Part shown: in pieces, positions 1 to 64,000 of the stretch
Position numbering within the stretch: position 1 is the stretch's first letter
How the letters are laid out: the number at the start of each line of letters is the position of its first letter
NCBI RefSeq assembly: GCF_029607905.1
Contig: NZ_JAPHEH010000001.1
Location: 186,001-250,000 of the forward strand
DNA from: Thiovibrio frasassiensis
GTDB lineage: Bacteria > Desulfobacterota > Desulfobulbia > Desulfobulbales > Desulfurivibrionaceae
Direction of reading: 5' to 3'
Length of the DNA: 64,000 nt
Program-made: the position numbers and the translations under genes
Notes under the pieces: generated by a model
What the model saw: only the letters and a program-made list of their open reading frames with translations
What the model was told of the DNA's origin: nothing
The model's database searches: none

Positions 1-1363
1 CCAAGGAGCTGTTGCCCACCGGTTCATAGGTGGCAAGGGGCAGATCGGGCAGCATTCCCAAAACAATGGCCTGCCTCGGCGAGATATGGCGGCCAAAAGC
101 GCCGGCCACATAGATCCGGTGCAGATCAACAAAAGCGACCCCCACCTGGTTGGTCAGGGTGGTGAGGATGGCATACATGGCCGCCTTGGAACGCATGAGG
201 GCATCGAGATCCACCTGCCCCAGCACCACGGGCTGGCCATCCGCCGAATCCTTGCCCGGAACCACCACGAACTGGTAGCCGTCGCTCCCCGGAATCAAGC
301 GATCGCCGTCAGCCTGGGGCCGGAACTTGCCCCGGATATCGATCTGCCGGGTCAGATAGAGCTCCGCCACCAGATCGATGAGCCCGGAACCGCAGAGCCC
401 CTTGGGCTTGCCCTTGCCGATGGTTTCATACCGGATCTCGCCGCTGTCCGGATCGATCCGCACATGCTCGATGGCGCCGGGGCCCGCCCGCATCCCCATC
501 CGGGCCACGCCGCCTTCCAGGGCCGGGCCTGCAGCGCCGGCACAGGCGATGAGCCACTCCCGGTTGCCGACAATGACCTCGGCATTGGTACCCACATCAA
601 TGAGCATGCAGGTCTCCGTCTGCTGGTCCAACCCGCTCGCCAGCACGCCGGAGATCAGATCCCCGCCGAAATAGCTGCCCACGCTGGGCAAAAGCCAAAC
701 CGGCGCGGCCGGGTGGATGGCCAGGTTCAATTCTCCGGCCAGACAGGGATCCGGAGCGTTGACCATGGGAATGTATGGCTCGCGGCAGAGATGGTAGGGA
801 TTGATCTTGAGAAAAAAATGAACCATACTGGTATTGCCGGACACGGAAAGGGCCCGGATCTCGGCCACCGCCAGACCGGCCGCCCCGGCAAGCTCCGCGG
901 CCAGCTGATTGACCGAGTCGATTATTGCCCGGTGCAGCTCGGCCAGCCCCTCGTCTTTGGCTGCATGATGGATTCGGGTGAGGATATCGGCCCCGTAGCG
1001 GATCTGGCCATTTTCCAGGTCTGCTCGAGCCAGGATTGCGCCGGTACCCAGATCAAGCAGGGTTGCTTCGAGATGGGTGGTCCCCAGATCGAGGGCCATC
1101 CCGGCCAGAATCACCACCGGCTGGGGGAGAAAATCAACCAGCACCGGAGGGCCGGGGAGCACATTAATAATCGCACTCCCCTGAAAGCCGGCGGCGCGGA
1201 AGCGGCCGGCCACCTTGGCCAAACGATGATAGGGCACCACCGGTATTGCCCCGTTTAGATGCGGGGCCAGCGCCTTTTTCAAGCGATCGAGATCGCCGGT
1301 ATTATCGCCAAGACTGGGAGGGAGCGCGGCCACGGGAATGGTATGCACCAAGGCGTTCAGCAT
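1..1363 (-). CDS. RACo-like ASKHA-domain protein, partial (3' end outside window)
   Basis: The minus-strand reading frame starts at ATG 1363 and runs off the window, giving 454 codons. It matches the linker and ASKHA part of RACo/DUF4445 proteins, ATP-dependent reductive activators of corrinoid proteins. A phosphate-1 motif MALDLGTTH is near residue 89, SVSGNTSM near 173, DVGTNAE near 256, then CAGAAGPALEGG and GAIEHVRIDP. Family members usually begin with a 2Fe-2S ferredoxin domain of about 100 residues. Here an in-frame TAG lies about 20 codons upstream of ATG 1363, so that domain is absent or separately encoded. A GGAG sits 10 nt before the ATG. The family assignment is secure; the corrinoid partner is unknown and none is visible in the window. 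Confidence 0.8.
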   Translation of the reverse strand, partial: MLNALVHTIPVAALPPSLGDNTGDLDRLKKALAPHLNGAIPVVPYHRLAKVAGRFRAAGFQGSAIINVLPGPPVLVDFLPQPVVILAGMALDLGTTHLEATLLDLGTGAILARADLENGQIRYGADILTRIHHAAKDEGLAELHRAIIDSVNQLAAELAGAAGLAVAEIRALSVSGNTSMVHFFLKINPYHLCREPYIPMVNAPDPCLAGELNLAIHPAAPVWLLPSVGSYFGGDLISGVLASGLDQQTETCMLIDVGTNAEVIVGNREWLIACAGAAGPALEGGVARMGMRAGPGAIEHVRIDPDSGEIRYETIGKGKPKGLCGSGLIDLVAELYLTRQIDIRGKFRPQADGDRLIPGSDGYQFVVVPGKDSADGQPVVLGQVDLDALMRSKAAMYAILTTLTNQVGVAFVDLHRIYVAGAFGRHISPRQAIVLGMLPDLPLATYEPVGNSSL

Positions 1364-1560
1364 AACCGGGCAACTCCGAAAAGATTCTTCATGGGCTTCT
1401 GTATCATGCCCGATATACTATGCCTCCTGCCGGGAAAAGTCCCTAAAAAAATGGACCGGGCAGCCCCGAGCACATCAGAACAGCGACAGGCTTGACGTTC
1501 AGGATGGGCAATGGTAAAGAGCCAGATCAGGGTCGAAAATTACGAATAGCCTCAGAGCTG

Positions 1561-1700
1561 TAACTGTTCAGCAGCGCCACTTCGCTGCTGCCGCAGAGGC
1601 GCGACAGAGGCCTAAGCGCTATACATCGGTGCGTTTAAACCGATAACAGCCAAGCGAGCACAGCGAGACTGCGAAGCAGAGCGCTGCTGCAGGACAGTTA
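1561..1700. repeat. Palindromic element (hairpin family 1) in the lptF leader
   Basis: The ends are an imperfect inverted repeat: taactgt-t-cagcagcg at 1561-1576 against cgctgctg-cagg-acagtta at 1682-1700. The left part, ctgttcagcagcgccac, is nearly the same as the arm of the element at 16234-16341. The element abuts the lptF start codon and so forms its untranslated leader. It has no coding capacity. A MITE- or REP-like element is the most likely identity. Confidence 0.6.
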
Positions 1701-1704
1701 TAAC

Positions 1705-2898
1705 ATGCCCTTATTGCTCTATACTTACATCGCCACCGAGATCCTGGCCCCGTTTTTCGCGAGCTTTCTCATCATCAATGCCATCCTCTTTCTCGGCAAG
1801 CTTGTCCCCCTGCTGAACATGATCTTCGACTTCGGCGTCGGCTCCGGCGACTTCCTCCGCCTCTGCGCCTACATGCTCCCCAACCTGATGCTCTTTTCCA
1901 TTCCCATGGCCAGCATGACCGCGGTCATTGTCGCCGTAACCAGGATGGTGAACGACAATGAGATCATGGCCCTCAAGGCCAACGGCATCGGCCTGGTTCG
2001 TCTGCTGCCGCCGGTTTTCGTCATCGCGCTCGCCACCTCCCTGCTCACTTATTTTTCCGCGGTCACCCTGATTCCCCAGGGCACCCTGGCCATGAAAACG
2101 CTTTTTATCCAGATGGCAAAGGAAAAAATCGATCAGGGCGTGCAGCCCGGGCAGTTCAGCGAAGGACTGGCCAATGTTGTCTTGTATATCGATGCGGTTG
2201 ATCCACAAACCAGACAATGGCAAGGGGTCTATGTCTCCGACATGCGGCACGGTGATACCCCCATGACCATCGTCGCCAAAACCGGCACCCTCACCGCCCA
2301 GCCGGAGAAGATGCTGCTCACTCTCTCCCTGGCGGACGGCACCCTGCACCGGGCCAACGAAAATATCACTCAGACCATCCGCTTTGACCGCTACCAGGTC
2401 AACCTGCCCATCAAGGCACCCACCGAAATCGCCGGCACCTCCCTGAGCGAGGTGGGGAAAAACGGCCTGAGCCAGGCGCAGCTCCTGGAACAGGTGACTC
2501 GCCATGGGGCAAAAAGCGTTATCGGCATGGGCATGCTCATGGAGTACCATGTCCGCATGGCCATGCCGGCGGGCGGCTTCATCCTGACCATTCTGGGTCT
2601 GCCCCTGGCCATGCTGGCCCGGCCCGGCCGCAGGCCGGTGGGGGTGCCGCTGGGCCTGCTGTTTTTCGTCCTCTACTATGTGCTGTTCACCGCCGGTCGG
2701 GCCATTGCCGAAAGCGGCCATCTCCCGGTCGCCCTCGGTCTCTGGCTGTCCAACATCCTGATGGCTTTTTTCACCGTCATGCTCACCCGGCAGGTGGCCA
2801 AAGAGAGCGTCCCCCTCTTCCTCACCCGCCTGAGCGGGCCGGCCCTGGCCCTGCTGGCCAGACTGCCGGGAAGCAAAATCGGAGGGAAACTGCCATGA
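1705..2898 (+). CDS. lptF: LptF-type permease of the LPS export ABC transporter
   Basis: 397-residue YjgP/YjgQ family protein. N-terminal membrane segments (about residues 10-120) include LMLFSIPMASMTAVIVAVTR, then a periplasmic beta-jellyroll-like region (about 130-270), then C-terminal membrane segments including LTILGLPLAMLARPGRRPVG. With LptG it forms the membrane part of LptB2FG, which extracts lipopolysaccharide from the inner membrane. The stop overlaps the lptG start (ATGA), so the two are co-translated. lptB, lptA and lptC are not adjacent. The start lies directly behind the palindromic element at 1561-1700, with AGGA about 10 nt upstream as a weak ribosome-binding site. Confidence 0.9.
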   Translation: MPLLLYTYIATEILAPFFASFLIINAILFLGKLVPLLNMIFDFGVGSGDFLRLCAYMLPNLMLFSIPMASMTAVIVAVTRMVNDNEIMALKANGIGLVRLLPPVFVIALATSLLTYFSAVTLIPQGTLAMKTLFIQMAKEKIDQGVQPGQFSEGLANVVLYIDAVDPQTRQWQGVYVSDMRHGDTPMTIVAKTGTLTAQPEKMLLTLSLADGTLHRANENITQTIRFDRYQVNLPIKAPTEIAGTSLSEVGKNGLSQAQLLEQVTRHGAKSVIGMGMLMEYHVRMAMPAGGFILTILGLPLAMLARPGRRPVGVPLGLLFFVLYYVLFTAGRAIAESGHLPVALGLWLSNILMAFFTVMLTRQVAKESVPLFLTRLSGPALALLARLPGSKIGGKLP

Positions 2899-3971
2899 AG
2901 CTGCTGGATCGCTACCTCATGGCCCAGTTCGCCAAGAACCTGGTGCTGGTCATCTGCTCCCTGATCGCCATCTATCTGCTCGTCGATTTTTTCGAGCGGC
3001 TGGACAACTTCCTGGAAGCAAAAAAGACCATCGGCCTGGCGATCCAGTTCCTGCTGCTCAAGCTGCCCTTCATGTACATGCAGCTCATCCCGGTCTGTCT
3101 CCTGCTGGCCGGCATCATCACCCTGGGCATCCTCAATCAGCATCTTGAATTCATGGCCCTCATGGCCAGCGGGATCAGCGTTCTCCGCATCATCCGCCCA
3201 CTGCTGGTCGCGGCGGCTCTTTTCACCCTGCTCACCCTGGCCATCGGCCAATGGCTGCTTCCCCCCACCACCGCCGCGACCAACCGCATCTGGTACGAGG
3301 AGGTCAAACGTGAAATCCCCAGGGGGATCATTCGCGATGGCCGCACCTATTTCCGGGGCACGGAAGGGATTTATTCCTTTGTCCGTCCCAACCCGAACAA
3401 AAACGAGTTCCGCAACTTCTCCTTTACCGCCTTTGATGCCGAACACGGCTTGATCACCATGCTCACCGCCGACAGCGCCAGCTGGGAGAGTGGCAATTGG
3501 CTGCTCAAAAACGGCCAGCAAAAACAACGCAACGACAAGGGGGGCTTTTCCGTCTCTCTTTTTAAAACGCTCTCCCACGGCTTTGCCGAAGCGCCGGAGG
3601 AGTTCTTTGTGCCGCCATACAAAATCGAGGAGCTTTCCTACACCAAGCTGCTGCGGCAGGCCAGGGACAGCAAGGCTTCCAACCATGAGGCGCTGGTGGA
3701 ATTCCACCGCCGTCTCTCCTATGCCTTCCTGGGCATTCCCCTGCTCCTTCTGGGAATCCCGGTGCTGCTCTCCGTGCATAAAACCAGGGGCCGCGATCTG
3801 GCGCTGGCCATCCCGGTCAGTTGCGGCTTGGCCTTTGCCGCCTGGGGCGGCTGGAGCGCCACCCAGTCCCTGGCCACGACCGCCGTACTGCCGCCGGGCA
3901 TCGCCTCCTGGTCCATCCATGTGCTGACCATCGGCCTCGGCTGTTTCCTCTTAAAAAAACACAACCAGTAA
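2895..3971 (+). CDS. lptG: LptG-type permease of the LPS export ABC transporter
   Basis: 358-residue YjgP/YjgQ family partner of LptF. It starts MKLLDRYLMAQFAKNLVLV, typical of LptG, followed by membrane segments, a central periplasmic domain (about residues 130-260), and a C-terminal membrane bundle with FLGIPLLLLGIPVLLSVHKT and GCFLLKKHNQ at the end. It overlaps lptF by 4 nt and is followed after 10 nt by the next gene, so the downstream cysteine protein and activase are probably in the same transcript. F/G assignment rests on order and the N-terminus. Confidence 0.9.
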   Translation: MKLLDRYLMAQFAKNLVLVICSLIAIYLLVDFFERLDNFLEAKKTIGLAIQFLLLKLPFMYMQLIPVCLLLAGIITLGILNQHLEFMALMASGISVLRIIRPLLVAAALFTLLTLAIGQWLLPPTTAATNRIWYEEVKREIPRGIIRDGRTYFRGTEGIYSFVRPNPNKNEFRNFSFTAFDAEHGLITMLTADSASWESGNWLLKNGQQKQRNDKGGFSVSLFKTLSHGFAEAPEEFFVPPYKIEELSYTKLLRQARDSKASNHEALVEFHRRLSYAFLGIPLLLLGIPVLLSVHKTRGRDLALAIPVSCGLAFAAWGGWSATQSLATTAVLPPGIASWSIHVLTIGLGCFLLKKHNQ

Positions 3972-3981
3972 CCCCCGCGAC

Positions 3982-4761
3982 ATGGCCCACGATTCAGCAC
4001 CATTAGCCGCCATCCTTAGCCGCTTCCGGAAGATCGGCATCATCGGCATCCCGCCCCTGGCCGTGATCCGGACGGCGAACGAACATGGCCTCGTCATCCA
4101 CGACCTGGACGAGCCCTTGGTCCGCGAAGATCTCGAGACCGCCAGCCCTTTTCTCCCCCGGGTTTACTGCGCCATCCTCCGCACCGCCGTGGTCAACGCC
4201 CTGCACCTTGAACTCGATGCCATCTATGTGGACACCGGCCCGGGCAAGTGCGATTGCGCCCTGCACACGGCAACGATCCTGGCCGAGGCGTTACCCATTC
4301 CGGTGATCTCCACCAAGAATATGGACAGTGTTGCCTACGGCACCCCGCTCTGCCAGGCATGCCTGCCCCTCACCGCCCGGATGGTGGCCATTACCGCAGG
4401 GGTCAAATCCGCAGCCCCCTACGACAAACCGATGCAGCCCTGTCTGCCCACCGCCGCTTTCTGGGGGGTGCCGCCCAGGGATTTCTCGATCCTCGATCTC
4501 TTTCCGGCAACCACCCACATCTACGGCTGGGCCCGCTGCATGGAAAACAAGACCCCGGCCGATCACGAGCTGGAAGCGCTGTACAACCCCCAGGTGCCCA
4601 CGGTTTTCTTCGCCCAGTCCTTTTGCGCCAAAACCGCCCTGGCCCGCTATCTGGCGAAAAAACACCCCCACGCCCTCTATCTGGATGTGGATGTGCACAC
4701 CAGCAGCAGTGCCCGGGCCAAGGTCCAGGCCTTTCTCGAGCTTTCCGGGGTGCACCCATGA
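3982..4761 (+). CDS. Cysteine-rich conserved protein linked to an activase
   Basis: 259 residues, soluble, no membrane segment. I do not recognise the family. Visible features are an N-terminal Rossmann-like start (IGIIGIPPLAVIRTANEHG), a TGPGKCDCALHTA motif near residue 86, then CQAC, PMQPCLP, ARCMENKTP and QSFCAK, giving about seven cysteines that could bind a metal or Fe-S cluster. Its stop overlaps the start of the following BadF/HgdC-type activase (ATGA), a strong hint that the two work together. By analogy with 2-hydroxyacyl-CoA dehydratase systems it could be the reduced target or an electron carrier, but no dehydratase signature is present. The function is open. Confidence 0.6.
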   Translation: MAHDSAPLAAILSRFRKIGIIGIPPLAVIRTANEHGLVIHDLDEPLVREDLETASPFLPRVYCAILRTAVVNALHLELDAIYVDTGPGKCDCALHTATILAEALPIPVISTKNMDSVAYGTPLCQACLPLTARMVAITAGVKSAAPYDKPMQPCLPTAAFWGVPPRDFSILDLFPATTHIYGWARCMENKTPADHELEALYNPQVPTVFFAQSFCAKTALARYLAKKHPHALYLDVDVHTSSSARAKVQAFLELSGVHP

Positions 4762-5429
4762 TCCTGGGCGATTTCGGCACCTCCTACTGCAAATTTCTTG
4801 ATCTCGCGGCACCGAATGGTGGGCCGACCATCATGGCCACCAAGGAACTGCCCAAGGGCCTGCGGGTGGATCTCGCCACCGGCCACAACGGAAAGCGCTT
4901 TGCCGACCGCTATATCAACGAGCTGATTGCCCTGGCCAGGGGCGGCGAGACCCTGATCAGAGATGAAGAATACGTGCTGCTCGACTGCGGCAGCCGCGAC
5001 ATCAAGTTTATCAAGTATCAGAACGGCAAGCTGGCGGACATGGGGTGGAACGCGGAATGCGGGGCATCGATGGGCTTCACCATCGAGCTGCTGGAGCGGT
5101 ATTATGACTTGGACTATGCTCACCTCCAGGTCCCGGAGCAGACCTTTTCCGTGACCTGCGGGGTCTTGGGGATGAGCGATATCTTTGACGCGGTGATCTC
5201 CGGGGTCCCGGTGGCCGAGGCGGTGGCCCGCTTTGTCAAGGGAATCGCCATCAATGCCTACCGCTTCGCCGGTTCCCCGGCCAAGCTCTACCTCTCCGGC
5301 GGGCTCTGCGACAACCCACTTTTTATGGGGAGCTTTCCCTGCCAGGTCACGCCGCTGGGCCGCTTCGTACTCCTGCGCGGCTTGGAGGCGAGCGCGGCAA
5401 CACCCTCCTCCGACTCCGAGCCGAGGTAA
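4758..5429 (+). CDS. Divergent BadF/BcrAD/HgdC-type ATPase (activase-like)
   Basis: 223 residues starting at the ATG that overlaps the upstream stop. The fold signature is ASKHA: MILGDFGTSYCKFLDL (phosphate 1), LLDCGSRDIKFIKY (phosphate 2) and LYLSGGLCDN (adenosine motif). Family activases dimerise around a 4Fe-4S cluster held by one cysteine in a KCAAGTG-type motif and one in a CTVF-type motif. The counterparts here appear to be NAECGASMGF and VTCGVLGMSD, so the cluster-binding cysteines look conserved. It is shorter than HgdC (about 260). The likely role is ATP-driven electron transfer to a partner, possibly the cysteine-rich protein encoded just upstream. Confidence 0.7.
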   Translation: MILGDFGTSYCKFLDLAAPNGGPTIMATKELPKGLRVDLATGHNGKRFADRYINELIALARGGETLIRDEEYVLLDCGSRDIKFIKYQNGKLADMGWNAECGASMGFTIELLERYYDLDYAHLQVPEQTFSVTCGVLGMSDIFDAVISGVPVAEAVARFVKGIAINAYRFAGSPAKLYLSGGLCDNPLFMGSFPCQVTPLGRFVLLRGLEASAATPSSDSEPR

Positions 5430-5434
5430 AACCG

Positions 5435-5638
5435 GTGCCTACACCCGCATCAGAGCGGCCAAACTGCCTGGCCTGCCTCCACTTCTACATCACCCACGAA
5501 GCATCGCGTCCATACGGCTGCAGGGCCTTGGGCTTCAAATCCCTGCAGTATCCCTCAATGGTGGTGTTTGCCAGCTCCGGCATCCATTGCCAGGTTTTTT
5601 CCGCGAAAAACCGGCGGACGCAAACCGAGCATAAGTAA
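5435..5638 (+). CDS. Small conserved cysteine protein
   Basis: 67 residues with a GTG start preceded by GAGG. The sequence contains CLACLHFYITHE, PYGCRALGFKS, PSMVVFASSGIHC and a terminal lysine-rich tail. The four cysteines (CxxC, then two single) suggest a metal site. The pattern CxxCxHFYIT...PYGCRxxGFKS...SSGxxCxxF resembles a small conserved hypothetical family I have seen in anaerobic proteobacteria; no function is known to me. It follows the activase by 5 nt and should be the last gene of the lptFG-activase run. Confidence 0.65.
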   Translation: MPTPASERPNCLACLHFYITHEASRPYGCRALGFKSLQYPSMVVFASSGIHCQVFSAKNRRTQTEHK

Positions 5639-5674
5639 AAGAACATATTGACGTGATGCCATCTTCCCAGCATT

Positions 5675-6130
5675 TCTGAATGAACCTTTCTGCTGTTCCC
5701 TTTTTCTTCTTTTGCGTGCCCAAAAGAAGAAACAAGAAAAAGGCACCCCAGCCAGTCCTGGCCCTGCGGGCTCCCCTCACTTCTCGACGATGGCGGGACG
5801 CAGAAAAACTCGGGCTTCGCCCTCAGACAGTCGGAGTCTTCGCTTACCTTCTGCGTCTTTTCCGCCCCCGTCTGCGAGGCTCGGCAGGACAAATGGGGAG
5901 AATAAATAAATTCCCATTGGCACGCAGCCGAGCACCGGAGAGGCTGCCGAAAAGGGATTTGCACTGTCTGAGCGAAGCGAGTTTGCAAAGCCACAGCAGC
6001 ATCGAGGAGCACAGGGCATCCCGCCCACGGCGGGACAAGGGACACAGGGTGCCCTTTCTTCGCCGCTTCGCTGCTGGTTCGTTTCTTTGTACCCTGAAGG
6101 GCATAAAGTTCCGCAAAGAAATGAACAAAG
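5675..6130 (+). repeat. Composite dispersed repeat, copy A (modules 1 and 2)
   Basis: Module 1 (about 5695-5895) carries the palindrome cttttgcgtgcccaaaag, the gccagtcctggccctgcggg segment and the cgccctcagacagt segment. Module 2 (about 5912-6130) starts cccattggcacgcagccgag and ends near cgcaaagaaatgaac. Both modules recur in inverted order at 34108-34515, and module 2 alone at 12697-12925. Reading frames through it give low-complexity products (FFFFCVPKRRNKKK) and are not credible genes. It fills the 540-bp gap between the small cysteine protein and the radical SAM gene. Confidence 0.85.
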
Positions 6131-6180
6131 GAATACCCTCGATTTCTCAGAATGGTGGGAATGGTTGTGACTCAGAGATG

Positions 6181-7233
6181 TTACGAATCAACAGAAATAA
6201 GAACCACACTCTGCCGCAGCTGGTCTGCACTAAACACCGTTTCCACCCCCTCAAGCAGTCCCAAGGCGACAAGCCGTTTGACATTGGCGTTGCCCTTGCC
6301 CCGGTAGATGGACTCGTCCGCCTTGGCAAGCGACAATCGGTGGGATTGGTGGCGCGGCCGGGCTCCAAGCGCGGCGCGGAGCTGGTTGAAGAAGAGCCGG
6401 GAAAGCACCAACTCGCCAAAGGCCGGATGGTAAGGGCCGGCAAGCATCGTTTCTTCCAATGATGCAGAAGGCTGCAACCCCATGCGCACCACCGGAATCC
6501 CCTGCGCCGTAAAAATAGACCAGAGCCGACCACCCAGGGCCACCCCCTGCAACAGAGACAAGGGGCGATACTCCCCCTTGCGGTAGAGTTCCGCCAAGGG
6601 ACTGCCGGAGATCACCAGGCAGGGGTAGAGCCGGACCATATCCGGGCGCAATGCCGCAGCGTGTCTGGCGCTGGCCAAGGCCGTTGTCGTACTGTCGCCG
6701 GGCAATCCGAGCATGAGCTGCAGCCCCACCCGGATCCCTGCCTCTTTCAGACAGGCAACCGCAATGCCGACCTGGGCCGCGCTATGGCCCCGGCCGCTGG
6801 CCGCGAGCACCCGGTCATCCAGCGACTGGGCGCCCAACTCCACGATACCGACTCCCTGCTCTTTCAAGAATCCGGCGATTTCCGGGGTTATGTAATCCGG
6901 GCGGGTGGAAAGCCTCAGTTCCCGAACCTGTCCCGAGGCCAGAAAGGGCTGGGCCGCGCCGAGCAATTCCCGCTGCCGATCCATGGCAAGGCCGGTGAAG
7001 CTGCCCCCGTAAAAGGCGACCTGCACCGGGGCCTCGGGATGGCGGCGGGGCCAGGCAAGCTGGGTGCGGATGGTCTCCGCCACCTCGCGGCCACCGACCA
7101 TCCCCTCGGCGGCACCGGTGATACTGCGCTGGTTACAGAAGAGGCATTGATGGGGACAACCCTGATGGGCAATGAAGATGGGGATGACAAAGGGAGATGG
7201 CATGACGTTAGAAGAAGCACGCTCTGAAACCAC
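6181..7233 (-). CDS. Radical SAM protein, Elp3/YhcC-like
   Basis: 350 residues. The radical SAM cluster motif is CPHQCLFCNQ (CxxxCxxC) near residue 26, followed by YGGSFTGL (GGxF-type), STRPDYITPE, GIVELGAQSLDD and GLQLMLGLPGD. These are features of the ELP3-like radical SAM group often found next to rnc. The substrate is unknown. The C-terminal half lacks the Elp3 acetyltransferase domain. Start is GTG 7233, two bases after the rnc stop; ATG 7203 (MPSPFVIPIF) is an equally possible start. It is probably co-transcribed with rnc. Confidence 0.8.
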   Translation of the reverse strand: MVSERASSNVMPSPFVIPIFIAHQGCPHQCLFCNQRSITGAAEGMVGGREVAETIRTQLAWPRRHPEAPVQVAFYGGSFTGLAMDRQRELLGAAQPFLASGQVRELRLSTRPDYITPEIAGFLKEQGVGIVELGAQSLDDRVLAASGRGHSAAQVGIAVACLKEAGIRVGLQLMLGLPGDSTTTALASARHAAALRPDMVRLYPCLVISGSPLAELYRKGEYRPLSLLQGVALGGRLWSIFTAQGIPVVRMGLQPSASLEETMLAGPYHPAFGELVLSRLFFNQLRAALGARPRHQSHRLSLAKADESIYRGKGNANVKRLVALGLLEGVETVFSADQLRQSVVLISVDS

Positions 7234-7236
7234 GGC

Positions 7237-7974
7237 TCACTTGGTGCCCTGCCCGGGCTTGGCGAGATTCTTGAGCGCCATGGCCGCAGCTTCCTGCTCC
7301 GCTTCCTTCTTGCTGCGGGCGCTGCCCCGGCCAAGAATTTCCTCCCGGAAACGGACCGAGACATGGAAGGTTTTGTTATGATCCGGCCCTTCATCCCCCT
7401 CCAAGACATAGCGGGGGCCTTCGTTGAACCGCTCCTGCAAAAGCTCTTGGAGCGAACTCTTGGCATCGGCGAGGAACATGCTCTGCTGGCGGTCGTCAAA
7501 CCAGGGAATAAAATGACGCTCAACAAATCCGGCGGCGGCCTCATAGCCACCATCGAGAAAAATGGCCCCGGCCACCGCTTCAAAGGCACAGGAAAGGATG
7601 GAGGCCTTTTCCCGGCCGAGATTGGCCTCTTCACCCTTGCCCAGCAGGAGAAATCTGCCCAGATCGAGATCTTTTGCCATCCGGGCCAGGTGTCGCTCGT
7701 TGACCAGAGCCGACCGCAGCCTGGTGAGATCCCCCTCCTGCATCTCCGGGAAATGGTGAAAAAGCGCGTAGCCGACGGTGAGATCGAGCACCGCGTCCCC
7801 TAAAAACTCCAGGGTCTCGTTGTCCTTCTGGCCCTGCCGCCCCTGCTCAAAGGCGTAAGAGCTGTGGACCATCGCTATCTGAAGATGGACGCGGTCACGG
7901 AACGCGTAGCCGAGACTTTCCTCAAGCAGGTACAGGTCTGGTTGCGGTGTTTGCGTAAGGGAATTGATGGTCAC
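7237..7974 (-). CDS. rnc: Ribonuclease III
   Basis: 245 residues from GTG 7974 (VTINSLTQTPQPDLY). The RNase III signature NETLEFLGDAVLDL is near residue 45, with the second acidic cluster in SCAFEAVAGAIFLDGG (about 120). The C-terminal double-stranded RNA binding domain (about 165-240) contains GRGSARSKKEAEQEAAAMAL. The length matches the family (226-250). It processes rRNA precursors and other duplex RNA. The frame is open further upstream, but the extra sequence shows no conservation, so the GTG is preferred; no strong ribosome-binding site is visible. The radical SAM gene follows at once. Confidence 0.9.
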   Translation of the reverse strand: MTINSLTQTPQPDLYLLEESLGYAFRDRVHLQIAMVHSSYAFEQGRQGQKDNETLEFLGDAVLDLTVGYALFHHFPEMQEGDLTRLRSALVNERHLARMAKDLDLGRFLLLGKGEEANLGREKASILSCAFEAVAGAIFLDGGYEAAAGFVERHFIPWFDDRQQSMFLADAKSSLQELLQERFNEGPRYVLEGDEGPDHNKTFHVSVRFREEILGRGSARSKKEAEQEAAAMALKNLAKPGQGTK

Positions 7975-8187
7975 GATATCTAGGGCAATGGCTAAGAGTA
8001 ATCGGTAAGGGCGCTGGCCCTTGCGGCAACGAAACACCATACCGCAACCGCCGAAAAAGGGCAACGGATCAGCCGCTCCGGCGCATGGCTTTCCCCCTTT
8101 TTTCCTTGCCTGCCGCAGGGCAGCGCGGAACACACATTTTCCCTTGTCAAAAAAACGATCTGCGTTTAAGATTGCCCCCACCAAAAA

Positions 8188-8262
8188 GGCGGCGTAGCCA
8201 AGTGGTAAGGCAGTGGTCTGCAAAACCATTATTCAGCGGTTCAAATCCGCTCGCCGCCTCCA
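8188..8262 (+). tRNA. tRNA-Cys (anticodon GCA)
   Basis: 75 nt with acceptor arms GGCGGCG (8188-8194) and CGCCGCC (8252-8258), discriminator T and encoded CCA. The anticodon loop is CTGCAAA, giving GCA, and the T arm contains GGTTCAAATCC. A terminator follows at once. Foreign island 1 begins about 130 bp downstream. Confidence 0.95.
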
Positions 8263-8272
8263 TTAAACATCC

Positions 8273-8307
8273 AAAAGGGTCAGCCAGTTACGGCTGGCCC
8301 TTTTTTT
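8273..8307 (+). terminator. Terminator after tRNA-Cys
   Basis: Stem gggtcagccag / cggctggccc with a short loop, followed by seven T. It is placed 11 nt after the tRNA. Confidence 0.8.
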
Positions 8308-8390
8308 GTCTGAAAATCCCCCTCCCCCACCCAAGCAAAAACACAGGTCTACTTTTCCGCCCTAACCCACCGTCTTGAAACAATAAACCC

Positions 8391-8596
8391 TTGTATTGCT
8401 CCTATTTGTCAGGTAGACAGATAACATCCCGACTATTTTTAGCCGGAATTATATAGCTCGCTCGATAACACCCCCATACGGGGTGGATAGGTAGCTATTT
8501 AAGCAAAAAATACCCAGAAATTGCCCAGAAAAATCAATTAAAGGGCCAAAAATCGAGCCGAAAAAAACAACTCGAGCTAGCTCGATAATATTATTG
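8391..8596 (+). repeat. ~206-bp structured repeat, copy R1 (candidate recombination site)
   Basis: Nearly identical to 39550-39756. Conserved blocks are tcaggtagacagataaca at the left end, tagccggaattatatagct, the hairpin caccccCATAcggggtg, and at the right end the palindrome cgagctagctcg followed by ataatattattgtta. A central stretch of about 45 bp is variable. The similarity with the other copy stops just after the GTT core that begins cassette 1. The left end contains cagataac, the reverse complement of gttatctg at the right boundary. Together with the preceding terminator, it accounts for the 360-bp gap between the tRNA and the cassette gene. Confidence 0.75.
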
Positions 8597-9424
8597 TTAT
8601 CTGCCTAATCAATTTTGGAGAAAGATATGCCGATAGACGATTATCACGGAGAAACATTTGTCGCCTTTGTCGATATATCTGGCTTTAAAGCTTTGATGAA
8701 GAACAGAGAGGATGCGTACAAGGCTTTGAGTAGATTCTATCAAATTGGCTACGATGTTTTAGGCTCAGAAACAAACAGGATAAATCCTAACAGAGTTGAT
8801 GGGATTTTTATTTCTGACTGTGGCGTACTGTTTTCACGATGCAATGGACAGGATATTGAAAACCCTCGAAATCAAGTGATTGCTCTGGGACACCTTCTTG
8901 AAATAATAGAAAGTATTTCAAAACGGATGATAGCTGATAATTTTATGCTTACAGCATCAATCTCTTTTGGACAGTTCGATTATCATGAAAGAGCAAATTT
9001 TGTTGGAATAGAAAAAAACCTCATGCTTGGGAATGCTTACCTAGAGGCATATTTAGATAATGAAGTAGGAAAACCAAAATTGGAACCGGGGCAATGTCGC
9101 ATTGTTAACCATAATCAAGACAACAACCTTTTTACTTTAGTTGAAGCAAGTGACGCCCCGCCATTTAATAGAGTTGTTAAAAATCAAAGAGACTCAAAGC
9201 ATCTCTACTTTTACTGGATGGTTCCGTCCGAGAATGAAATTGATAATTTTACTCAAAATTATAAAGATGCCTACAATCAAAAATACAGTGGCATGTTAAA
9301 AGCCCTAAGAATGTTTGCAAATAATAATGACGTCATCAGATAACAAACGCTTAGAGAGGGACGCGGTAAACTTATGCGGCGCTGACGCGGTCAAGTTCAT
9401 TGGCCGCGCCCCTCAAGCGAAGCG
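8597..9424 (+). mobile_element. Integron-type gene cassette 1
   Basis: The cassette starts at the T after the G of gttatctg (8596-8603) and ends at the G of the gcgttgc core (9424) of its attC. The first bases ttatctg are the exact reverse complement of the R'' box cagataa at 9337-9343, the expected relation in a cassette formed by attC recombination. One gene fills the cassette; its stop codon lies inside R''. Base composition is visibly more AT-rich than the flanking genes. No integrase gene is in the window. Confidence 0.75.
8627..9343 (+). CDS. Nucleotide-cyclase-like protein (cassette 1 cargo)
   Basis: 238 residues from ATG 8627, which has GGAG 6 nt upstream. The N-terminus VAFVDISGFKALM (about residues 11-23) resembles the metal-binding start of class III nucleotide cyclase domains. 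FISDCGVLF (about 64) aligns with the second acidic site, and TASISFGQFDYHE followed by GIEKNLMLGNAYLEAY (about 120-150) with the C-terminal part of that fold. The domain stands alone, without transmembrane or receiver parts. Stand-alone cyclases of this type can belong to Pycsar-like antiviral signalling, but no TIR or membrane effector gene is next to it, so that role is speculative. A degenerate, non-catalytic domain is also possible. Confidence 0.5.
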   Translation: MPIDDYHGETFVAFVDISGFKALMKNREDAYKALSRFYQIGYDVLGSETNRINPNRVDGIFISDCGVLFSRCNGQDIENPRNQVIALGHLLEIIESISKRMIADNFMLTASISFGQFDYHERANFVGIEKNLMLGNAYLEAYLDNEVGKPKLEPGQCRIVNHNQDNNLFTLVEASDAPPFNRVVKNQRDSKHLYFYWMVPSENEIDNFTQNYKDAYNQKYSGMLKALRMFANNNDVIR

Positions 9425-9430
9425 TTGCGG
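9337..9430 (+). other. attC site of cassette 1 (VCR-like)
   Basis: The site begins cagataacaaacgc and ends gcgttgc. Imperfect hairpin arms are aacgctt-aga-gagggacgcgg (9347-9367) and ccgcgcccctc-aagcga-agcgtt (about 9403-9426). The layout aacaaacgc...gagggac...gcccct...gcgtt is that of the Vibrio cholerae repeat class of attC. The stop codon of the cyclase-like gene (9341-9343) lies inside it. Confidence 0.75.
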
Positions 9431-9440
9431 AAGAAATGAA

Positions 9441-9869
9441 ATGAGGCTCTGGTCGATTAATCCAAGCTATCTAGACTCGAAAGGCCTTGTTGCCCTTTGG
9501 AGAGAAGCCCTGCTTGCCAAAAACGTACTGGAAGGCAAAACAGTCGGATACAAAAACCATCCACAATTGGTTCGGTTTAAAAGCACCTCAAATCCGGTTG
9601 GTGCTATTGCGAGCTACTTGAGGGCAATTGCAGAGGAAGCCGAGAGCAGAGGATACAACTTCGACAAGAGTAAGATTCCAAACAAAAGGATAAACAGTAA
9701 AATTATTGTTACTAGCGGGCAGGTTGATTACGAATTCAATCACCTGTTAAACAAACTTAAGTTCAGAGATCCAGGCTTGCATGAAAGTATGCGCGGTTCC
9801 AAAAGAATAAGAGTTCACCCGTTATTTACTAAGGTTCGTGGCAATGTTGAAAATTGGGAAGTTATTTGA
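9441..9869 (+). CDS. Pyrimidine dimer DNA glycosylase / endonuclease V (DenV-like)
   Basis: 142 residues from ATG 9441 (MRLWSINPSYLDSKGLVALW). The family hallmarks are all present: LDSKGLVALWREALLA, KNVLEGKTVGYKNHPQLVRF and AIASYLRAIAEEAESRGYNF. T4 DenV has 138 residues. The enzyme cuts the glycosyl bond of UV-induced pyrimidine dimers and nicks the abasic site. It starts 10 nt after the VCR-like attC of cassette 1, so it is either the next cassette or chromosomal sequence at the insertion point. I see no attC after its stop. It is more AT-rich than the host genes. Confidence 0.85.
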   Translation: MRLWSINPSYLDSKGLVALWREALLAKNVLEGKTVGYKNHPQLVRFKSTSNPVGAIASYLRAIAEEAESRGYNFDKSKIPNKRINSKIIVTSGQVDYEFNHLLNKLKFRDPGLHESMRGSKRIRVHPLFTKVRGNVENWEVI

Positions 9870-9931
9870 TGGGCAGAAACAGGGGCCGGAGCCTGATTTT
9901 CTGGCGGGGCAACATTGCAAATACGAAAGAA

Positions 9932-11095
9932 TCACCCCGTCTTAACCGGATTCTTGCGATACGCGTTGCTGGGTGCACCGTCAACATAGATACCTTCCAA
10001 ATAAGAGAGCTTTCTCGGCAGCTGTTGCAGCGTGCCCCTGGCAATCAGGAATGTTGCCTGCCGCCCGACCGTAAGCGTCCCCAGCTTCTCCATGCCGAAG
10101 AATCTCGCCCCATTTTCCGAAGCGCAGCGGATGGCCTCCTCCAGTGAATAACCAGCTTTGAGAAACAATTTCACCTCCTCACCCAGCGACTCGCCATGGA
10201 GGATGCCGACACTCCCGGCCCCGGTGCCCACCGCCGTTTTCACCCCAAATTTTCCAGCCAGACGCAGTTGCGCCAATTGGTTGGCGAGGGTCTTTTTCCA
10301 AAAATCCTCCGCGCCGGGGAGCGGCTTTCCCGGCGCCACATAGCGGGTGGAGAAACGGCAGCATACAGAGCCGCCGGAGCTCGCGCCGTCCAAACCGTTC
10401 TTGGCCCGCACTACGCTGGGAATCCACAGCACACCCTTCTCCGCCATTTTTCTCAGATTGTCCTCGCCCATGTCGTAGCCCTGTTCGATGGCATCGCACC
10501 CCGCCGCAAGCGCCTCCGCCACCTGCTGCCTGCCATTGGCCACCACCACCGCCTTTCTTCCGCCTTTCTCCTGGAGAATGCGGCAAAGATCTTCATAGCT
10601 CAGCCGAGGATCCGGTCCCTCCTCGTCTTCGATATTCGCGGAATAAGCGACCTTGACGAAATCCTCGCTCGGGCAGAGAGGACCGGAGGAACGGATCTCG
10701 ATAATGCCCCCCTCTGCCATCCCCGCTTGCGACAGTGCCACCGAGTCAGTACCATCGCTGTCGGCCACCCCCAGAACTCCGTGGGCATGGCAGTCGCGGA
10801 GATGCCGCGCCACCATGATCGCTTTTTGGGCCAAATCACCCTCTGCCGAGGAGAGCCGCACGGTACTGTCCACCGAGGGCGATCGTGACAGGGAGAGGCT
10901 GCAATCAACCAGCGGCGGCAAAATGATGCAGTGCGAGAAGTCATCGATTGCAGCTCCGCCATTACGGGGAAGGTCTGTGGCGGAGCCGATTCCGGTAATA
11001 ATGGTGTCCGTAACTTCCAAAAAGACATTCCGGCGCACCGGGGCGCCGCTGCCGTCGATAAAGCTTCCCGCCACTATGAATCGTGTTGCAGCCAT
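9932..11095 (-). CDS. Amidohydrolase-fold protein lacking the metal ligands
   Basis: 387 residues from ATG 11095 (MAATRFIVAG), with AAGGAA about 9 nt upstream. The overall plan matches amidohydrolases of the imidazolonepropionase/prolidase type: a beta-sandwich start, a barrel, and KLGTLTVGRQATFLI at the end. However, the usual DxHxH after strand 1 reads LVDCSLSLSRS, the usual EHG reads IEQGYDMGE, and the usual GTD reads VGTGAGSVG. All expected metal-binding His/Asp positions are therefore replaced, so hydrolase activity of the normal kind is unlikely. The frame is intact and ends in island 1's flank. It may be a structural or ligand-binding paralogue. Confidence 0.7.
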   Translation of the reverse strand: MAATRFIVAGSFIDGSGAPVRRNVFLEVTDTIITGIGSATDLPRNGGAAIDDFSHCIILPPLVDCSLSLSRSPSVDSTVRLSSAEGDLAQKAIMVARHLRDCHAHGVLGVADSDGTDSVALSQAGMAEGGIIEIRSSGPLCPSEDFVKVAYSANIEDEEGPDPRLSYEDLCRILQEKGGRKAVVVANGRQQVAEALAAGCDAIEQGYDMGEDNLRKMAEKGVLWIPSVVRAKNGLDGASSGGSVCCRFSTRYVAPGKPLPGAEDFWKKTLANQLAQLRLAGKFGVKTAVGTGAGSVGILHGESLGEEVKLFLKAGYSLEEAIRCASENGARFFGMEKLGTLTVGRQATFLIARGTLQQLPRKLSYLEGIYVDGAPSNAYRKNPVKTG

Positions 11096-11298
11096 GACGA
11101 TTGTTTCCTTTCTTATACATTTCACTTTCAGTTTTCCACCCCGACACGATACAATATTGCAATGGTTCGGCATCGCCGACCAGTTTCCAGAACCGCAAAC
11201 CCAGATTTTTGGCCAATGTACCGAGATTAGACCGAGTAACGTTCACAAGCAGGCGTATTCAGGGAAGTTCCCCCCGAACCTTAAACAAGGAGAATACC

Positions 11299-11514
11299 AT
11301 GACTGAGAGTGTTTACAAAATCATCGAACTGGTCGGATCAAGCCCGGTTTCCTGGGAAGAGGCGACCAAGAACGCCGTCAAATCCGCAGGGCTGACCCTG
11401 CGCGATCTGCGCATTGCGGAGGTTGTCACTCTGGATATGAAAATTGGCGAGGATGGCAAAGAAACTACTTTTCGGGCGAGGGTGAAAGTTTCTTTCAAGA
11501 TCGTTTCCGACTGA
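11299..11514 (+). CDS. Dodecin
   Basis: 71 residues from ATG 11299, with AAGGAG 7 nt upstream. The sequence TESVYKIIELVGSSPVSWEE, then AVKSAGLTLRDLRIAEV and FRARVKVSFKI, is typical of dodecins, dodecameric flavin-binding storage proteins. The length matches the family (about 65-71). It stands alone, divergent from the amidohydrolase-like gene; the ~200-bp gap between them must hold both promoters. About 150 bp follow before yihY, with two short inverted repeats (ttcccgg/ccgggaa and cttatgg/ccataag) and no clear T tract. Confidence 0.92.
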   Translation: MTESVYKIIELVGSSPVSWEEATKNAVKSAGLTLRDLRIAEVVTLDMKIGEDGKETTFRARVKVSFKIVSD

Positions 11515-11664
11515 CCCGCCTTGCGCACAATGATCTTCCCGGGATGCCGGGAACGGCCAAGGGCAGACCTGGGGTCGGCACTGACTTATGGGTTGGTCAC
11601 CATAAGCATAACGACTCCAGCCCTTGCCGACTTCTTGTCTCGCCCATAGCTTATCCAGCCCCGC

Positions 11665-12531
11665 TCATTCCCCTGGCTCTTTTTCCACATCGACGCCCTC
11701 GTCCTTGAGGCTGCCAAAGGTCAAGGCATACTGCCGGGTAAATTCGGCGCCGAGAAAGAAGATCTGCGCCGAGAAATAAACCCAGAGCAGCAGGGCGATC
11801 AAGGAGCCGGCCGCGCCGAAGCTGGAAGCCACCCCGCTCTTGCTCAGATACAAGCCCACCGCATATTTGCCAAGCGAGAACAATCCCGAGGTGACCACGG
11901 CCCCGACCCAGACATCCCGCCAGGAAGGGGGCGACTCCGGCAGCATCTTGTAGATCACCGCGAACAGAGAGGCGGTGATCCCGAAGGAAAGGAGCGAGGT
12001 AAAGAAGAAAAAGACCGGGGCGGAGCTGTTCCACATCCCCCCCACGGTGCTGGCAAGCACGGACAAGGCTGCGCCGCAAACCAGGGAAGCAAGGAGCATG
12101 AACGCGAGAATCAGCACCAGGCCAAAGGCGAGCAGTCTGGTGCGCAGGAGGCTGAGGAATATGGGATGGTGCGTCGGCGGGGCACCCCAGATCTCATCCA
12201 GGCTGTCCTTCAGCTCGGCAAAGACGCTGGTGGCGGTAACCAGCAAGAGCACACCGGCCACGAGGCTGGCAAACTTGCCGGAAACGGGATCGCGCGCCGC
12301 GGCCAGCAAGGCCTGAATCGCCCGCGCGCCATTGGGCCCGACCGTGACCGGAAGCTGGGCGATGATTTCGCCCTGGGCTGCCTTGGTGCCAAAAAAATAG
12401 CCGGCCACCGCGATGGCCAGCATCAGGATGGGGGTCATGGAAAACAGGGCGTAAAAGGCCAGGGCCGCACCCTTGCTGGCACCACGGTGATCGAGCCAGG
12501 CCTTTAACGATGCAAGCAGAACCTTTTTCAT
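11665..12531 (-). CDS. YihY/BrkB family inner membrane protein
   Basis: 288 residues with about six membrane segments. It starts MKKVLLASLKAWLDHRGASK; the family core ALAFYALFSMTPILMLAIAV is near residue 25, SVFAELKDSLDEIWG near 103, then segments around 140, 180, 210 and 245 and a short acidic tail ending in VEKEPGE. The family has been confused with RNase BN; its physiological role is unsettled. It is a single-gene unit followed by a convergent dodecin gene. Confidence 0.88.
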   Translation of the reverse strand: MKKVLLASLKAWLDHRGASKGAALAFYALFSMTPILMLAIAVAGYFFGTKAAQGEIIAQLPVTVGPNGARAIQALLAAARDPVSGKFASLVAGVLLLVTATSVFAELKDSLDEIWGAPPTHHPIFLSLLRTRLLAFGLVLILAFMLLASLVCGAALSVLASTVGGMWNSSAPVFFFFTSLLSFGITASLFAVIYKMLPESPPSWRDVWVGAVVTSGLFSLGKYAVGLYLSKSGVASSFGAAGSLIALLLWVYFSAQIFFLGAEFTRQYALTFGSLKDEGVDVEKEPGE

Positions 12532-12696
12532 ATACCTCCGGTAACCAGGAGAGATGGAGTGAACCTCCTGGTGCGGTTCATTCTATAATAACCGCTTGAA
12601 AATTCAAAGATTTTCCACCGATTCAACTAATTTCAAGCAATTTTCTTTCTGGCTACCAAGCAATCCCAGCCAAGTATTTTCTTTCATGGCTGTAAA

Positions 12697-12925
12697 ATCC
12701 CATTGGCACGCAGCCGAGCACCGGAGAGGCTGCCGAAAAGGGATTTGCACTGTCTGAGGCGAAGCCGAGTTTGCAAAGCCCCGGCAGCATCGAGGAGTAC
12801 CCCTACGGGGCATAAACTCCGGGTATCCCGCCTTCGGCGGGACAAGAGACACAGGGTGCCCTTTCTTTGGTTCGTTTCTTTACACCCTAAAGGGCATAAA
12901 GTTCCGCAAAGAAATGAACAGCAGA
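12697..12925 (+). repeat. Composite dispersed repeat, copy B (module 2 only)
   Basis: It begins cccattggcacgcagccgag at 12699, as in copy A, continues through gggatttgcactgtctgag and gggacaagagacacagggtg, and ends near cgcaaagaaatgaacagc. Compared with copy A it carries an extra cctacggggcataaactccg segment that is also in copy C. Module 1 is absent. The 550-bp gap between yihY and the DUF6178-like gene otherwise shows nothing recognisable. Confidence 0.85.
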
Positions 12926-13082
12926 ACAAAGCCTCTTACTCTAGCGACCGGATTACTTGGCAATCAGAAATTAGATACCCGTCAGGCTATTCTTGCGGTA
13001 TTATACTCTCCTTAAATCCACCCTTGCGACATACCCTTTCCCTACGGTGGTGCCTTTTCAATTACCGTCAATGGACATAAAA

Positions 13083-14423
13083 ATGACCGAAAGCAACATC
13101 ATCGAACTGACCTCTTTCCGTGCCGATCTCGCCCGTTCCCTCACCCGGCGGGGCGAACGGCTTCTGGTTGCCGCCGACCTGGCCGACGAGGTCGCCACCC
13201 TGGAACCCCTGGAAGCGTATTACATTATCCGGGAGCTCGGCCTGGATCAAGCCCTGCCCATCCTCCGGGAACTGAGCCATGAACAGCTGCAGGCCTGCCT
13301 GGATCTGGATTGCTGGACCCGCTACGATTTTTCCGTGGAAAATCTCGATGAATGGCTGGCGCCCTTTGCGGCCATCGACCCGGAAACCCTGGCCCAGACC
13401 TTCCTCTCCCTGGATTATGTGCTCCAGCTCCTCTTTCTCACCCAGTCCGTCACGGTCTACGATCCGGATACCGATCAGGTACCGCCGGAGGACGAGACGC
13501 GCGAGACGACTGCCCGGGCCATGACCCCGGACGGCTTCTACCTCCTGGAGCTGAAAAACCCCGAGCAGACAAGAAAGGTCCATCCCTTTGGACTGCTGGA
13601 TGCCATGTACCAATACGACCCCACCGCAACGCACCGGCTGATGAGCGAGGTCCGGGTGGATCTGCCCACCCAGATCGAGGAAGAAGCCCTGCGCTTCCGC
13701 AGCGGCCGCATGCAGGATCTGGGCTTTGCCGACCCGGGCGAGGCAAGCACGCTCTTCTCCAAACCGCCCAGCCGTCAGCCAATGCCCCGCCCACAGGAAC
13801 CGCTGGACAGCCCGGTCACCCGCTTGCCCTCGGTCTATGCCGCGCCCTTGCTGGAAACCACCCTCTTGCAGCGGGCGCTCACCCTGGTGACTGACCCCCA
13901 AAGCCTCTCCCGCTTGCAGCAGGAACTGGTTTGGGCCATCAACAGCGCGATCATTGCCTACGGAGAAAAGCCACAGGATATCGAACAGATAACCGATACG
14001 GTGAAGCGGGTGCGGGATACCATCTCCCTCGGCTTGGAATCCCTGTTAGCGCTCCAGGAACCACCCTGCCAGAGGGAGGTGGCCGAGGCCGCGGCCAAGG
14101 CGGCGGAGTTGCTGGAGATCTGGCCCATGACCGATCTCTTCCGGCACGGCTATGGCGCGACCATGGTCTTGCAGGAGGAAATGCGGCAGGCCATGGCGGA
14201 ACCCCGTTTCGCCGAGTGGTACAACCTGGCGGACACGGAGCAATCCGATGAACCCGCCGATCGGCTGGAGCGCGCCTTTGTCGCCGGACTCCTCAAGCGG
14301 CAGCCCCTGCGCGGCGGCTTTGATCCGGGCAACGCCGAGACCGTCCGGGCCTTTGCCACCCTGGCCGAAGTCAGTGCGGCCCAAGTCCGGCTCAAACGGC
14401 TGGTGGATCATTTCAAGAAATAA
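13083..14423 (+). CDS. DUF6178-like conserved protein
   Basis: 446 residues from ATG 13083; ATG 13071 (MDIK) is an alternative and neither has a strong ribosome-binding site. Soluble and acidic, with LEAYYIIRELGLDQALPIL near residue 45, a CLDLDCWTRYDF stretch near 75, and a C-terminal helical region. The pattern agrees with the DUF6178 group of Desulfobacterota and Geobacter-like bacteria, as far as I can judge from memory. No enzymatic motif is evident. It is isolated between a composite repeat upstream and a REP element downstream. Confidence 0.6.
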   Translation: MTESNIIELTSFRADLARSLTRRGERLLVAADLADEVATLEPLEAYYIIRELGLDQALPILRELSHEQLQACLDLDCWTRYDFSVENLDEWLAPFAAIDPETLAQTFLSLDYVLQLLFLTQSVTVYDPDTDQVPPEDETRETTARAMTPDGFYLLELKNPEQTRKVHPFGLLDAMYQYDPTATHRLMSEVRVDLPTQIEEEALRFRSGRMQDLGFADPGEASTLFSKPPSRQPMPRPQEPLDSPVTRLPSVYAAPLLETTLLQRALTLVTDPQSLSRLQQELVWAINSAIIAYGEKPQDIEQITDTVKRVRDTISLGLESLLALQEPPCQREVAEAAAKAAELLEIWPMTDLFRHGYGATMVLQEEMRQAMAEPRFAEWYNLADTEQSDEPADRLERAFVAGLLKRQPLRGGFDPGNAETVRAFATLAEVSAAQVRLKRLVDHFKK

Positions 14424-14476
14424 AGGCGATGCGCCATATTCATGGCCTCGTAACGGCTTGAAACAGGTTCAGACAG

Positions 14477-14556
14477 GTGCTTCGACAGGGCTCAGCATGA
14501 GCGGAATATCCATTCATTTACGATAACTTCCGTTCGCCGTGAGCCTGTCGAAAGGC
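14477..14556 (+). repeat. REP-like palindrome 1
   Basis: Left arm gtgcttcgacagggctcagc (14477-14496), right arm containing gtgagcctgtcgaaaggc (about 14539-14556). It lies in the convergent gap between the DUF6178-like gene and the Mla lipoprotein gene. The same unit occurs at 31157-31236 and 37319-37392. Confidence 0.85.
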
Positions 14557-14627
14557 CGCTGTTCCGGATTCGTTACAAACGATACATCCCCGCCCACCAA
14601 ACAATGCCCTTCCAATCCTGTTCGGCA

Positions 14628-15248
14628 TTATTTCCCCAGCACCGGCTTCATTTCCTGGGCAATCTCCCGGCAAAAACTCGCCAGCGCCTCGCTTAAGGCA
14701 GCAACCTGCCCTTCCCTCCCTTGACTCGCAGCGGGGATCAGGTAGCTGCTTTTTCTTTCCTCCAGCACGATCCCGCCGTCTCGCCCCTTGACCGCCCAGC
14801 GCACAACCAGCCGAGCCGCCCCGTCACTCTCGTTTTCAAAATGGAGCACCTCCACCAGGAGCCGATAATCCGTGGCCCTGCCGGCCGGCCAGGGGTGGAG
14901 CAGGATGCGGTCGGTAACCAGCAGCAGCGAGAGGTTTTCCCCCAACACCCTGGGAATATTCTCGCTGAGCGGCTCCGCCCAACGGTGGTTGTCGGCCAGT
15001 TGCAGCCGCTGGGTAGTCAGCCGGGTAACGATCTGGGGCCGGGCCAGGTATTCCGGCAGCTGCACCGGGCCGATGCCGAGCACCAGCTTGCCCGTCGCGT
15101 CGGCATTCTTCCCTGTGCTGGATACTTCCAGAGACGAGAGCTGATAATAGCTGACCGCTGCTGTGCGGGCGCAGCCCGCCACCAGCAGCAAACCGCCGAC
15201 CAACAATAACAACCAGCTCCCCTGCCACTTGCCAGATCTGTTTTTCAT
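14628..15248 (-). CDS. PqiC/ABC-transport auxiliary lipoprotein of the Mla-type system
   Basis: 206 residues with an N-terminal signal ending in a lipobox (LLVAGCARTA, cysteine near residue 26). The mature part begins VSYYQLSSLE, typical of the DUF330/PqiC auxiliary lipoproteins, and contains GIGPVQLPEYLARPQIVTR. It overlaps the MlaD-type gene by 4 nt and is the last gene of the operon. It is expected to sit at the outer membrane and receive or support the MCE tunnel. Length is normal. Confidence 0.85.
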   Translation of the reverse strand: MKNRSGKWQGSWLLLLVGGLLLVAGCARTAAVSYYQLSSLEVSSTGKNADATGKLVLGIGPVQLPEYLARPQIVTRLTTQRLQLADNHRWAEPLSENIPRVLGENLSLLLVTDRILLHPWPAGRATDYRLLVEVLHFENESDGAARLVVRWAVKGRDGGIVLEERKSSYLIPAASQGREGQVAALSEALASFCREIAQEMKPVLGK

Positions 15249-16222
15249 TTCCCCTCCCCTTGCAACCGTTTTCCCTGCACAAGGGATTCCGGCTGCTGTT
15301 CCAGGGTTTCCGCCAAAAGTCGCAGAGCCCGAGCTGCACGGGTGATCTCCAGCAGGGCCGTATTGAGGCGCTGCACGGTCGGCGATTCTTCCCCTGCCAA
15401 TCCCTGCAAGGCCTGGGCCGTCTTGGCCAACTCCTCGCTGGCCTTGCCCAGGCTGACCGCCATGGGGGAGCCGGCCTCAGCCACCCCGCCGACCTTGAGC
15501 ATCGCATCCCGCACCGCTTCCAGCGCCTTGCGCATCTCGGCGAGCACGGGGGCGCCATCGTGGTCGAGCTTGGCGCTCAGAGATTCCAGATGGGCAAGGG
15601 TCGCCTCCAGCCGCACCGGGATCATCCTCGCTTCCTGTGAGGAGAGGATACCATTGAGCGCTTGGCTGATGGCGGCGAGATCGGCGAGAAAGGTATCCAT
15701 GGGAAACCCCTCCAGCTTGGTGGCAAATTCCTCCGCCGTGGTCGGGATGGTGGGGATTTCACTCAACTGAACATCGCTGGCCATGAAGCGGGGTGGCTTG
15801 TCGGGATGGAAATCCAGATCAACATACAGCTGACCGGTAAGCAGGCTCTGCATCTTGAGCTGGGCGCGCAATCCGCGCTCCACCAGTTTCTTGATCGTCT
15901 CCCGGTCCCTGAGATCGACCTTATCGCCATTGCGGGATTGGACGATATTGGGCTCGACCTCGATGGTGACCGGCACCAAAAAATGATGGTTTTCGGTATC
16001 AAGCCCGAGCTGGATGCGTTTCACCGTGCCCACCTTGACCCCGAGAAAAACCACCGGCGCCCCCACCTGCAAACCCTGGGCCGCCCCCTCAAAATAGAGG
16101 ATATGCTGGCCTTTCTTCTGGAACCATTGCCCCCCGGCGAGAAGCAGGGTGGTCACCGCCCCGAGAATGAGGGCGCCAAGAACAAAGGCCCCGATAAGCG
16201 TGGGATTTGCCTGCCTGCTCAT
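15245..16222 (-). CDS. mlaD: MlaD/PqiB-type MCE substrate-binding protein
   Basis: 325 residues from ATG 16222, with a G-rich ribosome-binding site GGGGGG. A single N-terminal membrane anchor (TLIGAFVLGALILGAVTTLL, about residues 8-27) is followed by one MCE domain (QGLQVGAPVVFLGVKVGTV near residue 52) and a long helical C-terminal region. The periplasmic MCE ring carries phospholipid between membranes. The ancestral ATGA junction with mlaF has been broken by the element at 16235-16380. Whether this changes expression is unknown. Confidence 0.85.
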   Translation of the reverse strand: MSRQANPTLIGAFVLGALILGAVTTLLLAGGQWFQKKGQHILYFEGAAQGLQVGAPVVFLGVKVGTVKRIQLGLDTENHHFLVPVTIEVEPNIVQSRNGDKVDLRDRETIKKLVERGLRAQLKMQSLLTGQLYVDLDFHPDKPPRFMASDVQLSEIPTIPTTAEEFATKLEGFPMDTFLADLAAISQALNGILSSQEARMIPVRLEATLAHLESLSAKLDHDGAPVLAEMRKALEAVRDAMLKVGGVAEAGSPMAVSLGKASEELAKTAQALQGLAGEESPTVQRLNTALLEITRAARALRLLAETLEQQPESLVQGKRLQGEGK

Positions 16223-16380
16223 GCCGCCCCCCTGAGAACTGTGCAGCAGCGCCACATCTGCTGTGTCATCACCCTACTCAGGTGCAATAGCACTCTTCGC
16301 AGGCCTTTTCCTTGCATCTGCGGCGCTGCTGCACAGTTCTCTCCCTTCTTTTTCCGCAACCTGCTCATGCCGCCCCCCTG
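16214..16380. mobile_element. Palindromic element bracketed by a 21-bp direct repeat, between mlaF and mlaD
   Basis: The arms 16234-16253 and 16322-16341 are perfect 20-bp inverted repeats (gagaactgtgcagcagcgcc on the left). Identical 21-bp direct repeats lie at 16214-16234 and 16360-16380; each includes the tgctcatgccg of the mlaF stop / mlaD start junction. The second copy keeps an ATG overlapping the mlaF TGA. The simplest reading is insertion of a small non-coding element, duplicating the junction. Its arm sequence is shared with 1561-1576. Confidence 0.7.
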
Positions 16381-17114
16381 GTGAGAAAATGGCGCACCTT
16401 TGCGTCTCCCGAAACCAGCGCCTCTTTGGGATTGCCGGTGTTGATCATGGTGTGGCGCTCGGTGTCCAGATAGACCGAATTGGTGCCGATACCGAGGATA
16501 CTGGCCAATTCATGGGTGATCACCACAATGGTCGTTTCGAGACTGTCGCGCAATTCGAGAATCAGGTCGTCGAGACGCCTGGCGGTAAGGGGATCGAGAC
16601 CGGAAGAAGGCTCGTCGATCACCAGAATATCCGGGTCGAGGGCCATGGCCCTGGCCAGACCCGCTCGTTTTTTCATGCCGCCGCTCAGCTCGGCCGGATA
16701 AAACTCCTCAAAACCGGCCAGCCCCACCAGGGCCAACTTGAAGGAAACGATCTCCGCAATGCGGCGCGGCGAAAGCGCGGTGTACTCCTTCAGCGGCAAG
16801 GCGACATTTTCCGCCAGGGTCAGGGAACTCCACAGGGCTCCACCCTGAAACATGATCCCGAGCCGCCGTTTCAACCGCTCCTGATCTTCCGGCTCCACCC
16901 CCCAAAAATCCTCGCCATCGTAGAAAACGGTGCCCTTGGCAGGGCGTTGCAGTCCGATCAGGGCCCGCATCAGGGTCGTCTTGCCGCAGCCGTTCCCGCC
17001 CATGATCACGAAGATATCCCCTTTGTTGACCACGAAATTAAGATCCCGCTGGATGACGAACTCGCCATAGGCCATGGTCAGGTCGTGGATCTCGATCTGG
17101 GGCGCGATAGTCAT
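16365..17114 (-). CDS. mlaF: MlaF-type ABC transporter ATPase
   Basis: 249 residues. Walker A GGNGCGKTTLMRAL near residue 35, signature LSGGMKKRAGLARAMALDPD near 140, Walker B ILVIDEPSSGLDPLTARRLD just after, and the H-loop VVITHEL near 195. The C-terminus VSGDAKVRHFLTRGAA is typical of MlaF. It powers lipid transport together with the STAS-MlaE permease upstream and the MCE protein downstream. It starts 6 nt after the permease stop. Confidence 0.92.
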   Translation of the reverse strand: MTIAPQIEIHDLTMAYGEFVIQRDLNFVVNKGDIFVIMGGNGCGKTTLMRALIGLQRPAKGTVFYDGEDFWGVEPEDQERLKRRLGIMFQGGALWSSLTLAENVALPLKEYTALSPRRIAEIVSFKLALVGLAGFEEFYPAELSGGMKKRAGLARAMALDPDILVIDEPSSGLDPLTARRLDDLILELRDSLETTIVVITHELASILGIGTNSVYLDTERHTMINTGNPKEALVSGDAKVRHFLTRGAA

Positions 17115-17120
17115 GGCCTG

Positions 17121-18335
17121 TTAGATTCCCAATCGGTAATAGATGATGGTCATAATCGAAGCCGAAATGGTGATCAGCAGGATGGCGGTCACCACCGCCG
17201 AGGTTGCCGCCTCGCCCACCGATTCGGCGCTTCTCCCGCACTGAATGCCGCGCAGGCAGCCGGCATAGGCGACCATGGCCCCGTAGACGCTGCCCTTGGA
17301 AAGTCCCACCAAAATATGTTTGAGCGACAAGGCGCGCAGGGTTTCGGTGTAATACTCGAACATGCCGATATCAAAGATGGTGGTCGAAACCAGCATCCCG
17401 GCGAACATCCCGACAAAACCGGCATAGAAGGTGAGGATCGGCACCATCAGCATCAGGGCCAAGATCCGGGGCAGGACCAGAAAATCCACCGGCGAGATGC
17501 CCAGGGCCTTGAAGGCGTCGATCTCTTCATTGACCTGCATGGTCCCGAGCTGGGCGGCGAAGGCCGCGCCGGTACGCCCGGCGATGATGACGCCGGTCAT
17601 CAGGGCACCGATTTCGCGGACCATGCCGATGGCCACCAGATCGGCAATGAAGATCTGGGCGCCGACCAGCCGGAGCTGATCCGCACCCAGATAGGCGAGA
17701 ATGAGCCCGACGAGAAAACTGATCACCGAGACGATGACCAGGGCCCGGGGCCCGACCTCTTCGATCTCCCACCAGAGATCGCTCAAGCGAAACCGGGCCC
17801 GACCCCGCAACAATCGACCGAAAGAGGCGGTGATCTCCCCTAAAAAATAGAGCATCGCGGGCGCGCCGCGGAAAAATTCCAACGTTGCCGTGCCCACCTG
17901 AAAAAACAGGCTCCGTTTGCCGTTGCGGTGCTTGACCACCTTCTTTTCGGGAACGGCACCGGCCATTTCCAGGAGCCGGCGAACCCCCTGGGGCAATCCC
18001 TCCTGATCGATGCCGACCCCGCGTTCAGCGCAGAGTTTGAGCAGAGTCCGGAGAAAGGCGAGAAATCCGGTGTCCCAGGCGGAGAGCTGCGTGGTATCGA
18101 AGGAAAGGCGGCGCAAGTCCTCTCCCTGCTCGGTCAGAATCACCCCGGCGGCGGGCAGATCCTGATCCAGGCACCAGCGGCCGGCACAAGAGACCTGCAG
18201 CAGATCACCACCGATGCGGTGCATATCGAGCTGCCACTTTTTTTCGCCGCTGTTATGGAGTCGGTTGAAGGCCACATCCGCACCATTGCCAAGCTCAATT
18301 TGTTTGAAACAAGCAACCACCGCCCATTGCATCAA
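17121..18335 (-). CDS. mlaE: MlaE permease with N-terminal STAS (MlaB-like) domain
   Basis: Up to 404 residues. The N-terminal ~130 residues look like a STAS domain (LSFDTTQLSAWDTGFLAFLR), the part played by separate MlaB in enterobacteria. The rest is MlaE: VGPRALVIVSVISFLVGLIL, VREIGALMTGVIIAGRTGAA and the MQVNEEIDAFKALG coupling helix, then SFVVE-like final segments ending TIIYYRLGI. So MlaE and MlaB are fused, and the operon is (B)E-F-D-lipoprotein. ATG 18224 (MHRIGGDLLQV) is an alternative start that keeps the whole STAS domain. Confidence 0.88.
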   Translation of the reverse strand: MMQWAVVACFKQIELGNGADVAFNRLHNSGEKKWQLDMHRIGGDLLQVSCAGRWCLDQDLPAAGVILTEQGEDLRRLSFDTTQLSAWDTGFLAFLRTLLKLCAERGVGIDQEGLPQGVRRLLEMAGAVPEKKVVKHRNGKRSLFFQVGTATLEFFRGAPAMLYFLGEITASFGRLLRGRARFRLSDLWWEIEEVGPRALVIVSVISFLVGLILAYLGADQLRLVGAQIFIADLVAIGMVREIGALMTGVIIAGRTGAAFAAQLGTMQVNEEIDAFKALGISPVDFLVLPRILALMLMVPILTFYAGFVGMFAGMLVSTTIFDIGMFEYYTETLRALSLKHILVGLSKGSVYGAMVAYAGCLRGIQCGRSAESVGEAATSAVVTAILLITISASIMTIIYYRLGI

Positions 18336-18519
18336 GCAGGATATTTCCCTATAAATATCATGGAGAATCGCCCCAACACTGTCAACCGGAAAACACGGGG
18401 CCGGTTCCTGCCTGTGCCAACAGAACTACGGTCGATATAGCCGCACACCTCTGCGAATCCAGGGAAAGGGGTCGCCGCGAGCGGGGCGATTCGTCATGCC
18501 CCGTTCCGTTTCTTCCCTC

Positions 18520-18554
18520 AAAAAAAAAGGCCGACCCCGCAGGGCCGGCCTTTT
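18520..18554. terminator. Terminator of the CheZ-like gene, bidirectional in form
   Basis: Stem ggccgaccc / gggccggcc with the loop cgca, with A and T tracts on both sides. It lies just after the stop of the minus-strand CheZ-like gene. About 180 bp between it and the STAS-mlaE start must contain the Mla operon promoter; I see no clear consensus there. Confidence 0.75.
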
Positions 18555-18579
18555 CTCCGCCTTATTTTCTCTTCTTCTG

Positions 18580-20208
18580 TTAAAATCCCAAGCCCTTCAA
18601 GAGATCGTTTACCGCATCCTGATCCAGGGAACCTTCCCCCCCCACCTCCCCGGTGGTCATAGAGTTGAGATACTTGTCCACATCCTCCTGGGCGATCCGC
18701 TTGCTCTCCTCCACGGTAACCCCGGCATTCTTCTCCTTGTTTTTCAACTGGGAGCCAAAGGAAACCACGATGGCCAGGAGCTGAACCTGGAAATCGGTGA
18801 GCAGTTTGATGATCTTCAAGATCTGCTGACCGGAGAGATCCTGAAAACTCAAGGCCTCGGTAATCCGCGAAATATCATCGGTAATGGAGGAGGCCACCTG
18901 GAAGGCATCTTCGATCTTTTGGAAGATTTCATTCTGGTCTTCAATGGTCATCAGGCCCATGCCGGAAATCTCACCGGAACGCATTTGCGCCAGATTCTCC
19001 GTCAACTCCCCAGCCATAACAAGACTTTCCGCCAGCATCCCCCCAAGCTCGGCAACCCGCGGGTCAGTCCCCTGCGTCGCGCTTTCCGGCCCAGCCGACT
19101 CGGGCAGAACTGCCTCCGGCTCAGCTGCTTCCGAGGCCGGAGCGGCCTCCTCAATCTCTTCGGTGGGCGGCACTTCCAAGGGCAGGCTCTGATCCAGAAA
19201 GATCTCCCCCTGATTGAGATCCATTTTCTTCAAAAGGTTCTGGGTCTTTGTATCAGAACAGGAAGAAAGCAGGGCGGCGAGGACATCACTTAAGGGGACG
19301 GTAAAGAAATTATCGCTGTCCGGGGCGATATCCTTGATCTTCTCTCCCATGGCCTCAACAAAACCGTTGTGATCAAAGATCTCCTCGGCCTTCTTCCTGG
19401 CCGCGGTGATATGGGTTTTCACCGTTTCGTTGGTACACAGCTCGTACATGGTCTGAAAAATCGTATCCAGGGAAAAAAGATAACGGGTTCGGATGACCAT
19501 TTCCGGGGCGGCCTCGGCCAGATCGAGCACCTCCTCCGCGGAGGATTCCTCTGTCGCCGCACCGCCACCTTCTTCCTGCATGGCAACAATCAGCGCATTG
19601 GCCTGGCTTATTTTTTCCTGCAGGCTCTGCAGGGTTGCTTCGGCGGACTGGGCGCCTTCCTCTCCAGCCGTTACAGCCGCGGCCTGAAAAGCGCTATGGG
19701 TTTTCAGGGAGAGGAGCAGCTCCTTTACGCCATCGGTCTGGTTCTGGACCTTTTCCACCTGATCCATGATCTCCATGGTGGCCCGTTCCGTCATGGAAAC
19801 AATATCGTGCAACTGGTTTTTTGCGTCCTCGATCTTTTCTCCGGCCTCATCAAGCTCCACCCGCTTCATGCGCCGGTCTTCCAGGGGGATTTCCCCCATG
19901 GTCGAGCTCAAGCTTTTTGCCAACTTTCCGATATCATTAAAGATATCGGTCGAAACCTTTTTGTAGTAGTCATCCCCTTCAAGCCCACCGGACTGCACGG
20001 CTGAGATCACATCCACCTGTGCCGCTTCGGGTCCGGCAAGGGCTGGAACCGGCGGCTTTTCCTCGGCCAGGATATGCCGTACCACCTGACCGGCCCCGGT
20101 TTCCTGACCGCCAAGAACGGTTATATTATAGACCACCGTATCTGTTGCTATCCTGAAAAATCCAGCGCTTATCTCAAGATTGACTTCCGACTTTCCCGCC
20201 ATGGACAT
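18580..20208 (-). CDS. Long CheZ-like chemotaxis phosphatase
   Basis: 542 residues from ATG 20208, which has GGGAGG 6 nt upstream. Two helical CheZ-type segments are visible: residues about 90-170 (LAKSLSSTMGEIPLEDRRMK, IEDAKNQLHDIVSMTE) and a C-terminal copy with ITEALSFQDLSGQQILKIIK near 470, matching the CheZ FQDLTGQ signature. The extreme C-terminus DQDAVNDLLKGLGF resembles the CheY-binding tail of CheZ. Between them is a Pro/Glu/Ala-rich linker. CheZ is about 214 residues in E. coli, so this is a large multidomain version. Likely role: dephosphorylation of a CheY-type regulator. Confidence 0.7.
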   Translation of the reverse strand: MSMAGKSEVNLEISAGFFRIATDTVVYNITVLGGQETGAGQVVRHILAEEKPPVPALAGPEAAQVDVISAVQSGGLEGDDYYKKVSTDIFNDIGKLAKSLSSTMGEIPLEDRRMKRVELDEAGEKIEDAKNQLHDIVSMTERATMEIMDQVEKVQNQTDGVKELLLSLKTHSAFQAAAVTAGEEGAQSAEATLQSLQEKISQANALIVAMQEEGGGAATEESSAEEVLDLAEAAPEMVIRTRYLFSLDTIFQTMYELCTNETVKTHITAARKKAEEIFDHNGFVEAMGEKIKDIAPDSDNFFTVPLSDVLAALLSSCSDTKTQNLLKKMDLNQGEIFLDQSLPLEVPPTEEIEEAAPASEAAEPEAVLPESAGPESATQGTDPRVAELGGMLAESLVMAGELTENLAQMRSGEISGMGLMTIEDQNEIFQKIEDAFQVASSITDDISRITEALSFQDLSGQQILKIIKLLTDFQVQLLAIVVSFGSQLKNKEKNAGVTVEESKRIAQEDVDKYLNSMTTGEVGGEGSLDQDAVNDLLKGLGF

Positions 20209-20332
20209 GCTCAGCCTCCCGCTGCTGTTCCTCTGCCTGCTCCCTGCCTGCCCCACAAGAGGGGTACTCTTACCCCATCGGCAAGGTGCCAATTTTCTTG
20301 AATATTTTACACCGTATCACTGCGCAGCCCAT

Positions 20333-20707
20333 TCAGGCCGAAACTTTCCCGGAAAAACTGACCCCGGTTTCATAGCCGCCCGGCTTGCTCCGGCTGTTCG
20401 CCACCCAGGAGACCATGCCGACGGCCCGCAACACCCCGACATCCTCTTCCACCTTGGTGGCGATCCATTTCCCCTCTGCCACCGCATGCCAGCCGGGAAA
20501 CTCAAGAACCATCACCAACTGACTGCCCAGGGGCAGCGCTTCCTCCGCCATAAAACAGAGGCCGCCCCCGCTAATATCGAGCAATTGTCCTTCCCGGTAA
20601 GGAATATCCGCCAGGAGATCTTCCAGCCTGGTAAAACGAACACGCAGGTTTTTGCCCACCCGCTCATCCTGACGCCGCTCCTCGCTCGACTCCTCTTGCA
20701 CCATCAT
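20333..20707 (-). CDS. PilZ domain protein
   Basis: 124 residues from ATG 20707 (ATG 20704 also possible), with AAGGG upstream. An N-terminal RRQDERVGKNLRVRF stretch (c-di-GMP binding arginines of the RxxxR type) and LLDISGGGLCFMAEE (the DxSxxG motif) mark a PilZ domain. It follows the isochorismatase-type gene and precedes the CheZ-like gene on the same strand. A link between c-di-GMP and chemotaxis output is a plausible inference. Confidence 0.82.
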   Translation of the reverse strand: MMVQEESSEERRQDERVGKNLRVRFTRLEDLLADIPYREGQLLDISGGGLCFMAEEALPLGSQLVMVLEFPGWHAVAEGKWIATKVEEDVGVLRAVGMVSWVANSRSKPGGYETGVSFSGKVSA

Positions 20708-20802
20708 AGTTCGCCCTTCCCTTGCATATTGATCCCGGTCCAGCCAAGGCCACCTCTCCTGTTCTACCTGTTTTTCCCGGAAATAAGCAACCCCCCTGCC
20801 GA

Positions 20803-21366
20803 TTATTTGATAAACGGCAGGATAGCCTTGAAAGCCGGAGTGCCCGCCTTCTGCAGCCATTCGTAGATGATCATCTCCGTATTGGCAACGATGCCGCCGA
20901 TCTCGCTGATCCGGGCAAGCCCGGTCGCATAGTTTTTCTCCACCCGCGAGGCCACACCATCGGCCGGCACCCACATCCGGTAGCCTTGCAACAGGCCGCC
21001 GGCCACCGTCTGGTAGATGCAGATATGGGTTTCCACCCCGCAGACCACGATGGTGTTGATCTCCTTGGGTAAACGCTTCGCCGCCGCCCCAATGGGCCCG
21101 TTGGCAAAACAACCGAACTCCAGCTTATCGAGCGGGATGACCCCGGCCAATTCCGCCTGAATCTCCGGGAGCAAGGCGCCGATCCGGGCCGCATACTGGG
21201 TCGTGGCAAGAATCGGCACCCCAAGGATGTTGGCCGCCTTCATCAGCAGCGCCGCGTTCTTCACCACCTCGTCCCTGGCCGGAATGGCCTGCATCATCCG
21301 CTCCTGGATATCCACGACCAAGAGGGCGCATTGTTCCGGCGCCAAACGGTAGAGTGTTTCTCTCAT
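20803..21366 (-). CDS. Isochorismatase-fold hydrolase
   Basis: 187 residues. The catalytic triad of the family is visible: Asp in [10 protein letters not shown] (near 18), Lys in LDKLEFGCF (near 84) and Cys in [13 protein letters not shown] (near 118). The family includes nicotinamidases and isochorismatases; this length and ETHICIYQ fit the YcaC/hydrolase branch of unknown substrate. It is transcribed divergently from asnS. The ribosome-binding site is GGAGAAAGTA upstream of ATG 21366. Confidence 0.85.
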
Positions 21367-21502
21367 TACTTTCTCCTTTCACCGTCAAAAATCATTCCTG
21401 ATATTTCCTTGTACCTGGAAAAATGTATTGCAAAGAACCATTATTTATCCATACTTAGGAAAATTCTCAAGAACTCTTCAGCACCAACCGGATACCACTG
21501 CC

Positions 21503-22894
<1,392 letters not shown>

Positions 22895-22902
22895 GCCAAG
22901 AC

Positions 22903-23697
22903 GTGAGCCAAGACATCCGGGCCGACCGCATCTATGGCCACGCGCGGTACACCGCCCTCTATGACCTGGAGCTGGCAAATTTCCGCGCGGATCTCCCCTT
23001 TTATCGCCAACACCTGCCCGCTCCCCCCCGCACCATTCTCGAACTGGGTTGCGGCACCGGCCGAGTCAGCCGGGCTCTGGCCGCAGAGGGGTATCGCCTA
23101 ACCGGCGTCGATCTCTCCTTCCCCATGCTGGCCGGTGCTGCTCTCGCCGCAAAGGGAGCCACGCCGCACTATGCCTGTATGGATATAACCGCCCTGGCCT
23201 TTCGCACCACCTTTGCCGCGATCATCGCCCCATACAACACCTTCAATCTCCTCACCAACCCGGAGGGTCTGCGCGGGTGCCTGAATCAACTCCGCCATCT
23301 GCTTGCTGAAGATGGGATTCTGCTCCTGCAGCTCTATATCCCGGACCGGGAACTCCGCGGGCTGGAAGGGAAAAAACGGTTCCAGTTTCAGATCTTCGAC
23401 CAACCCGACGGCGCAAAGGTCATCAAGGAAATCCTCAAATCCACCCCGCCGCATTCCTGCCTGGTGGATATCACCGAACGCTACTACCTGCGCTTTCGGA
23501 AAGATCTCCCCAACGAAGAATGGGAGTACACCTATCAGATCCTTGGCCACGACTTTAGGCAATGGCTGGAGATTTTTGCCGAACAGGGTTTTTCCCTGAC
23601 CGCATCCTACGGCGACTATGATCTCGCCCCCTTTGTTCCGGGAGTCCATACCACCCTCCTGCTGGCGCTACACAAGGCACCACGCGTCCCTGAATAA
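22903..23697 (+). CDS. Class I SAM-dependent methyltransferase
   Basis: 264 residues with a GTG start. The SAM-binding motif ILELGCGTGRVSRALAAEG is near residue 48 and VDLSFPMLAGA follows as motif II; the fourth-strand region reads FAAIIAPYNTFNLL. The C-terminal part has no cue to substrate. It follows asnS closely and is likely co-transcribed. A terminator-like hairpin lies 85 nt downstream. Confidence 0.8.
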   Translation: MSQDIRADRIYGHARYTALYDLELANFRADLPFYRQHLPAPPRTILELGCGTGRVSRALAAEGYRLTGVDLSFPMLAGAALAAKGATPHYACMDITALAFRTTFAAIIAPYNTFNLLTNPEGLRGCLNQLRHLLAEDGILLLQLYIPDRELRGLEGKKRFQFQIFDQPDGAKVIKEILKSTPPHSCLVDITERYYLRFRKDLPNEEWEYTYQILGHDFRQWLEIFAEQGFSLTASYGDYDLAPFVPGVHTTLLLALHKAPRVPE

Positions 23698-23781
23698 TTT
23701 ATTTGCTATTCCAAAACCTTTTTGGTATCAAAAAAAATAGTAAGCAATGTGCAGTATTTTTTTTAGCTTTGTTAAAAAGTT

Positions 23782-23820
23782 TACCGCACAAACCCGAAGA
23801 TGGTTGTGCGGTATTTTGCT
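23782..23820 (+). terminator. Terminator-like hairpin upstream of the cold-shock gene
   Basis: Perfect 10-bp arms taccgcacaa (23782-23791) and ttgtgcggta (23803-23812), followed by ttttgcttt. It could end the asnS-methyltransferase transcript or act as an attenuator in the cold-shock leader. Confidence 0.6.
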
Positions 23821-23883
23821 TTAATGGGCCGGGAATACTGCGGGTTTCAAGTTAGGGTTCCAAGCAAGGAACGGAGGAATATC

Positions 23884-24084
23884 ATGTTTGAAGGCACAGT
23901 GAAGTGGTTTAACGAAGCAAAGGGCTTTGGCTTTATCGCACAGGATAATGGCAAGGATGTTTTTGTCCATTACTCCGCAATCAACAAGAATGGCTTCAAA
24001 ACTTTGGCGGAAGGCGAACGCGTCCGTTTCGAAATTGTCGACGGCCAGAAAGGCCCTGCCGCGGCCAATGTGGAACCGCTGTAA
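23884..24084 (+). CDS. CspA-family cold-shock protein
   Basis: 66 residues from ATG 23884, with GGAGG 6 nt upstream. RNP1 KGFGFIAQD and RNP2 DVFVHYSAI are intact, and the protein begins [18 protein letters not shown]. It acts as a nucleic-acid chaperone. The single-gene unit has a leader of up to about 180 nt that includes the hairpin at 23782-23812. Confidence 0.95.
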
Positions 24085-24108
24085 AGTCAACACCGACGCT
24101 AGACCACT

Positions 24109-24142
24109 CAAGGGCTCTCGCATTCGCGCAGGCCCTTTTTTT
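24109..24142 (+). terminator. Terminator after the cold-shock gene
   Basis: Stem aagggc / gcccttt around a G/C-rich loop, followed by a run of seven T about 25 nt after the stop. Confidence 0.65.
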
Positions 24143-24285
24143 ATTCCCCAGCACCCTCTTTTTTTCCTGAACCCATCTCCTGGTTTGCACTGCTTTGATT
24201 TCCCCTATACAATGAAAAAAAGCTCCGGCGTTTTTCTTGAGAGCGAAAAACGCCTGCTCAACACGAGCCGCACAGGATTTAGCGC

Positions 24286-24918
24286 ATGTTCGATTCTTCG
24301 GAACACATAAAATTCGTCATCTCCCTCTTCGCCATCGTCAACCCCATTGGCGCCATCCCCATCTACATCAGCCTCACCGACGGCTACCGTCCGGAAGACC
24401 GCGCCAGGATCGTCCGGATCACTCCCATCGCCGTGGTCGGCATCCTCCTGACCACCCTGGTCAGCGGCGAACTCATCCTCCGTTTTTTCGGGATTTCCGT
24501 CGATTCCTTTCGGGTGGGCGGCGGCATTCTCCTGTTGCTCATGGCCACCTCCATGCTCCAGGCCAAGACAAGCCGCGCCGCACATACCAGTGACGAGGCC
24601 GAAGAAACCTCGGACCGCGAAACCATCGCCATCGTGCCCCTGGCCATCCCCCTGCTTTCCGGACCGGGCGCCATCAGCACGGTTATCGTTTACGCCTACA
24701 AGGCAAAAAGTCTTTCTGCTTATCTGATTACCAGCGCGGGCATTCTCCTTATCGGCCTGGCCATCTATCTTTCCCTGCTGGCCGCGCCCTACATTACCAA
24801 AAAACTCGGCAAAACCGGGATCAACATCATCACCCGGATCATGGGGCTCATCCTCACCGCCATTGCCGTGGAATTCATCACCAGCGGGTTGAAAAACATC
24901 TTCCAGAATCTGCCCTAA
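24286..24918 (+). CDS. MarC family membrane protein
   Basis: 210 residues with six predicted membrane segments. It opens with FVISLFAIVNPIGAIPIYIS, the MarC hallmark (NPxGxxP), and has LAIPLLSGPGAISTVIV in the middle (the second conserved PGxIST motif). The C-terminus reads ITRIMGLILTAIAVEFITSG. The name comes from the mar locus, but a role in drug resistance has not been supported; transport function is unknown. Forty-one bp separate it from the universal-stress gene. Confidence 0.88.
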   Translation: MFDSSEHIKFVISLFAIVNPIGAIPIYISLTDGYRPEDRARIVRITPIAVVGILLTTLVSGELILRFFGISVDSFRVGGGILLLLMATSMLQAKTSRAAHTSDEAEETSDRETIAIVPLAIPLLSGPGAISTVIVYAYKAKSLSAYLITSAGILLIGLAIYLSLLAAPYITKKLGKTGINIITRIMGLILTAIAVEFITSGLKNIFQNLP

Positions 24919-24959
24919 GCTCCAGGCCTTCCCAGGCCACAACCAGGAGATTCCCGGCC

Positions 24960-25781
24960 ATGAAAGTCATTGCGGCAATGAACGGCCTTGTCACCTCGGA
25001 CATCGCCGCCCTCTATGCCTTGCGCTACGCAGCGCTCTTCAACTACACCCTGGGCCTGCTCCACGTTCTCAACCCCGATGACAGTCGGGATGAGGTGGAG
25101 GCGAGCATGACCACCATTGAAGAAGCGGCTGAAGAGTTTCAGGTAAAAACCGAACGCATCTTTTTGCAGGGAGAGCCGGCCCCGGCCATCCAGACCCATC
25201 TCAAGGAAACCAATGGTGACATCCTCTTCTGCAGCACCCGGATGCGCACCCGCTTTTTCGAGGATTCGCTCAGCGAAAAACTGACCCGTTTGCACCTGCC
25301 GGCCGACCTGGCCATTGTCCGGGTGGCGCATGTGGGCGCAACTACCCGCACCGAAAATATCCTGCTGCCCATCAAAGAAGACCGCCTCTCGGTGAAAAAA
25401 TTCGTCTTTCTCAGCGCCATGGCCAAGGGTTTCGACGCGGCCACCGAGATTTACAGCATCACCCTTGCAGGGAACCGACGCCTTGCCCGACTGGACATCG
25501 GCACCACCAAGGAGCTGTTCCAGAAAATCAACGCCCACCTCAGTCATTACAACAAAGCCTTCAAGCTCATGGATGTGCCGTTGCGGATCAAGCATGCCCT
25601 GGCCGAAAACGAGATCGATCAGATCCTGCACCATCTGGCGCACCACGACTTCCAACTGATGATCATCGGCGGCAGAAGGCTCTCCCCCTTCCCCCTGTTG
25701 TTCAGAGAAAACCCCATTGCCCGTCTCTTTCGCTACACCCCGGTGAACACCATCGCCTTTTATGGACGGGATGAAAAGTAA
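24960..25781 (+). CDS. Universal stress protein, two-domain
   Basis: 273 residues made of two UspA-like halves. The first begins MKVIAAMNGLVTSDIAALYA; the second begins ENILLPIKEDRLSVKKFVFL near residue 130 and ends LMIIGGRRLSPFPLLFREN followed by PIARLFRYTPVNTIAFYG. The usual ATP-binding GxxGxxxxG is modified in both halves. Its TAA overlaps the ATG of the P-type ATPase by one base, so it may regulate or stabilise the pump. Confidence 0.75.
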   Translation: MKVIAAMNGLVTSDIAALYALRYAALFNYTLGLLHVLNPDDSRDEVEASMTTIEEAAEEFQVKTERIFLQGEPAPAIQTHLKETNGDILFCSTRMRTRFFEDSLSEKLTRLHLPADLAIVRVAHVGATTRTENILLPIKEDRLSVKKFVFLSAMAKGFDAATEIYSITLAGNRRLARLDIGTTKELFQKINAHLSHYNKAFKLMDVPLRIKHALAENEIDQILHHLAHHDFQLMIIGGRRLSPFPLLFRENPIARLFRYTPVNTIAFYGRDEK

Positions 25782-28474
25782 TGCAGCTTTTCACTCTGGA
25801 GAAAGAAGCCCTGCTCCAGCGGCTGAAGAGTTCGGAAAACGGGCTCTCTTCCGCCTTGGCGGCTCGGCGGTTGCGGGAATTCGGGCCCAATGTCCTGGAA
25901 CAGGGGGCGAAAAAAAATTACCTGCTCGCCTACGCCAGGCAGTACAGCCAGTTTTTTGCCATTCTCCTGGAGGTAGCCGCTCTCCTCTCCTTTGTCGCCG
26001 ACCATTATGACTCCAAGCAGGGCAGCGATGTCTTGGGCTACGCGATTATCGGGGCGGTGATCGTCAACGCCACCTTCACATTCTGGCAGGAATACCGGGC
26101 GGACAAGGCCATGGAGGAACTGCTCAAACTGATCCCCGTCCGGGTTTCGCTGCGGCGCGATGGCGATGTGGTGCAGGTCGAGGCGGAAGATCTGGTGCCG
26201 GGCGACATCATGCTTCTGGAAGAAGGGGACAAGGTCGCGGCGGACGGAATAATTCTCGAGGCAAACTCCCTCTATCTCAACCTCTCCTCCCTCACCGGCG
26301 AATCAGCGCCCGTGGCCCGCAGACTGCAACCCGACACGGCAAGACGGACCCTTGAGGCAAAGAACATGGTCTTTGCCGGAACCACCGTGCTTTCCGGCAG
26401 CGGCATCGCGGTGGTGAGCGCCACGGGCAACGCCACGGAATTCGGCAACATCGCCAGCCTCACCAAGAACGTGCGCAAGACCGTCACCCCCATGCAGCGC
26501 GAGATCATCCACATCACCCGTATCTTCACGGGGATCGCCCTGCTCATGGGCTGCGTCTTTTTCGCCCTGGGCCTCTTCTCGGGCAAGGGAATCCTCATGG
26601 CCTCGATCTTTGCCCTGGCCCTCATTGTCGCCAACGTGCCGGAAGGATTGCTCCCCACCATCAGCCTCTCCCTCTCCCTGGCCAGCCAGCGCATGGCCCG
26701 GCACAACGCCCTGGTCAAGAACCTCGATTCGGTGCAAACCCTGGGCAGCGCCACGGTGATCTGCACCGACAAGACCGGCACTCTGACGCGAAACGAGATG
26801 AGCACCAAGCTCCTCTGGCTTGCCGGCGGCGAGGAGATTTCCATCTCGGGGGAAGGGTATCGCGAGCCGGGCGAATTCTCCTTTTCCCGGCACAACGAAA
26901 GCAGTGAGCAGCGCCTCACGGAACTGCTCACTGCCGGCATCCTCAACTGCAGGGCCAGCATCGACGAGGAGCGATTGCGCGGGGATCCCACCGAGCTGGC
27001 CATTGTTGCCGCCGCCCGCAAAAAAGGAATTACCGCCCCGGAGATGACCAAATTGCAGGAGTTCATCTTCACCAGCGAACGCAAGATGATGTCCACTGTC
27101 TTTGAGGATGACGGAAAGATCCAGATCTTTGCCAAGGGAGCGGTGGAGGTCTTGCTGCCCAGATGCACCTCCTTTTTGGGGGATGACGGCAAAGAACAGC
27201 CGCTGAGCGAGAACAAGCGGCAGGAAGCCCTGGCCCGGGCGGAAACCTTCGAAAACCAGGCCTTCCGCGTCCTGCTCGTCGCCAGCGGCACAGAGGCCAG
27301 GGAGGAGGCGCTGACCCTGCTCGGCTTGGTTGCTATCATGGATCTGCCCCGCAGCGAGGTATTTGCGGCAATAGCCACCTGCAAAGGGGCCGGCATCCGC
27401 ACCATGATGATCACCGGGGACAACCCGCGCACGGCCGCGGCCATTGCCCATCAGATCGGCATGGCTTTCGACCGGGTCGTCACCGGCCCGGAACTTGAGG
27501 CGCTGCACGATGAAGCGCTGGAAGAGATGCTCGCCGCAGAGACCGTGCTCTTTGCCCGCATGGCCAGCAGCCAGAAGCTGCGGATTGCCACGGCCCTGCA
27601 GAACAACGGGGAGGTGGTGGCCATGACCGGCGACGGGGTAAACGATGCCCCCGCCCTCAAAAAGGCGGACATCGGCATTGCCATGGGGCTCTCCGGCACC
27701 GAGGTGGCCAAGGAAGCGGCGGACATGGTGCTGCTCGACGACAACTTCTCCTCCATCGTCATTGCCATCGAAGAAGGAAGAAACGTCTATTTCAACATCA
27801 AGAAATTCGTCACCTATGTGCTCGCCTCCAACGCACCGGAGATCGTGCCCTACATCCTGCAGTTTTTTCTGAAAATCCCCCTGCCCCTTTCGGTGATCCA
27901 GATCCTTTCCATCGATCTGGGCACGGACATCCTCCCAGGCGTGGCCCTGGGCAGCGAACGGCCGGAAAAGAACATCATGAACCGGCCGCCGGTGAGAAGA
28001 AACGAGAAAATCCTCGACCGGGAGGTTTTTCTGCGGGGCTATTTTTTCCTGGGGGTCATCGAGGCCACCGCCGCCATGGCCGCCTTTCTCTCTTTCCTGC
28101 TCCTCCACGGCTGGCAGTACGGCACCGTGGATCTTGCCGACCCCCTCCTGCACCGCCAGGCCATGACCATGACCCTGCTGGGCGCTGTCTCCTGCCAGCT
28201 CCTCAATGCCTGGACCATGCGCAGCTGGGAATTCTCCGCCTTCAACCTGGGATTTTTCTCCAACCGGTTGCTGCTCTGGGCCATGGCGGTCGAGCTGGTC
28301 TGGGTCTGGGCCATTCTCAACGTGCCCGAAGTACAGAGAGTGTTCAACACCGCGTCGGTGCCGCTGAACGATCTCTGGATTCTGCTGCCCTTCCCCCTTC
28401 TGCTCTTTTGTGCACATGAATTCTACAAGTGGCTGCGCCGCCGCAAGAAGAACAGAGACCTCCTCCCAACCTAA
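25781..28474 (+). CDS. P2-type cation-transporting ATPase
   Basis: 897 residues with an N-terminal cation-ATPase domain, TGES in SSLTGESAPVAR (near 170), the phosphorylation site CTDKTGTLTRNEM (near 330) and the hinge TGDGVNDAPALKKADIGIAM (near 620), with about ten membrane segments. M4 reads VANVPEGLLPTIS, closer to the Na+/K+-type VPEGLLATV than to the SERCA IPEGLPAV. M6 contains LSIDLGTDILPGVAL. The ion is not certain: Na+, K+ or Ca2+ are all possible. It is translationally coupled to the universal-stress protein upstream. Confidence 0.88.
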   Translation: MQLFTLEKEALLQRLKSSENGLSSALAARRLREFGPNVLEQGAKKNYLLAYARQYSQFFAILLEVAALLSFVADHYDSKQGSDVLGYAIIGAVIVNATFTFWQEYRADKAMEELLKLIPVRVSLRRDGDVVQVEAEDLVPGDIMLLEEGDKVAADGIILEANSLYLNLSSLTGESAPVARRLQPDTARRTLEAKNMVFAGTTVLSGSGIAVVSATGNATEFGNIASLTKNVRKTVTPMQREIIHITRIFTGIALLMGCVFFALGLFSGKGILMASIFALALIVANVPEGLLPTISLSLSLASQRMARHNALVKNLDSVQTLGSATVICTDKTGTLTRNEMSTKLLWLAGGEEISISGEGYREPGEFSFSRHNESSEQRLTELLTAGILNCRASIDEERLRGDPTELAIVAAARKKGITAPEMTKLQEFIFTSERKMMSTVFEDDGKIQIFAKGAVEVLLPRCTSFLGDDGKEQPLSENKRQEALARAETFENQAFRVLLVASGTEAREEALTLLGLVAIMDLPRSEVFAAIATCKGAGIRTMMITGDNPRTAAAIAHQIGMAFDRVVTGPELEALHDEALEEMLAAETVLFARMASSQKLRIATALQNNGEVVAMTGDGVNDAPALKKADIGIAMGLSGTEVAKEAADMVLLDDNFSSIVIAIEEGRNVYFNIKKFVTYVLASNAPEIVPYILQFFLKIPLPLSVIQILSIDLGTDILPGVALGSERPEKNIMNRPPVRRNEKILDREVFLRGYFFLGVIEATAAMAAFLSFLLLHGWQYGTVDLADPLLHRQAMTMTLLGAVSCQLLNAWTMRSWEFSAFNLGFFSNRLLLWAMAVELVWVWAILNVPEVQRVFNTASVPLNDLWILLPFPLLLFCAHEFYKWLRRRKKNRDLLPT

Positions 28475-28624
28475 CACCCTCAAGCCTCAACCAGACGCAT
28501 CTCCCTGCGGTTTTGCCCCATTTTTTCCTTGGAACCTTCGCGAAACGTGATACCATTGCCGAAACAAAATATTCGGCCTGTTGTCGCCAAGGGCTTTTCC
28601 ACCCACCGCAAGGAATGCGTAACC

Positions 28625-29521
28625 ATGACTTCTATTGACTTCAACGCCCAGCGTCTTGATCATGCCAAGCAGATCGTCAACAAGATCAAGCTGCCGGCCC
28701 AGCCCACCATCGTCATTGAGATCAACAAGGAAATGCGCACCGAACATCCCGATTTTCCCCGCATCGCCCATCTCGTCACCCAGGACGCCTCGATCAGCGC
28801 CAAGGTGATCAACGTCATCAACTCTCCGTTCTTCGGTTTGGCCAGCAAGTGTGAATCCATTGTCAAGGCCCTCACCTACATGGGGCTGGAAAATTTCCGC
28901 AAGGTGGTGCTCACCGCCTGCCTGCAGGATGCCTTGGGCGGCGGCACCGCGGCCGACAAGATTTTCTGGGATCATTCCCTGCACACCGCGGTTACGGCGG
29001 AGTCCCTGGCCAAATCGATGCGCGGCGTGCTGAGCGCCGAGAATATCACCCCGGACATGGCGTACATGACCGGCTTGTTCCATGACTGCGCCATCCCGAT
29101 GCTGCTGAAACGCACCCCGGAATATAAGGCCTTCACCCATGCCGCCCTCAGCCATAAGCGCGACATCATTCAGGAGGAAGACGCACTGGTCGGCTCCGAC
29201 CACTGCGTGGTGGGGGGGCTGCTGGCCAAGACCTGGTCGCTGCCCGAAGCGGTATGCAAGACCATCATCCACCACCACACCTCCGATCTCTCCGGTCAGG
29301 GCAAGGTGCCGGGCAAACTCATTGCCCTGATCAAGGTCGCCGACTACATCGCTTACACCTTCGGCTATTCCATCGGCATGGCGGATCGGGTCATCGACGG
29401 CGAATGGGATCCCGAGGAATGGAGCGAGCTCAACGAGGGAGTACTGCAGGAACTGCATATGGGACCGGACGATCTCATCGACCTGAAGGATGCCATCTTC
29501 GAACAGCTCGGCGCTCAGTGA
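28625..29521 (+). CDS. HDOD domain protein
   Basis: 298 residues from ATG 28625, with AAGGA about 10 nt upstream. HDOD features: LVTQDASISAKVINVINSPF near residue 45, AYMTGLFHDCAIPMLL near 145, and TIIHHHTSDLSG near 220. HDOD proteins usually act in signalling, often with c-di-GMP or chemotaxis components; the domain is related to HD phosphodiesterases but lacks their full metal site. The 3' end overlaps the 3' end of the convergent dihydrouridine synthase gene by 7 bp. Confidence 0.85.
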   Translation: MTSIDFNAQRLDHAKQIVNKIKLPAQPTIVIEINKEMRTEHPDFPRIAHLVTQDASISAKVINVINSPFFGLASKCESIVKALTYMGLENFRKVVLTACLQDALGGGTAADKIFWDHSLHTAVTAESLAKSMRGVLSAENITPDMAYMTGLFHDCAIPMLLKRTPEYKAFTHAALSHKRDIIQEEDALVGSDHCVVGGLLAKTWSLPEAVCKTIIHHHTSDLSGQGKVPGKLIALIKVADYIAYTFGYSIGMADRVIDGEWDPEEWSELNEGVLQELHMGPDDLIDLKDAIFEQLGAQ

Positions 29522-30513
29522 TCCCCGGGCGGGGCTTCGTATCTGGACAAAAAGAGAGCGGCCCGCTCCTTGGCTTCCGCCAAGGACGCGCTGGATTGCA
29601 CAGCCGAGGCCAAATGATGCCCGAAGGGGTAGTTCTTGGCAAAATAATGGGTGAACTCCTTGAGACGGCCCAAGCGCCGCTCCGGCAAAAAACTTTCCTC
29701 CAGCAGCTCGACAAATCGCAGATAGAGCGCCAATTTATTCAGCACCGGCACTTCCACGGCATGGCCGTATACCTCGCGGGTCAGCTCGGCGAAGATCCAG
29801 GGGTGCATGGCAGCAGCCCGGCCGATCATCAACCCGTCCGCCCCTGATTGGGCCAGGCAATTCTTTGCGTCCTCCACCGAAAAAATCCCGCCGTTGGCCA
29901 CAACCGGGATATTCACCCAGCTCTTCACCTTGCCGACCCACGGCCAGCGCGGCTTGCGCACGAAGGGCTCGCCCCGCAGCCTGGCATGCACCGAAAGCAG
30001 CTCAATCCCCTCTCCCTCCAGCATCCGGCAGAAATCGCGCAGTTTGTCCTCATCCAGGCTTTCGCCCAGCCGGATCTTGGCGGTAAGGGGCAGATCGGTC
30101 TGCTTTCTCGCCGCCGCCACCAGGGTCTGCACCAGCGCGGGTTCCTCCATGAGACGGCTGCCCGCCCCCATGCGGCGGACGGTGGGCGCCGGACAGCCCA
30201 GATTGAGATCGATGGCCTCTGCCTGCAATGCGTGCAGTTTGGCAATGGCAGGGGCGACCTCCTCCACCCGGCTGACCAGCAATTGATACGACAGGGGGAT
30301 TTCCTGGGGGGCACGGACCAGATAGGGGGAGAGGGCCGCGTTTTCCATGGGCAGCCGCTTGGCGGAGAGCATCTCGGTGGACAAGAGGCCGATGCCGCCC
30401 TGCTCCAGAATGAGCCGCCGCAGGGCGGAATGGGTCAGGCCGGCCATGGGGGCCAGAAAGAGCGGGGGGGAAATTTCCAGCCCCTTCAGCCGGATGGATT
30501 GCACCTTATCCAT
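29515..30513 (-). CDS. dus: tRNA-dihydrouridine synthase
   Basis: 332 residues from ATG 30513 (MDKVQSIRLKGLEISPPLFL). The FMN-dependent TIM barrel has LAPMAGLTHSALRRLILEQG, the catalytic-cysteine motif LNLGCPAPTVRRMGAGSRLM (near 103-122) and SVHARLRGEPF. It most resembles DusB/Dus-family enzymes, which reduce uridine in the tRNA D-loop. The C-terminal helical tRNA-binding domain is present (ends APPGDH). The C_GCAxxG_C_C gene lies upstream on the same strand, 43 bp away. Confidence 0.9.
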   Translation of the reverse strand: MDKVQSIRLKGLEISPPLFLAPMAGLTHSALRRLILEQGGIGLLSTEMLSAKRLPMENAALSPYLVRAPQEIPLSYQLLVSRVEEVAPAIAKLHALQAEAIDLNLGCPAPTVRRMGAGSRLMEEPALVQTLVAAARKQTDLPLTAKIRLGESLDEDKLRDFCRMLEGEGIELLSVHARLRGEPFVRKPRWPWVGKVKSWVNIPVVANGGIFSVEDAKNCLAQSGADGLMIGRAAAMHPWIFAELTREVYGHAVEVPVLNKLALYLRFVELLEESFLPERRLGRLKEFTHYFAKNYPFGHHLASAVQSSASLAEAKERAALFLSRYEAPPGDH

Positions 30514-30556
30514 GCAGGGCTTTCCAGCACATTTCTTTAAAAAAACAGACCATGAT

Positions 30557-31096
30557 TTATTCCCGGCCCAGCAGCTTTTTGGCCATGGTCCCCAATTTTG
30601 ATTCCCGAAGGGCGAGAAAATCCAGATCGACCTTGTCCGCCAGCTCCGGCCGCTGCGCAAGAATCAATTCCGCCGCGATCTCGGCCCCGCCCACGGTCAG
30701 CTCCTTGCAGGTGGCGCCGTTCTTCTCCTTGCGCCGCTTGAGCAGCACCCGGCAGCAGGTGGCGGCAAACCGAGCCCGAAAACGGTCGTGCATCTCCTTG
30801 GCCACTTTTTCAAACTCCTTGGCCTTCATCCCCCCCGGTTGCCGCGGCCCGAGAAAAAGGCTGAGGGCCACCTCCGCCCCGGCCAGCGCGCCGCAGGTGC
30901 AGCCGGCGCCGCCCATGCCGTGGCAGAACCCAGAACCCAGACGAACGGCCATCTCGGGGCTGAGATCGCCGCGAAACCCCTGGTTGATGACGACAATCAC
31001 CGTTTCGGAGCAGCAGTAGCCCCGGGCCGAAAAGATGTTGGCCGCACGTTGGCCGACCAGATCAACGACCCGTGCCGCATTTTCCTGATTTTTCAT
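30557..31096 (-). CDS. C_GCAxxG_C_C family protein
   Basis: 179 residues. The family pattern is visible: YCCSETV near residue 27, SGFCHGMGGAGCTCGALAGA near 54, and a later CC (AATCCRVLL) plus TCKELTVGGAEI. The family is defined by its conserved cysteines and is found mainly in anaerobes; a redox-active or metal site is assumed, with no defined activity. Neighbours are dus downstream and, beyond a REP element, clpB upstream. Confidence 0.88.
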   Translation of the reverse strand: MKNQENAARVVDLVGQRAANIFSARGYCCSETVIVVINQGFRGDLSPEMAVRLGSGFCHGMGGAGCTCGALAGAEVALSLFLGPRQPGGMKAKEFEKVAKEMHDRFRARFAATCCRVLLKRRKEKNGATCKELTVGGAEIAAELILAQRPELADKVDLDFLALRESKLGTMAKKLLGRE

Positions 31097-31156
31097 ATGT
31101 TCTACCCATGACTAAAGATAAAAGGCGCGCAAAAGAACAAAATCCCCCAACAACAG

Positions 31157-31236
31157 GTGCTTCGACAGGCTCAGCACGAACGGAAAGAGTCAAGAACTCA
31201 AGACAACTCCCGTTCGTCCCGAGCCTGTCGAAGGGC
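31157..31236 (+). repeat. REP-like palindrome 2
   Basis: Left arm gtgcttcgacaggctcagca (31158-31177), right arm containing gagcctgtcgaagggctc (about 31221-31238). It lies between the clpB 3' end and the start of the C_GCAxxG_C_C gene. Confidence 0.85.
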
Positions 31237-31310
31237 TCTTTCTTACGCATCCACAAAAGATCCCAGATCCAAACCATTCCACCCTTTCCACAACCACCCC
31301 CATATACCAC

Positions 31311-31351
31311 AAAAGGGTGACCGGATCATCCACAATCCCGGTCACCCTTTT
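31311..31351. terminator. Bidirectional terminator after clpB
   Basis: Perfect 14-bp arms aaaagggtgaccgg (31311-31324) and ccggtcaccctttt (31338-31351). It is placed about 30 bp beyond the clpB stop on the minus strand. Confidence 0.85.
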
Positions 31352-31379
31352 GCCTCGCACCTTCTGCTTTTACCTTTTC

Positions 31380-33968
31380 CTATCCCCTGCCGAAGGTAAG
31401 CCCTGCCTCGTCCCGGTCCACCACGATGGTATCCCCCTCGACAAAGGTGCCATCGAGAATCTTCATGGCCAAGCCGTCTTGGACATAACGCTGGATCGCG
31501 CGCTTGAGCGGCCGAGCGCCAAAACTCGGGTCGTAGCCCACCTCGATCAGGTACTCCTTGGCCGGTTCGGTCAGGCTGATGCTGTACTTTTGCTCGGCCA
31601 GCCGTTTGGTGAGCAACCCCACCTGGATATCGATGATCCGGGCAAGATGTTCCTTGCCAAGGGAGTGGAAGATGATGATCTCGTCGATCCGGTTCAAGAA
31701 CTCGGGCCGGAACTGGGCATGGAGGATGGCATCGATCTGGGTCTGCATCTCCGCCCGCCTCCCCTCGCCCATCTCCATGATCATCTGGCTGCCCAGGTTC
31801 GAGGTCATGATCAGGATGGTGTTCTTGAAATCCACGGTCCTGCCCTTGCCGTCGGTCATCCGCCCGTCATCCAGGATCTGGAGCAAGACGTTGAACACAT
31901 CCGGATGCGCCTTTTCGATCTCGTCAAAAAGGATGACCGAATAGGGCCGCCGCCGCACCGCCTCGGTGAGATAGCCGCCCTCCTCGTAGCCCACGTAGCC
32001 AGGAGGCGCGCCGATCAGACGGGCGACCGAATGTTTTTCCATGAATTCGGACATGTCCAAACGGATCATGGCCTTTTCGGTGTCAAAGAGGAAATGGGCC
32101 AGGCTCCGGGCCAGCTCGGTCTTGCCCACCCCGGTGGGGCCTAAAAAGATAAAGGAGCCCAGGGGCCGGTTGGGGTCCTGCAGCCCGGCCCGCGCCCTGC
32201 GCACCGCGTTGGCCACGGCGGTGATCGCCTCTTTCTGGCCCACCACCCTTTTGGCCAGCTCAACATCGGCATGGACCAGCTTGTCCTTTTCCCCTTGCAG
32301 CAGACGGTCCACCGGGATGCCGGTCCACTTGGCCACCACCTGGGCGACATCCTCCTCGTCCACCTCTTCCTTGAGCATCTTCCGATCCTTCTGGATCTCG
32401 GCCAGATGGGTGTTTTCGGCGGCCAACTGCTTTTCCAGCTCCACGATCCTGCCGTAACGGATCTCGGCCACCTTGCTCAGATCGCCCTGGCGCTCGGCCT
32501 GCTGCTCGGCAACCCGCGCCTCGTCGATATCGCTCTTGATCTTCCTGATCTTCTGGATAATGTCCCGCTCCAGGGTCCAGTGGCCCTTCATACTGGTCAG
32601 GGTCTCGTTGAGCTCGGCCAGCTCCGCCTCGATCTTGTCCAGCCGTTCCCGGGAGGCAACATCGCTTTCCTTCTTCAAGGCCTCCCGCTCGATCTCCAAC
32701 ATGATCCGCTTGCGATCCACCTCGTCGATCTCGGTGGGCATGGAATCGATCTCGATCCGCAAGCGGGAGGCCGCCTCGTCGATGAGGTCGATGGCCTTGT
32801 CCGGCAGGAAGCGGTCGGTGATGTAGCGGTTGGACAGGGTCGCCGCCGCGACCGTGGCGGAATCCTTGATCCGCACCCCGTGATGGACCTCGTATTTTTC
32901 CTTGATCCCGCGCAGGATGGCGATGGTGTCGTCCAGCGACGGCTCCTGCACCAGGACCTGCTGGAAGCGGCGCTCAAAGGCGGCATCCTTTTCGATGTAT
33001 TTGCGGTACTCCTTCAAGGTGGTGGCGCCGACGCAGTGCAGCTCGCCCCGGGCCAGGGCGGGCTTGAGCATGTTGGAGGCGTCCATGGCCCCTTCCGCTG
33101 CCCCGGCTCCGACCAGGGTGTGGATTTCGTCGATGAAAAGGATGACCTCCCCTTCCCGTTTCTGCACCTCTTTCAAGACCGCCTTGAGCCGGTCCTCGAA
33201 CTCGCCGCGGTACTTGGCCCCGGCCACCAAGGCGCCGAGGTCGAGGGACAACACCTGCTTGTTGCGCAGGGTTTCCGGCACGTCGCCATTGACGATCCTC
33301 TGGGCCAGCCCCTCGACGATGGCGGTCTTGCCCACTCCGGGCTCGCCGATCAGGACCGGGTTGTTCTTGGTCCGCCGGGAAAGGACCTGGACCACCCGCC
33401 GCACCTCGTCATCGCGGCCGATGACCGGGTCGAGCTTGCCCTGCCGGGCCACATCGGTGAGGTTGCGGGCATATTTTTCCAGAGCCTGGTACTTCTCCTC
33501 GGGGTTCGGGTCGGTGACCCGCTGATTGCCGCGGATGGCGACCAGCGCCTGCAAAAATGCCTCCCGGGTTATGCCTTTTCGTTTAAAGGCCTGGGCGGCG
33601 GGGGAATCCTTGTCGTCGAGCACCGCCAAAATGAGATGCTCCAGACTGACGTACTCATCCTGCATCTCGCCTGCCACCTTGAAGGCCCGGTCCAGCAAGG
33701 CCTGGAACCGTTTCCCGGCATAGGCTTGGGTGTAGCCGCCGCCGCTGACCTGGGGCAGCTTGCACAAAAGATCGTCCATCTCCTGGCGGAGCAGAGCCGG
33801 ACTCACGCCCATCTTCTGGAGGATGGGCACCACCACCCCATCGGGCTGATCGAGCAGCACCCGCATGAGATGCTCGGGCTGGATCTCCTGATGCCCTTTG
33901 CCCTGGGCCAGTTGCTGGGCAGCCTGCACCGCTTCCTGTGATTTCACCGTGAATTTATCAAACTGCAT
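31380..33968 (-). CDS. clpB: ClpB disaggregase
   Basis: 862 residues, the normal size. The N-domain starts [23 protein letters not shown]1 Walker A is [15 protein letters not shown] (near 205), the coiled-coil middle domain spans about 410-530, AAA2 Walker A is [16 protein letters not shown] (near 605) and the sensor region contains [15 protein letters not shown] (near 815). It reactivates aggregated proteins with the DnaK system after heat or other stress. No clpA or dnaK genes are near. A possible promoter is at 34034-34062. Confidence 0.97.
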
Positions 33969-34033
33969 AGCCGTTGCTCCTTAAACAAAAGAAGATGATC
34001 AGCCAGGCACCCCCCCGGCCGTGTTCTGCAACT

Positions 34034-34086
34034 ACCGTAAGCTCGCCCTCAGCCGCTGTCAAGGGGAGTTACGTCAAACTTTTGAC
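34034..34086 (-). promoter_or_regulatory. Candidate clpB promoter with upstream palindrome
   Basis: On the minus strand TTGACA (34057-34062) and TACGGT (34034-34039) are separated by 17 bp; the -10 is poor. Just upstream is the palindrome gtcaaa-ct-tttgac at 34073-34086. No CIRCE or clear sigma-32 consensus is seen. Assigned by position only. Confidence 0.35.
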
Positions 34087-34107
34087 AGGCTTATAAGTGA
34101 TATTGAA

Positions 34108-34515
34108 TTGGTATGTTCATTTCTTTGCTTGCCCAAAGAAAAGGCCCCCTATGTCTCTTGTCCCGCCTATGGCGGGATACCCGGAGTTTATGCCCCGCAT
34201 GGGGTACTCCTCGATGCTGCCGGGGCTTTGCAAACTCGCGGAGTTTATGCCCGCAAGGGTACCTCAAACAGTGCAAATCCCTTTTCGGCAGCCTCTCCGG
34301 TGCTCGGCTGCGTGCCAATGGGAAATCCCCCATTTGTCCTGCCGAGCCTCACAGACGGGGGCGGAAAAAGACGCAGAAACTGTCTGAGGGCGAAGCCCGA
34401 GTTTTTCTGCGTCCCGCCCTCGTCGAGAAGTGAGGGAAGCCCGCAGGGCCAGGACTGGCTGGGGTGCCCTTTTCTTGTTTCTTCTTTTGGGCACGCAAAA
34501 GAAGAAAGAGAGAAC
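34108..34515 (-). repeat. Composite dispersed repeat, copy C (modules 2 and 1, inverted)
   Basis: It is in the opposite orientation to copy A. Module 2 runs from ttcatttctttgcttgccc to tgccaatggg (about 34327); module 1 follows to about 34512, with gcccgcagggccaggactgg and the cttttgggcacgcaaaag palindrome. It has two cataaactcc-type inserts where copy B has one. It fills most of the gap between clpB and the anion transporter gene. Confidence 0.85.
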
Positions 34516-34647
34516 AGCAGAGAGATCATCGCTTTTATTCCCGGACAAACCTTTTCCCCTTCCCCCCCACATACCCTTTGCCTTATCCAACCCCTCGGGG
34601 ATATATAGAACTTGTCCCGTTTTTGAACTCTATCTTCAGGATAGCAC

Positions 34648-35889
34648 ATGCCCGATCTCGCCGTACCCATTTTCATCATCACCTATCTCGGCGTCGCCCT
34701 TGGCCGCATCCCCGGCCTGATGCTGGACCGCACCGGCATCGCCCTGCTGGGGGCAATCGCCATGATCGCCAGCGGCGCGGTGCCGCTCAGCGAGGCCATG
34801 GCGGCCATCGACCTGCCCACCATCATCCTGCTCTATGCCCTGATGGTGCTTTCCGCCCAGCTCCGGTTGGGCGGCTTCTACACCTGGGTCGCCGGCCGCA
34901 CCACCACTCTGTTGGACCGCCCCCGGCTTTTCCTCCTCAGCAGCATGCTGGCGGCGGCCCTGCTTTCCGCCCTCTTGGCCAACGACATTGTCTGCCTAGC
35001 TTTCACCCCGGTCCTCTGCCTCGTCCTGCTGAAAAAAGGGTTCAACCCCCTGCCCTTTCTCCTCGGCCTGGCGGCGGCAAGCAATATCGGCTCGGCCGCC
35101 ACCATCATCGGCAACCCGCAAAACATGCTGATCGGTCAGGTCGGCCGACTCCATTTCGGCAGGTTCCTCCTCTGGTGCGGACCGCCAACGCTTATCGCCC
35201 TGGCTGGCGCCTATCTCATTCTCTGCCGCATCTATAATGGGGACTTTACTGCGTCCGCATTCCCCCAGGCGGTCGAACTCACCCCCGATTGGCCCCCTTT
35301 CGATCGCCGGCAAACCAGCAAGGGGCTCATCGGCATCCTGGTTCTGCTCGGACTTTTCTTCACCCCCATCCCCCGCGAACTTTCCGCCATCACCGTGGCC
35401 GCAATCCTGCTGTGCAGCAGAAAAATCCACTCCAGGAGGATCCTGGAGCTGGTGGACTGGCAGCTGCTCACCCTGTTCTGCTCCCTGTTCATCGTGCTCC
35501 ACCCCATCACCAGCCGCAATATTCCCTCCCTGCTCATGGAAGCCATGGCCCAGCAGGGCCTAACCCTCAGCAACCTCCTTGCCCTCACCACCCTCTCCAC
35601 CATCCTGAGCAATCTGGTCAGCAATGTGCCCGCGGTCATGTTCCTGGTCCACTTTCTCGACCCGAACGTGCCGCAACAATGGTATGTCCTCGCCCTGTCC
35701 AGCACCTTTGCCGGCAATCTGGTCATCATCGGCAGCATCGCCAATCTCATCGTCATCGAGCAGGCCAGGAAATTCCGGATCGAGATCAGCTTTCAGGAAC
35801 ACGCCAGGACTGGTATCCCGATTACGCTTTTTTCTCTGCTCATTATGGCTTTACTGATATACTTGCACCGCTTCTTCATGCTCCTGTAG
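34648..35889 (+). CDS. SLC13/ArsB-NhaD type anion transporter
   Basis: 413 residues with about ten membrane segments. Two repeats of the ion-transporter superfamily are suggested by SALLANDIVCLAFTPVLCLV near residue 105, AAASNIGSAATIIGNPQNML near 148 and SNLVSNVPAVMFLVHF near 315, with AGNLVIIGSIANLIVIEQA near 353. The conserved NPQN and S/N-rich hairpins fit the ArsB/NhaD/YbiR type. The substrate is not evident; no ars genes are adjacent. MscS follows after 30 bp. Confidence 0.8.
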   Translation: MPDLAVPIFIITYLGVALGRIPGLMLDRTGIALLGAIAMIASGAVPLSEAMAAIDLPTIILLYALMVLSAQLRLGGFYTWVAGRTTTLLDRPRLFLLSSMLAAALLSALLANDIVCLAFTPVLCLVLLKKGFNPLPFLLGLAAASNIGSAATIIGNPQNMLIGQVGRLHFGRFLLWCGPPTLIALAGAYLILCRIYNGDFTASAFPQAVELTPDWPPFDRRQTSKGLIGILVLLGLFFTPIPRELSAITVAAILLCSRKIHSRRILELVDWQLLTLFCSLFIVLHPITSRNIPSLLMEAMAQQGLTLSNLLALTTLSTILSNLVSNVPAVMFLVHFLDPNVPQQWYVLALSSTFAGNLVIIGSIANLIVIEQARKFRIEISFQEHARTGIPITLFSLLIMALLIYLHRFFMLL

Positions 35890-35919
35890 GGATAAAATCC
35901 ATCCCGAATCCTCTCTGTC

Positions 35920-37269
35920 ATGGAAACATCTCCTATGAAAAGCCTCTGGCTTTCCACTACTATCAGCGAAAAAAAACTTGAACTCTTCAACGACTGGCTG
36001 CTCCGATATGTCCTGACCTACGACAACCTTGTCCAAGCATTGATCATCACCTGCGCCCTACTGATCGCCTTTCTGTTCGGCAACAGAATCAAACGAAGAT
36101 TTTCAACTCCCGAACTACCCCAAAAACGTTTCGGCCAACTCCTCGTTGCCGTGCTGCCCTTGGCCACGCCTCTGCTCTGGCTTTTCCTGCAAATCATCTC
36201 GCTGCTGGTCGCCATGGAAGCCGAATGGCCGCACGATCTGCTCACCATTGTCGTCAATCTGCTCGCCGTCTGGATTGTGATCAAAACCGCCTCTCTGTTT
36301 TTCAACAACACCGCCTGGATCAGGCTGATTACGGTTATCGCCTGGACCCTTGCCGCCCTCAACATCCTGGACCTGCTGGGACCTGCCGTCAGGCTGCTCG
36401 ACCGTCTTTCCCTTAAGTTTGGCAAGCTGCAGATTTCCCTCCTCACCGTACTCACAGGTTTCCTGACCGTGGTACTGCTGCTGTGGGGAGCCCGGCTCCT
36501 CTCCCATCTTCTCGAAAAGCGCATCCGGGGGAATGCGTCGCTCTCTCCCTCCATCCAGGTCCTTTTCGTAAAGCTCTCAAAGATTACCCTCATCACCGTT
36601 GCCATCCTGGTGGGGTTGCGGAGCGTCGGCCTCGACCTCACCGGCTTTACCATTTTCACCGGCGCGGTTGGCGTGGGCATCGGCTTCGGGTTGCAGAAAA
36701 TCTTCTCCAACCTTATCAGCGGCATCATCCTCCTGCTGGACAAATCCATCAAGCCGGGCGATGTCATCACCGTGGGCGAAACCTACGGCTGGGTGAACTC
36801 CCTGGGTGCACGCTATACCTCGCTCATTGCCCCGGACGGCAAGGAATTCCTGATCCCCAATGAGGATCTGATCACCCAGCAGGTGGAAAACTGGTCCTTC
36901 AGCAACAGCACCGTGTGCGTGAAGATGCCGGTGGGCATTGCCTACAGCGCGGATGTGCGCAAGGCCATGGCCCTCTGCGAAGAGGCCGCCAGACAGACAG
37001 AGAGGATCATCCAGGAGCCGCCGCCCCAGTGCCTGCTTGTCGCCTTTGGCGAGAGTTCCGTTGATCTTGAACTGGGCGTCTGGATCAACGATCCGATCAA
37101 CGGGGTCAAGAATGTCAAGAGTGCTGTTCTCTTAAATATCTGGGATGCATTTCATGAGCAGGGCATTGAGATCCCCTATCCGCAGCGGGATGTGCACATC
37201 AGAACCATGCCCCCCGGGACAGGGGGCATGGCGGGTGGACAAGAGGAGGGGCACCGGCAAGATCGTTAG
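35920..37269 (+). CDS. MscS-family mechanosensitive channel
   Basis: 449 residues. About five membrane segments precede the conserved pore helix FTIFTGAVGVGIGFGLQKIF (about residues 243-262), then the MscS beta domain (IKPGDVITVGETYGWVNSLG, IPNEDLITQQVENWS). The C-terminal domain ends IPYPQRDVHIR, then an extra polar tail of about 25 residues. It protects from hypo-osmotic shock. Start at ATG 35920 is preferred over ATG 35935 because it maximises the N-terminal sequence; neither has a strong ribosome-binding site. Confidence 0.9.
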   Translation: METSPMKSLWLSTTISEKKLELFNDWLLRYVLTYDNLVQALIITCALLIAFLFGNRIKRRFSTPELPQKRFGQLLVAVLPLATPLLWLFLQIISLLVAMEAEWPHDLLTIVVNLLAVWIVIKTASLFFNNTAWIRLITVIAWTLAALNILDLLGPAVRLLDRLSLKFGKLQISLLTVLTGFLTVVLLLWGARLLSHLLEKRIRGNASLSPSIQVLFVKLSKITLITVAILVGLRSVGLDLTGFTIFTGAVGVGIGFGLQKIFSNLISGIILLLDKSIKPGDVITVGETYGWVNSLGARYTSLIAPDGKEFLIPNEDLITQQVENWSFSNSTVCVKMPVGIAYSADVRKAMALCEEAARQTERIIQEPPPQCLLVAFGESSVDLELGVWINDPINGVKNVKSAVLLNIWDAFHEQGIEIPYPQRDVHIRTMPPGTGGMAGGQEEGHRQDR

Positions 37270-37318
37270 TCCGGAGCGTGACGCAGAGGCGGGACAAACA
37301 GGAAACGATTTCAATAAA

Positions 37319-37392
37319 CCGTTCGGCCTAAGCCCTGTCGAAGGCCTGCAGGCACAGGAAAACCGAGGCTCGACAGGGCTCAGCGCGAACGG
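37319..37392 (-). repeat. REP-like palindrome 3
   Basis: Arms agccctgtcgaaggcc (37331-37346) and ggctcgacagggctcagc (37367-37384), in the opposite orientation to units 1 and 2. It lies in the convergent gap between the MscS gene and the MBL-fold gene. Confidence 0.8.
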
Positions 37393-37401
37393 GAACTGCT
37401 C

Positions 37402-38811
37402 TTACACCTCGAAAGACTGGTGCGGTTCCGGGATATCAACCTGCGGAAAGCCCAGCTCCGTGCGCAGGGACTCGGCAAAGATGGTGGCCACCTCCTCCTC
37501 GCCATGCACCACGAAGGTACGGGTCGGCTTCTTTTGCATGGCTCCGGCCCAGGCCAGCAGCCCATCCCGGTCGGCATGGCCGCTGAAGCCGGTGAGAGTT
37601 TCCACCCTGGCCCGCAGCGGAAATTCCTCGCCAAAGATCTTTACCGTTTCCTCCCCTTCCACAATCCTGCGGCCCAGGGTATTGGGGGCCTGCCAGCCGG
37701 TAACCAGGATGGTGTTCTTCTTGTCGCCGATGCGCTTGCGCAGGTGATGCAGAATGCGCCCCGCCTCCATCATGCCGCTGGCGCTGATGATGATCGCCGG
37801 CTCCCGCAAGAAATTCAGCTCCTTGGAATCCTGTACGCTCTGGGTGTAGCGCAGGGTGTCAAAGCCGAAGGGGTTGCTGTGGTTGTCCTTCAATAAAAAT
37901 TCCCGGATCTCGCTGTCGTAGGTCTCGGGATGCAACCGGAAGATATCCGTCACCCGGGTGGCAAGCGGGCTGTCCACATAGATGGGGACATTGGGGATGT
38001 CGCGCTGCAAATAGAGCCGGTGCAGGGCATAGACCAGCTGCTGGGTCCGCCCCACGGCAAAGGCGGGGATCAAGAGGGTGCCGCCCCGCTGGTAGGTCTC
38101 GTTGACGATCCGCTCCAGCTCCTTTTCCGACTCCGGGTAGGGCGGATGCTGCCGGTTGCCGTAGGTGGACTCCATGATGAGAATATCCGCCCCCTCGCGC
38201 AATACGGCCGGGTCATTGATGATCGGGATCCCGCTCCTCCCGATATCCCCGCTGAACACCAGGCGGACATCGCGGTTCTTCTCCTGATCGTGGATATCGA
38301 GAATCACGTTGGCGCTGCCCATCATATGCCCGGCATCCACCAGGGTGAGGTGCACCCCGGGCAGGATCTCCCGCTTGCGATTATAGCTGATGCCGACAAA
38401 CTGGTCCATGGCGGCCACGGCATCCTCCTTGGTGTAGAGGGGCTCGAACTCCTTCTGGTTCTTCTTTTTGCGCAGCTTGTTGGCAAACTCCACATCCTGT
38501 TCCTGGATATGCGCGGCATCCATGAGCATCACCGCGCAAAGATCGCGGGTGGCCGAGGTGCAGATGATATCGCCGGTGAACCCTTTTTTGACCAGACAGG
38601 GGATGTTGCCGGAGTGATCGATATGGGCATGGGAGAGGATCAGGCAATCAAGATCCTTGCCCGCGCAAAAACCGCTGCGGTTGAGCTCGAAAGCCTCCTT
38701 GCGCTTGCCCTGAAAGAGCCCGCAGTCAAGGAGGATGCGCTTGCCGTTTACTTCAAGGAGATGCTGTGATCCGGTAACGGTTTTCGCCGCGCCGTGGAAG
38801 GTAAGTTTCAT
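37402..38811 (-). CDS. MBL-fold/beta-CASP RNA-processing nuclease
   Basis: 469 residues. The metallo-beta-lactamase motif LILSHAHIDHSGNIPCLVKK is near residue 58, VDAGHMMGSANVILDI near 158 and VFSGDIGRSG near 184; the beta-CASP insert contains IPAFAVGRTQQLVYAL and the region SASGMMEAGRILHHL near 345, then SGHADRDGLLAW near 408. This is the general class of RNA endo/exonucleases related to CPSF-73 and archaeal aCPSF2-like proteins. It begins MKLTFHGAAKTVTGSQHLL, typical for bacterial members. It is a single-gene unit. Confidence 0.9.
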   Translation of the reverse strand: MKLTFHGAAKTVTGSQHLLEVNGKRILLDCGLFQGKRKEAFELNRSGFCAGKDLDCLILSHAHIDHSGNIPCLVKKGFTGDIICTSATRDLCAVMLMDAAHIQEQDVEFANKLRKKKNQKEFEPLYTKEDAVAAMDQFVGISYNRKREILPGVHLTLVDAGHMMGSANVILDIHDQEKNRDVRLVFSGDIGRSGIPIINDPAVLREGADILIMESTYGNRQHPPYPESEKELERIVNETYQRGGTLLIPAFAVGRTQQLVYALHRLYLQRDIPNVPIYVDSPLATRVTDIFRLHPETYDSEIREFLLKDNHSNPFGFDTLRYTQSVQDSKELNFLREPAIIISASGMMEAGRILHHLRKRIGDKKNTILVTGWQAPNTLGRRIVEGEETVKIFGEEFPLRARVETLTGFSGHADRDGLLAWAGAMQKKPTRTFVVHGEEEVATIFAESLRTELGFPQVDIPEPHQSFEV

Positions 38812-38977
38812 GGGTCTGCTCCCTTGCTGGTAAAGATGAGTTTAGCTCAGCATACAAGGGGAGCTGAAAAAACAGAAGTAAAGATTTACCTTGAATAGCC
38901 TTTCCAACACAGAGGGTGCGATGAGGAAACCGACTTGATTCCCATTCCCGTTTATTGCCCTCCGTCGGAGGCAAAGA

Positions 38978-39050
38978 ATATAATTCTTGAATTGCTCCAT
39001 GGCGTCAGGTAGACAGATAACTTTTCGGCTATTTTACGCCGGGACTAAAT
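38978..39050 (+). repeat. Partial copy R2 of the ~210-bp repeat
   Basis: It shares atataattcttgaattgct (38979-38998) and then tcaggtagacagataac with copy R3, and a weaker match through tattttacgccggga. The hairpin and the GTTA right end of R1/R3 are missing, so it is the left third of the element. It precedes the 138-residue gene. Confidence 0.65.
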
Positions 39051-39117
39051 TGCGTGGACAGCTGACACATCAGAACTTTTTTGAAATTATATGAATTCAA
39101 CGAATAAGGAATTGGAC

Positions 39118-39534
39118 ATGGGCAGGGAAACAGACTCGGAACTGAATACTTTTATTGATGAATGGGAAGAAACGCCTGAAAAAAACAGAGAGGTGTTTAC
39201 GCGTTTGCGGGAATACCTCGGCAAAAAAGAAGGTGTCACTCTCCAGTTCATAGCCCGGCCCGGAGTCACCTATTCTCTCCGGGCTGTTCATGCCGCCCAG
39301 AAAAAAAGATCTCTTTTCGTAATGGTTGACGTGATTGAGGACAACCCCAGATGGCTTTCCGTCTGCTTTTACGGGGAAATGATTACTGATCCGGAAGAAA
39401 AAGGCGACGTTGTTCCCGGAGGTCTGCTCGGTGAAGATGCTGTCTGTTTCGACATTGCAGAACGGGATGAAGAACGTATCCGCTATATCGAGGTCCGCCT
39501 CGATGAAGCCTGCCGAAACGCCACGAAGGAATAA
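39118..39534 (+). CDS. Conserved hypothetical protein between direct repeats
   Basis: 138 residues from ATG 39118, with AAGGA 7 nt upstream; ATG 39091 is possible but has no ribosome-binding site. Acidic and soluble: DEWEETPEKNREVFTRLREY, then GVTLQFIARPGVTYSLRAVH, VMVDVIEDNPRWLSVCFYGE, and ERIRYIEVRLDEACRNATKE at the end. I do not recognise a function. It sits between repeat copies R2 and R3 and may itself be the cargo of an older cassette. Base use is close to that of the host genes, unlike cassette 1. Confidence 0.6.
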   Translation: MGRETDSELNTFIDEWEETPEKNREVFTRLREYLGKKEGVTLQFIARPGVTYSLRAVHAAQKKRSLFVMVDVIEDNPRWLSVCFYGEMITDPEEKGDVVPGGLLGEDAVCFDIAERDEERIRYIEVRLDEACRNATKE

Positions 39535-39549
39535 GCAAGGATATAGTTC

Positions 39550-39756
39550 TTGGATTGCTCCATAGTGTCAGGTAGACAGATAACATCCCGATTATTTTTA
39601 GCCGGAATTATATAGCTTGCTCTATAACACCCCCATACGGGGTGGATAGGTGGCTATTTAAAAGAAAAAATGCTCAGCATACGCCCAAAAAGGTCCATAA
39701 AAGGGCCGAAAATCGAGCAGAAAAAAACAACTCGAGCTAGCTCGATAATATTATTG
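39550..39756 (+). repeat. ~207-bp structured repeat, copy R3 (candidate recombination site)
   Basis: Counterpart of 8391-8596. Same tcaggtagacagataacatc left end, same caccccCATAcggggtg hairpin and same cgagctagctcg palindrome followed by ataatattattg. The match ends where gttagcc starts cassette 2, against gttatct at the other locus. The variable central block differs. Confidence 0.75.
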
Positions 39757-39784
39757 TTAGCCACCTTATCCCCTTCTTATAGCC

Positions 39785-39919
39785 ATGCCCACCAAGACTG
39801 CCGGATGGCTGCTCCAATTCGACGAAGATTGGCGCCTTGATCTGATTCAAGACATAGTGGAAGGTGGCCTGAAGCGGTGCCAAAACAATGTGTTCTGCGA
39901 TGAAAGCTGGCATATCTGA
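39785..39919 (+). CDS. Possible 44-residue leader protein ahead of the FRG gene
   Basis: ATG 39785 to TGA 39919 encodes 44 residues (begins MPTKTAGWLLQFDEDW, ends CDESWHI). The stop overlaps the start of the FRG gene as TGATG, so translation could be coupled. It starts 28 nt from the cassette boundary, where the first gene of a cassette normally starts. No ribosome-binding site is obvious. It might alternatively be the N-terminal part of the FRG protein separated by a frameshift. Confidence 0.4.
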   Translation: MPTKTAGWLLQFDEDWRLDLIQDIVEGGLKRCQNNVFCDESWHI

Positions 39920-40965
39920 TGCTCATTGAACAAGGCAAGCGCCTTCTCTCTGTGATGGGGTATGCGTACTCATTGATGCCGATGAATTTTCCTGACGATG
40001 AATCGTGGATTAACCGTTATGGCATCGTGTCTGAGCTTGGAATAGACCTGCTGACACCGGTTGCGACCTCGGCTGGCCGCTACCGTTTTATGCCTGGCCC
40101 AGAGTTCTCGCCAAGGCTTTATCGTGGGCAGAACAAGTTTTACCCAAGGTGCAGGCCTTCAATCTTCAGGGGGATGAGTGACGTTGATGCCCTTTACTGG
40201 GTAGCCAAGAGCATCGAACTTTCAGCGGTGATGGATCGTCACCCGGCAACAAGTGATTTGATGGCGTATCAGATTGAAGGGCTGGATTTTGCGCTGAGTA
40301 TTGAGGCCATTGCGCAGCATTACCAGTATCCAACGCAACTACTGGATTTTTCCCGGTCGCGAGATGTGGCGATGTTCTTCGCAACCTGTGTATCCGATCA
40401 AGCGGGGGATGCCTTTTCGCCTCTCCAATCTGGTGTCGCAGTCCTCTACACGGTGAATTTGCGGGAACTGATTCTGCAGCGTGGAGGGCAAAGCAGTTTC
40501 TTACCGCTAGGGCTGGAGCCGCTGCCTCGACCTGAAGCGCAACGCGCACTCGCTTTGCGCTTGGGCCGGGGTGAGAACCTGAACGATATGCCATGGGTAC
40601 AGCACCAGAAGCTTGAAATCACACCAACGCTTTCTCGACACTACTTTGAAATGTTCGATGGTGGGAAGAAGTTGTTCCCGGATAACCCTTTCGACGGTCA
40701 CATTGCGGCGTTACGCACCAACCGCACCTTGCCCCTGCAAGCCCTTGAGTTTGGCATTGAACAAGGACTGCTGCCAGCGCACCCGGAGGGCGTTACTGGC
40801 GCGCGTAATGCGCTGAAGGCCGCCGGTTATACCGTTGAATACCGTGCTATCGATATTGACGAAAGCGTGATGCAGGCTGCTGCGGACGAGTGGGCAGTGC
40901 GAAAGTTGGATTATTTCAGCCGTATTCGCATACGCGGGGTAGCTGACCATATGGTGATTGAGTGA
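39919..40965 (+). CDS. FRG-domain protein (cassette 2 cargo)
   Basis: 348 residues. The FRG domain is recognised from LYRGQNKFYPRCRPSIFRG (near residue 57) and EAIAQHYQYPTQLLDFSRSR (near 130), followed by DVAMFFATCV, matching the family pattern (FRGQ...PS...HYxxPTxLLD...ALFFA). The domain is of unknown chemistry and is frequent in mobile and defence-associated genes. No membrane segment is seen. The start codon overlaps the 44-residue frame. The attC begins 60 nt after the stop. Confidence 0.75.
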   Translation: MLIEQGKRLLSVMGYAYSLMPMNFPDDESWINRYGIVSELGIDLLTPVATSAGRYRFMPGPEFSPRLYRGQNKFYPRCRPSIFRGMSDVDALYWVAKSIELSAVMDRHPATSDLMAYQIEGLDFALSIEAIAQHYQYPTQLLDFSRSRDVAMFFATCVSDQAGDAFSPLQSGVAVLYTVNLRELILQRGGQSSFLPLGLEPLPRPEAQRALALRLGRGENLNDMPWVQHQKLEITPTLSRHYFEMFDGGKKLFPDNPFDGHIAALRTNRTLPLQALEFGIEQGLLPAHPEGVTGARNALKAAGYTVEYRAIDIDESVMQAAADEWAVRKLDYFSRIRIRGVADHMVIE

Positions 40966-41025
40966 TCTCGGTTTCCTTCGGCATTGAAGCGTATCGAGAA
41001 AGCATTATGAACTTTCAGCAAGAAT

Positions 41026-41092
41026 GGCTAACCCATCATTCCACCGGACCTGCGCGAAAAATCGCGCAAGCCGGTGAATTCAGACGTTAAAC
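41026..41092 (+). other. attC site of cassette 2
   Basis: It runs from ggctaac (R'') to gttaaac (R', GTTRRRY consensus). Internal arms are ttccaccgg / ccggtgaa and tgcgcga / tcgcgca around a short AAAA loop. The layout is that of classical ~60-70 bp attC sites (cattccaccgg...ccggtgaattcagacgtta). Confidence 0.85.
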
Positions 41093-41120
41093 AATGACCT
41101 TGTATGAAGGAAAAACAAGA

Positions 41121-41537
41121 ATGACCCTGGAAGCCCTCTGGACCCAACTGGCAGAAATCGAAGCCAAGTCCGGCATGCACTGCGGCCGTCCCGGCAAGTG
41201 CAACGCCGACTGCTGCCATCCCTCCATCATGGGCGGCGTGCCGGGCGTGACCCCGCCGGAGGCAGAATTGATCAATGGTTTTTTGGCACAGCAGAAGGGA
41301 TTCCGCTTCTATGAGGCGGGCGAAGATGGTTGCAAGTTCCTGGGCAAGGACGGGCTCTGCCGGATCTATCCGGTCCGGCCCATCGACTGCCGGGTCCATT
41401 TCTGCAAAGAAAACTCGCTGGAAAGCCAGCCCAACCCCGAGATCGTTACCCTGGTGGCGGAATACCATGCCCGCCACGAAGCGGCGTTTATGGAAACGGA
41501 GCTGATCGATGCCTGCCGTTTTTTAGGGGAACCGTAA
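41121..41537 (+). CDS. YkgJ-family cysteine cluster protein
   Basis: 138 residues from ATG 41121, with AAGGA about 9 nt upstream. Cysteine pattern CGRPGKCNADCCHPSI near residue 22, then CKFLGKDGLCRIYPVRPIDC (about 71-90) and RVHFCKEN, as in the YkgJ/UPF0153 family of zinc- or iron-binding proteins. The start lies 28 nt past the core of the cassette 2 attC. ATG 41094 is in frame but would start inside the attC boundary. It most likely belongs to the host chromosome. Confidence 0.85.
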   Translation: MTLEALWTQLAEIEAKSGMHCGRPGKCNADCCHPSIMGGVPGVTPPEAELINGFLAQQKGFRFYEAGEDGCKFLGKDGLCRIYPVRPIDCRVHFCKENSLESQPNPEIVTLVAEYHARHEAAFMETELIDACRFLGEP

Positions 41538-41623
41538 GGGCGCAAAATATGACATAATGGATTCGTGGCTGTCCCAATGCTCAATCACCCGCAAAACTTA
41601 TTACCAGTAAACAGGAGGGGGCT

Positions 41624-42064
41624 ATGAAACGATTGATTCCAGCGCTTGTTCTCTGTGTAACCGTGCTCTTTGTTTTTGCAGGATCAAGCTTGGCGGAAAC
41701 ATCCATGCCGGACTTAACCGGCAAGTGGACGTCCAAAAACTATGCGCACCACCACGAAAAAACCGGTTTTTTCTCGAACAAGGAAGCCGACGGCAAATGG
41801 ACCATCAAGGAGCAGCAGGGGCGATTCTTTTCCGGAGAACGCTCGTATACCAAGAAAGCTACGAAACCGGCAAAGTCCGTCACCGAAGGTTTTTCCGGGG
41901 TTATTTCCAGAGACGGCACCCGCCTCTACCTCGTTGACCATGATGAAGACATTCTTCTCGGCGAGATCTTGCCCGATGGCTCCATCGAACTCATCATGAT
42001 CAATGACGGCGACAAAAATCAGCATTCAAAAATCGGCCTGCTTGAACTGGAACGGGCCAAATAA
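41624..42064 (+). CDS. Secreted hypothetical protein
   Basis: 146 residues with an N-terminal signal peptide (MKRLIPALVLCVTVLFVFAG followed by a likely AxA cleavage SLAE near residue 25). The mature part begins SMPDLTGKWTSKNYAHHHEK and has FSGVISRDGTRLYLVDHDED, a beta-rich sequence. It could be a lipocalin-like periplasmic protein; the family is not recognised. It is preceded by an AGGAGG ribosome-binding site. Confidence 0.6.
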   Translation: MKRLIPALVLCVTVLFVFAGSSLAETSMPDLTGKWTSKNYAHHHEKTGFFSNKEADGKWTIKEQQGRFFSGERSYTKKATKPAKSVTEGFSGVISRDGTRLYLVDHDEDILLGEILPDGSIELIMINDGDKNQHSKIGLLELERAK

Positions 42065-42162
42065 CACGTAAACTCGCGGGCGAAATGATTATTTGCCTTG
42101 GGTTTAATGGGGGGACAGCCACGCACCTATTCAACCTTTCTTTTTGCACCGTAAAACCCCAA

Positions 42163-42221
42163 TAAAAAAGGCCATGCCCGATTGGCGCGGATTGTTCCTC
42201 CGCGCCAGCCAGCCATGGCCT
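42163..42221 (-). terminator. Terminator of the small-gene/diguanylate cyclase unit
   Basis: Outer stem ggccatg / catggcc and inner stem ggcgcgg / ccgcgcc; on the minus strand it is followed by TTTTTTATT. It is 32 bp beyond the small protein stop. Confidence 0.7.
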
Positions 42222-42252
42222 GATTGCTTCTCTTGTCTCGGGGTGGTGCAGC

Positions 42253-42369
42253 TCAGCAACCGTTATGCAAGGCGCAGAACTCCTTGATCAGCAGTTTGCG
42301 GGCGACCAGTTCCAACTTAAAATAGAAAGGGCTTTGCATGAGGATATGGATGGCTTTTTGTTGCGTCAT
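42253..42369 (-). CDS. 38-residue conserved small protein
   Basis: ATG 42369 has a strong GGGAGGAGG ribosome-binding site 3-11 nt upstream. The product MTQQKAIHILMQSPFYFKLE, then LVARKLLIKEFCALHNGC, is basic with two cysteines near the end. The central SPFYFKL...RKxLIKEFC pattern looks like a real, constrained small family, though I know no function. It follows the diguanylate cyclase gene on the same strand. Confidence 0.65.
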   Translation of the reverse strand: MTQQKAIHILMQSPFYFKLELVARKLLIKEFCALHNGC

Positions 42370-42410
42370 GGCCTCCTCCCTTACAATGACCAGATTCTAA
42401 CCCGGAACGG

Positions 42411-43442
42411 TTACGCCGCCTCGACACACACCCGGCAACGCCCGGCTTTTTTTGCCTGGTAGAGCACTTCATCGGCCCGCTGCAGCCACTCGTCCTTGCT
42501 CATCTCCGGACTCCACTGCACCAAACCGATACTCACACCCAGACGGCTGCCGTCGCCGGCATTGAGTTCCAACCCATCCACCGCACTGCACAACCGCTCG
42601 GCCAGCAGCCGGGCCGGCTCCAAGGCGGTATCGGGCAGGACGAGAACAAACTCGTCGCCGCCCATGCGCACCAGGAGATCGCTGTTGCGCACCATGGAGG
42701 TCAGGGTCTTGGCCACCATCTGCAAGGCGTTATCCCCGGCGGCATGCCCCAGGGTATCATTGATCTGCTTGAAATGATCCAGATCCATGCTGGCCACGGT
42801 GATGGGCCGTCCGTGGCGACGGGCGGTTTCCAGCATGGCGCCGATGCGCTCCTCAAAAACCCGCCGGTTGTCAAGGCCGGTGAGCATGTCGCGCCGGGCC
42901 TGGGCAAAGAGATCTTCATACATAAGGGCGCGCTGCATGGGCTCCCCCAGAACCTCCAAGGCATCGTGCAGGATCTGGGCCTCTTCCGCTTCAATGCAGG
43001 GGCTCCGGCGCAGCAGCATCAGGCAACCCTGGTTTGCCCCAGCCGGGTCAACGCCGAAGGACATCTGCCATTGCTGCACGAAAAACGACCCCCACTCGCA
43101 GCAGGTGCCATCCAACTGACAATCGATCTTCTCAAACACCTCTTCCGCGGTCTCCATGGCCAGACGCCGTTCCGGCCCATGACAGGAGCAGATAATATGC
43201 ACCCGGCTTCGGTCGAGGCTGCGGTAAGCAATGAGATCATGGTCAACCAGGGGCATCAACCAGACGGAAAAAGCCTCGATCATGCCCTGCAGGTCGGTGG
43301 CCCCGGCCAGTCTGGCATGCAGCTCGTTGACCTGTTTCAACCATTCGGATTGACGGCGGTAACGATCCAGCTCCACCATCAAATGGTCCAGATTAATCGG
43401 CTCTATAATTTCCCGGTCAGCAAGAGAGAGTGCGGCGTTCAT
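42411..43442 (-). CDS. Diguanylate cyclase with N-terminal sensor region
   Basis: 343 residues from ATG 43442, with AAAGGAG 8 nt upstream. The GGDEF domain (about 185-340) has an intact RMGGDEFVLVLPD and an upstream RNSD five residues before it, the RxxD inhibitory c-di-GMP site, so product inhibition is expected. The N-terminal half resembles a GAF-like region with several cysteines (IICSCHG, GTCCEWG). It is probably cytoplasmic; no membrane segment is visible. The 38-residue gene lies downstream on the same strand. Confidence 0.88.
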   Translation of the reverse strand: MNAALSLADREIIEPINLDHLMVELDRYRRQSEWLKQVNELHARLAGATDLQGMIEAFSVWLMPLVDHDLIAYRSLDRSRVHIICSCHGPERRLAMETAEEVFEKIDCQLDGTCCEWGSFFVQQWQMSFGVDPAGANQGCLMLLRRSPCIEAEEAQILHDALEVLGEPMQRALMYEDLFAQARRDMLTGLDNRRVFEERIGAMLETARRHGRPITVASMDLDHFKQINDTLGHAAGDNALQMVAKTLTSMVRNSDLLVRMGGDEFVLVLPDTALEPARLLAERLCSAVDGLELNAGDGSRLGVSIGLVQWSPEMSKDEWLQRADEVLYQAKKAGRCRVCVEAA

Positions 43443-43622
43443 TGCAACGGCTCCTTTCATTGAAAAGATTCTTTGCCCTGTACCTATGCCATTTTCATGC
43501 CAGAACGCCGAAAGGACCGTGCACAAACCCTTGCCCCGCAAGGAGGTGCAGCGACGTATGCGCTACATCTATCTAAAATTATTTAATAAAATAAAAATAT
43601 TCCCAAGAAAGCCATCCGATCT

Positions 43623-43687
43623 TTCCACAATGCCACGCGACTTGTGGAAGGAAAAAATTTCCCCTCCATCCTGTCAGTCCACTGACA
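43623..43687 (+). promoter_or_regulatory. Two palindromes upstream of dinB
   Basis: Arms ttccacaa (43623-43630) and ttgtggaa (43642-43649); then tgtcagt-cc-actgaca (43672-43687), a perfect 7+7 palindrome 86 bp before the dinB start. Either could be a repressor site; dinB is commonly LexA-regulated, but the deltaproteobacterial LexA box is variable and I cannot assign it. Confidence 0.35.
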
Positions 43688-43773
43688 CCCGGACGACCTT
43701 GCCGCCATCCGGGCGACACCTCTTTCTGTTTCCCGGCAATCGTTTCCTTGCATCTGGAAACGGAGGGGATATT

Positions 43774-45012
43774 ATGGAAAACAATCAGCCAGTTCATGCC
43801 AGGGAGTGGACCACCGCCATGCCGACCCCGAACAACCGCCGCATCATCCATCTCGACATGGATGCCTTTTATGCCTCCGTCGAGATCTTAGACAATCCGG
43901 CCCTCCGGGGACTTCCCGTGGTGGTGGGCGGCAACTCCAACCGCGGCGTGGTCTGCGCCGCCTCCTACGAAGCGCGGAAGTTCGGGGTCCATTCGGCCCT
44001 GCCCATCCACACCGCCAGAAAGCTCTGTCCGCAGGGGGTCTTTCTCCCGGTGCGCATGGCCCGCTACCAAGAGATTTCCCGGAGGATCATGGAGATCTTC
44101 CTCCGCTATACCCCTTTGGTGGAGCCACTCTCCCTGGACGAAGCGTTTCTGGATGTCACCGGCAGCCTGAGGCTGATGGGCACGGCCGAGGATATTGCCA
44201 TACAGATCCGGGGTTTGGTCCGGGAAACCACCGGCCTCACCGTCTCGGCCGGGGTTGGCGGTTCGAAGCTGGTGGCCAAGATCGCCTCCGATCTGAACAA
44301 ACCCGACGGCCTGACCATTGTCCCCCCGGGCCGGGAAGAGGAATTTCTCGCCCCCCTGCCCATCGGCCGCTTATGGGGGGTGGGGCGCACCACCAGGGAG
44401 GCGCTGGCCCTGATCGGGGTGAAGACCATCGGCGATCTGCGCCGGATCTCCCCAACGATCCTTACGGCCAAGTTCGGCAAGGGTGGAATGCTGATGTACA
44501 ACTCCGCCCGGGGCATCGATCTGCGCCCGGTGGAACCGAGCCAGGAAGCCAAGTCCATCGGCCACGAAGAGACCTTCAGCGAGGATCTGCGCGACACCAA
44601 AAGGATCGACCAGGAATTGCTGGCCCTCTGCTGCAAGGTCGGCAAGCGGGTCCGGGACAAAGGCTTGACCGGCAGAACCATCACCATCAAAGTAAAATAC
44701 CGGGATTTCGTGCAGGTGACCCGTTCGCTCACCCTGGCCGAACCGGTGGGGGGGGATGACAAATCGCTCTATCAGACGGGACGGCTGCTGCTTGCCAAAA
44801 CCGAGATCGGCTTGCGGCCCATCCGACTGCTGGGGATCTCCCTGGCCAATCTTGCCCCTGCCGGGGCTTGCGGCCAGTTGACGCTGTTCGGAGAAAACCG
44901 GCCCAGGGAAAAAGAGTGCCGCCTCTATCAGGCGATTGATACCATCAGCGACCGCTATGGAAATGGCAGCATTGTGCCGGCTACCTTGGTGGAAAAGAGA
45001 GAGGAAGGATAA
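43774..45012 (+). CDS. dinB: DNA polymerase IV (DinB)
   Basis: 412 residues from ATG 43774, with GGAGG 8 nt upstream. IHLDMDAFYASVEILDNPAL near residue 28 carries the first metal Asp pair; the catalytic SLDEAFLDVTGS is near 117; then SAGVGGSKLVAKIASDLNKP near 158 and a little-finger domain with SIGHEETFSEDL. The C-terminus has QLTLFGENR, resembling the beta-clamp-binding motif (QLxLF). Translesion synthesis polymerase. Convergent with trpS. Confidence 0.95.
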   Translation: MENNQPVHAREWTTAMPTPNNRRIIHLDMDAFYASVEILDNPALRGLPVVVGGNSNRGVVCAASYEARKFGVHSALPIHTARKLCPQGVFLPVRMARYQEISRRIMEIFLRYTPLVEPLSLDEAFLDVTGSLRLMGTAEDIAIQIRGLVRETTGLTVSAGVGGSKLVAKIASDLNKPDGLTIVPPGREEEFLAPLPIGRLWGVGRTTREALALIGVKTIGDLRRISPTILTAKFGKGGMLMYNSARGIDLRPVEPSQEAKSIGHEETFSEDLRDTKRIDQELLALCCKVGKRVRDKGLTGRTITIKVKYRDFVQVTRSLTLAEPVGGDDKSLYQTGRLLLAKTEIGLRPIRLLGISLANLAPAGACGQLTLFGENRPREKECRLYQAIDTISDRYGNGSIVPATLVEKREEG

Positions 45013-45034
45013 GAGAGCAGAGGCGCTTTGCCCC

Positions 45035-46000
45035 TCAATATTTCAAGCCCACCCGGTCGCGCACCAGATCCAGGGTGACCACCGCCTTTTCCCTGGCCTT
45101 GACCGCGCCGCGCTGGAGGATCTCCCGCACTTGGCCGGGGTCGGCCAGCAGCTGCGCCCGTTTTTCCCGGGGCTCACGAAAATACTCCCAGAGCAGATCG
45201 AGCAACTCCAGCTTGATCTTGCCGTACATGGCCCCGCCGTTCACATAGAGGCCATGCACCTCGGTCAACCGATCCTTGGGAGCGAACAGCTTGAAGAGGC
45301 TGTAGAGGTTGCAGTTGTCCGGATCCTTGACCGCCTCCACCGGGGTGGCGTCGGTGACGATAGCCATGACCTTTTTCTTCAGCTCCTTCTCGCTGGCGAA
45401 GATGGGGATGGTGTTGCCGTAGGATTTGGACATCTTCTGCCCGTCCAGTCCGGGGATGGTGGCCAGCGAGTCGTCAATGACCGGCTCGGGCACGACGAAG
45501 GTCTCGCCGAAGGTGTTGTTGAACTTGATGGCGATATCGCGAGCCACCTCCAGATGCTGCTTCTGGTCCTTGCCCACCGGCACCCGCTCGGCCTGAAAGA
45601 GCAGGATATCGGCGGCCATCAACACCGGATAGGCAAAGAGGCCGTGACTGGGAACAATGCCCTTGGCAACCTTGTCTTTATACGAGTGGCAGCGCTCCAG
45701 CAGCCCCATGGGGGTGAGGGTGGAAAGCACCCAGGCCAATTCGGTAACCTCGGGCACGTCGGACTGCACCCAGAAGGTGCAGCGTTCCGGATCAAGGCCC
45801 AGGGCGAGAAAATCGGTGGCCGCTTCAAGGGTGCCGCGGGACAAGCGCTCCCGGTCCTGCACCGAGGTGAGGGCATGGAGATCGACGATAAAGGCATACA
45901 ACTCGCTTGAATCCATATTGGCGATCATGGAGCGCATCATACCGAAGTAGTTGCCGATATGAAGCTGGCCAGAGGGCTGGATCCCGGATAAAATTCTCAT
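45035..46000 (-). CDS. trpS: Tryptophanyl-tRNA synthetase
   Basis: 321 residues. The class I HIGH-type motif is IQPSGQLHIGNYFGMM near residue 8 and the KMSKS motif is in LDGQKMSKSYGN near 190. Length and order fit bacterial TrpS. It ends RDRVGLKY. It is a single-gene unit, convergent with dinB (22-bp gap) and divergent from the lipoprotein gene upstream. Confidence 0.95.
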   Translation of the reverse strand: MRILSGIQPSGQLHIGNYFGMMRSMIANMDSSELYAFIVDLHALTSVQDRERLSRGTLEAATDFLALGLDPERCTFWVQSDVPEVTELAWVLSTLTPMGLLERCHSYKDKVAKGIVPSHGLFAYPVLMAADILLFQAERVPVGKDQKQHLEVARDIAIKFNNTFGETFVVPEPVIDDSLATIPGLDGQKMSKSYGNTIPIFASEKELKKKVMAIVTDATPVEAVKDPDNCNLYSLFKLFAPKDRLTEVHGLYVNGGAMYGKIKLELLDLLWEYFREPREKRAQLLADPGQVREILQRGAVKAREKAVVTLDLVRDRVGLKY

Positions 46001-46241
46001 TAGGTTCTCTCTTGGTTACGGACAGACAAAAAAGGCAGCCAAACCGGACAAAATCCGACTGGTTATCGCTGCGCATCATGCATATATTCTGAAGAAGTGG
46101 ATGTTAAAAAAAAAAGGCCGGGGGGGCAATCTTTTTCTGCCCCGCGCGCATCCCCTTCTTTTTTTTTTGCGATTGACAGCCGCACTGACCAACGTTACAC
46201 CTTTGCATATCTTTACTGCAAATCGAGCCAATGGAGACCCC

Positions 46242-47018
46242 ATGAAAATACAACCCTCTCTTCCGACCATGCTCGCCCTTGTCTTGCTTGCCGGCGGCTG
46301 CACCATGCCCGCCGTGCAGGGCTCGGCACCGCGCACGGACAAGACGGTCGTCAGCAAAAGTAGCTCCCCGGAAAAAACCGCCCCCAAGGTCCCGACTGAA
46401 ACGAAGGGAAAACGGATCTCCCTGATCCCCAAGGAGAGTGCGGCGCCGACAGCCGTTATGACCCCGCCCGAGCCGGGGCAGGAAGTACAATCTCCGCCGC
46501 AGCCGCAGACCCAGGTTTTTACCGATTACAACACAGGACTCACCTTCACCTACCCACGCCCGTGGCATCTGGTCTCCACCCAGGGAGAGGGTTCTACCCT
46601 CGGCCGGGACGGACGCTCACAGCTGACCGTCCGTTTTGCCACCCTGACCACGGACAAGGACAAGAGTACGCAACGGGGATATTTTTATGTCCCCGGTGAC
46701 AGCCTCACCGGGACAATCGGCAAATCCTTAAAATCCATCCTTGGGGTCGATGAGAGCGCAGCAGGCCCAGGAAAAACCCCCATTGACGTGCTGCTGACCC
46801 AAAAACATTTCCCCAACCTCATCATCGAAAAACGCTACCGGGGAAACAACGGCGGAGTGATTGTCCAGAAATGCCGGCACAAGGAGCTTCCCGGCACGAT
46901 CCAGGTGTACCATATCTTTATCGGGGACAAGGTCGCTTCCTACAGCCTCTCCGAAATAAAAAACCGCCAACTCAAGCTCGAGATGCAGCAGATCGTCCTC
47001 TCCACCAAGAAGCCATGA
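46242..47018 (+). CDS. Lipoprotein with proline/lysine-rich linker
   Basis: 258 residues from ATG 46242, with GGAG 6 nt upstream. A signal peptide with lipobox LLAGGCTMP (Cys near residue 20) is followed by a low-complexity Lys/Pro/Ser linker (about 25-90), then a compact domain starting FTDYNTGLTFTYPRPWHLVS, reminiscent of PsbP-like/Mog1 folds with YPxxW motifs. The function is not known. A bidirectional terminator follows. Confidence 0.65.
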   Translation: MKIQPSLPTMLALVLLAGGCTMPAVQGSAPRTDKTVVSKSSSPEKTAPKVPTETKGKRISLIPKESAAPTAVMTPPEPGQEVQSPPQPQTQVFTDYNTGLTFTYPRPWHLVSTQGEGSTLGRDGRSQLTVRFATLTTDKDKSTQRGYFYVPGDSLTGTIGKSLKSILGVDESAAGPGKTPIDVLLTQKHFPNLIIEKRYRGNNGGVIVQKCRHKELPGTIQVYHIFIGDKVASYSLSEIKNRQLKLEMQQIVLSTKKP

Positions 47019-47080
47019 GCATTGCGGGCGGCGGCATTGATTGCCCGCACCGCGCCCTCTGCGACCATTGCATACAAGCA

Positions 47081-47119
47081 AAAAAAATCCTCTTCCCGAC
47101 AAGGAAAGAGGATTTTTTT
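47081..47119. terminator. Bidirectional terminator
   Basis: Stem aatcctctt / aagaggatt with A and T runs on both sides. It separates the convergent lipoprotein and aminotransferase genes. Confidence 0.8.
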
Positions 47120-47139
47120 ATCGCGATATACTGCCGGGA

Positions 47140-48444
47140 CTATGAGTTCAGGTACTGCTTGATCCCATCGGCAATGATCTTAAAAATCTCGGCAAACCGC
47201 TCCTCGTTGCGCTCAAGCAAGGTAATGCGGAACCCCTGCAACTCGGTGGCGAAGGAGGAAAGCGGCACCACGCAGACGCCGGTGGCTCCCAGCAGGTAAT
47301 AGACAAAACGCTTGTCAAAGGCAACATTGGCCCCGCCCACCAGATTCTCCACATGGGTACGGACCTCCTTGTTACCGATGGAGAGGGTCTGCCGGCTGTT
47401 CAGTCTCCCTTCCTCGAACACCACGCTCATGTAAAAGGCGCCGTTGGTCCGGTTGACCAACACCCCGTCAATGTCCTTGAGGGCATCGTAGGCAATGTTG
47501 GAAAGCAACTCGTAACGGTTGATCCTCTCCTGCAGATAGGGCATATACTGCGGGTGGCTGAGAATGGCAGGAATCGCCCTTTGCGGCAGGGTGGTGGAGC
47601 ACACCTCCACCATCTTGGCGTTCAAAATCGAGGTCACATACTTGGCGAACATGGAATCGCGGTCACCGTTGTAAACCTCAATCCAGCCACAGCGGGAGCC
47701 GGGCCAGGGCATTTCCTTGGAGATGCCCCGCATGCAGATGGCAGGCACATCGCCGATCACTTCGGCCAGGGGCAGGGTTTTCTGCCCGTTATAGATGATG
47801 GCCTGGTACACCTCGTCGCAGATCACGAACAGGTCGTATTTCCTGGCCAGCGCCACCATGCCCCGGAGAATTTCCTCGGGATAGACCGCGCCCGTCGGGT
47901 TATCCGGATTGATGATCAGGATGCCGGCCACGGCCGGGTTGTACTTGATCCGTTTTTCCAGATCATCGAGATCGGGATACCAGTAATTGTTGGGGTTCAA
48001 CCAATAAGTTACCGGCCGGTCTCCGGCGTGAGCTGCCTCCGCCGAGGAATGGGTGGTGTAGCTGGGCGAGGGCACCACCACTCGGGCGGTGGGCCGCAGG
48101 AGACCGAAGACCTTGCTGATCGCGTCGCCCAAGCCGTTAAAAAAGATGATGTCATCAGGGCCGATCTGCGCCCCGCCGCGCTTGTTGGTCTTTTCGGCAA
48201 GGAATTCCCTGGTCGCCAGCATCCCCCGGGTCGGGCAATAGCCGTAGGTGGCATCCTCCATGACCAGGTCGGCAACGACCTGCTTCATCCACTGGGGGAT
48301 CTTTTCCCCCTTGGCAATGGGGTCGCCGATATTCTCCCAGTAGACCTTGGTTCCCAGCTTCTGCAACTTCTCGCCAACAATGACGATGTTGCGGATCTCA
48401 TAGGTCAGTTCCCCTGCGCCGACATGCAGGATATCAGTACGCAT
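47140..48444 (-). CDS. PLP-dependent aminotransferase, class I/II
   Basis: 434 residues. Features: IINPDNPTGAVYP (near 180), the PLP-contacting region LFVICDEVYQAIIY (near 206), and the Schiff-base lysine in RGISKEMPWPGSRCGWIEVY (near 240). The amino-acid substrate is not determined; the size and N-terminus (MRTDILHVGAGELTYEIRNI) fit AlaA-like enzymes or longer paralogues. It is a single-gene unit. Confidence 0.85.
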   Translation of the reverse strand: MRTDILHVGAGELTYEIRNIVIVGEKLQKLGTKVYWENIGDPIAKGEKIPQWMKQVVADLVMEDATYGYCPTRGMLATREFLAEKTNKRGGAQIGPDDIIFFNGLGDAISKVFGLLRPTARVVVPSPSYTTHSSAEAAHAGDRPVTYWLNPNNYWYPDLDDLEKRIKYNPAVAGILIINPDNPTGAVYPEEILRGMVALARKYDLFVICDEVYQAIIYNGQKTLPLAEVIGDVPAICMRGISKEMPWPGSRCGWIEVYNGDRDSMFAKYVTSILNAKMVEVCSTTLPQRAIPAILSHPQYMPYLQERINRYELLSNIAYDALKDIDGVLVNRTNGAFYMSVVFEEGRLNSRQTLSIGNKEVRTHVENLVGGANVAFDKRFVYYLLGATGVCVVPLSSFATELQGFRITLLERNEERFAEIFKIIADGIKQYLNS

Positions 48445-48698
48445 GCACGTAATCTCCCTTAAAAAATCGTGGTTCTATTTTTGTTGCGGCTGGGGGGATC
48501 TGCAAGCAAATCAGGTGGGGACCGTTTCCGGGTTGGCACCGCACCTCGCCCAGGCGCAAGGACAAAGGGTATTTATTAACACCAGCCCCTGTCAGAAGTC
48601 AATAAGTCCTTTATCTAGGGGGCAACATTGCCGATAGAGAGGGTAAGAGGTGGGCAGGGAAGCCCATGCAGCAACCCACGGAGACAGGAGGACTCGGA

Positions 48699-48902
48699 AT
48701 GACAATCATTCGGTTTTCGATTCTCGGAGATGTGGTTCGCTTCGGCGCCAGAGAACGGCAGAAGCTCACGAGCAAGGGGTGCAATGAGCCTTACAAAGAC
48801 CGGTACTGGTGCCCGAAAAAAAAATGGTTCAATACGGAGCCCTGCCCGTTCCGCTGCCTGCGGGAATGTGAAAACTACCAGGCCATGTGCGGGGCGATCT
48901 GA
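48699..48902 (+). CDS. Small cysteine-rich protein
   Basis: 67 residues from ATG 48699, with AGGAGG about 8 nt upstream. The sequence begins MTIIRFSILGDVVRFGARER; the cysteines are KGCNEPYKDRYWCPKKK, then EPCPFRCLRECENYQAMC. The six cysteines and basic residues suggest a zinc or Fe-S site. No family recognised. It lies between the aminotransferase and gltA units with ~150-bp gaps on both sides. Confidence 0.55.
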   Translation: MTIIRFSILGDVVRFGARERQKLTSKGCNEPYKDRYWCPKKKWFNTEPCPFRCLRECENYQAMCGAI

Positions 48903-48987
48903 AAAAGGAGCTTTTCTCGCTTTACTGAGTTTCGCGCAACCACATGTTGTTCAAGGAGCGGTTCGGCAAAACATTCGCTGCCAGGCA

Positions 48988-49026
48988 CAAAAAAAAACGG
49001 GCTGCCCACACCTCCGGCCAACCCGC
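48988..49026 (-). terminator. Terminator of gltA
   Basis: On the minus strand cgggttg ... cagcccg forms a stem (with one G-T pair) followed by nine T, 25 bp beyond the gltA stop. Confidence 0.7.
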
Positions 49027-49051
49027 GTTCTTCCTGTTTTTTGTCTGCAGC

Positions 49052-50365
49052 CTATTCGTTTCCGGTCCGCTCAGCAAGGGGGACAAAGGGCCGCCGTTTG
49101 GGGCCAACGTAAACCTGCCTGGGCCGACTGATCCGCCAGTCGGGATCATCCCACATCTCCTTCCAATGAGCGATCCAGCCCGGCAGACGACCGAGGGCGA
49201 ACATCACCGTGAACATATTGGTGGGGATGCCGATGGCCCGGTAGATGATGCCGCTGTAAAAATCCACGTTGGGATAGAGGTTCCGGGCTATGAAATACTC
49301 GTCCTTCAGGGCCACCTCTTCCAACTCCTTGGCGATGTCGAGCAGCGGGTCGGAGATGTTCAAGGCCGTCAGCACGTCATCGCATGCCTTCTTGATAATC
49401 CGCGCCCGGGGATCGTGGGTTTTATAGACCCGATGTCCGAAACCGACCAAACGAAACGGGTCCGCCGGATCCTTGGCCTTGGCAATAAACTGTTTGTAGT
49501 TGCCGCCTTCCTCGTGGATCTGGGTGAGCATCTCCATCACCGCCTGGTTGGCCCCACCGTGCAGCGGACCCCATAGGGCGTTGATCCCGGCGGAGATCGA
49601 GGCGTAGAGGTTCACCCGGGCACTCCCTGCCACCCGCACCGTAGCGGTGGAGCAGTTCTGCTCATGATCGCCATGCAGGATCAACAGCTTGTTCAGGGCC
49701 TTGACCACCGTGTCGTTGATCTCATAGGGCTTTACCGGCGAATCGAACATCATATTGAGGAAGTTGGCGCAATAGCTCAGGTCATGGCGCGGATAGACCA
49801 GGGGCTGGCCCATGGATTTCTTGTAGGAGAAAGCCGCGATGGTCCGCACCTTGGAAAGCAGCCGGGCCGCCATCTTGTCGATGTTTTCCAGAGGATTATC
49901 CAGCATCTCCGGGTAAAAGCTGCACAGGGAGTTCACCATGGAGGAAAGAATGGCCATGGGCGGGCTGTTGGGCGGGTAACCGTCGAAAAAGCGGATCATG
50001 TCCTCATGGACCATGGCGTATTTGCCGAGCATCTGGCTGAACTTGCTCAGCTCCTCCCGGGTGGGCAGATTCCCGTGATCCAGAAGATAGGCAACCTCGA
50101 CAAAGGTGCAATTCTCGGCAAGATCCTCGATGCCATAGCCGCGGTAGCTGAGAATCCCCTCCTCCCCGTCGAGAAAGGTGATGCTGCTGCAACAGGAACC
50201 GGTATTCATGAAGCCGCTGTCCAGGGTGATGTAGCCGGAGCTTGAACGCAACTCCCTGATATCAATGGCTTTTTCTCCCTCGCTGCCGACAATGACCGGC
50301 AGCTGGTAGACCTTACCATCAAGCTTCAACTCCGCTGTTTCTTGACCGTGAACCACATTTCCCAT
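49052..50365 (-). CDS. gltA: Citrate synthase
   Basis: 437 residues of the long, NADH-sensitive type length. Active-site motifs: LHGDHEQNCST (near 233), GPLHGGANQAVMEML (near 265) and FGHRVYKTHDPRARI (near 310). It condenses oxaloacetate and acetyl-CoA, which suggests a running TCA or reductive pathway. The start ATG 50365 is preceded by a clear promoter at 50526-50553 and a ~160-nt leader. Confidence 0.96.
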   Translation of the reverse strand: MGNVVHGQETAELKLDGKVYQLPVIVGSEGEKAIDIRELRSSSGYITLDSGFMNTGSCCSSITFLDGEEGILSYRGYGIEDLAENCTFVEVAYLLDHGNLPTREELSKFSQMLGKYAMVHEDMIRFFDGYPPNSPPMAILSSMVNSLCSFYPEMLDNPLENIDKMAARLLSKVRTIAAFSYKKSMGQPLVYPRHDLSYCANFLNMMFDSPVKPYEINDTVVKALNKLLILHGDHEQNCSTATVRVAGSARVNLYASISAGINALWGPLHGGANQAVMEMLTQIHEEGGNYKQFIAKAKDPADPFRLVGFGHRVYKTHDPRARIIKKACDDVLTALNISDPLLDIAKELEEVALKDEYFIARNLYPNVDFYSGIIYRAIGIPTNMFTVMFALGRLPGWIAHWKEMWDDPDWRISRPRQVYVGPKRRPFVPLAERTGNE

Positions 50366-50525
50366 AATATATACCCTTCGCCGTAGCGCCGCTTTTACCT
50401 CAACAGCTCGCCTGCATTTTCGTTAAAGACCGCCTGCCTCCCTCAAGAAACAGTGCGTTGGACACCATGATCCCCTCCAAAACAAAAGGAGCAAAACCAT
50501 AATGAAAGATTATCTTTAATCAGTT

Positions 50526-50553
50526 ATTATACTTAAATACCTTTTTTTTTCAA
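50526..50553 (-). promoter_or_regulatory. Promoter of gltA
   Basis: On the minus strand TTGAAA (50548-50553), a 16-bp spacer and TATAAT (50526-50531). The first transcribed base would be near 50519, giving a leader of about 150 nt. Confidence 0.65.
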
Positions 50554-50591
50554 CAAGTAAGCGTCTGGGATCACCGCCCGCAAGGAGAGAT

Positions 50592-51275
50592 GTGGCAACA
50601 CACGAGAGAAGCGATTTGTACCACCAGCGGCTCAAAAAATTCATCGAAGAGGTCACCCTCTACCCGGTCTCGTGCGAGCGATTGGCCAAGGGCCGCGACG
50701 ATCTCACCTGGTTGGATGGCGTGCTGGCTGGGGGGGCAAAAATCGTCCAGCTGCGGGACAAGGAGTCCGACACCCTGCGCCTGCTGGAAAAGGCCAAGAT
50801 CTTCCGGCAAAAAACCCTGGCGGCCGGCGCCTTGTTCATCGTCAATGATCGGGTGGATATCGCCCTGATCAGCGGCGCCGACGGGGTACATCTCGGCAAC
50901 AGCGATCTCCCGGCGCCAGAGGTCCGCGCCCTGGCGCCGGAGCTTATCATCGGCGTCTCCTGCAACACCGAAGAACAGGCGGCCACCGCCGAGCAGCGCG
51001 GGGCGTCCTACTTCAACATCGGACCGCTCTATGCCACCCAGACCAAGGACGGCCTTTCCGCCTTCCTCGGGCCCGCGGCCATACCAAGATTCAGCGCCCG
51101 CTGCCGCCTGCCCTTCACGGTCATGGGCGGCATCAAAAAAGAACATATCCCGGAGCTGACGGCCATGGGAGCCAGGCGATTGGCCGTGGTCACCGCTTTG
51201 ACCGGTGCCGACGACATCGCCGCGGAAACCAGAATCTGGCTTGAGACTATCAAGCAGCAGACAACGCTCGCCTAA
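50592..51275 (+). CDS. thiE: Thiamine phosphate synthase
   Basis: 227 residues with GTG start at 50592 after AAGGAGAGAT. TIM-barrel ThiE features: GGAKIVQLRDKESDTLRL near 46, LFIVNDRVDIALISGADGVH near 78, GVSCNTEEQAATAEQRGASY near 120, FNIGPLYATQTKD and FTVMGGIKKEHIPEL. It joins the thiazole and pyrimidine moieties. No TPP riboswitch or other thi gene is next to it. The zinc-ribbon gene follows. Confidence 0.92.
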   Translation: MATHERSDLYHQRLKKFIEEVTLYPVSCERLAKGRDDLTWLDGVLAGGAKIVQLRDKESDTLRLLEKAKIFRQKTLAAGALFIVNDRVDIALISGADGVHLGNSDLPAPEVRALAPELIIGVSCNTEEQAATAEQRGASYFNIGPLYATQTKDGLSAFLGPAAIPRFSARCRLPFTVMGGIKKEHIPELTAMGARRLAVVTALTGADDIAAETRIWLETIKQQTTLA

Positions 51276-51302
51276 GACAAGAATTTCGAAAGGAAAAGAA
51301 CC

Positions 51303-51971
51303 GTGTCCACCCTGAACCAACGGCTTGCCGACATCAAATTGCTCATGCGCTATGCAGTCCCACCGGAGGATCTGGCCAAGGCCACTGCCCTGGTGGAAAA
51401 ACACGACACGGACAGCGTGGCCCTGCACATTTTTCACGCCTTTTACAGCTATCTGCCCGAGGGTTTGGAAGACGCCATCACAGTTCTCCGCTTGCTGGAA
51501 CGCAGACAGGGGACCTTCCTGATCTGCGCCACCACCGCGCAGACCGACTATCTCTATCTGGTCACCAGCGAACAGGCAGAATTCTTGGGTCCCCTTGCCG
51601 AGGGGATCTGGGAGGAGGAGGTCTTGGCCTTTTTCAACTACGAAAGCCGCGAAGCCTTTCTCAAAAAATTTACAGATCTGAATACCTTTCCGGTCTATGT
51701 GCCGGCCCATCTCCACACCGATCTCTGCCCGTTTTGCCATGTGGCGGACGGCGAGATCCACACCCTGGGCTGCCCGGTGGAGGTCTGTCCTTGGTGCGGG
51801 GGCCAGCTGACCTCCTGCGACTGCCGCTTCACCCTGCTCGGCCGCTCGGACCTGAAAAGCGAAAGCCAACTGGAAGAACTCCTGACCCTGCTCAATAAAA
51901 AGGGCCGGCTCCCCTTCTCTGCAGAGGAACACCGGCCCGCGTACCCACTCACCCCGCTCGACCTGCAATAA
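51303..51971 (+). CDS. Conserved protein with C-terminal zinc ribbon
   Basis: 222 residues with GTG start. An N-terminal helical region (LADIKLLMRYAVPPEDLAKA) is followed by a cysteine cluster near 140-170: LCPFCHVADGEIHTLGC, then EVCPWCGGQLTSCDCRF. Two CxxC pairs plus His/Cys can form one or two zinc sites. The function is unknown. It is 27 bp after thiE and likely co-transcribed; convergent with hflC. Confidence 0.55.
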   Translation: MSTLNQRLADIKLLMRYAVPPEDLAKATALVEKHDTDSVALHIFHAFYSYLPEGLEDAITVLRLLERRQGTFLICATTAQTDYLYLVTSEQAEFLGPLAEGIWEEEVLAFFNYESREAFLKKFTDLNTFPVYVPAHLHTDLCPFCHVADGEIHTLGCPVEVCPWCGGQLTSCDCRFTLLGRSDLKSESQLEELLTLLNKKGRLPFSAEEHRPAYPLTPLDLQ

Positions 51972-51975
51972 TCGT

Positions 51976-52902
51976 CTATTTGATTGTTTTCAGGTACCGA
52001 TAAAACGGCGAGTCCGGAGAAAGCACCAGCCGGGTGTTTTCTCCCATGGTGAGCCGGTAGGCATCCATGCTCTTGGAAAAGGCATAGAATTCGGGATCCT
52101 GATTGTAGGCATCCGCATAGATCTTGGCCGCTTCGCCATCGGCCTTGCCCTTAATCTTCTGGGACTCGCGGACAGCCAGGGAGCTGACTTCACGTAACTC
52201 CCGCTCCAGCTTGCCGAGGATCTCAGATTTGAGCCCCTCGCCGGTGGAGCGCTTTTCCGCCGCGATCCGCTTCCGCTCCGAAATCATCCGCTCATACACG
52301 CGCTGCTGAACCGTGTCGATATAGTTGACCCGCTTGAACATCACATCCACCAGCTCGATACCGTACTTGGGCGTCACCTTGGAGGCGTTGGCATGGATCA
52401 GGGCGGTAATCTTATCCCGCCCGAATTTAATCTTCTCATCCTCGCCCACAGGACCAAAGCCCATGGCTTCCGGATCCCAATCGGAACTGCGGATGATCTC
52501 AACCAGGTCGTTCTTGTTGACCAGATCCCGGACCGTACCGTCGATAATATCATCGAGAATGGTCTGGGCCCGTTGCTCGTTGTTCACCGCCTGTAAAAAA
52601 ACCAGGGCATTGGAGATCCGCCAGCGGGCAGTAACATCGAGATAGACAAAGGTCTTGTCGTTGGTGGGCACCTGATTCGGATCCCCGTCCCAGATGAGAA
52701 TCCGCTTATCGAAAAAAGTCACATCCTGGATAAATGGGATCTTGAATTGCAACCCGGCCTGGGTGATGGGCTTGCCCACCGGACGGCCGAACTGGGTGAT
52801 CACCACCTGCTGCCCCTCGGGCAGAACAAAAAAGGCATTGAACAGCGCCACTGCCGCCGCCACCACCACCGCTATCATAACACTACGCAGTATCCTATTC
52901 AC
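51976..52902 (-). CDS. hflC: HflC subunit of the HflKC complex
   Basis: 308 residues, SPFH/prohibitin family. N-terminal membrane segment (MIAVVVAAAVALFNAFFVLP), then the SPFH core with QQVVITQFGRPVGKPITQAG and the helical region SEIVRSS-type sequence DLVEIIRSSDWDPEAMG. With HflK it forms a membrane cage around FtsH. Forty-nine bases downstream of hflK, 73 bp gap. No ftsH is seen in the window. Confidence 0.93.
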   Translation of the reverse strand: MNRILRSVMIAVVVAAAVALFNAFFVLPEGQQVVITQFGRPVGKPITQAGLQFKIPFIQDVTFFDKRILIWDGDPNQVPTNDKTFVYLDVTARWRISNALVFLQAVNNEQRAQTILDDIIDGTVRDLVNKNDLVEIIRSSDWDPEAMGFGPVGEDEKIKFGRDKITALIHANASKVTPKYGIELVDVMFKRVNYIDTVQQRVYERMISERKRIAAEKRSTGEGLKSEILGKLERELREVSSLAVRESQKIKGKADGEAAKIYADAYNQDPEFYAFSKSMDAYRLTMGENTRLVLSPDSPFYRYLKTIK

Positions 52903-52975
52903 TGGCTTCCCCTATCATTTTTCTTGGCCTCTGCTGCTTCGACCCGTGCTGATTCCTGTACGAAACGGTCCGTTT

Positions 52976-54112
52976 TCACTTGGGTTCCGTCCCCTTACCC
53001 TTGGCGCCGCCCCTCACATCGAGAAAGGGCAACAGCCCCCCCTTGTTTGGGTCAACCACATAGATCTCGCTGACCTTGGGCAGGACCTCCTGCATGGTCT
53101 CCAGATACATCCGCCTGCGGGTGACATCCTGTCCCCCTTTGTATTCCTTGAGGATGGCGAGAAAACGGGAGGCCTCGCCCTGGGCCAGATTCACCCGTTC
53201 CACCGCGTAGCCTTGCGCCTCTTCCAGCATCTTTTTCGCATCGCCCCGGGCCTTGGGCACCTCCCGGTTGTAGGCTTCCTCCGCCTCGTTTACCAGCCGC
53301 TTCATATCCTGATCCGCCTCATTGACCTCGTTGAAGGCCGGCTTGACGTGTTCCGGCGGATTCACATCCTGCAACTGAACGGTGACGATCTTCACCCCCG
53401 CCTGATAGCGATCCAGGGAGTCCTGAACCTCGCGCTGGGTGGCGGCCGCCAACATTTCCCGGTTGCTGAGCACATAGTCAAAGGTCATGTTGCCGACGAT
53501 GCGGCGCAGGGCGACCTCGGAAATATCACGGACCGCCTGTCGGACATCCTTGACCTTGAAGGCAAAGAAGATGGGATCCTGCACCTTGTACTGGATGATC
53601 CACTCCAGATCGATGACATTGCGGTCGCTGGTGAGCATGAGCGACTCGTTGTCAAAACCGGCCTTCGCATATTCGGTGCGCTGCCCGGGAATTTTCGTCC
53701 TGAAGCCAAACTCCTCCTTGCGGACATTTTCCACATCGATCTTGATGAGCTCGTCAATGAGCGGCAGCTTGAAGTTCAAGCCCGACGAGGTCGTTTTGAC
53801 ATATTTGCCAAAACGCAACACCACGCCCTTTTCTCCGGGAGCGATGGTGTAAAAAGCGGAAAAAATGATATAGCCGAGAAAAAACACACCGATGATCATC
53901 CCCGGTCGGCCAAGGCCGCCCAAGAGTCCGGCCCCGGGGATATTCGGCCCTGCGCTCCCGCCACCGCCGGCCGGCCCCTTATCCTTCGCGCCGCTCGCCC
54001 CCTCAAAGAACTCCTTGATCTTGTTGAGCAAGAGAGCAATAAGCTCTTCAGGGGTTTGCGGCCCCTTTTTTTTGCCCCAAGGTGGCTGCTGATCCTGATC
54101 ATCCCAAGCCAT
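52976..54112 (-). CDS. hflK: HflK subunit of the HflKC complex
   Basis: 378 residues from ATG 54112, with AAAGGAG 9 nt upstream. A Gly/Pro-rich cytoplasmic N-terminus (DDQDQQPPWGKKKG, GPAGGGGSAGPN) precedes a membrane segment (MIIGVFFLGYIIFSAFYTIA), then the SPFH domain (APGEKGVVLRFGKYVKTTSS) and the helical region VKPAFNEVNEADQDMKRLVN. Modulates FtsH proteolysis of membrane proteins. First gene of the hflKC pair. Confidence 0.93.
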   Translation of the reverse strand: MAWDDQDQQPPWGKKKGPQTPEELIALLLNKIKEFFEGASGAKDKGPAGGGGSAGPNIPGAGLLGGLGRPGMIIGVFFLGYIIFSAFYTIAPGEKGVVLRFGKYVKTTSSGLNFKLPLIDELIKIDVENVRKEEFGFRTKIPGQRTEYAKAGFDNESLMLTSDRNVIDLEWIIQYKVQDPIFFAFKVKDVRQAVRDISEVALRRIVGNMTFDYVLSNREMLAAATQREVQDSLDRYQAGVKIVTVQLQDVNPPEHVKPAFNEVNEADQDMKRLVNEAEEAYNREVPKARGDAKKMLEEAQGYAVERVNLAQGEASRFLAILKEYKGGQDVTRRRMYLETMQEVLPKVSEIYVVDPNKGGLLPFLDVRGGAKGKGTEPK

Positions 54113-54383
54113 GGGCTCGACTCCTTTTTTTAAAAAAATTATTTCCAGATTTCCCAGATGCATGGGAAACATCCGCTCCATGCCCTGATCTTGACCCTTG
54201 ACCCTAACAGCCTTCCCAGGGTGGTTCAAGGCCGAAGTGCAATAAAACTACATATCTTACTGGTTTAACAGGCAATATTTATTATAAAAGTACGAAGCCC
54301 AGGCGTTTTCTGGCTCGGCTGCCCAACCATCTGCCCCGTTTCCCCGGCCCTCTCTCTCCGAGGACAATGACGCGCCCTGAATT

Positions 54384-55325
54384 TTACAGCCCGCTCCGGG
54401 GGTACAGGGCAAAGAGCCAGCAGCCGAACACCATTGCCAGGCTGGCAACAAAGAGCAGCCATTGACCAGCGGGCGCAAGCACCCGTTTCCCGGCAAGCCC
54501 TAAAGCGACAAGGAGCATCCCGACCAGAAGGCCAACGAAGACGCCCCAAAAATGCGCGCCCAGGTCGGTCCGCTCTCCGGAAGAGCCCATGAGCGCCAAC
54601 AGGCTTGCCGCACTGCCCAAGGCAAGGACCATCTCCTGCCAGCCGCCGATCCGGCGCAACCGCATGCCGCTTAAGATGCCGACCATACCGAAAACCGCAG
54701 TGGAAAAGCCAATGGAACGATAGAGATCATCATGGAAGAATACGTTGATACCATTGGCAAGAACCCCGGTACACAAAACCGAGAACCAGGCAATGCCGCT
54801 GCCAAGATGGCGGCAGAGCGAATAGACCAGCACGCCGCCGAAGAAAATATTGCCAAGCAGATGCACGCTGTCCGCATGCAGGGTCAGGGCGGTAACCAGG
54901 CGCCACCACTGACCATCGTGCAGCACCCGGAACCGATCCAGGGCTCCGATATCAAACCAGTGGCTGTGGCTCTCCCAGGCACCGGTGACACCATAAAACA
55001 CGACCAGCCCGCCGATAACCGGCAACACTGGGGGTGCATTCTCGACTATGGTCTCCCGCTCGAATCGAAATGGACGCTCCGGGGGCCAATCCTGGTTTTC
55101 TTCGGAAAAAAGCAGCAGCTCTTGCCGGGCGCGGATGATGTTTTCCTCGGGGACCAGCAGCTGCCAGCCCGCTGCGCCATGGAACAGCTCATGCTCAATA
55201 TCCGCAGCATGCAGGACCAAAGACCACAGATGGGCCACTTCCCGCTCCGGCGTCAAGCCGATGGACACCCAGCTCGACAAGGGTTCAGGCGGGTGCACAA
55301 ACAGCTCCCCGGCGTGCACACCCAT
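54384..55325 (-). CDS. Rhomboid-family intramembrane protease
   Basis: 313 residues. A ~110-residue soluble N-terminal part (MGVHAGELFVHPPEPLSSW) precedes six membrane segments. The active-site serine is in SIGFSTAVFGMVG (GxSx, near 205) and histidine in TDLGAHFWGVFVG (near 256); the HxxxN motif is LHADSVHLLGNIFF (near 153). So the Ser-His dyad is intact. Its substrates are unknown. It starts 3 bp after the motB stop, so it is probably in the motAB operon. Confidence 0.85.
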   Translation of the reverse strand: MGVHAGELFVHPPEPLSSWVSIGLTPEREVAHLWSLVLHAADIEHELFHGAAGWQLLVPEENIIRARQELLLFSEENQDWPPERPFRFERETIVENAPPVLPVIGGLVVFYGVTGAWESHSHWFDIGALDRFRVLHDGQWWRLVTALTLHADSVHLLGNIFFGGVLVYSLCRHLGSGIAWFSVLCTGVLANGINVFFHDDLYRSIGFSTAVFGMVGILSGMRLRRIGGWQEMVLALGSAASLLALMGSSGERTDLGAHFWGVFVGLLVGMLLVALGLAGKRVLAPAGQWLLFVASLAMVFGCWLFALYPRSGL

Positions 55326-55328
55326 CCG

Positions 55329-56126
55329 CTATTGCCCGCCGAATTTCAACGCCTCACCTTGAGCCCCCTTGCGGGAAAGCATGACAATATCGACGCGCCG
55401 ATTGAGCTTCCGCCCTTCTTCCGTGGCGTTATCCGCGATGGGCCGGTATTCGCCATAGCCGGTCACGGAGAGCTTGGCGCCCATGAAGCCGTGCTTCTCC
55501 ATGAGATAATGGACAATGCTGTTGGCGCGGGCGGTGGAGAGTTCCCAGTTGGAGGGAAAGGTCGGAGATTTAACCGGCACATTATCCGTGTGCCCTTCGA
55601 TACGGAGGGTATTGGCATAGCGGGAGATGGAGGTGGCAATCTTGTCCAGGAGAGGAAGGGCGCCCGGCTGAACCTGGGCGGTGCCGGAGGGAAAGAACCC
55701 GGCCTCCTTCAAGCTTATGACCAAGCCCCGTTCGTTGACGGTCAGCTGCACCTCGTTTTTACCGCCATACTCCTGAAGATTGTTCTGGATGTCCTGCTTG
55801 ATCTGGCTGAACTCCTGGGCCTCGGCAGCGGAGGAGACCTCCTCCTGGGACTGGGGCGGCACCGGCGGCTCCACCACTTCGGGGATCAGACCAAAATCCT
55901 TGTTGCCGATAACCTTGAGCGCCGGGGTTAAAGTCTGAGGCCCGGAGAAAGAAGATTGGATGGAGGCCTGCACCTCCTCCATTTTTTTCTGATCCACGAT
56001 GGACATGGCATAGAGCATTACAAAAACGGCAAAAAGCAGGGTGATAAAATCCGCATAGGAGACAAGCCACCGCTCCAGGTTCGGCTCCTTCTCGTGCGCT
56101 TTTTTCCTTTTCGGTCTGCTCATCAA
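55329..56126 (-). CDS. motB: MotB-type stator protein
   Basis: 265 residues. The N-terminal anchor has the channel aspartate in LVSYADFITLLFAVFVMLYA (near residue 22). The periplasmic OmpA-like peptidoglycan-binding domain (about 140-260) contains EGHTDNVPVKSPTFPSNWEL and STARANSIVHYL. Couples ion flow to flagellar rotation with MotA. Overlaps motA by 4 nt. No other flagellar genes lie in the window. Confidence 0.93.
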   Translation of the reverse strand: MMSRPKRKKAHEKEPNLERWLVSYADFITLLFAVFVMLYAMSIVDQKKMEEVQASIQSSFSGPQTLTPALKVIGNKDFGLIPEVVEPPVPPQSQEEVSSAAEAQEFSQIKQDIQNNLQEYGGKNEVQLTVNERGLVISLKEAGFFPSGTAQVQPGALPLLDKIATSISRYANTLRIEGHTDNVPVKSPTFPSNWELSTARANSIVHYLMEKHGFMGAKLSVTGYGEYRPIADNATEEGRKLNRRVDIVMLSRKGAQGEALKFGGQ

Positions 56127-56902
56127 CCACCCCCGCCTCGGCTGTAGATCAGGACCCCGCTGGTCAGGGTGAAACCACGCAACCGTTTTTCGATCATCCT
56201 GGGGTTCTCGCCTTTCTGAATGGCAAGAAGGCCCTCAATCACTATTTCCCGCTGGAGAATCTGTTCCTTCAATCTTTTTTTGAGCTTGGTACTGAGAGGG
56301 ATACAGATGATATTGGCGGTCATCAGTCCATAGATCGTGGCCACGAAGGCCACGGCAATGCCGGCGCCAAGCTTGGAGGTGTCGGAAAGATTGTTCATTA
56401 CATGGATCAAGCCCAACACCGCGCCGATGATGCCGATGGTCGGGGCAAAGCCGCCTGCGGCCTCAAAGACCTCGGCACTGACCTTGTGGCGCTCCTCGAA
56501 ATTGGTGAGTTCGATCTGCAGAACCGCCATAACCTCCTCGGGGTCCATGCCGTCCACAACCATTTCCAGACCCTGGCCGAGGAACCGATCCTTAACCCGT
56601 TGCGCGTCCTGCTCCAGGGTTATCAAGCCGTTCTTCCTGGCGGTGCTGGCAAAACCGACCAGTTTGCCGATCAACTCCTCCGGATCTTCTTCCTGGGGAA
56701 AAATGGCTGTCGCAGCACTGGAGAAGGCCCGGAGAATATCCTGGAGCGGAAAAGAAACAAAGGTTGCCCCCAAGGTCCCCCCCAAAACAATAAGGGCCGC
56801 AGTGGGCTGAATAAGGGCGTCGATGTGGCCGCCCTCGAGAAGCTGGCCGCCGATAACGGCGCCGAAGCCCATAAACAGGCCGATAAGGGTAGCTATGTCC
56901 AT
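56123..56902 (-). CDS. motA: MotA-type stator protein
   Basis: 259 residues with four membrane segments. It starts MDIATLIGLFMGFGAVIGGQ; the conserved proline-rich segment reads FAPTIGIIGAVLGLIHVMNN (about 150-169), and the cytoplasmic loop RKNGLITLEQDAQRVKDRFL (about 88-107) carries the torque-generating charges. The LGAGIAVAFVATIYGLMTAN segment follows. Similar to PomA-type stators; whether H+ or Na+ is used cannot be told. First gene of motA-motB-rhomboid. Confidence 0.95.
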   Translation of the reverse strand: MDIATLIGLFMGFGAVIGGQLLEGGHIDALIQPTAALIVLGGTLGATFVSFPLQDILRAFSSAATAIFPQEEDPEELIGKLVGFASTARKNGLITLEQDAQRVKDRFLGQGLEMVVDGMDPEEVMAVLQIELTNFEERHKVSAEVFEAAGGFAPTIGIIGAVLGLIHVMNNLSDTSKLGAGIAVAFVATIYGLMTANIICIPLSTKLKKRLKEQILQREIVIEGLLAIQKGENPRMIEKRLRGFTLTSGVLIYSRGGGG

Positions 56903-57120
56903 ATGTTGTGCGGCTCCATTGAGTTATCCAAAGGGAAATGCCCGTATTATAGCACGGTTCCCCCATCCCTGGTCAACAAAAAGAGAGGCGGACGGTGCAG
57001 AGAACCCGAAAGGGCAAAGGCTATTTGTCGCCAGACGGGAAAAGCCTCTGCGCACGGCAAAAAAAAAGGTCATGCCGAAGCATGACCTGATTTCTTTACA
57101 CAAGAAAACGTTTTTCAAAA

Positions 57121-57207
57121 TGGTGCCGAAGAGAAGACTCGAACTTCCACGAGGAAACCCCCACTAGGCCCTGAACCTAGCGCGTCTACCAATTCCGCCA
57201 CTTCGGC
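57121..57207 (-). tRNA. tRNA-Leu (anticodon CAG)
   Basis: 87 nt; acceptor arms GCCGAAG and CTTCGGC, a long variable arm (TGGGGGTTTCCTCG region), anticodon loop TTCAGGG giving CAG, T arm GTTCGAGTC, and encoded CCA at the 3' end (57121-57123). Confidence 0.95.
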
Positions 57208-57351
57208 ACATCGTGAGAGGCGATAATAGTTTTTCCGACCACTGTTTGTCAAGAAAATTTACAAGGGGGTGCATAAAAAATCTCCCCGGGCTGCAGCTTG
57301 ACCTTTTCCCGGTTGTCGCCTATTGTATGCGCACATAAAATCAGGACGCCC

Positions 57352-58332
57352 ATGACCATGAAAATATTCACCAACATCGCCGACATTCCAGGACCTTTTC
57401 CCAAGGCTGCCGTTACCATCGGCAACTTTGACGGCGTCCATCTGGGCCATCAGATCCTCTTCTCCGAGGTGGTGAGCAGAGCCTACCAAAAGAAAGGGAC
57501 CAGCGTGGTTGTCACCTTTGAGCCGCATCCGCTCAAGGTGGTCCGACCCGACATCGGCCTCAAGCTCATCTCCACCGCCGAACAAAAGAAAGAGCTCATT
57601 GCTCTGGCCAATATCGACGTGCTGATCATCCTCCCCTTTACCCGGGAGTTTGCCAATACCCCGGCCGAGTCCTTTGTGGATCAGGTCTTGCGCCAGGCCA
57701 TCGGCGTCCAGGACCTGGTGGTGGGGTACGACTATGCCTTTGGTAAAAGCCGCCAGGGCGACATCCCTTTTCTGCAGGAACAAGGCAAGGCCAAAGGGTT
57801 CACGGTCTCGGTGGTGGAACCCTATTACGTAGAGGGGATGCTGGCCAGCAGCACCAAGATCCGGGAACTGGTGGGCTTGGGCAAGATGGCGGATGTCAAA
57901 AAACTGCTTGGCCGCTACTACCAGATCCGGGGCGAGGTTAAAATGGGCAAGCAACGCGGCGGCCCCCTGCTGGGCTTTCCCACCGCGAACCTCGCCATCG
58001 CCGAGGAGGATCTTTGCCCCCATTTGGGCGTTTACGTCACCCAGGTAATCTACGACGGCAAATGTTACGGCGGCGTGCTCAACATCGGCTACAACCCGAC
58101 CTTTGAAGGGCAACATCTCTCCGCCGAAACCCATATCTTCGACTTCAACCAGGATATCTACGGCAAACCGATCAAGATCAACCTGCTCCGCTTCCTCCGC
58201 GGAGAAAAGAAGTTTTCCGCCCCCGGCGAGCTGGCCGCCCAGATCAGCCGGGATGTGGCCGATGCCAAGAAGGTCCTGGCCGATGCCCAGCAGGAGATCC
58301 TGCTCTCCTGCGAAGAGAAGTACAACCGATAA
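57352..58332 (+). CDS. ribF: Bifunctional riboflavin kinase / FAD synthetase
   Basis: 326 residues from ATG 57352, with AGGA 7 nt upstream. FAD synthetase domain: AAVTIGNFDGVHLGHQILF (near residue 19), VVVTFEPHPLKV and VGYDYAFGKSRQGD. Riboflavin kinase domain: KMGKQRGGPLLGFPTANLAI (near 202), then HLGVYVTQVIYDGKCYGGVL and NIGYNPTF. Makes FMN and FAD. A terminator follows. Confidence 0.95.
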   Translation: MTMKIFTNIADIPGPFPKAAVTIGNFDGVHLGHQILFSEVVSRAYQKKGTSVVVTFEPHPLKVVRPDIGLKLISTAEQKKELIALANIDVLIILPFTREFANTPAESFVDQVLRQAIGVQDLVVGYDYAFGKSRQGDIPFLQEQGKAKGFTVSVVEPYYVEGMLASSTKIRELVGLGKMADVKKLLGRYYQIRGEVKMGKQRGGPLLGFPTANLAIAEEDLCPHLGVYVTQVIYDGKCYGGVLNIGYNPTFEGQHLSAETHIFDFNQDIYGKPIKINLLRFLRGEKKFSAPGELAAQISRDVADAKKVLADAQQEILLSCEEKYNR

Positions 58333-58367
58333 AAAAAGCCCGTCTCTTGCAAGGCGGGCTTTTTTTA
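58331..58367. terminator. Bidirectional terminator after ribF
   Basis: Stem agcccg / cgggct with A7 and T7 tracts on both sides. It serves both ribF and the convergent chemoreceptor gene. Confidence 0.8.
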
Positions 58368-58387
58368 TCTGCTTTTACAACCAACCC

Positions 58388-60028
58388 TTAAAAATCTTCA
58401 AAGTCGTCCTCACCAAAAGGGATCACCTCTTCGGGTTTTTTCGAAGCACCACGGTTTGCACCGGGCGGTAAAGCCGCAAGCGGCTTCTTCCGCGCTTGCC
58501 CTGGTTTCTGGCTGAGCGCCATGCGCGCCTGGGTGTTTTTTTTCGCAGCTGGCCGCTGTCCGCCACTGCCCCCTACCTCGGTCCCGGCCAAAGCAGCCAA
58601 CTCCAGCACAACAATCTGTAGGACTTCGGTTTGTCCGCCCAATTCCTCGGAATGCCCGGCCGCCTCTTCCGCATTGGCCGCAACCTGCTGGATCACCTGA
58701 TCCATTTGGCCTATGGCTTGGTTGATCTGGCTGATCCCCTTCGCCTGCTCATCGGAAGCAGTATGGATTTCGCTCATCAGAGAATCCACCTTGCCGATGT
58801 GCGCACTCACCTTGCCGAACTCCTCGCTCGTCTTGCCGACAAGCGCCGAACCGCCGCGCACCTTCTCCACTGTGCCCTCAATGAGCTCGGCCGTGTTTCT
58901 CGCTGCCTCGGCGGCCCGCATGGCAAGATTGCGCACCTCATCGGCGACCACGGCAAACCCGGCCCCGGCCTCACCGGCCCGTGCCGCCTCAACCGCGGCA
59001 TTCAGAGCGAGCAGGTTGGTCTGGAAAGCGATCTCGTCGATGGTTTTGACGATCTTCGAGGTTTGTTCACTGGCTGCGGATATTTCACCCATGGAGGCGG
59101 TCAGCTCGCCCATGGACTGGCTGGCCAGCGAAATAACCTTTGCCGTTTCCCGCATCACCCCTTCGGCTTCGGCAGAGTTTTCGGCATTGCGTTTGGTCTG
59201 GGAAGACATCTCTTCCATGGAAGAAGAAGTCTCTTCAATGCCTGCGGCCTGCTCGGAGGCGCCATCGGCCAAAACCTGCCCGGCCTCGGCTATGGCACTC
59301 GCGGAGGCATGCACCTGGCTGGACGTTTCGCTCAAGATCGCCACCACTCTCTGCAGCGAGCCCGAGATCTTGCGATTTATGGCCAGGCCAACCAACAGCA
59401 TGAGAATGCCCCCGCCGACAAGACCAAAAAACAGCACATATTGGGTGGTCTTTGTAACCGAAAGCAAGCCAGAGGCGGTTTCAGCGATCATCCCATCGAC
59501 CGCAACAAAGAGGAGATCCGCCCCCTCTTCAAGATCATAGGTGACCTGCTTGATCTCACCGAACATCTTGTTGCCCTGCTGCGGGGTAATGGAGGGGTCG
59601 GCGCTGATCTGCGCGGCAATTGCCAAAAAACCATCATGGTACTTGAGGTAGACATCTTCCAGCCCTGCCGCCTTCTGTTTGATATCCGCGGCAAGCTCAT
59701 CGTCGGCCGCGATCATTGCCGCAACCTTCTGAATATCTTTTTTTATCTTTTCAGAGGCCTTGGCAAAACTCTCCAGATACTTCTGCTGCTTTTCCGCATT
59801 GCCGATATTGAGGAGAAAATCCTTTTCGTACCGCCGGTGCATCAAGATATTATTCTTGATTTCACCCAAGGTAAGAGCCAGGGGCATATCCGACTGGGTC
59901 AACATCACAACCCCAGCCTTGTTGCCCTGGAACTGCCACAGGGAAACGGAACTCAGCCCCACCACCAAGAGAATGGCCAAGCCAAACCCAATGAGCAACA
60001 ATTTTTTCACGGTAACATCACCATTCAC
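58388..60028 (-). CDS. Methyl-accepting chemotaxis protein
   Basis: 546 residues from GTG 60028, with AGGAGG 8 nt upstream. Two membrane segments ([20 protein letters not shown] near 10; [20 protein letters not shown] near 190) bracket a periplasmic helical sensor domain with [20 protein letters not shown], as in HBM-type domains. The signalling tip reads [20 protein letters not shown], then [20 protein letters not shown]. The C-terminal tail ends [11 protein letters not shown]; acidic tails like this occur in receptors with tethering peptides. Confidence 0.92.
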
Positions 60029-60122
60029 AATCCCTTCCTCCTGTGCACTGACTCCATTGCCTCGCCGGATCCCCCCCAACTTCTTTTTCCCCTTCTATCA
60101 TTTCCGCAGCGACGCGTACCAG

Positions 60123-60160
60123 AAAAAAAACGGCTGATCCCCGAGAGAACCAGCCGTTTT
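60123..60160 (-). terminator. Terminator upstream of the chemoreceptor gene
   Basis: Stem aacggctg / cagccgtt with a T tract on the minus strand. It ends the PhnD-like transcript after the receptor remnant. Confidence 0.75.
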
Positions 60161-60185
60161 CCACTAATTGACCGCAGATTAGCCG

Positions 60186-60269
60186 CTAAAAATCTTCAAA
60201 CTCCTCCCCGGCAAAAGGGATACCCTTTTCAGCCTTCTTCCCTGCCGCAGCAGGTTGCAATTGCTCTTT
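60186..60269 (-). pseudogene. C-terminal remnant of a second chemoreceptor gene
   Basis: A 27-codon open stretch between an in-frame TAA and TAG encodes a peptide ending KKAEKGIPFAGEEFEDF. The tail of the chemoreceptor just downstream ends [17 protein letters not shown]. The match over the last 17 residues, the same stop position, and the following true terminator show that a second receptor gene once ended here and has been deleted except for its tail. Confidence 0.65.
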
Positions 60270-60297
60270 TTAGCAGGCCCCACCCCTCCCGGAGTCA

Positions 60298-61191
60298 TTA
60301 GTTGGCAAACGCCCCATACTTCAGGGCCTTCAGGCATTCCCGCACACTGCTAAAATCAGCAGCCGGCGCCCAGCCAAGAATTCCGGCTTTCTTGGCCGCA
60401 TCGGAATCGGCCTTAATCGAGAGGAGAGCATCGGTGAACTTCTGAACCTTGGCGGCATCAACATGCTTTGCCGCTGCCATGGGCCACTCCGGATAGAGCT
60501 CGGTGCTGTGCACAAAGGGAAAGCTGTCTTTGATCTGGTTGATGATCCTGAAGTCGGCCATGGAGATCTTGCCTTCCTTTGCCATGGCCTCCATGACGTC
60601 GGTGCGAACGGTGCCGGCATCCATGGCCCCATTTTTTACCGCGAGAACCACGTTGTCATGCTTGCCGCCTTCCCGGAATTCGGCAAAATCTTTTTTGTAA
60701 TCGATCCCGTTCTGGAGCAGAAGACGCAAAGCCATCTGGCCGCCGCCGAAAGAAGAGGATTTCACCACCATGAATTTTTTGCCCTTGAGATCAGCAAGAT
60801 TCTGGATGGGGCTGTCCTTGCGGACCAAAATCACCCCGCCGAACTCCTTGACCGGCTTGCCCCCCGCCGAATTGACCTGCGAGGCAATGGCCTTGGCGCC
60901 ATACAGTTTTTCCATCTCCACGTAAAAAGCGGAGTTGGCCAACACAAAATCAATCTTGCCGTCTTTCAACATGGGCGAAATGGCAGCAAACTCAAGGGGC
61001 ATAATGGTAACCGGCTCTCCCATCTTGGCGGTGAGATACTCTCCGGTCGCGGACCATTCCTCCATAACCTTGGGCGCACCCCGCAATGCCAGAACGCCGA
61101 CCTTGATTTCCGCCTGCGCCGCCACGACGAAGATGGCACTGGCCAACAGGGCCAGAGACATCATCCCGATCTTTTTCATGCTGCTTCCCAT
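60298..61191 (-). CDS. PhnD/SsuA-type periplasmic binding protein
   Basis: 297 residues from ATG 61191, with AAGGAG 7 nt upstream. Signal peptide (MKKIGMMSLALLASAIFVVA, cleavage near AQA-E), then a PhnD-like domain: VGVLALRGAPKVMEEWSATG, YLTAKMGEPVTIMPLEF, KGKKFMVVKSSSFGGGQMAL and FPFVHSTELYPEWPMA. Domain resembles binding proteins of phosphonate/phosphite transporters, but no permease or ATPase is adjacent. It may feed a signalling receptor; the chemoreceptor and the two-component pair are its neighbours. Confidence 0.8.
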   Translation of the reverse strand: MGSSMKKIGMMSLALLASAIFVVAAQAEIKVGVLALRGAPKVMEEWSATGEYLTAKMGEPVTIMPLEFAAISPMLKDGKIDFVLANSAFYVEMEKLYGAKAIASQVNSAGGKPVKEFGGVILVRKDSPIQNLADLKGKKFMVVKSSSFGGGQMALRLLLQNGIDYKKDFAEFREGGKHDNVVLAVKNGAMDAGTVRTDVMEAMAKEGKISMADFRIINQIKDSFPFVHSTELYPEWPMAAAKHVDAAKVQKFTDALLSIKADSDAAKKAGILGWAPAADFSSVRECLKALKYGAFAN

Positions 61192-61333
61192 AAGACTTCT
61201 CCTTGCTGTTGTAGTTCATGCTCTTTCCGGAAAATCCGGAACCCAAACAGACAAAAATGGAAACCTCCGGGCAAGATAAAGCCCTCCGCCGGAAGCGCCA
61301 TCGTATAGGTAATAACACCCACACTTAATTTAT

Positions 61334-61361
61334 TGTATAATTTTCAGGAAGATAGTGTCAA
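61334..61361 (-). promoter_or_regulatory. Promoter of the PhnD-like gene
   Basis: On the minus strand TTGACA (61356-61361), a 16-bp spacer and TATACA (61334-61339). The expected leader is about 135 nt. The remaining ~250 bp upstream to 61616 show no gene. Confidence 0.6.
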
Positions 61362-61616
61362 AGGGAATTGTCCTTTTGTTTTTCTTTTTTTTCGACAGAA
61401 TCACTGCCCAAGACAAAGGGTGTCACGGACCAGGATGGCCCTGTCGCCATGGCGACAGACATCCGCGGCGGTAGGGTCCGCCATGATGAGACGTAGCCCT
61501 CCGCGGTCAGCGGGCGGTGATCCCGGCAATGCCCCCGCCTGCTAGATATTTTCCGAAATTTTCAGAGAGGAGATACCGTGGAGGGCGAAGGCGAATATTC
61601 TCAAACAGAGCGGAAA

Positions 61617-62960
61617 TCAAATCTTGAATTTTTCCAGGCGATAGATCAGGACATGACGCGGAATCTTGAGCAGGCGGGCCGCCTCGGAGCGGTTGCCGTT
61701 GGCCTTGGCCAGGGCCTTTACAATCAGACCCCGCTCGACCGCCTCCAGGGAAAGACCCTCATCCGGGATTTCCGGAATACCCTTTGTGCCGAGAGCTTGG
61801 CTCAGCGGAGCAAGCTGCAGATCATCCGCCTCGATGAACAGCCCCTTACGCAGGATAACCGCGCGCTCGACAATGTTTTGCAGCTCACGGATATTCCCGG
61901 GCCAGGGATGGATTTTCAACCTGGCCAGGGCTTGGGGGGAAAAGCGTACCCCGGCAGGGGCACCGAGCTTCAGCAGAAAATGGCCAACCAGTCCCGGAAT
62001 ATCCTCTCGCCGTTCCCGAAGCGGGGGGAGCGGCAGAACAATCACCCCCAGCCGGTAGTAGAGATCCTCCCGAAAGGTCCCTTGGCCAATGGCGGCATAG
62101 AGATCCCGGTTGGAAGCGGCAATCAAGCGGACATCCACCGCTTCCGGCTGGTCTGCGCCAACCGGCGTCACCACCCGCTCCTGGATGGCGCGAAGCAGCT
62201 TGGCCTGGAGATCCAGCCGCAGCTCACCGATCTCGTCGAGAAAGAGACTGCCGCCGGCGGCGGACTGGAAACAACCCTTGCGGCTGCGCACCGCGCCGGT
62301 AAAGGCGCCTTTAACATGGCCGAAGAGTTCGCTTTCGAGAAGGTTTTCCGGAATGGCGGCACAGTTCACTGCCACCATAGGCCCCTGCGCCCTTGGGCTG
62401 TGCTGGTGGACGAGCCGGGCCAGCACCTCCTTACCGGTCCCTGATTCTCCGGCGATCAACACGTTGGCTTCACTATTGGCCGCGCGCTTTGCCGTGTCCA
62501 GCAACTCGGCCATGGCTGAATTGGCGGTTTCCATGCCCTCGGTCCCGGTCAGCCTGTTGATCTCACCACTCAGCAGCTGTTTCTGCTCGTGCAGCTGCCG
62601 CAGCTCCAACGCCTTCCGGCAGGAAAGGCGCAACGCCTCCCGGTCGAAGGGCTTGGCAAGAAAGGTAAAAGCCCCTTCCTGCATGGCCTTAACCGCCAAT
62701 TCGATGGAGCCGAAGGCGGTGATCACCAACACCGGAGTAAGCGGCGACTCTTTTTTTACCGCCGCCAAAATCTGCAAGCCGTTCAGGTCGCCAAGCTGCA
62801 CATCGGTGATCACCAGATCCGGGTCATGCCGGCGAAAAAGCGCCAACCCCTCCCGGCCCGAGGCTGCAGCGAGCACGTGGAAACCTCCGCTGCTCAGGTT
62901 GTATTCCGTAACCCGCCGCAGGCTGGCATCATCATCAATAAGCAATATCCGGGGTTTCAT
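61617..62960 (-). CDS. NtrC-family sigma-54-dependent response regulator
   Basis: 447 residues from ATG 62960, with GGAGG 7 nt upstream. Receiver domain: ILLIDDDASLRRVTEYNLSS with the phospho-acceptor Asp in LVITDVQLGDLNG (near 54). The AAA+ domain has Walker A VLIAGESGTGKEVLARLVHQ (near 170), the sigma-54-contacting GAFTGA loop and Walker B-like SLFLDEIGELRLDLQ. The C-terminal DNA-binding part has GNRSEAARLLKIPRHVLIYR. The kinase gene is 16 bp upstream on the same strand. Targets are not visible; no clear sigma-54 promoter was found for the PhnD-like gene. Confidence 0.93.
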   Translation of the reverse strand: MKPRILLIDDDASLRRVTEYNLSSGGFHVLAAASGREGLALFRRHDPDLVITDVQLGDLNGLQILAAVKKESPLTPVLVITAFGSIELAVKAMQEGAFTFLAKPFDREALRLSCRKALELRQLHEQKQLLSGEINRLTGTEGMETANSAMAELLDTAKRAANSEANVLIAGESGTGKEVLARLVHQHSPRAQGPMVAVNCAAIPENLLESELFGHVKGAFTGAVRSRKGCFQSAAGGSLFLDEIGELRLDLQAKLLRAIQERVVTPVGADQPEAVDVRLIAASNRDLYAAIGQGTFREDLYYRLGVIVLPLPPLRERREDIPGLVGHFLLKLGAPAGVRFSPQALARLKIHPWPGNIRELQNIVERAVILRKGLFIEADDLQLAPLSQALGTKGIPEIPDEGLSLEAVERGLIVKALAKANGNRSEAARLLKIPRHVLIYRLEKFKI

Positions 62961-62976
62961 GCGATCGCCTCCGCCG

Positions 62977-64000
62977 TCAAACTGTCTGTCGGAAACCGGA
63001 GCCATTCTTCACGGGCAGGAGCATCTCAAAACATGCCCCGCCGCCAGGACGATCCGTAACCCGGAGAGTCCCGCCATAGCTCTCCACGATCTTCCGGCTG
63101 ATCAACAGCCCAAGCCCGGTACCATCGGATTTGTCTGTATAAAAGGGGGCAAAGATGCTTTCCCTTTCCGCCTCCACCACACCCGGCCCATCATCGCAGA
63201 CAGCGATCCGCCATCCCCCGTTCGCCCCGCCTTCGACCAGAAGCCAGATATGGCCGCCGGGCTGGACCGCATCCAGAGCGTTGAGCACAAGGTTCAAGAG
63301 GACCTGGGAATACTTCGTGCTCTCCACCAGCAGCTGCTGCCCCTCGCCATTGGTTGGCAGAATCAAGCGGACCTCTTTTTCCCGCAGCTGCCTTTCCAGC
63401 AACGCAGCAACATGCCCGGCAACCGCGGCCAACGGCTCGAGGGGCTCTTCTTTTTCCTGAGGACGTCCCTTGGCATAACGGAGGATTTCCTCCACCGTCT
63501 CCTGCAGCCTGCCGGTTTCCTTGAACAAGATATCCACAAACTCTCGCTTGGGATGCTCTCCGGGAAACTCATCGCGGAGAATCTCCGCCGTCCCTTTGAT
63601 GGAGGCGAGCGGATTTTTTATTTCATGGGCCAACGAGGCAGAGAGGTGTCCCAGGGCGGAAAATTTCTGCGCTGCTGCCAGCCGGGTCTCCGCCTCGATG
63701 AGTTGCGAGGCTTCTTCCTGGAGCCGAAGATAGGAGGCCTGGAGCTTCTCGGACAACTGCTGATACCCTTCGCGCAACCGGGTCTGCCGTCCGGAAATCA
63801 CCCCGACCAGCAACCCGGCCGCGAGATAGAGGACGATTTCCATCAGCTCGCTTACCGCCTGCTGGCCGTGCCCGACGTAGTGGAGAACATGGGGAATAAA
63901 GGCGATGGAGGTGAGCACGGCAATACCCAGGCCGCCGGCAACTCCAAACCAGAGACCGCCAAGAACGATGGGAAAATAACTGAGCCGCCGGTAGGTATTG
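62977..64000 (-). CDS. Sensor histidine kinase, partial (5' end outside window)
   Basis: At least 341 codons; the frame stays open to the window edge (LSYFPIVLGGLWFGVAGGLG further upstream). Membrane segments occur in the visible N-terminal part. A coiled-coil (LQASYLRLQEEASQLIEAE) leads to the H-box LSASLAHEIKNPLASIKGTA; the ATP domain has LNLVLNALDAVQPGGHIWLL (N-box), CDDGPGVVEA (G1), YTDKSDGTGLGLLISRKI (G2). It is the cognate partner of the downstream NtrC-type regulator. The sensed signal is unknown. Confidence 0.92.
   Translation of the reverse strand, partial: NTYRRLSYFPIVLGGLWFGVAGGLGIAVLTSIAFIPHVLHYVGHGQQAVSELMEIVLYLAAGLLVGVISGRQTRLREGYQQLSEKLQASYLRLQEEASQLIEAETRLAAAQKFSALGHLSASLAHEIKNPLASIKGTAEILRDEFPGEHPKREFVDILFKETGRLQETVEEILRYAKGRPQEKEEPLEPLAAVAGHVAALLERQLREKEVRLILPTNGEGQQLLVESTKYSQVLLNLVLNALDAVQPGGHIWLLVEGGANGGWRIAVCDDGPGVVEAERESIFAPFYTDKSDGTGLGLLISRKIVESYGGTLRVTDRPGGGACFEMLLPVKNGSGFRQTV

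Follow-up and report, generated by a model that had tools for sequence, protein, structure and literature searches.

The window analysed here, a stretch of 64,000 nucleotides, contains two copies of a repeat, each with a different gene behind it, and raises the question of what kind of element this repeat is and how different genes came to stand directly behind it. The two copies (Table 1) share 88% identity across 206 bp (E = 1.3e-69), and nine matches to the repeat were found in the window's genome. The last base alike in both is the G of a GTT triplet, at 8596 in copy 1 (GTTATCT) and at 39756 in copy 2 (GTTAGCC), after which the sequences diverge. An end of similarity at the GTT with unlike cassettes behind it had been proposed from the sequence alone, and both junctions in the window bear it out, as the alignment of copies does for the proposed layout of two conserved blocks on either side of a more variable centre. 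The left end had been placed at 8391 in the sequence-only reading; the copies described there are real, but the homology of copy 1 runs further leftward, to about 8315, and this overlooked extension consists of decayed, minus-strand coding sequence of an integrase (intI). The inverted repeats that had been pointed out are present as well, as a 14 bp palindrome (TCGAGCTAGCTCGA) and a CACCCC/GGGGTG hairpin, but their folding is only weakly conserved. ATAAC/ATAAT motifs at fixed spacing, recurring 44 and 120 bases apart in the alignment of copies, suggest putative integrase-binding repeats beside the simple site.

Table 1. Features of the two repeat loci in the window, named according to the attI reading; sites A and B are those of the comparison between species
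Feature	Position	Strand	Remark
tRNA-Cys, host anchor of site A	8188..8262	+	
intI remnant of copy 1, first ~29 codons	8315..8404	-	TAG in place of the start codon; frame shifted
attI copy 1 (site A)	8391..8596	+	last base is the G of the crossover GTT; site common to four species
ATAAC motif 1, candidate accessory IntI-binding core	8421..8425	+	motif position in alignment
ATAAC motif 2, 44 bp from motif 1	8465..8469	+	motif position in alignment
Presumed simple site ATAATATTATTG^TT, crossover after G8596	8585..8598	+	
Gene cassette 1	8597..9424	+	GTTATCT at 8596 is the exact reverse complement of AGATAAC at 9338
Cassette 1 gene, ~238 aa	8627..9343	+	no Pfam match
attC of cassette 1	9338..9430	+	R'' AGATAAC, R' GTTGCGG; bottom-strand hairpin z=-2.9
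Truncated attI of site B, 5' third only (partial third copy)	38987..39053	+	orthologue in G011 (L028/L137)
intI start remnant of copy 2 (MEQSKNYIL...)	39507..39563	-	
attI copy 2 (site B)	39550..39756	+	
Gene cassette 2	39757..41086	+	GTTAGCC at 39756 is the exact reverse complement of GGCTAAC at 41026
Cassette 2 gene, FRG-domain protein	39919..40965	+	PF08867, E=6.9e-12
attC of cassette 2	41026..41092	+	R' GTTAAAC; bottom-strand hairpin z=-5.2
Host CxxCxxCC gene, right border of site B	41094..41537	+	86-88% identical in L122, L137, L140

A single attC was found behind each repeat copy in the window by the attC scan, that of cassette 2 being read by eye. The first seven bases of each cassette are complementary to the start of its attC, as is expected of sequences that adjoin in the circular cassette. 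The exact seven-base core complement was present 0.1-2.6 kb downstream in 21 of 35 copies, with 4.6 ± 2.0 expected from the shuffled-core control (maximum 12 in 2000 shuffles), and most of these positions head textbook attC-like hairpins. The first ORFs start mostly 10-60 bp past the core and usually end near the attC where one was found. Among approximately 37 first-cassette proteins there were no pairwise blastp matches at 1e-3, and unlike sequences after the GTT, as anticipated, were the rule among the copies compared, some copies being empty. The copies thus have the G^TT crossover followed by cassettes that bear their own attC at the far end, and the junctions and attC matches bear out the earlier proposal of an attI-type receptor that serves both cassettes and ends at the crossover. 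The attC of cassette 1 is followed directly by a pyrimidine-dimer glycosylase gene (9441-9869), for which no attC of its own was recognised.

The link to an integrase gene was provided by a related genome, G015, where an intact 410-residue integron integrase is encoded at C9:330565-331794 (minus strand) with its start codon inside a copy of the repeat at 331740-331833 (plus strand). This is the one locus at which the repeat was found beside an intact intI, and the contig ends inside the repeat. The sequence-only reading had suggested looking for copies next to intI genes, and here the gene diverges from the repeat. Since the intact intI starts inside it, the repeat corresponds to the span from intI start codon to crossover, that is, to attI, and its left end is, to judge from this homology, the start of a divergent intI gene. 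A new class of receptor, which had been suggested earlier, is not needed: the length of the repeat is that of an ordinary span from intI start codon to crossover, which is about 200-300 bp in known attI sites and about 311 bp in attI2 (PMC12901181). A second candidate for an intI adjoining the repeat, on contig C139 of G009, was dropped; its integrase fragment sits on the cassette side. We therefore consider it highly probable that the repeat represents the attI region, here standing without its integrase, of a family of chromosomal integrons in this Desulfobulbaceae/Desulfurivibrio-like genus. The reading is based on the observed homology to an intact intI, the matching attC sites, the orthologous positions, the empty and occupied orthologues described below, and the loss of intI where attI is kept.

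A profile search of the window's genome (2.84 Mb, three contigs, 95% complete) detected no IntI. TIGR02249 gave partial sub-threshold matches only, the best scoring 85 bits where the cut-off is 265, in ORFs that are XerC/XerD-like, and a complete integron with a linked functional intI was not found there. All loading in this genome could therefore predate the loss of intI. The window copies retain just the first 0-30 codons of intI; the remnant of copy 1 is 72% identical to the G015 gene over 89 nt (E=4e-7, blastn) and was matched by tblastn as well. The cognate intI is intact only in G015 and partly so in G007, and near 5557-5586 of a G007 locus (L097, contig C10) the orthologous intI N-terminus is cut by a sequence resembling the end of an insertion sequence (TGTGTAAAGAATTTTGTGTAA). 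The remaining stubs are longest at site A (84-87 nt), shorter at E, F and G (43-44 nt) and shortest at B and C (15-25 nt). At six loci (L110, L120, L121, L126, L136 and L144) on three chromosomal sites the remnant ends at the same base (nt 43-44), hinting that one truncated progenitor may have been copied.

Grouping of the copies by their 900-base left flanks resolved orthologous sites A-G, at least seven loci common to several species. Site A, at tRNA-Cys, was found in four species, site B in eight and site C in seven, with D, E, F and G as further sites. The right flanks are syntenic too, and between the flanks lie the attI and unrelated cassettes of differing length. At site A the repeat is present in four species with different genes behind it; a related genome that lacks it (L047) has only about 470 bases at this site. 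Site B carries an attI without cassette in G006 and G010, unlike sequences in G000, G005, G007, G002 and G004, and lacks the second attI altogether in G011; the CxxCxxCC gene at its right border adjoins attI, cassette or unfilled site in L122, L137 and L140. No clean target sequence or duplication emerged from the comparison with empty sites, and site B against G011 gave no clear duplication. Most of the relatives compared are draft MAGs. Between species, the intI stub region of site C is mostly 33-73% identical (93% in one close pair), whereas block 1 of the attI is 87-96% identical and the last 34 columns, containing the core, are 100% identical; these values exclude G010, which shows greater divergence across the whole of this site (76-82% in block 1). 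Such a pattern points to upkeep of the attI, either by selection or by exchange among copies. In a tree, the copies group partly according to site, and the forks are weak. Genes resembling defence proteins (FRG, TIR, SIR2, DUF4062, DUF3800) are found among the first cassettes at sites B, C, F and G. Two loci from different genera, L130 (G023:C53) and L091 (G009:C139), have left flanks that are 100% identical over 900 bp, which would reflect either a recent transfer or contig contamination.

The search for the repeat covered 258 genomes. Of the 17 that belong to the genus, 13 have it; beyond the genus, copies were found in a single genome from another genus of the same family and in one further family of the order (G045), with a weak match in G232. 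Sequence searches of plasmids and phages gave no match. The genus contains at least three other IntI classes (L092, L093, L100), and these also have orphan attI sites with 0-40 intI codons. Hotspots are common to the attI classes: an L092-class attI occupies site G of G011, and L092-like remnants lie at the tRNA-Cys loci L045 and L051. At a site E locus (L109; G000:C1:681000-691000, about 2020-2080) a remnant of the class of the G011:C7 integrase (L092) stands directly upstream of a window-class attI, so that two attI classes are in tandem. At site G of other species, the loci L162, L166, L167 and L174 carry attI-like elements of other classes, which end in AACGTTAG or AATGTTAGG or match the L092 class.

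Three other identities for the repeat were weighed. A structured RNA or leader element, which the sequence-only reading had also raised, is a very unlikely identity. Copy 1 does fold better as RNA than its shuffles (z -3.2), but only tRNAs in the window matched Rfam and the consensus of 27 copies folds at just -3.2 kcal/mol (RNAalifold). Pairing of the inverted segments holds in 89.5% of cells, and their covariation is little beyond that of shuffles; both-sided changes numbered 4 against 2.0 in shuffles, which is not clearly above. The centre is deleted in L134 and L140 with the rest intact, and copies without it can still carry cassettes (L134/L035), L134 having a gene past its core. The weak fold bears equally on a very long attC, another earlier suggestion, to which we give next to no credence. 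An AAC near the left end, the GTT at the right end and inverted repeats within recall such a site, and AGATAAC of copy 1 is able to pair with GTTATCT; however, the ends of copy 2 do not pair, end-to-end R''/L''-L'/R' pairing is not conserved over the 27 copies, the left part of the repeat is the start of intI, and the true attC sites lie at the far ends of the cassettes (Table 1). A MITE-like transposable element that ends in GTT by chance, with genes captured alongside, would account for an interspersed sequence of about 206-250 bp in many copies, with a left end common to several sites and inverted-repeat segments. Yet that left end is integrase coding sequence and at the right end there is mostly a cassette junction that has a matching attC, no terminal inverted repeats exceed 4 bp (TAAC/GTTA), target duplication was not seen, and the positions are old and common to several species; we regard this origin as most improbable.

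A closer rival leaves the attI identity untouched and concerns the history of the copies, which might be the dead remainders of independent full integrons that lost intI by deletion, fossils with nothing acting in trans. The varying lengths of the intI remnants, and a cognate intI that is intact in one genome and partial in another, are what such decay could leave, and we hold it to be a possible though rather unlikely history. It does not readily explain why attI is conserved at 87-96% while the adjoining remnant and cassettes are not kept, or why three different sites have a common stub breakpoint. Orthologous sites moreover carry different cassettes in every species, though their remnants are alike between orthologues, and loading therefore went on past the species split.

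For the attI reading, the proposed course of events is that the attC of a cassette circle would recombine with the terminal GTT of the repeat (G^TT), each attI holding one or a few cassettes that would be read away from it. An IntI encoded elsewhere may load the sites in trans, or the loading may have been the work of an IntI since lost. The kept 5' end of intI may be retained for promoter reading into the cassettes, and selection or gene conversion may keep the sites intact. A consensus scan of the window class for a cassette promoter Pc stayed at chance level, with none above it; in the kept piece of the L092 class a TTTACT-17-TATCCT pair is readable by eye. A wider proposal is that of a distributed integron, in which many attI platforms that lack an integrase, placed at fixed chromosomal loci inherited vertically, would be kept by selection, loaded in trans by several integrase classes, and copied to new loci as truncated units of intI start and attI. 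We put the chances of this wider proposal at about even.

Like attI1, attI2 and the attI sites of Vibrio and Xanthomonas, the repeat occupies the interval from the intI start to the first cassette, terminates at G^TT and receives attC cassettes. Unlike the attI of sedentary chromosomal integrons, it occurs many times per genome, without intI and at several conserved loci. In Xanthomonas a single ancestral platform lies at ilvD, and the CALINs (clusters of attC sites lacking integrase) occupy conserved chromosomal positions, no attI being reported at them in the part of that work consulted (PMC12444791). CALINs, which are common, resemble the present loci in having attC cassettes without a linked intI, and their origin is debated between off-target insertion, intI loss and rearrangement (PMC8618304); the loci described here usually hold one cassette, each headed by a recognisable attI. 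By default, IntegronFinder 2 calls a CALIN from at least two attC sites without intI (PMC9024848), and one attC was found behind each window attI. Since the program does not detect attI outside class 1 and ignores a single attC by default (PMC9024848), loci like these would be missed. The attG sites are likewise genomic positions without intI that receive cassettes; as cited in PMC12444791, they are broadly scattered and are neither attI nor attC, unlike the present repeats, which occupy fixed loci, are copies of one another as attI by homology and include intI starts. In class 1 and 2 integrons, Delta-attI cassettes have displaced attI pieces beside cassettes, and these pieces are functional in IntI1 assays (PMC12901181); those pieces replace attC downstream of the gene, whereas the attI described here stands upstream, as receiver. 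No report of scattered integrase-less attI copies was found in the open-access literature.

The receptor is therefore of a known kind, and what is unusual is that this attI stands without its integrase and occurs many times, at positions that are conserved across species. Cassette loci without an integrase here bear a recognisable attI at positions common to several species, with complete turnover of the cassettes. These loci make it testable whether orphan attI sites remain active in trans and whether a single integrase serves many of them. If so, one genome could hold several independently expressed first cassettes rather than one array.

Follow-up and report, generated by a model that had tools for sequence, protein, structure and literature searches.

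The second gene cassette (cassette 2, positions 39,757–41,086) of a 64,000-nucleotide stretch of the Thiovibrio frasassiensis genome, hereafter the window, carries an FRG-domain gene and an attC site, and it was very probably captured at an integron stub, one of several truncated integrons in which attI is still usable and receives its cassettes in trans. An integron is usually pictured as a single docking site with an integrase next to it. In these genomes, many chromosomal docking sites have lost the integrase gene and yet hold cassettes that differ between relatives.

Cassette 2 is 1,330 bp long, reads on the forward strand and is delimited by the crossover points G39756^T39757 and G41086^T41087. 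Its first six bases, TTAGCC (39,757–39,762), pair with GGCTAA (41,026–41,031) in the R'' of its own attC. This attC (41,026–41,092, forward strand) consists of R'' at 41,026–41,032 (GGCTAAC, fitting RYYYAAC at six of seven positions), a bottom-strand L''/L' hairpin and R' at 41,086–41,092 (GTTAAAC, fitting GTTRRRY at all seven). The bottom strand folds with −17.2 kcal/mol versus −7.7 kcal/mol (sd 1.8) for shuffled sequences (z −5.15), none of 200 shuffles folded as well, and an 83-nt version gave a z of −5.18. The initial annotation had proposed a cassette with these boundaries and a real attC, for which a failed fold of the bottom strand would have been fatal; the proposal is confirmed, except that the two stem-loops ascribed to the 67-bp site are in fact a single L''/L' hairpin, imperfect and with the two bulged bases expected of attC. 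The outer R''/R' arms are incompletely paired in the minimum-energy fold.

Two covariance models were used for a wider search. R1 was trained on 14 attC sites from T. frasassiensis and its relatives, five of which are T. frasassiensis sites found downstream of stubs, and R2 on 35 sites that all come from other genomes and had previously been detected by R1. In this search, which the initial annotation had suggested as a check, both models returned its two sites and no others in the window: 9,337–9,430 (47.2 bits with R1, 44.5 bits with R2) and 41,025–41,092 (43.6 and 43.4 bits), with E values of about 1e-7 for R2. In the alignment of the 14 sites, 82.9% of the cells of the inner L''/L' helix are paired versus 64.4% in shuffles, and the covariation score of this helix (0.426 versus 0.128) was reached by none of 500 shuffles. 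A rough pattern-plus-fold scan, which yielded 15 candidates, picked up attC 41,026–41,092 but not the site of cassette 1, where R' matches at only five of seven positions. A chance attC at 41,026–41,092 is ruled out by the fold z, the covariation of the helix and the matches to both models. The segment 39,757–41,086 is thus an integron gene cassette with a genuine attC at its end.

Two forward-strand reading frames occupy the cassette. The translation of a 44-aa ORF (39,785–39,919) has no Pfam match, and its stop overlaps the start of the FRG gene (TGATG), which encodes 348 residues (39,919–40,965; PF08867, E 6.9e-12; PADLOC candidate PDC-S15, E 1.8e-9). The FRG gene occurs once in the T. frasassiensis genome; searches with its protein gave no match in viral contigs and one match in plasmids, at 30% and in Vibrio. 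The backbone resumes on the right with a gene for a CxxCxxCC protein (41,094–41,537, forward strand; PF03692), and to the left of the stub lies a beta-CASP/metallo-beta-lactamase gene (37,402–38,811, reverse strand), which served as the marker for the orthologous place in other genomes.

Cassette 2 begins at the right end of a repeat of about 220 bp (39,537–39,760, forward strand) that recurs in the window at 8,375–8,602 (forward strand), downstream of a tRNA-Cys gene (8,188–8,262), with 87–88% identity. At this other copy sits cassette 1 (8,597–9,424, forward strand), whose start TTATCT is complementary to AGATAA in the R'' of its attC (9,338–9,430, forward strand) and which carries an ORF at 8,615–9,343. 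The two cassettes are unrelated in content and no integrase lies between them, as the initial annotation had stated; its implication of chance landing sites fails, both cassettes being placed at the ends of the same attI/intI repeat. The start of the cassette 1 ORF resembles a nucleotide cyclase by eye (FVDISGFKAL), with no Pfam match, and the next ORF (9,444–9,869) encodes a pyrimidine dimer DNA glycosylase (PF03013).

The left part of the repeat, read on the opposite strand, is the beginning of intI-b, a gene for an integron integrase. At cassette 2 its first codons (MEQSKNYIL...) occupy 39,537–39,563 on the reverse strand (tblastn with IntI-b, E 1e-5). The same sequence heads an intact IntI-b in the related genome G015 (locus L066), which begins MEHYKQFILSRRLVTEKK and scores 420.6 bits against a family cut-off of 265; this intact gene adjoins the left 70 bp of the repeat. 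Searched with tblastn against the window and 36 further loci, IntI-b gave a 5' piece of about 18 to 58 residues at the cassette 2 stub and at most of the other copies, and the gene body was absent. The intI start codon is altered in several stub copies, including the one at 8.4 kb.

The right end of the repeat at cassette 2, CTAGCTCGATAATATTATTGTTA (39,737–39,759, forward strand), has no mismatch to the pattern used, places the crossover after G39756 and resembles CTAGATAATAATATAGTTA, the sequence that adjoins intact intI-a in the relatives G016 and G007 (L068/L072). The right end CTCGATAATATTATTGTTA is found at window positions 8,581 and 39,741 and in none of the dinucleotide shuffles; it has four exact occurrences in the T. 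frasassiensis genome, two of them outside the window. Conservation across 38 stub copies falls off after GTTA, in a profile that is biased at GTTA because the pattern used to pick the copies itself contains GTTA. The crossover G lies 190–196 bp from the position of the intI start in 20 of the 26 copies with both anchors, 147–155 bp from it in five and 67 bp from it in one; the IntI-a integrons have a spacing of 161 bp. A simple scan of the stub for attI1-type direct repeats (DR1/DR2) gave no second core copy, and a promoter scan gave no forward-strand promoter. No contig joins an intact intI-b to a complete stub, and L066 breaks off within the repeat, so that the right half is identified as attI by comparison with the intI-a integrons, by its position and by the behaviour of the cassettes.

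With the 5' end of intI-b on its left, an attI-like end on its right and this spacing between them, the docking repeat is, as judged from its sequence, an integron stub, that is, an attI plus a truncated intI. Like an attI, it lies upstream of the intI start and is oriented away from intI, and cassettes start at the G^TT of its end. Only the 5' stub of intI is present in the window, where a complete integron would have a functional intI beside attI. A second, partial stub (38,974–39,056, forward strand) repeats 39,537–39,619 at 80% and contains the intI-b 5' end MEQFKNYIL... (tblastn, E 3e-4) without an attI end. Between the two stubs lies an ORF of 147 aa (39,091–39,534, forward strand; no Pfam match). 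In the relative G011 (L008), the stub and this ORF are present, and the second stub and the cassette are absent. The repeat labelled D1 is not a plain direct repeat but the intI stub.

We then asked how often stubs are loaded. A set of 31 stub copies with a recognisable attI end (at most six mismatches) was taken, four of which have less than 500 bp of contig left, and the first six bases of each predicted cassette were compared with the R'' of a downstream attC-like hairpin, only an exact complement being counted. Such a complement is present at 13 of the 31 stubs, and at five of the six in the T. frasassiensis genome, whereas 20,000 swaps of the starts between copies gave a mean of 1.43 and a maximum of 7. 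At the other 18 stubs no exactly complementary attC was found, and some of these stubs seem decayed or empty.

The genome-wide count suggested by the initial annotation was made with both models at E ≤ 1. With R1, eight of the nine matches in the T. frasassiensis genome lie downstream of a stub, among 150 of 570 candidates scored and with five of these sites having trained R1. With R2, ten of twelve lie at most 3.1 kb downstream of one of the six stubs and on the right strand, among 150 of 986 candidates scored and with attC 41,026–41,092 and those at 139353 and 138374 absent from the list. The matches seen away from any stub, at 327301 and 2471953, come from R2; the former (C1:327301–327361; L184, L187) belongs to an apparent small cassette array with no stub in the 16 kb examined. 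The stubs at 140, 424, 683 and 2154 kb are followed by two or three attC sites in succession and therefore carry small arrays. The expectation of isolated single-cassette insertions holds as far as dispersal is concerned, but most attC matches are tied to stubs and several stubs carry more than one attC. A CALIN, defined as at least two clustered attC sites without intI, is present at such stubs and not at the cassette 2 locus, with its single attC.

The repeat has nine BLAST matches in the T. frasassiensis genome, where six copies have a recognisable attI end, and is found in 13 of 17 genomes of the genus, a sample that includes the metagenome-assembled genome (MAG) Desulfurivibrio sp. S2_56; the relatives are mostly draft MAGs. 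An order-wide search, in which at most three candidates were scored in nearly all genomes, detected it in 14 of 257 genomes, of which two, G023 and G045, lie outside the genus. The exact attI end was absent from viral contigs, and stub DNA from plasmids and phages. G045, which belongs to another family of the order, has three dispersed repeats of its own (L196, L197, L198), about 255 bp long and 86–91% identical; the DNA behind each of them is different and contains an attC match. A second kind of stub, with an IntI-a-type attI and an intI-a remnant of 35 residues in two pieces, lies at C1:996774 (996.8 kb; L060, L191) of the T. frasassiensis genome, with no attC found nearby.

The beta-CASP gene, present in all 17 genomes of the genus, allows the docking place of cassette 2 to be compared among relatives. 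Upstream of it, eight genomes have a stub with an attI end, two have an intI stub without one, six have no stub (one of them with 790 bp available), and in one the contig ends after 14 bp. The DNA beyond the attI end is different in each of the eight genomes, and the FRG gene was not met at the same place without its attC or boundary, a finding that by the terms of the initial annotation would have refuted its reading. No clean empty site was found for the cassette 2 locus; G006 has about 25 bp of unexplained DNA there. The tRNA-Cys place of cassette 1 has a stub in four genomes (G000, G002, G004 and G007). A tree of 37 stubs, in which 19 of 34 inner forks are open, clusters copies from the same site and not those from the same genome wherever it is resolved. 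All that the first cassettes at the 31 stubs have in common is backbone genes, an attC and one weak match at 29%.

The strongest indication comes from a pair of contigs from G023 and G009, which are 99.75% identical over 2,840 bp without a gap and diverge exactly at ...ATTGTT, the predicted crossover, with different cassettes beyond it. One cassette starts with an acetyltransferase-like gene (by eye), and the other is interrupted by an IS91-like element. In the latter (L119, G009:C139), the element, with a tyrosine recombinase, lies inside the cassette directly at the attI stub. The IntI matches of this contig were considered as an integrase cassette and rejected, the contig showing an IS91-like transposase with a tyrosine recombinase in the cassette. 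G009:C139 may be wrongly binned, and the comparison is regardless one of two closely related populations. Misassembly at repeats could mimic the switch between the two contigs, but not the match between cassette starts and attC. Since relatives carry different cassettes at the same docking sites, these genomes seem, as far as their sequences tell, to swap genes at many places and not at one.

An IntI above the family cut-off of 265 bits is encoded in nine of the 17 genomes of the genus, and the genome search of T. frasassiensis gave no match above this cut-off. Two lesser matches in T. frasassiensis are of a kind present in all 17 genus genomes and all 14 control genomes; we take these to be Xer recombinases. 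The IntI proteins of the genus (L066:3563–4792 and L068:7295–8539, both reverse strand) have an N-terminal extension of about 100 residues, and the SAM-like domain PF13495 matches two stretches of IntI-b. A TGA reported in IntI-b is its natural stop.

We then propose a model for the loading of the stubs. An integrase encoded elsewhere (by a different integron, in the genome concerned or in an ancestor of it, or by a transient arrival) would bind the double-stranded attI of a stub together with the folded bottom strand of the attC of a circular cassette and would cut between G and TT. Cassettes could in this way be loaded, swapped and unloaded in trans at many chromosomal places. With IntI in part of the genus, none above the cut-off in T. 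frasassiensis and cassettes at its stubs, it is natural to suppose that the stubs are, or once were, loaded in trans. Given the lack of an integrase above the cut-off, the stubs of T. frasassiensis are probably frozen or dependent on an incoming integrase.

One possible alternative is that an integrase put single cassettes at chance chromosomal GTT sites. Such off-target insertion (attG-type) is an accepted route to integrase-less attC clusters according to the accessible text of PMC8618304, and it would suit both the dispersal of the cassettes and a genome without an integrase above the cut-off. However, chance sites would hardly place both window cassettes, and most attC matches of the genome, at copies of one repeat derived from the 5' end of intI, with conservation that extends to the crossover and then stops. 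Off-target insertion is contradicted for the stub-borne cassettes, and we regard it as very unlikely here; it may still hold for the attC sites at 327301 and 2471953. We give still less credence, practically none, to the repeat being a MITE-like transposable element unrelated to integrons, with the cassettes adjacent by chance or through a common intergenic preference. The shortness and dispersal of the repeat, and the left end shared by several loci, would suit such an element, but the left part of the repeat is the intI-b reading frame, and cassettes start at the same repeat base at 13 copies, a number that no swap reached.

The stubs might also be remains of complete integrons that were loaded before intI was lost and underwent no later exchange. 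Integrase-less attC clusters have been proposed to be degraded integrons (PMC9024848, in the part available), and the absence of intI from T. frasassiensis and the several stubs with decayed or no cassettes fit such a history. Nevertheless, unrelated cassettes sit at orthologous stubs of different species, and the near-identical contigs of G023 and G009 have their stub in common and diverge only beyond the crossover, which is hard to explain without exchange after truncation. We thus consider dead remains improbable and favour stubs whose attI has continued to receive cassettes in trans.

As for how the stubs spread, their similarity to intI-b ends at nucleotide 43 or 44, directly after GGTTA, at six distinct loci, which account for seven of the 21 copies compared. 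In the remaining copies it ends mostly at 23 to 61; two tRNA-Cys copies align to 84–87, and in a G015 copy 58 IntI-b residues remain, with 141 bases identical to the start of the intact gene. These varied end points and the long G015 copy argue that no single route accounts for all copies. Either a single truncated module has been copied to various loci, or the loss of intI has happened repeatedly at a core-like site within the gene. It is tempting to speculate, with somewhat less than even confidence, that the module itself (attI, the intergenic region and the first ~15 intI codons) is the dispersing unit of a distributed integron served in trans by one integrase. This module is predicted to be bounded by two outward-facing core-like sites, the GTTA inside intI on the left and the GTTA of attI on the right, and its excision and dispersal may have been the work of the integron integrase. 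The three dispersed repeats of G045, with different cassettes behind them, would fit this idea too. If so, a distributed integron would have many independent docking places, each with its own transcriptional setting.

Besides FRG, the proteins of the first cassettes include TIR (PDC-S66, E 5.6e-40), SIR2-like, helicase (PDC-S37), trypsin-like, DUF4062 and, weakly, HEPN-like proteins, and several have no Pfam match at all; PADLOC was run on ten cassette proteins. Judged by its family matches, this cargo may be defence-rich. Since several first cassettes carry defence-like proteins, the stubs may serve the exchange of immune genes, a candidate role that sequence matches suggest. More generally, stubs would offer a concrete origin for integrase-less attC clusters and a natural system for studying loading in trans, and from their sequences they indicate an attI that works apart from intI in nature. 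They would also explain 'isolated' cassettes that are missed or set aside by cassette finders, which do not search for attI outside class 1; in the accessible text of the IntegronFinder 2 paper, such attI sites are called poorly described and are not detected.

Several known systems resemble these stubs in part. A search of the open-licence PMC literature, as far as its texts were accessible, turned up no report of attI copies scattered through a genome with only a truncated intI attached. Sites of the attG type diverge from attI, whereas the docking sites here are attI by descent, the target at the cassette 2 locus being an attI copy. Cassettes at attG sites of bacterial genomes are known (PMC12901181, in the part available), and they share with those described here a chromosomal place distant from an integron. 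The same partial source describes delta-attI-type cassettes of mobile integrons, in which displaced attI pieces are still used by IntI1 (PMC12901181). Both cases involve attI pieces outside the usual place; there the piece replaces the attC of a cassette within an array, as far as the accessible text describes it, whereas the attI of a stub holds a fixed chromosomal position next to the start of intI and serves cassettes as a landing site. In Xanthomonas, intI is lost or truncated and CALINs occur at conserved loci (PMC12444791, in part accessible). This parallels the loss of intI and the integrase-less clusters at conserved positions across species, but the accessible text gives the CALIN positions beside genes and does not describe dispersed copies of an attI–intI junction (PMC12444791). 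CALINs in general have been proposed to arise as degraded integrons or by off-target insertion and to be usable in trans (PMC8618304, PMC9024848, in their accessible parts). They are like the stub-borne cassettes in having attC sites and lacking intI. As far as those texts describe CALINs, the stubs differ from them in that attI and the beginning of intI are retained, that this unit recurs at least six times within one genome, and that orthologous stubs carry different cassettes.
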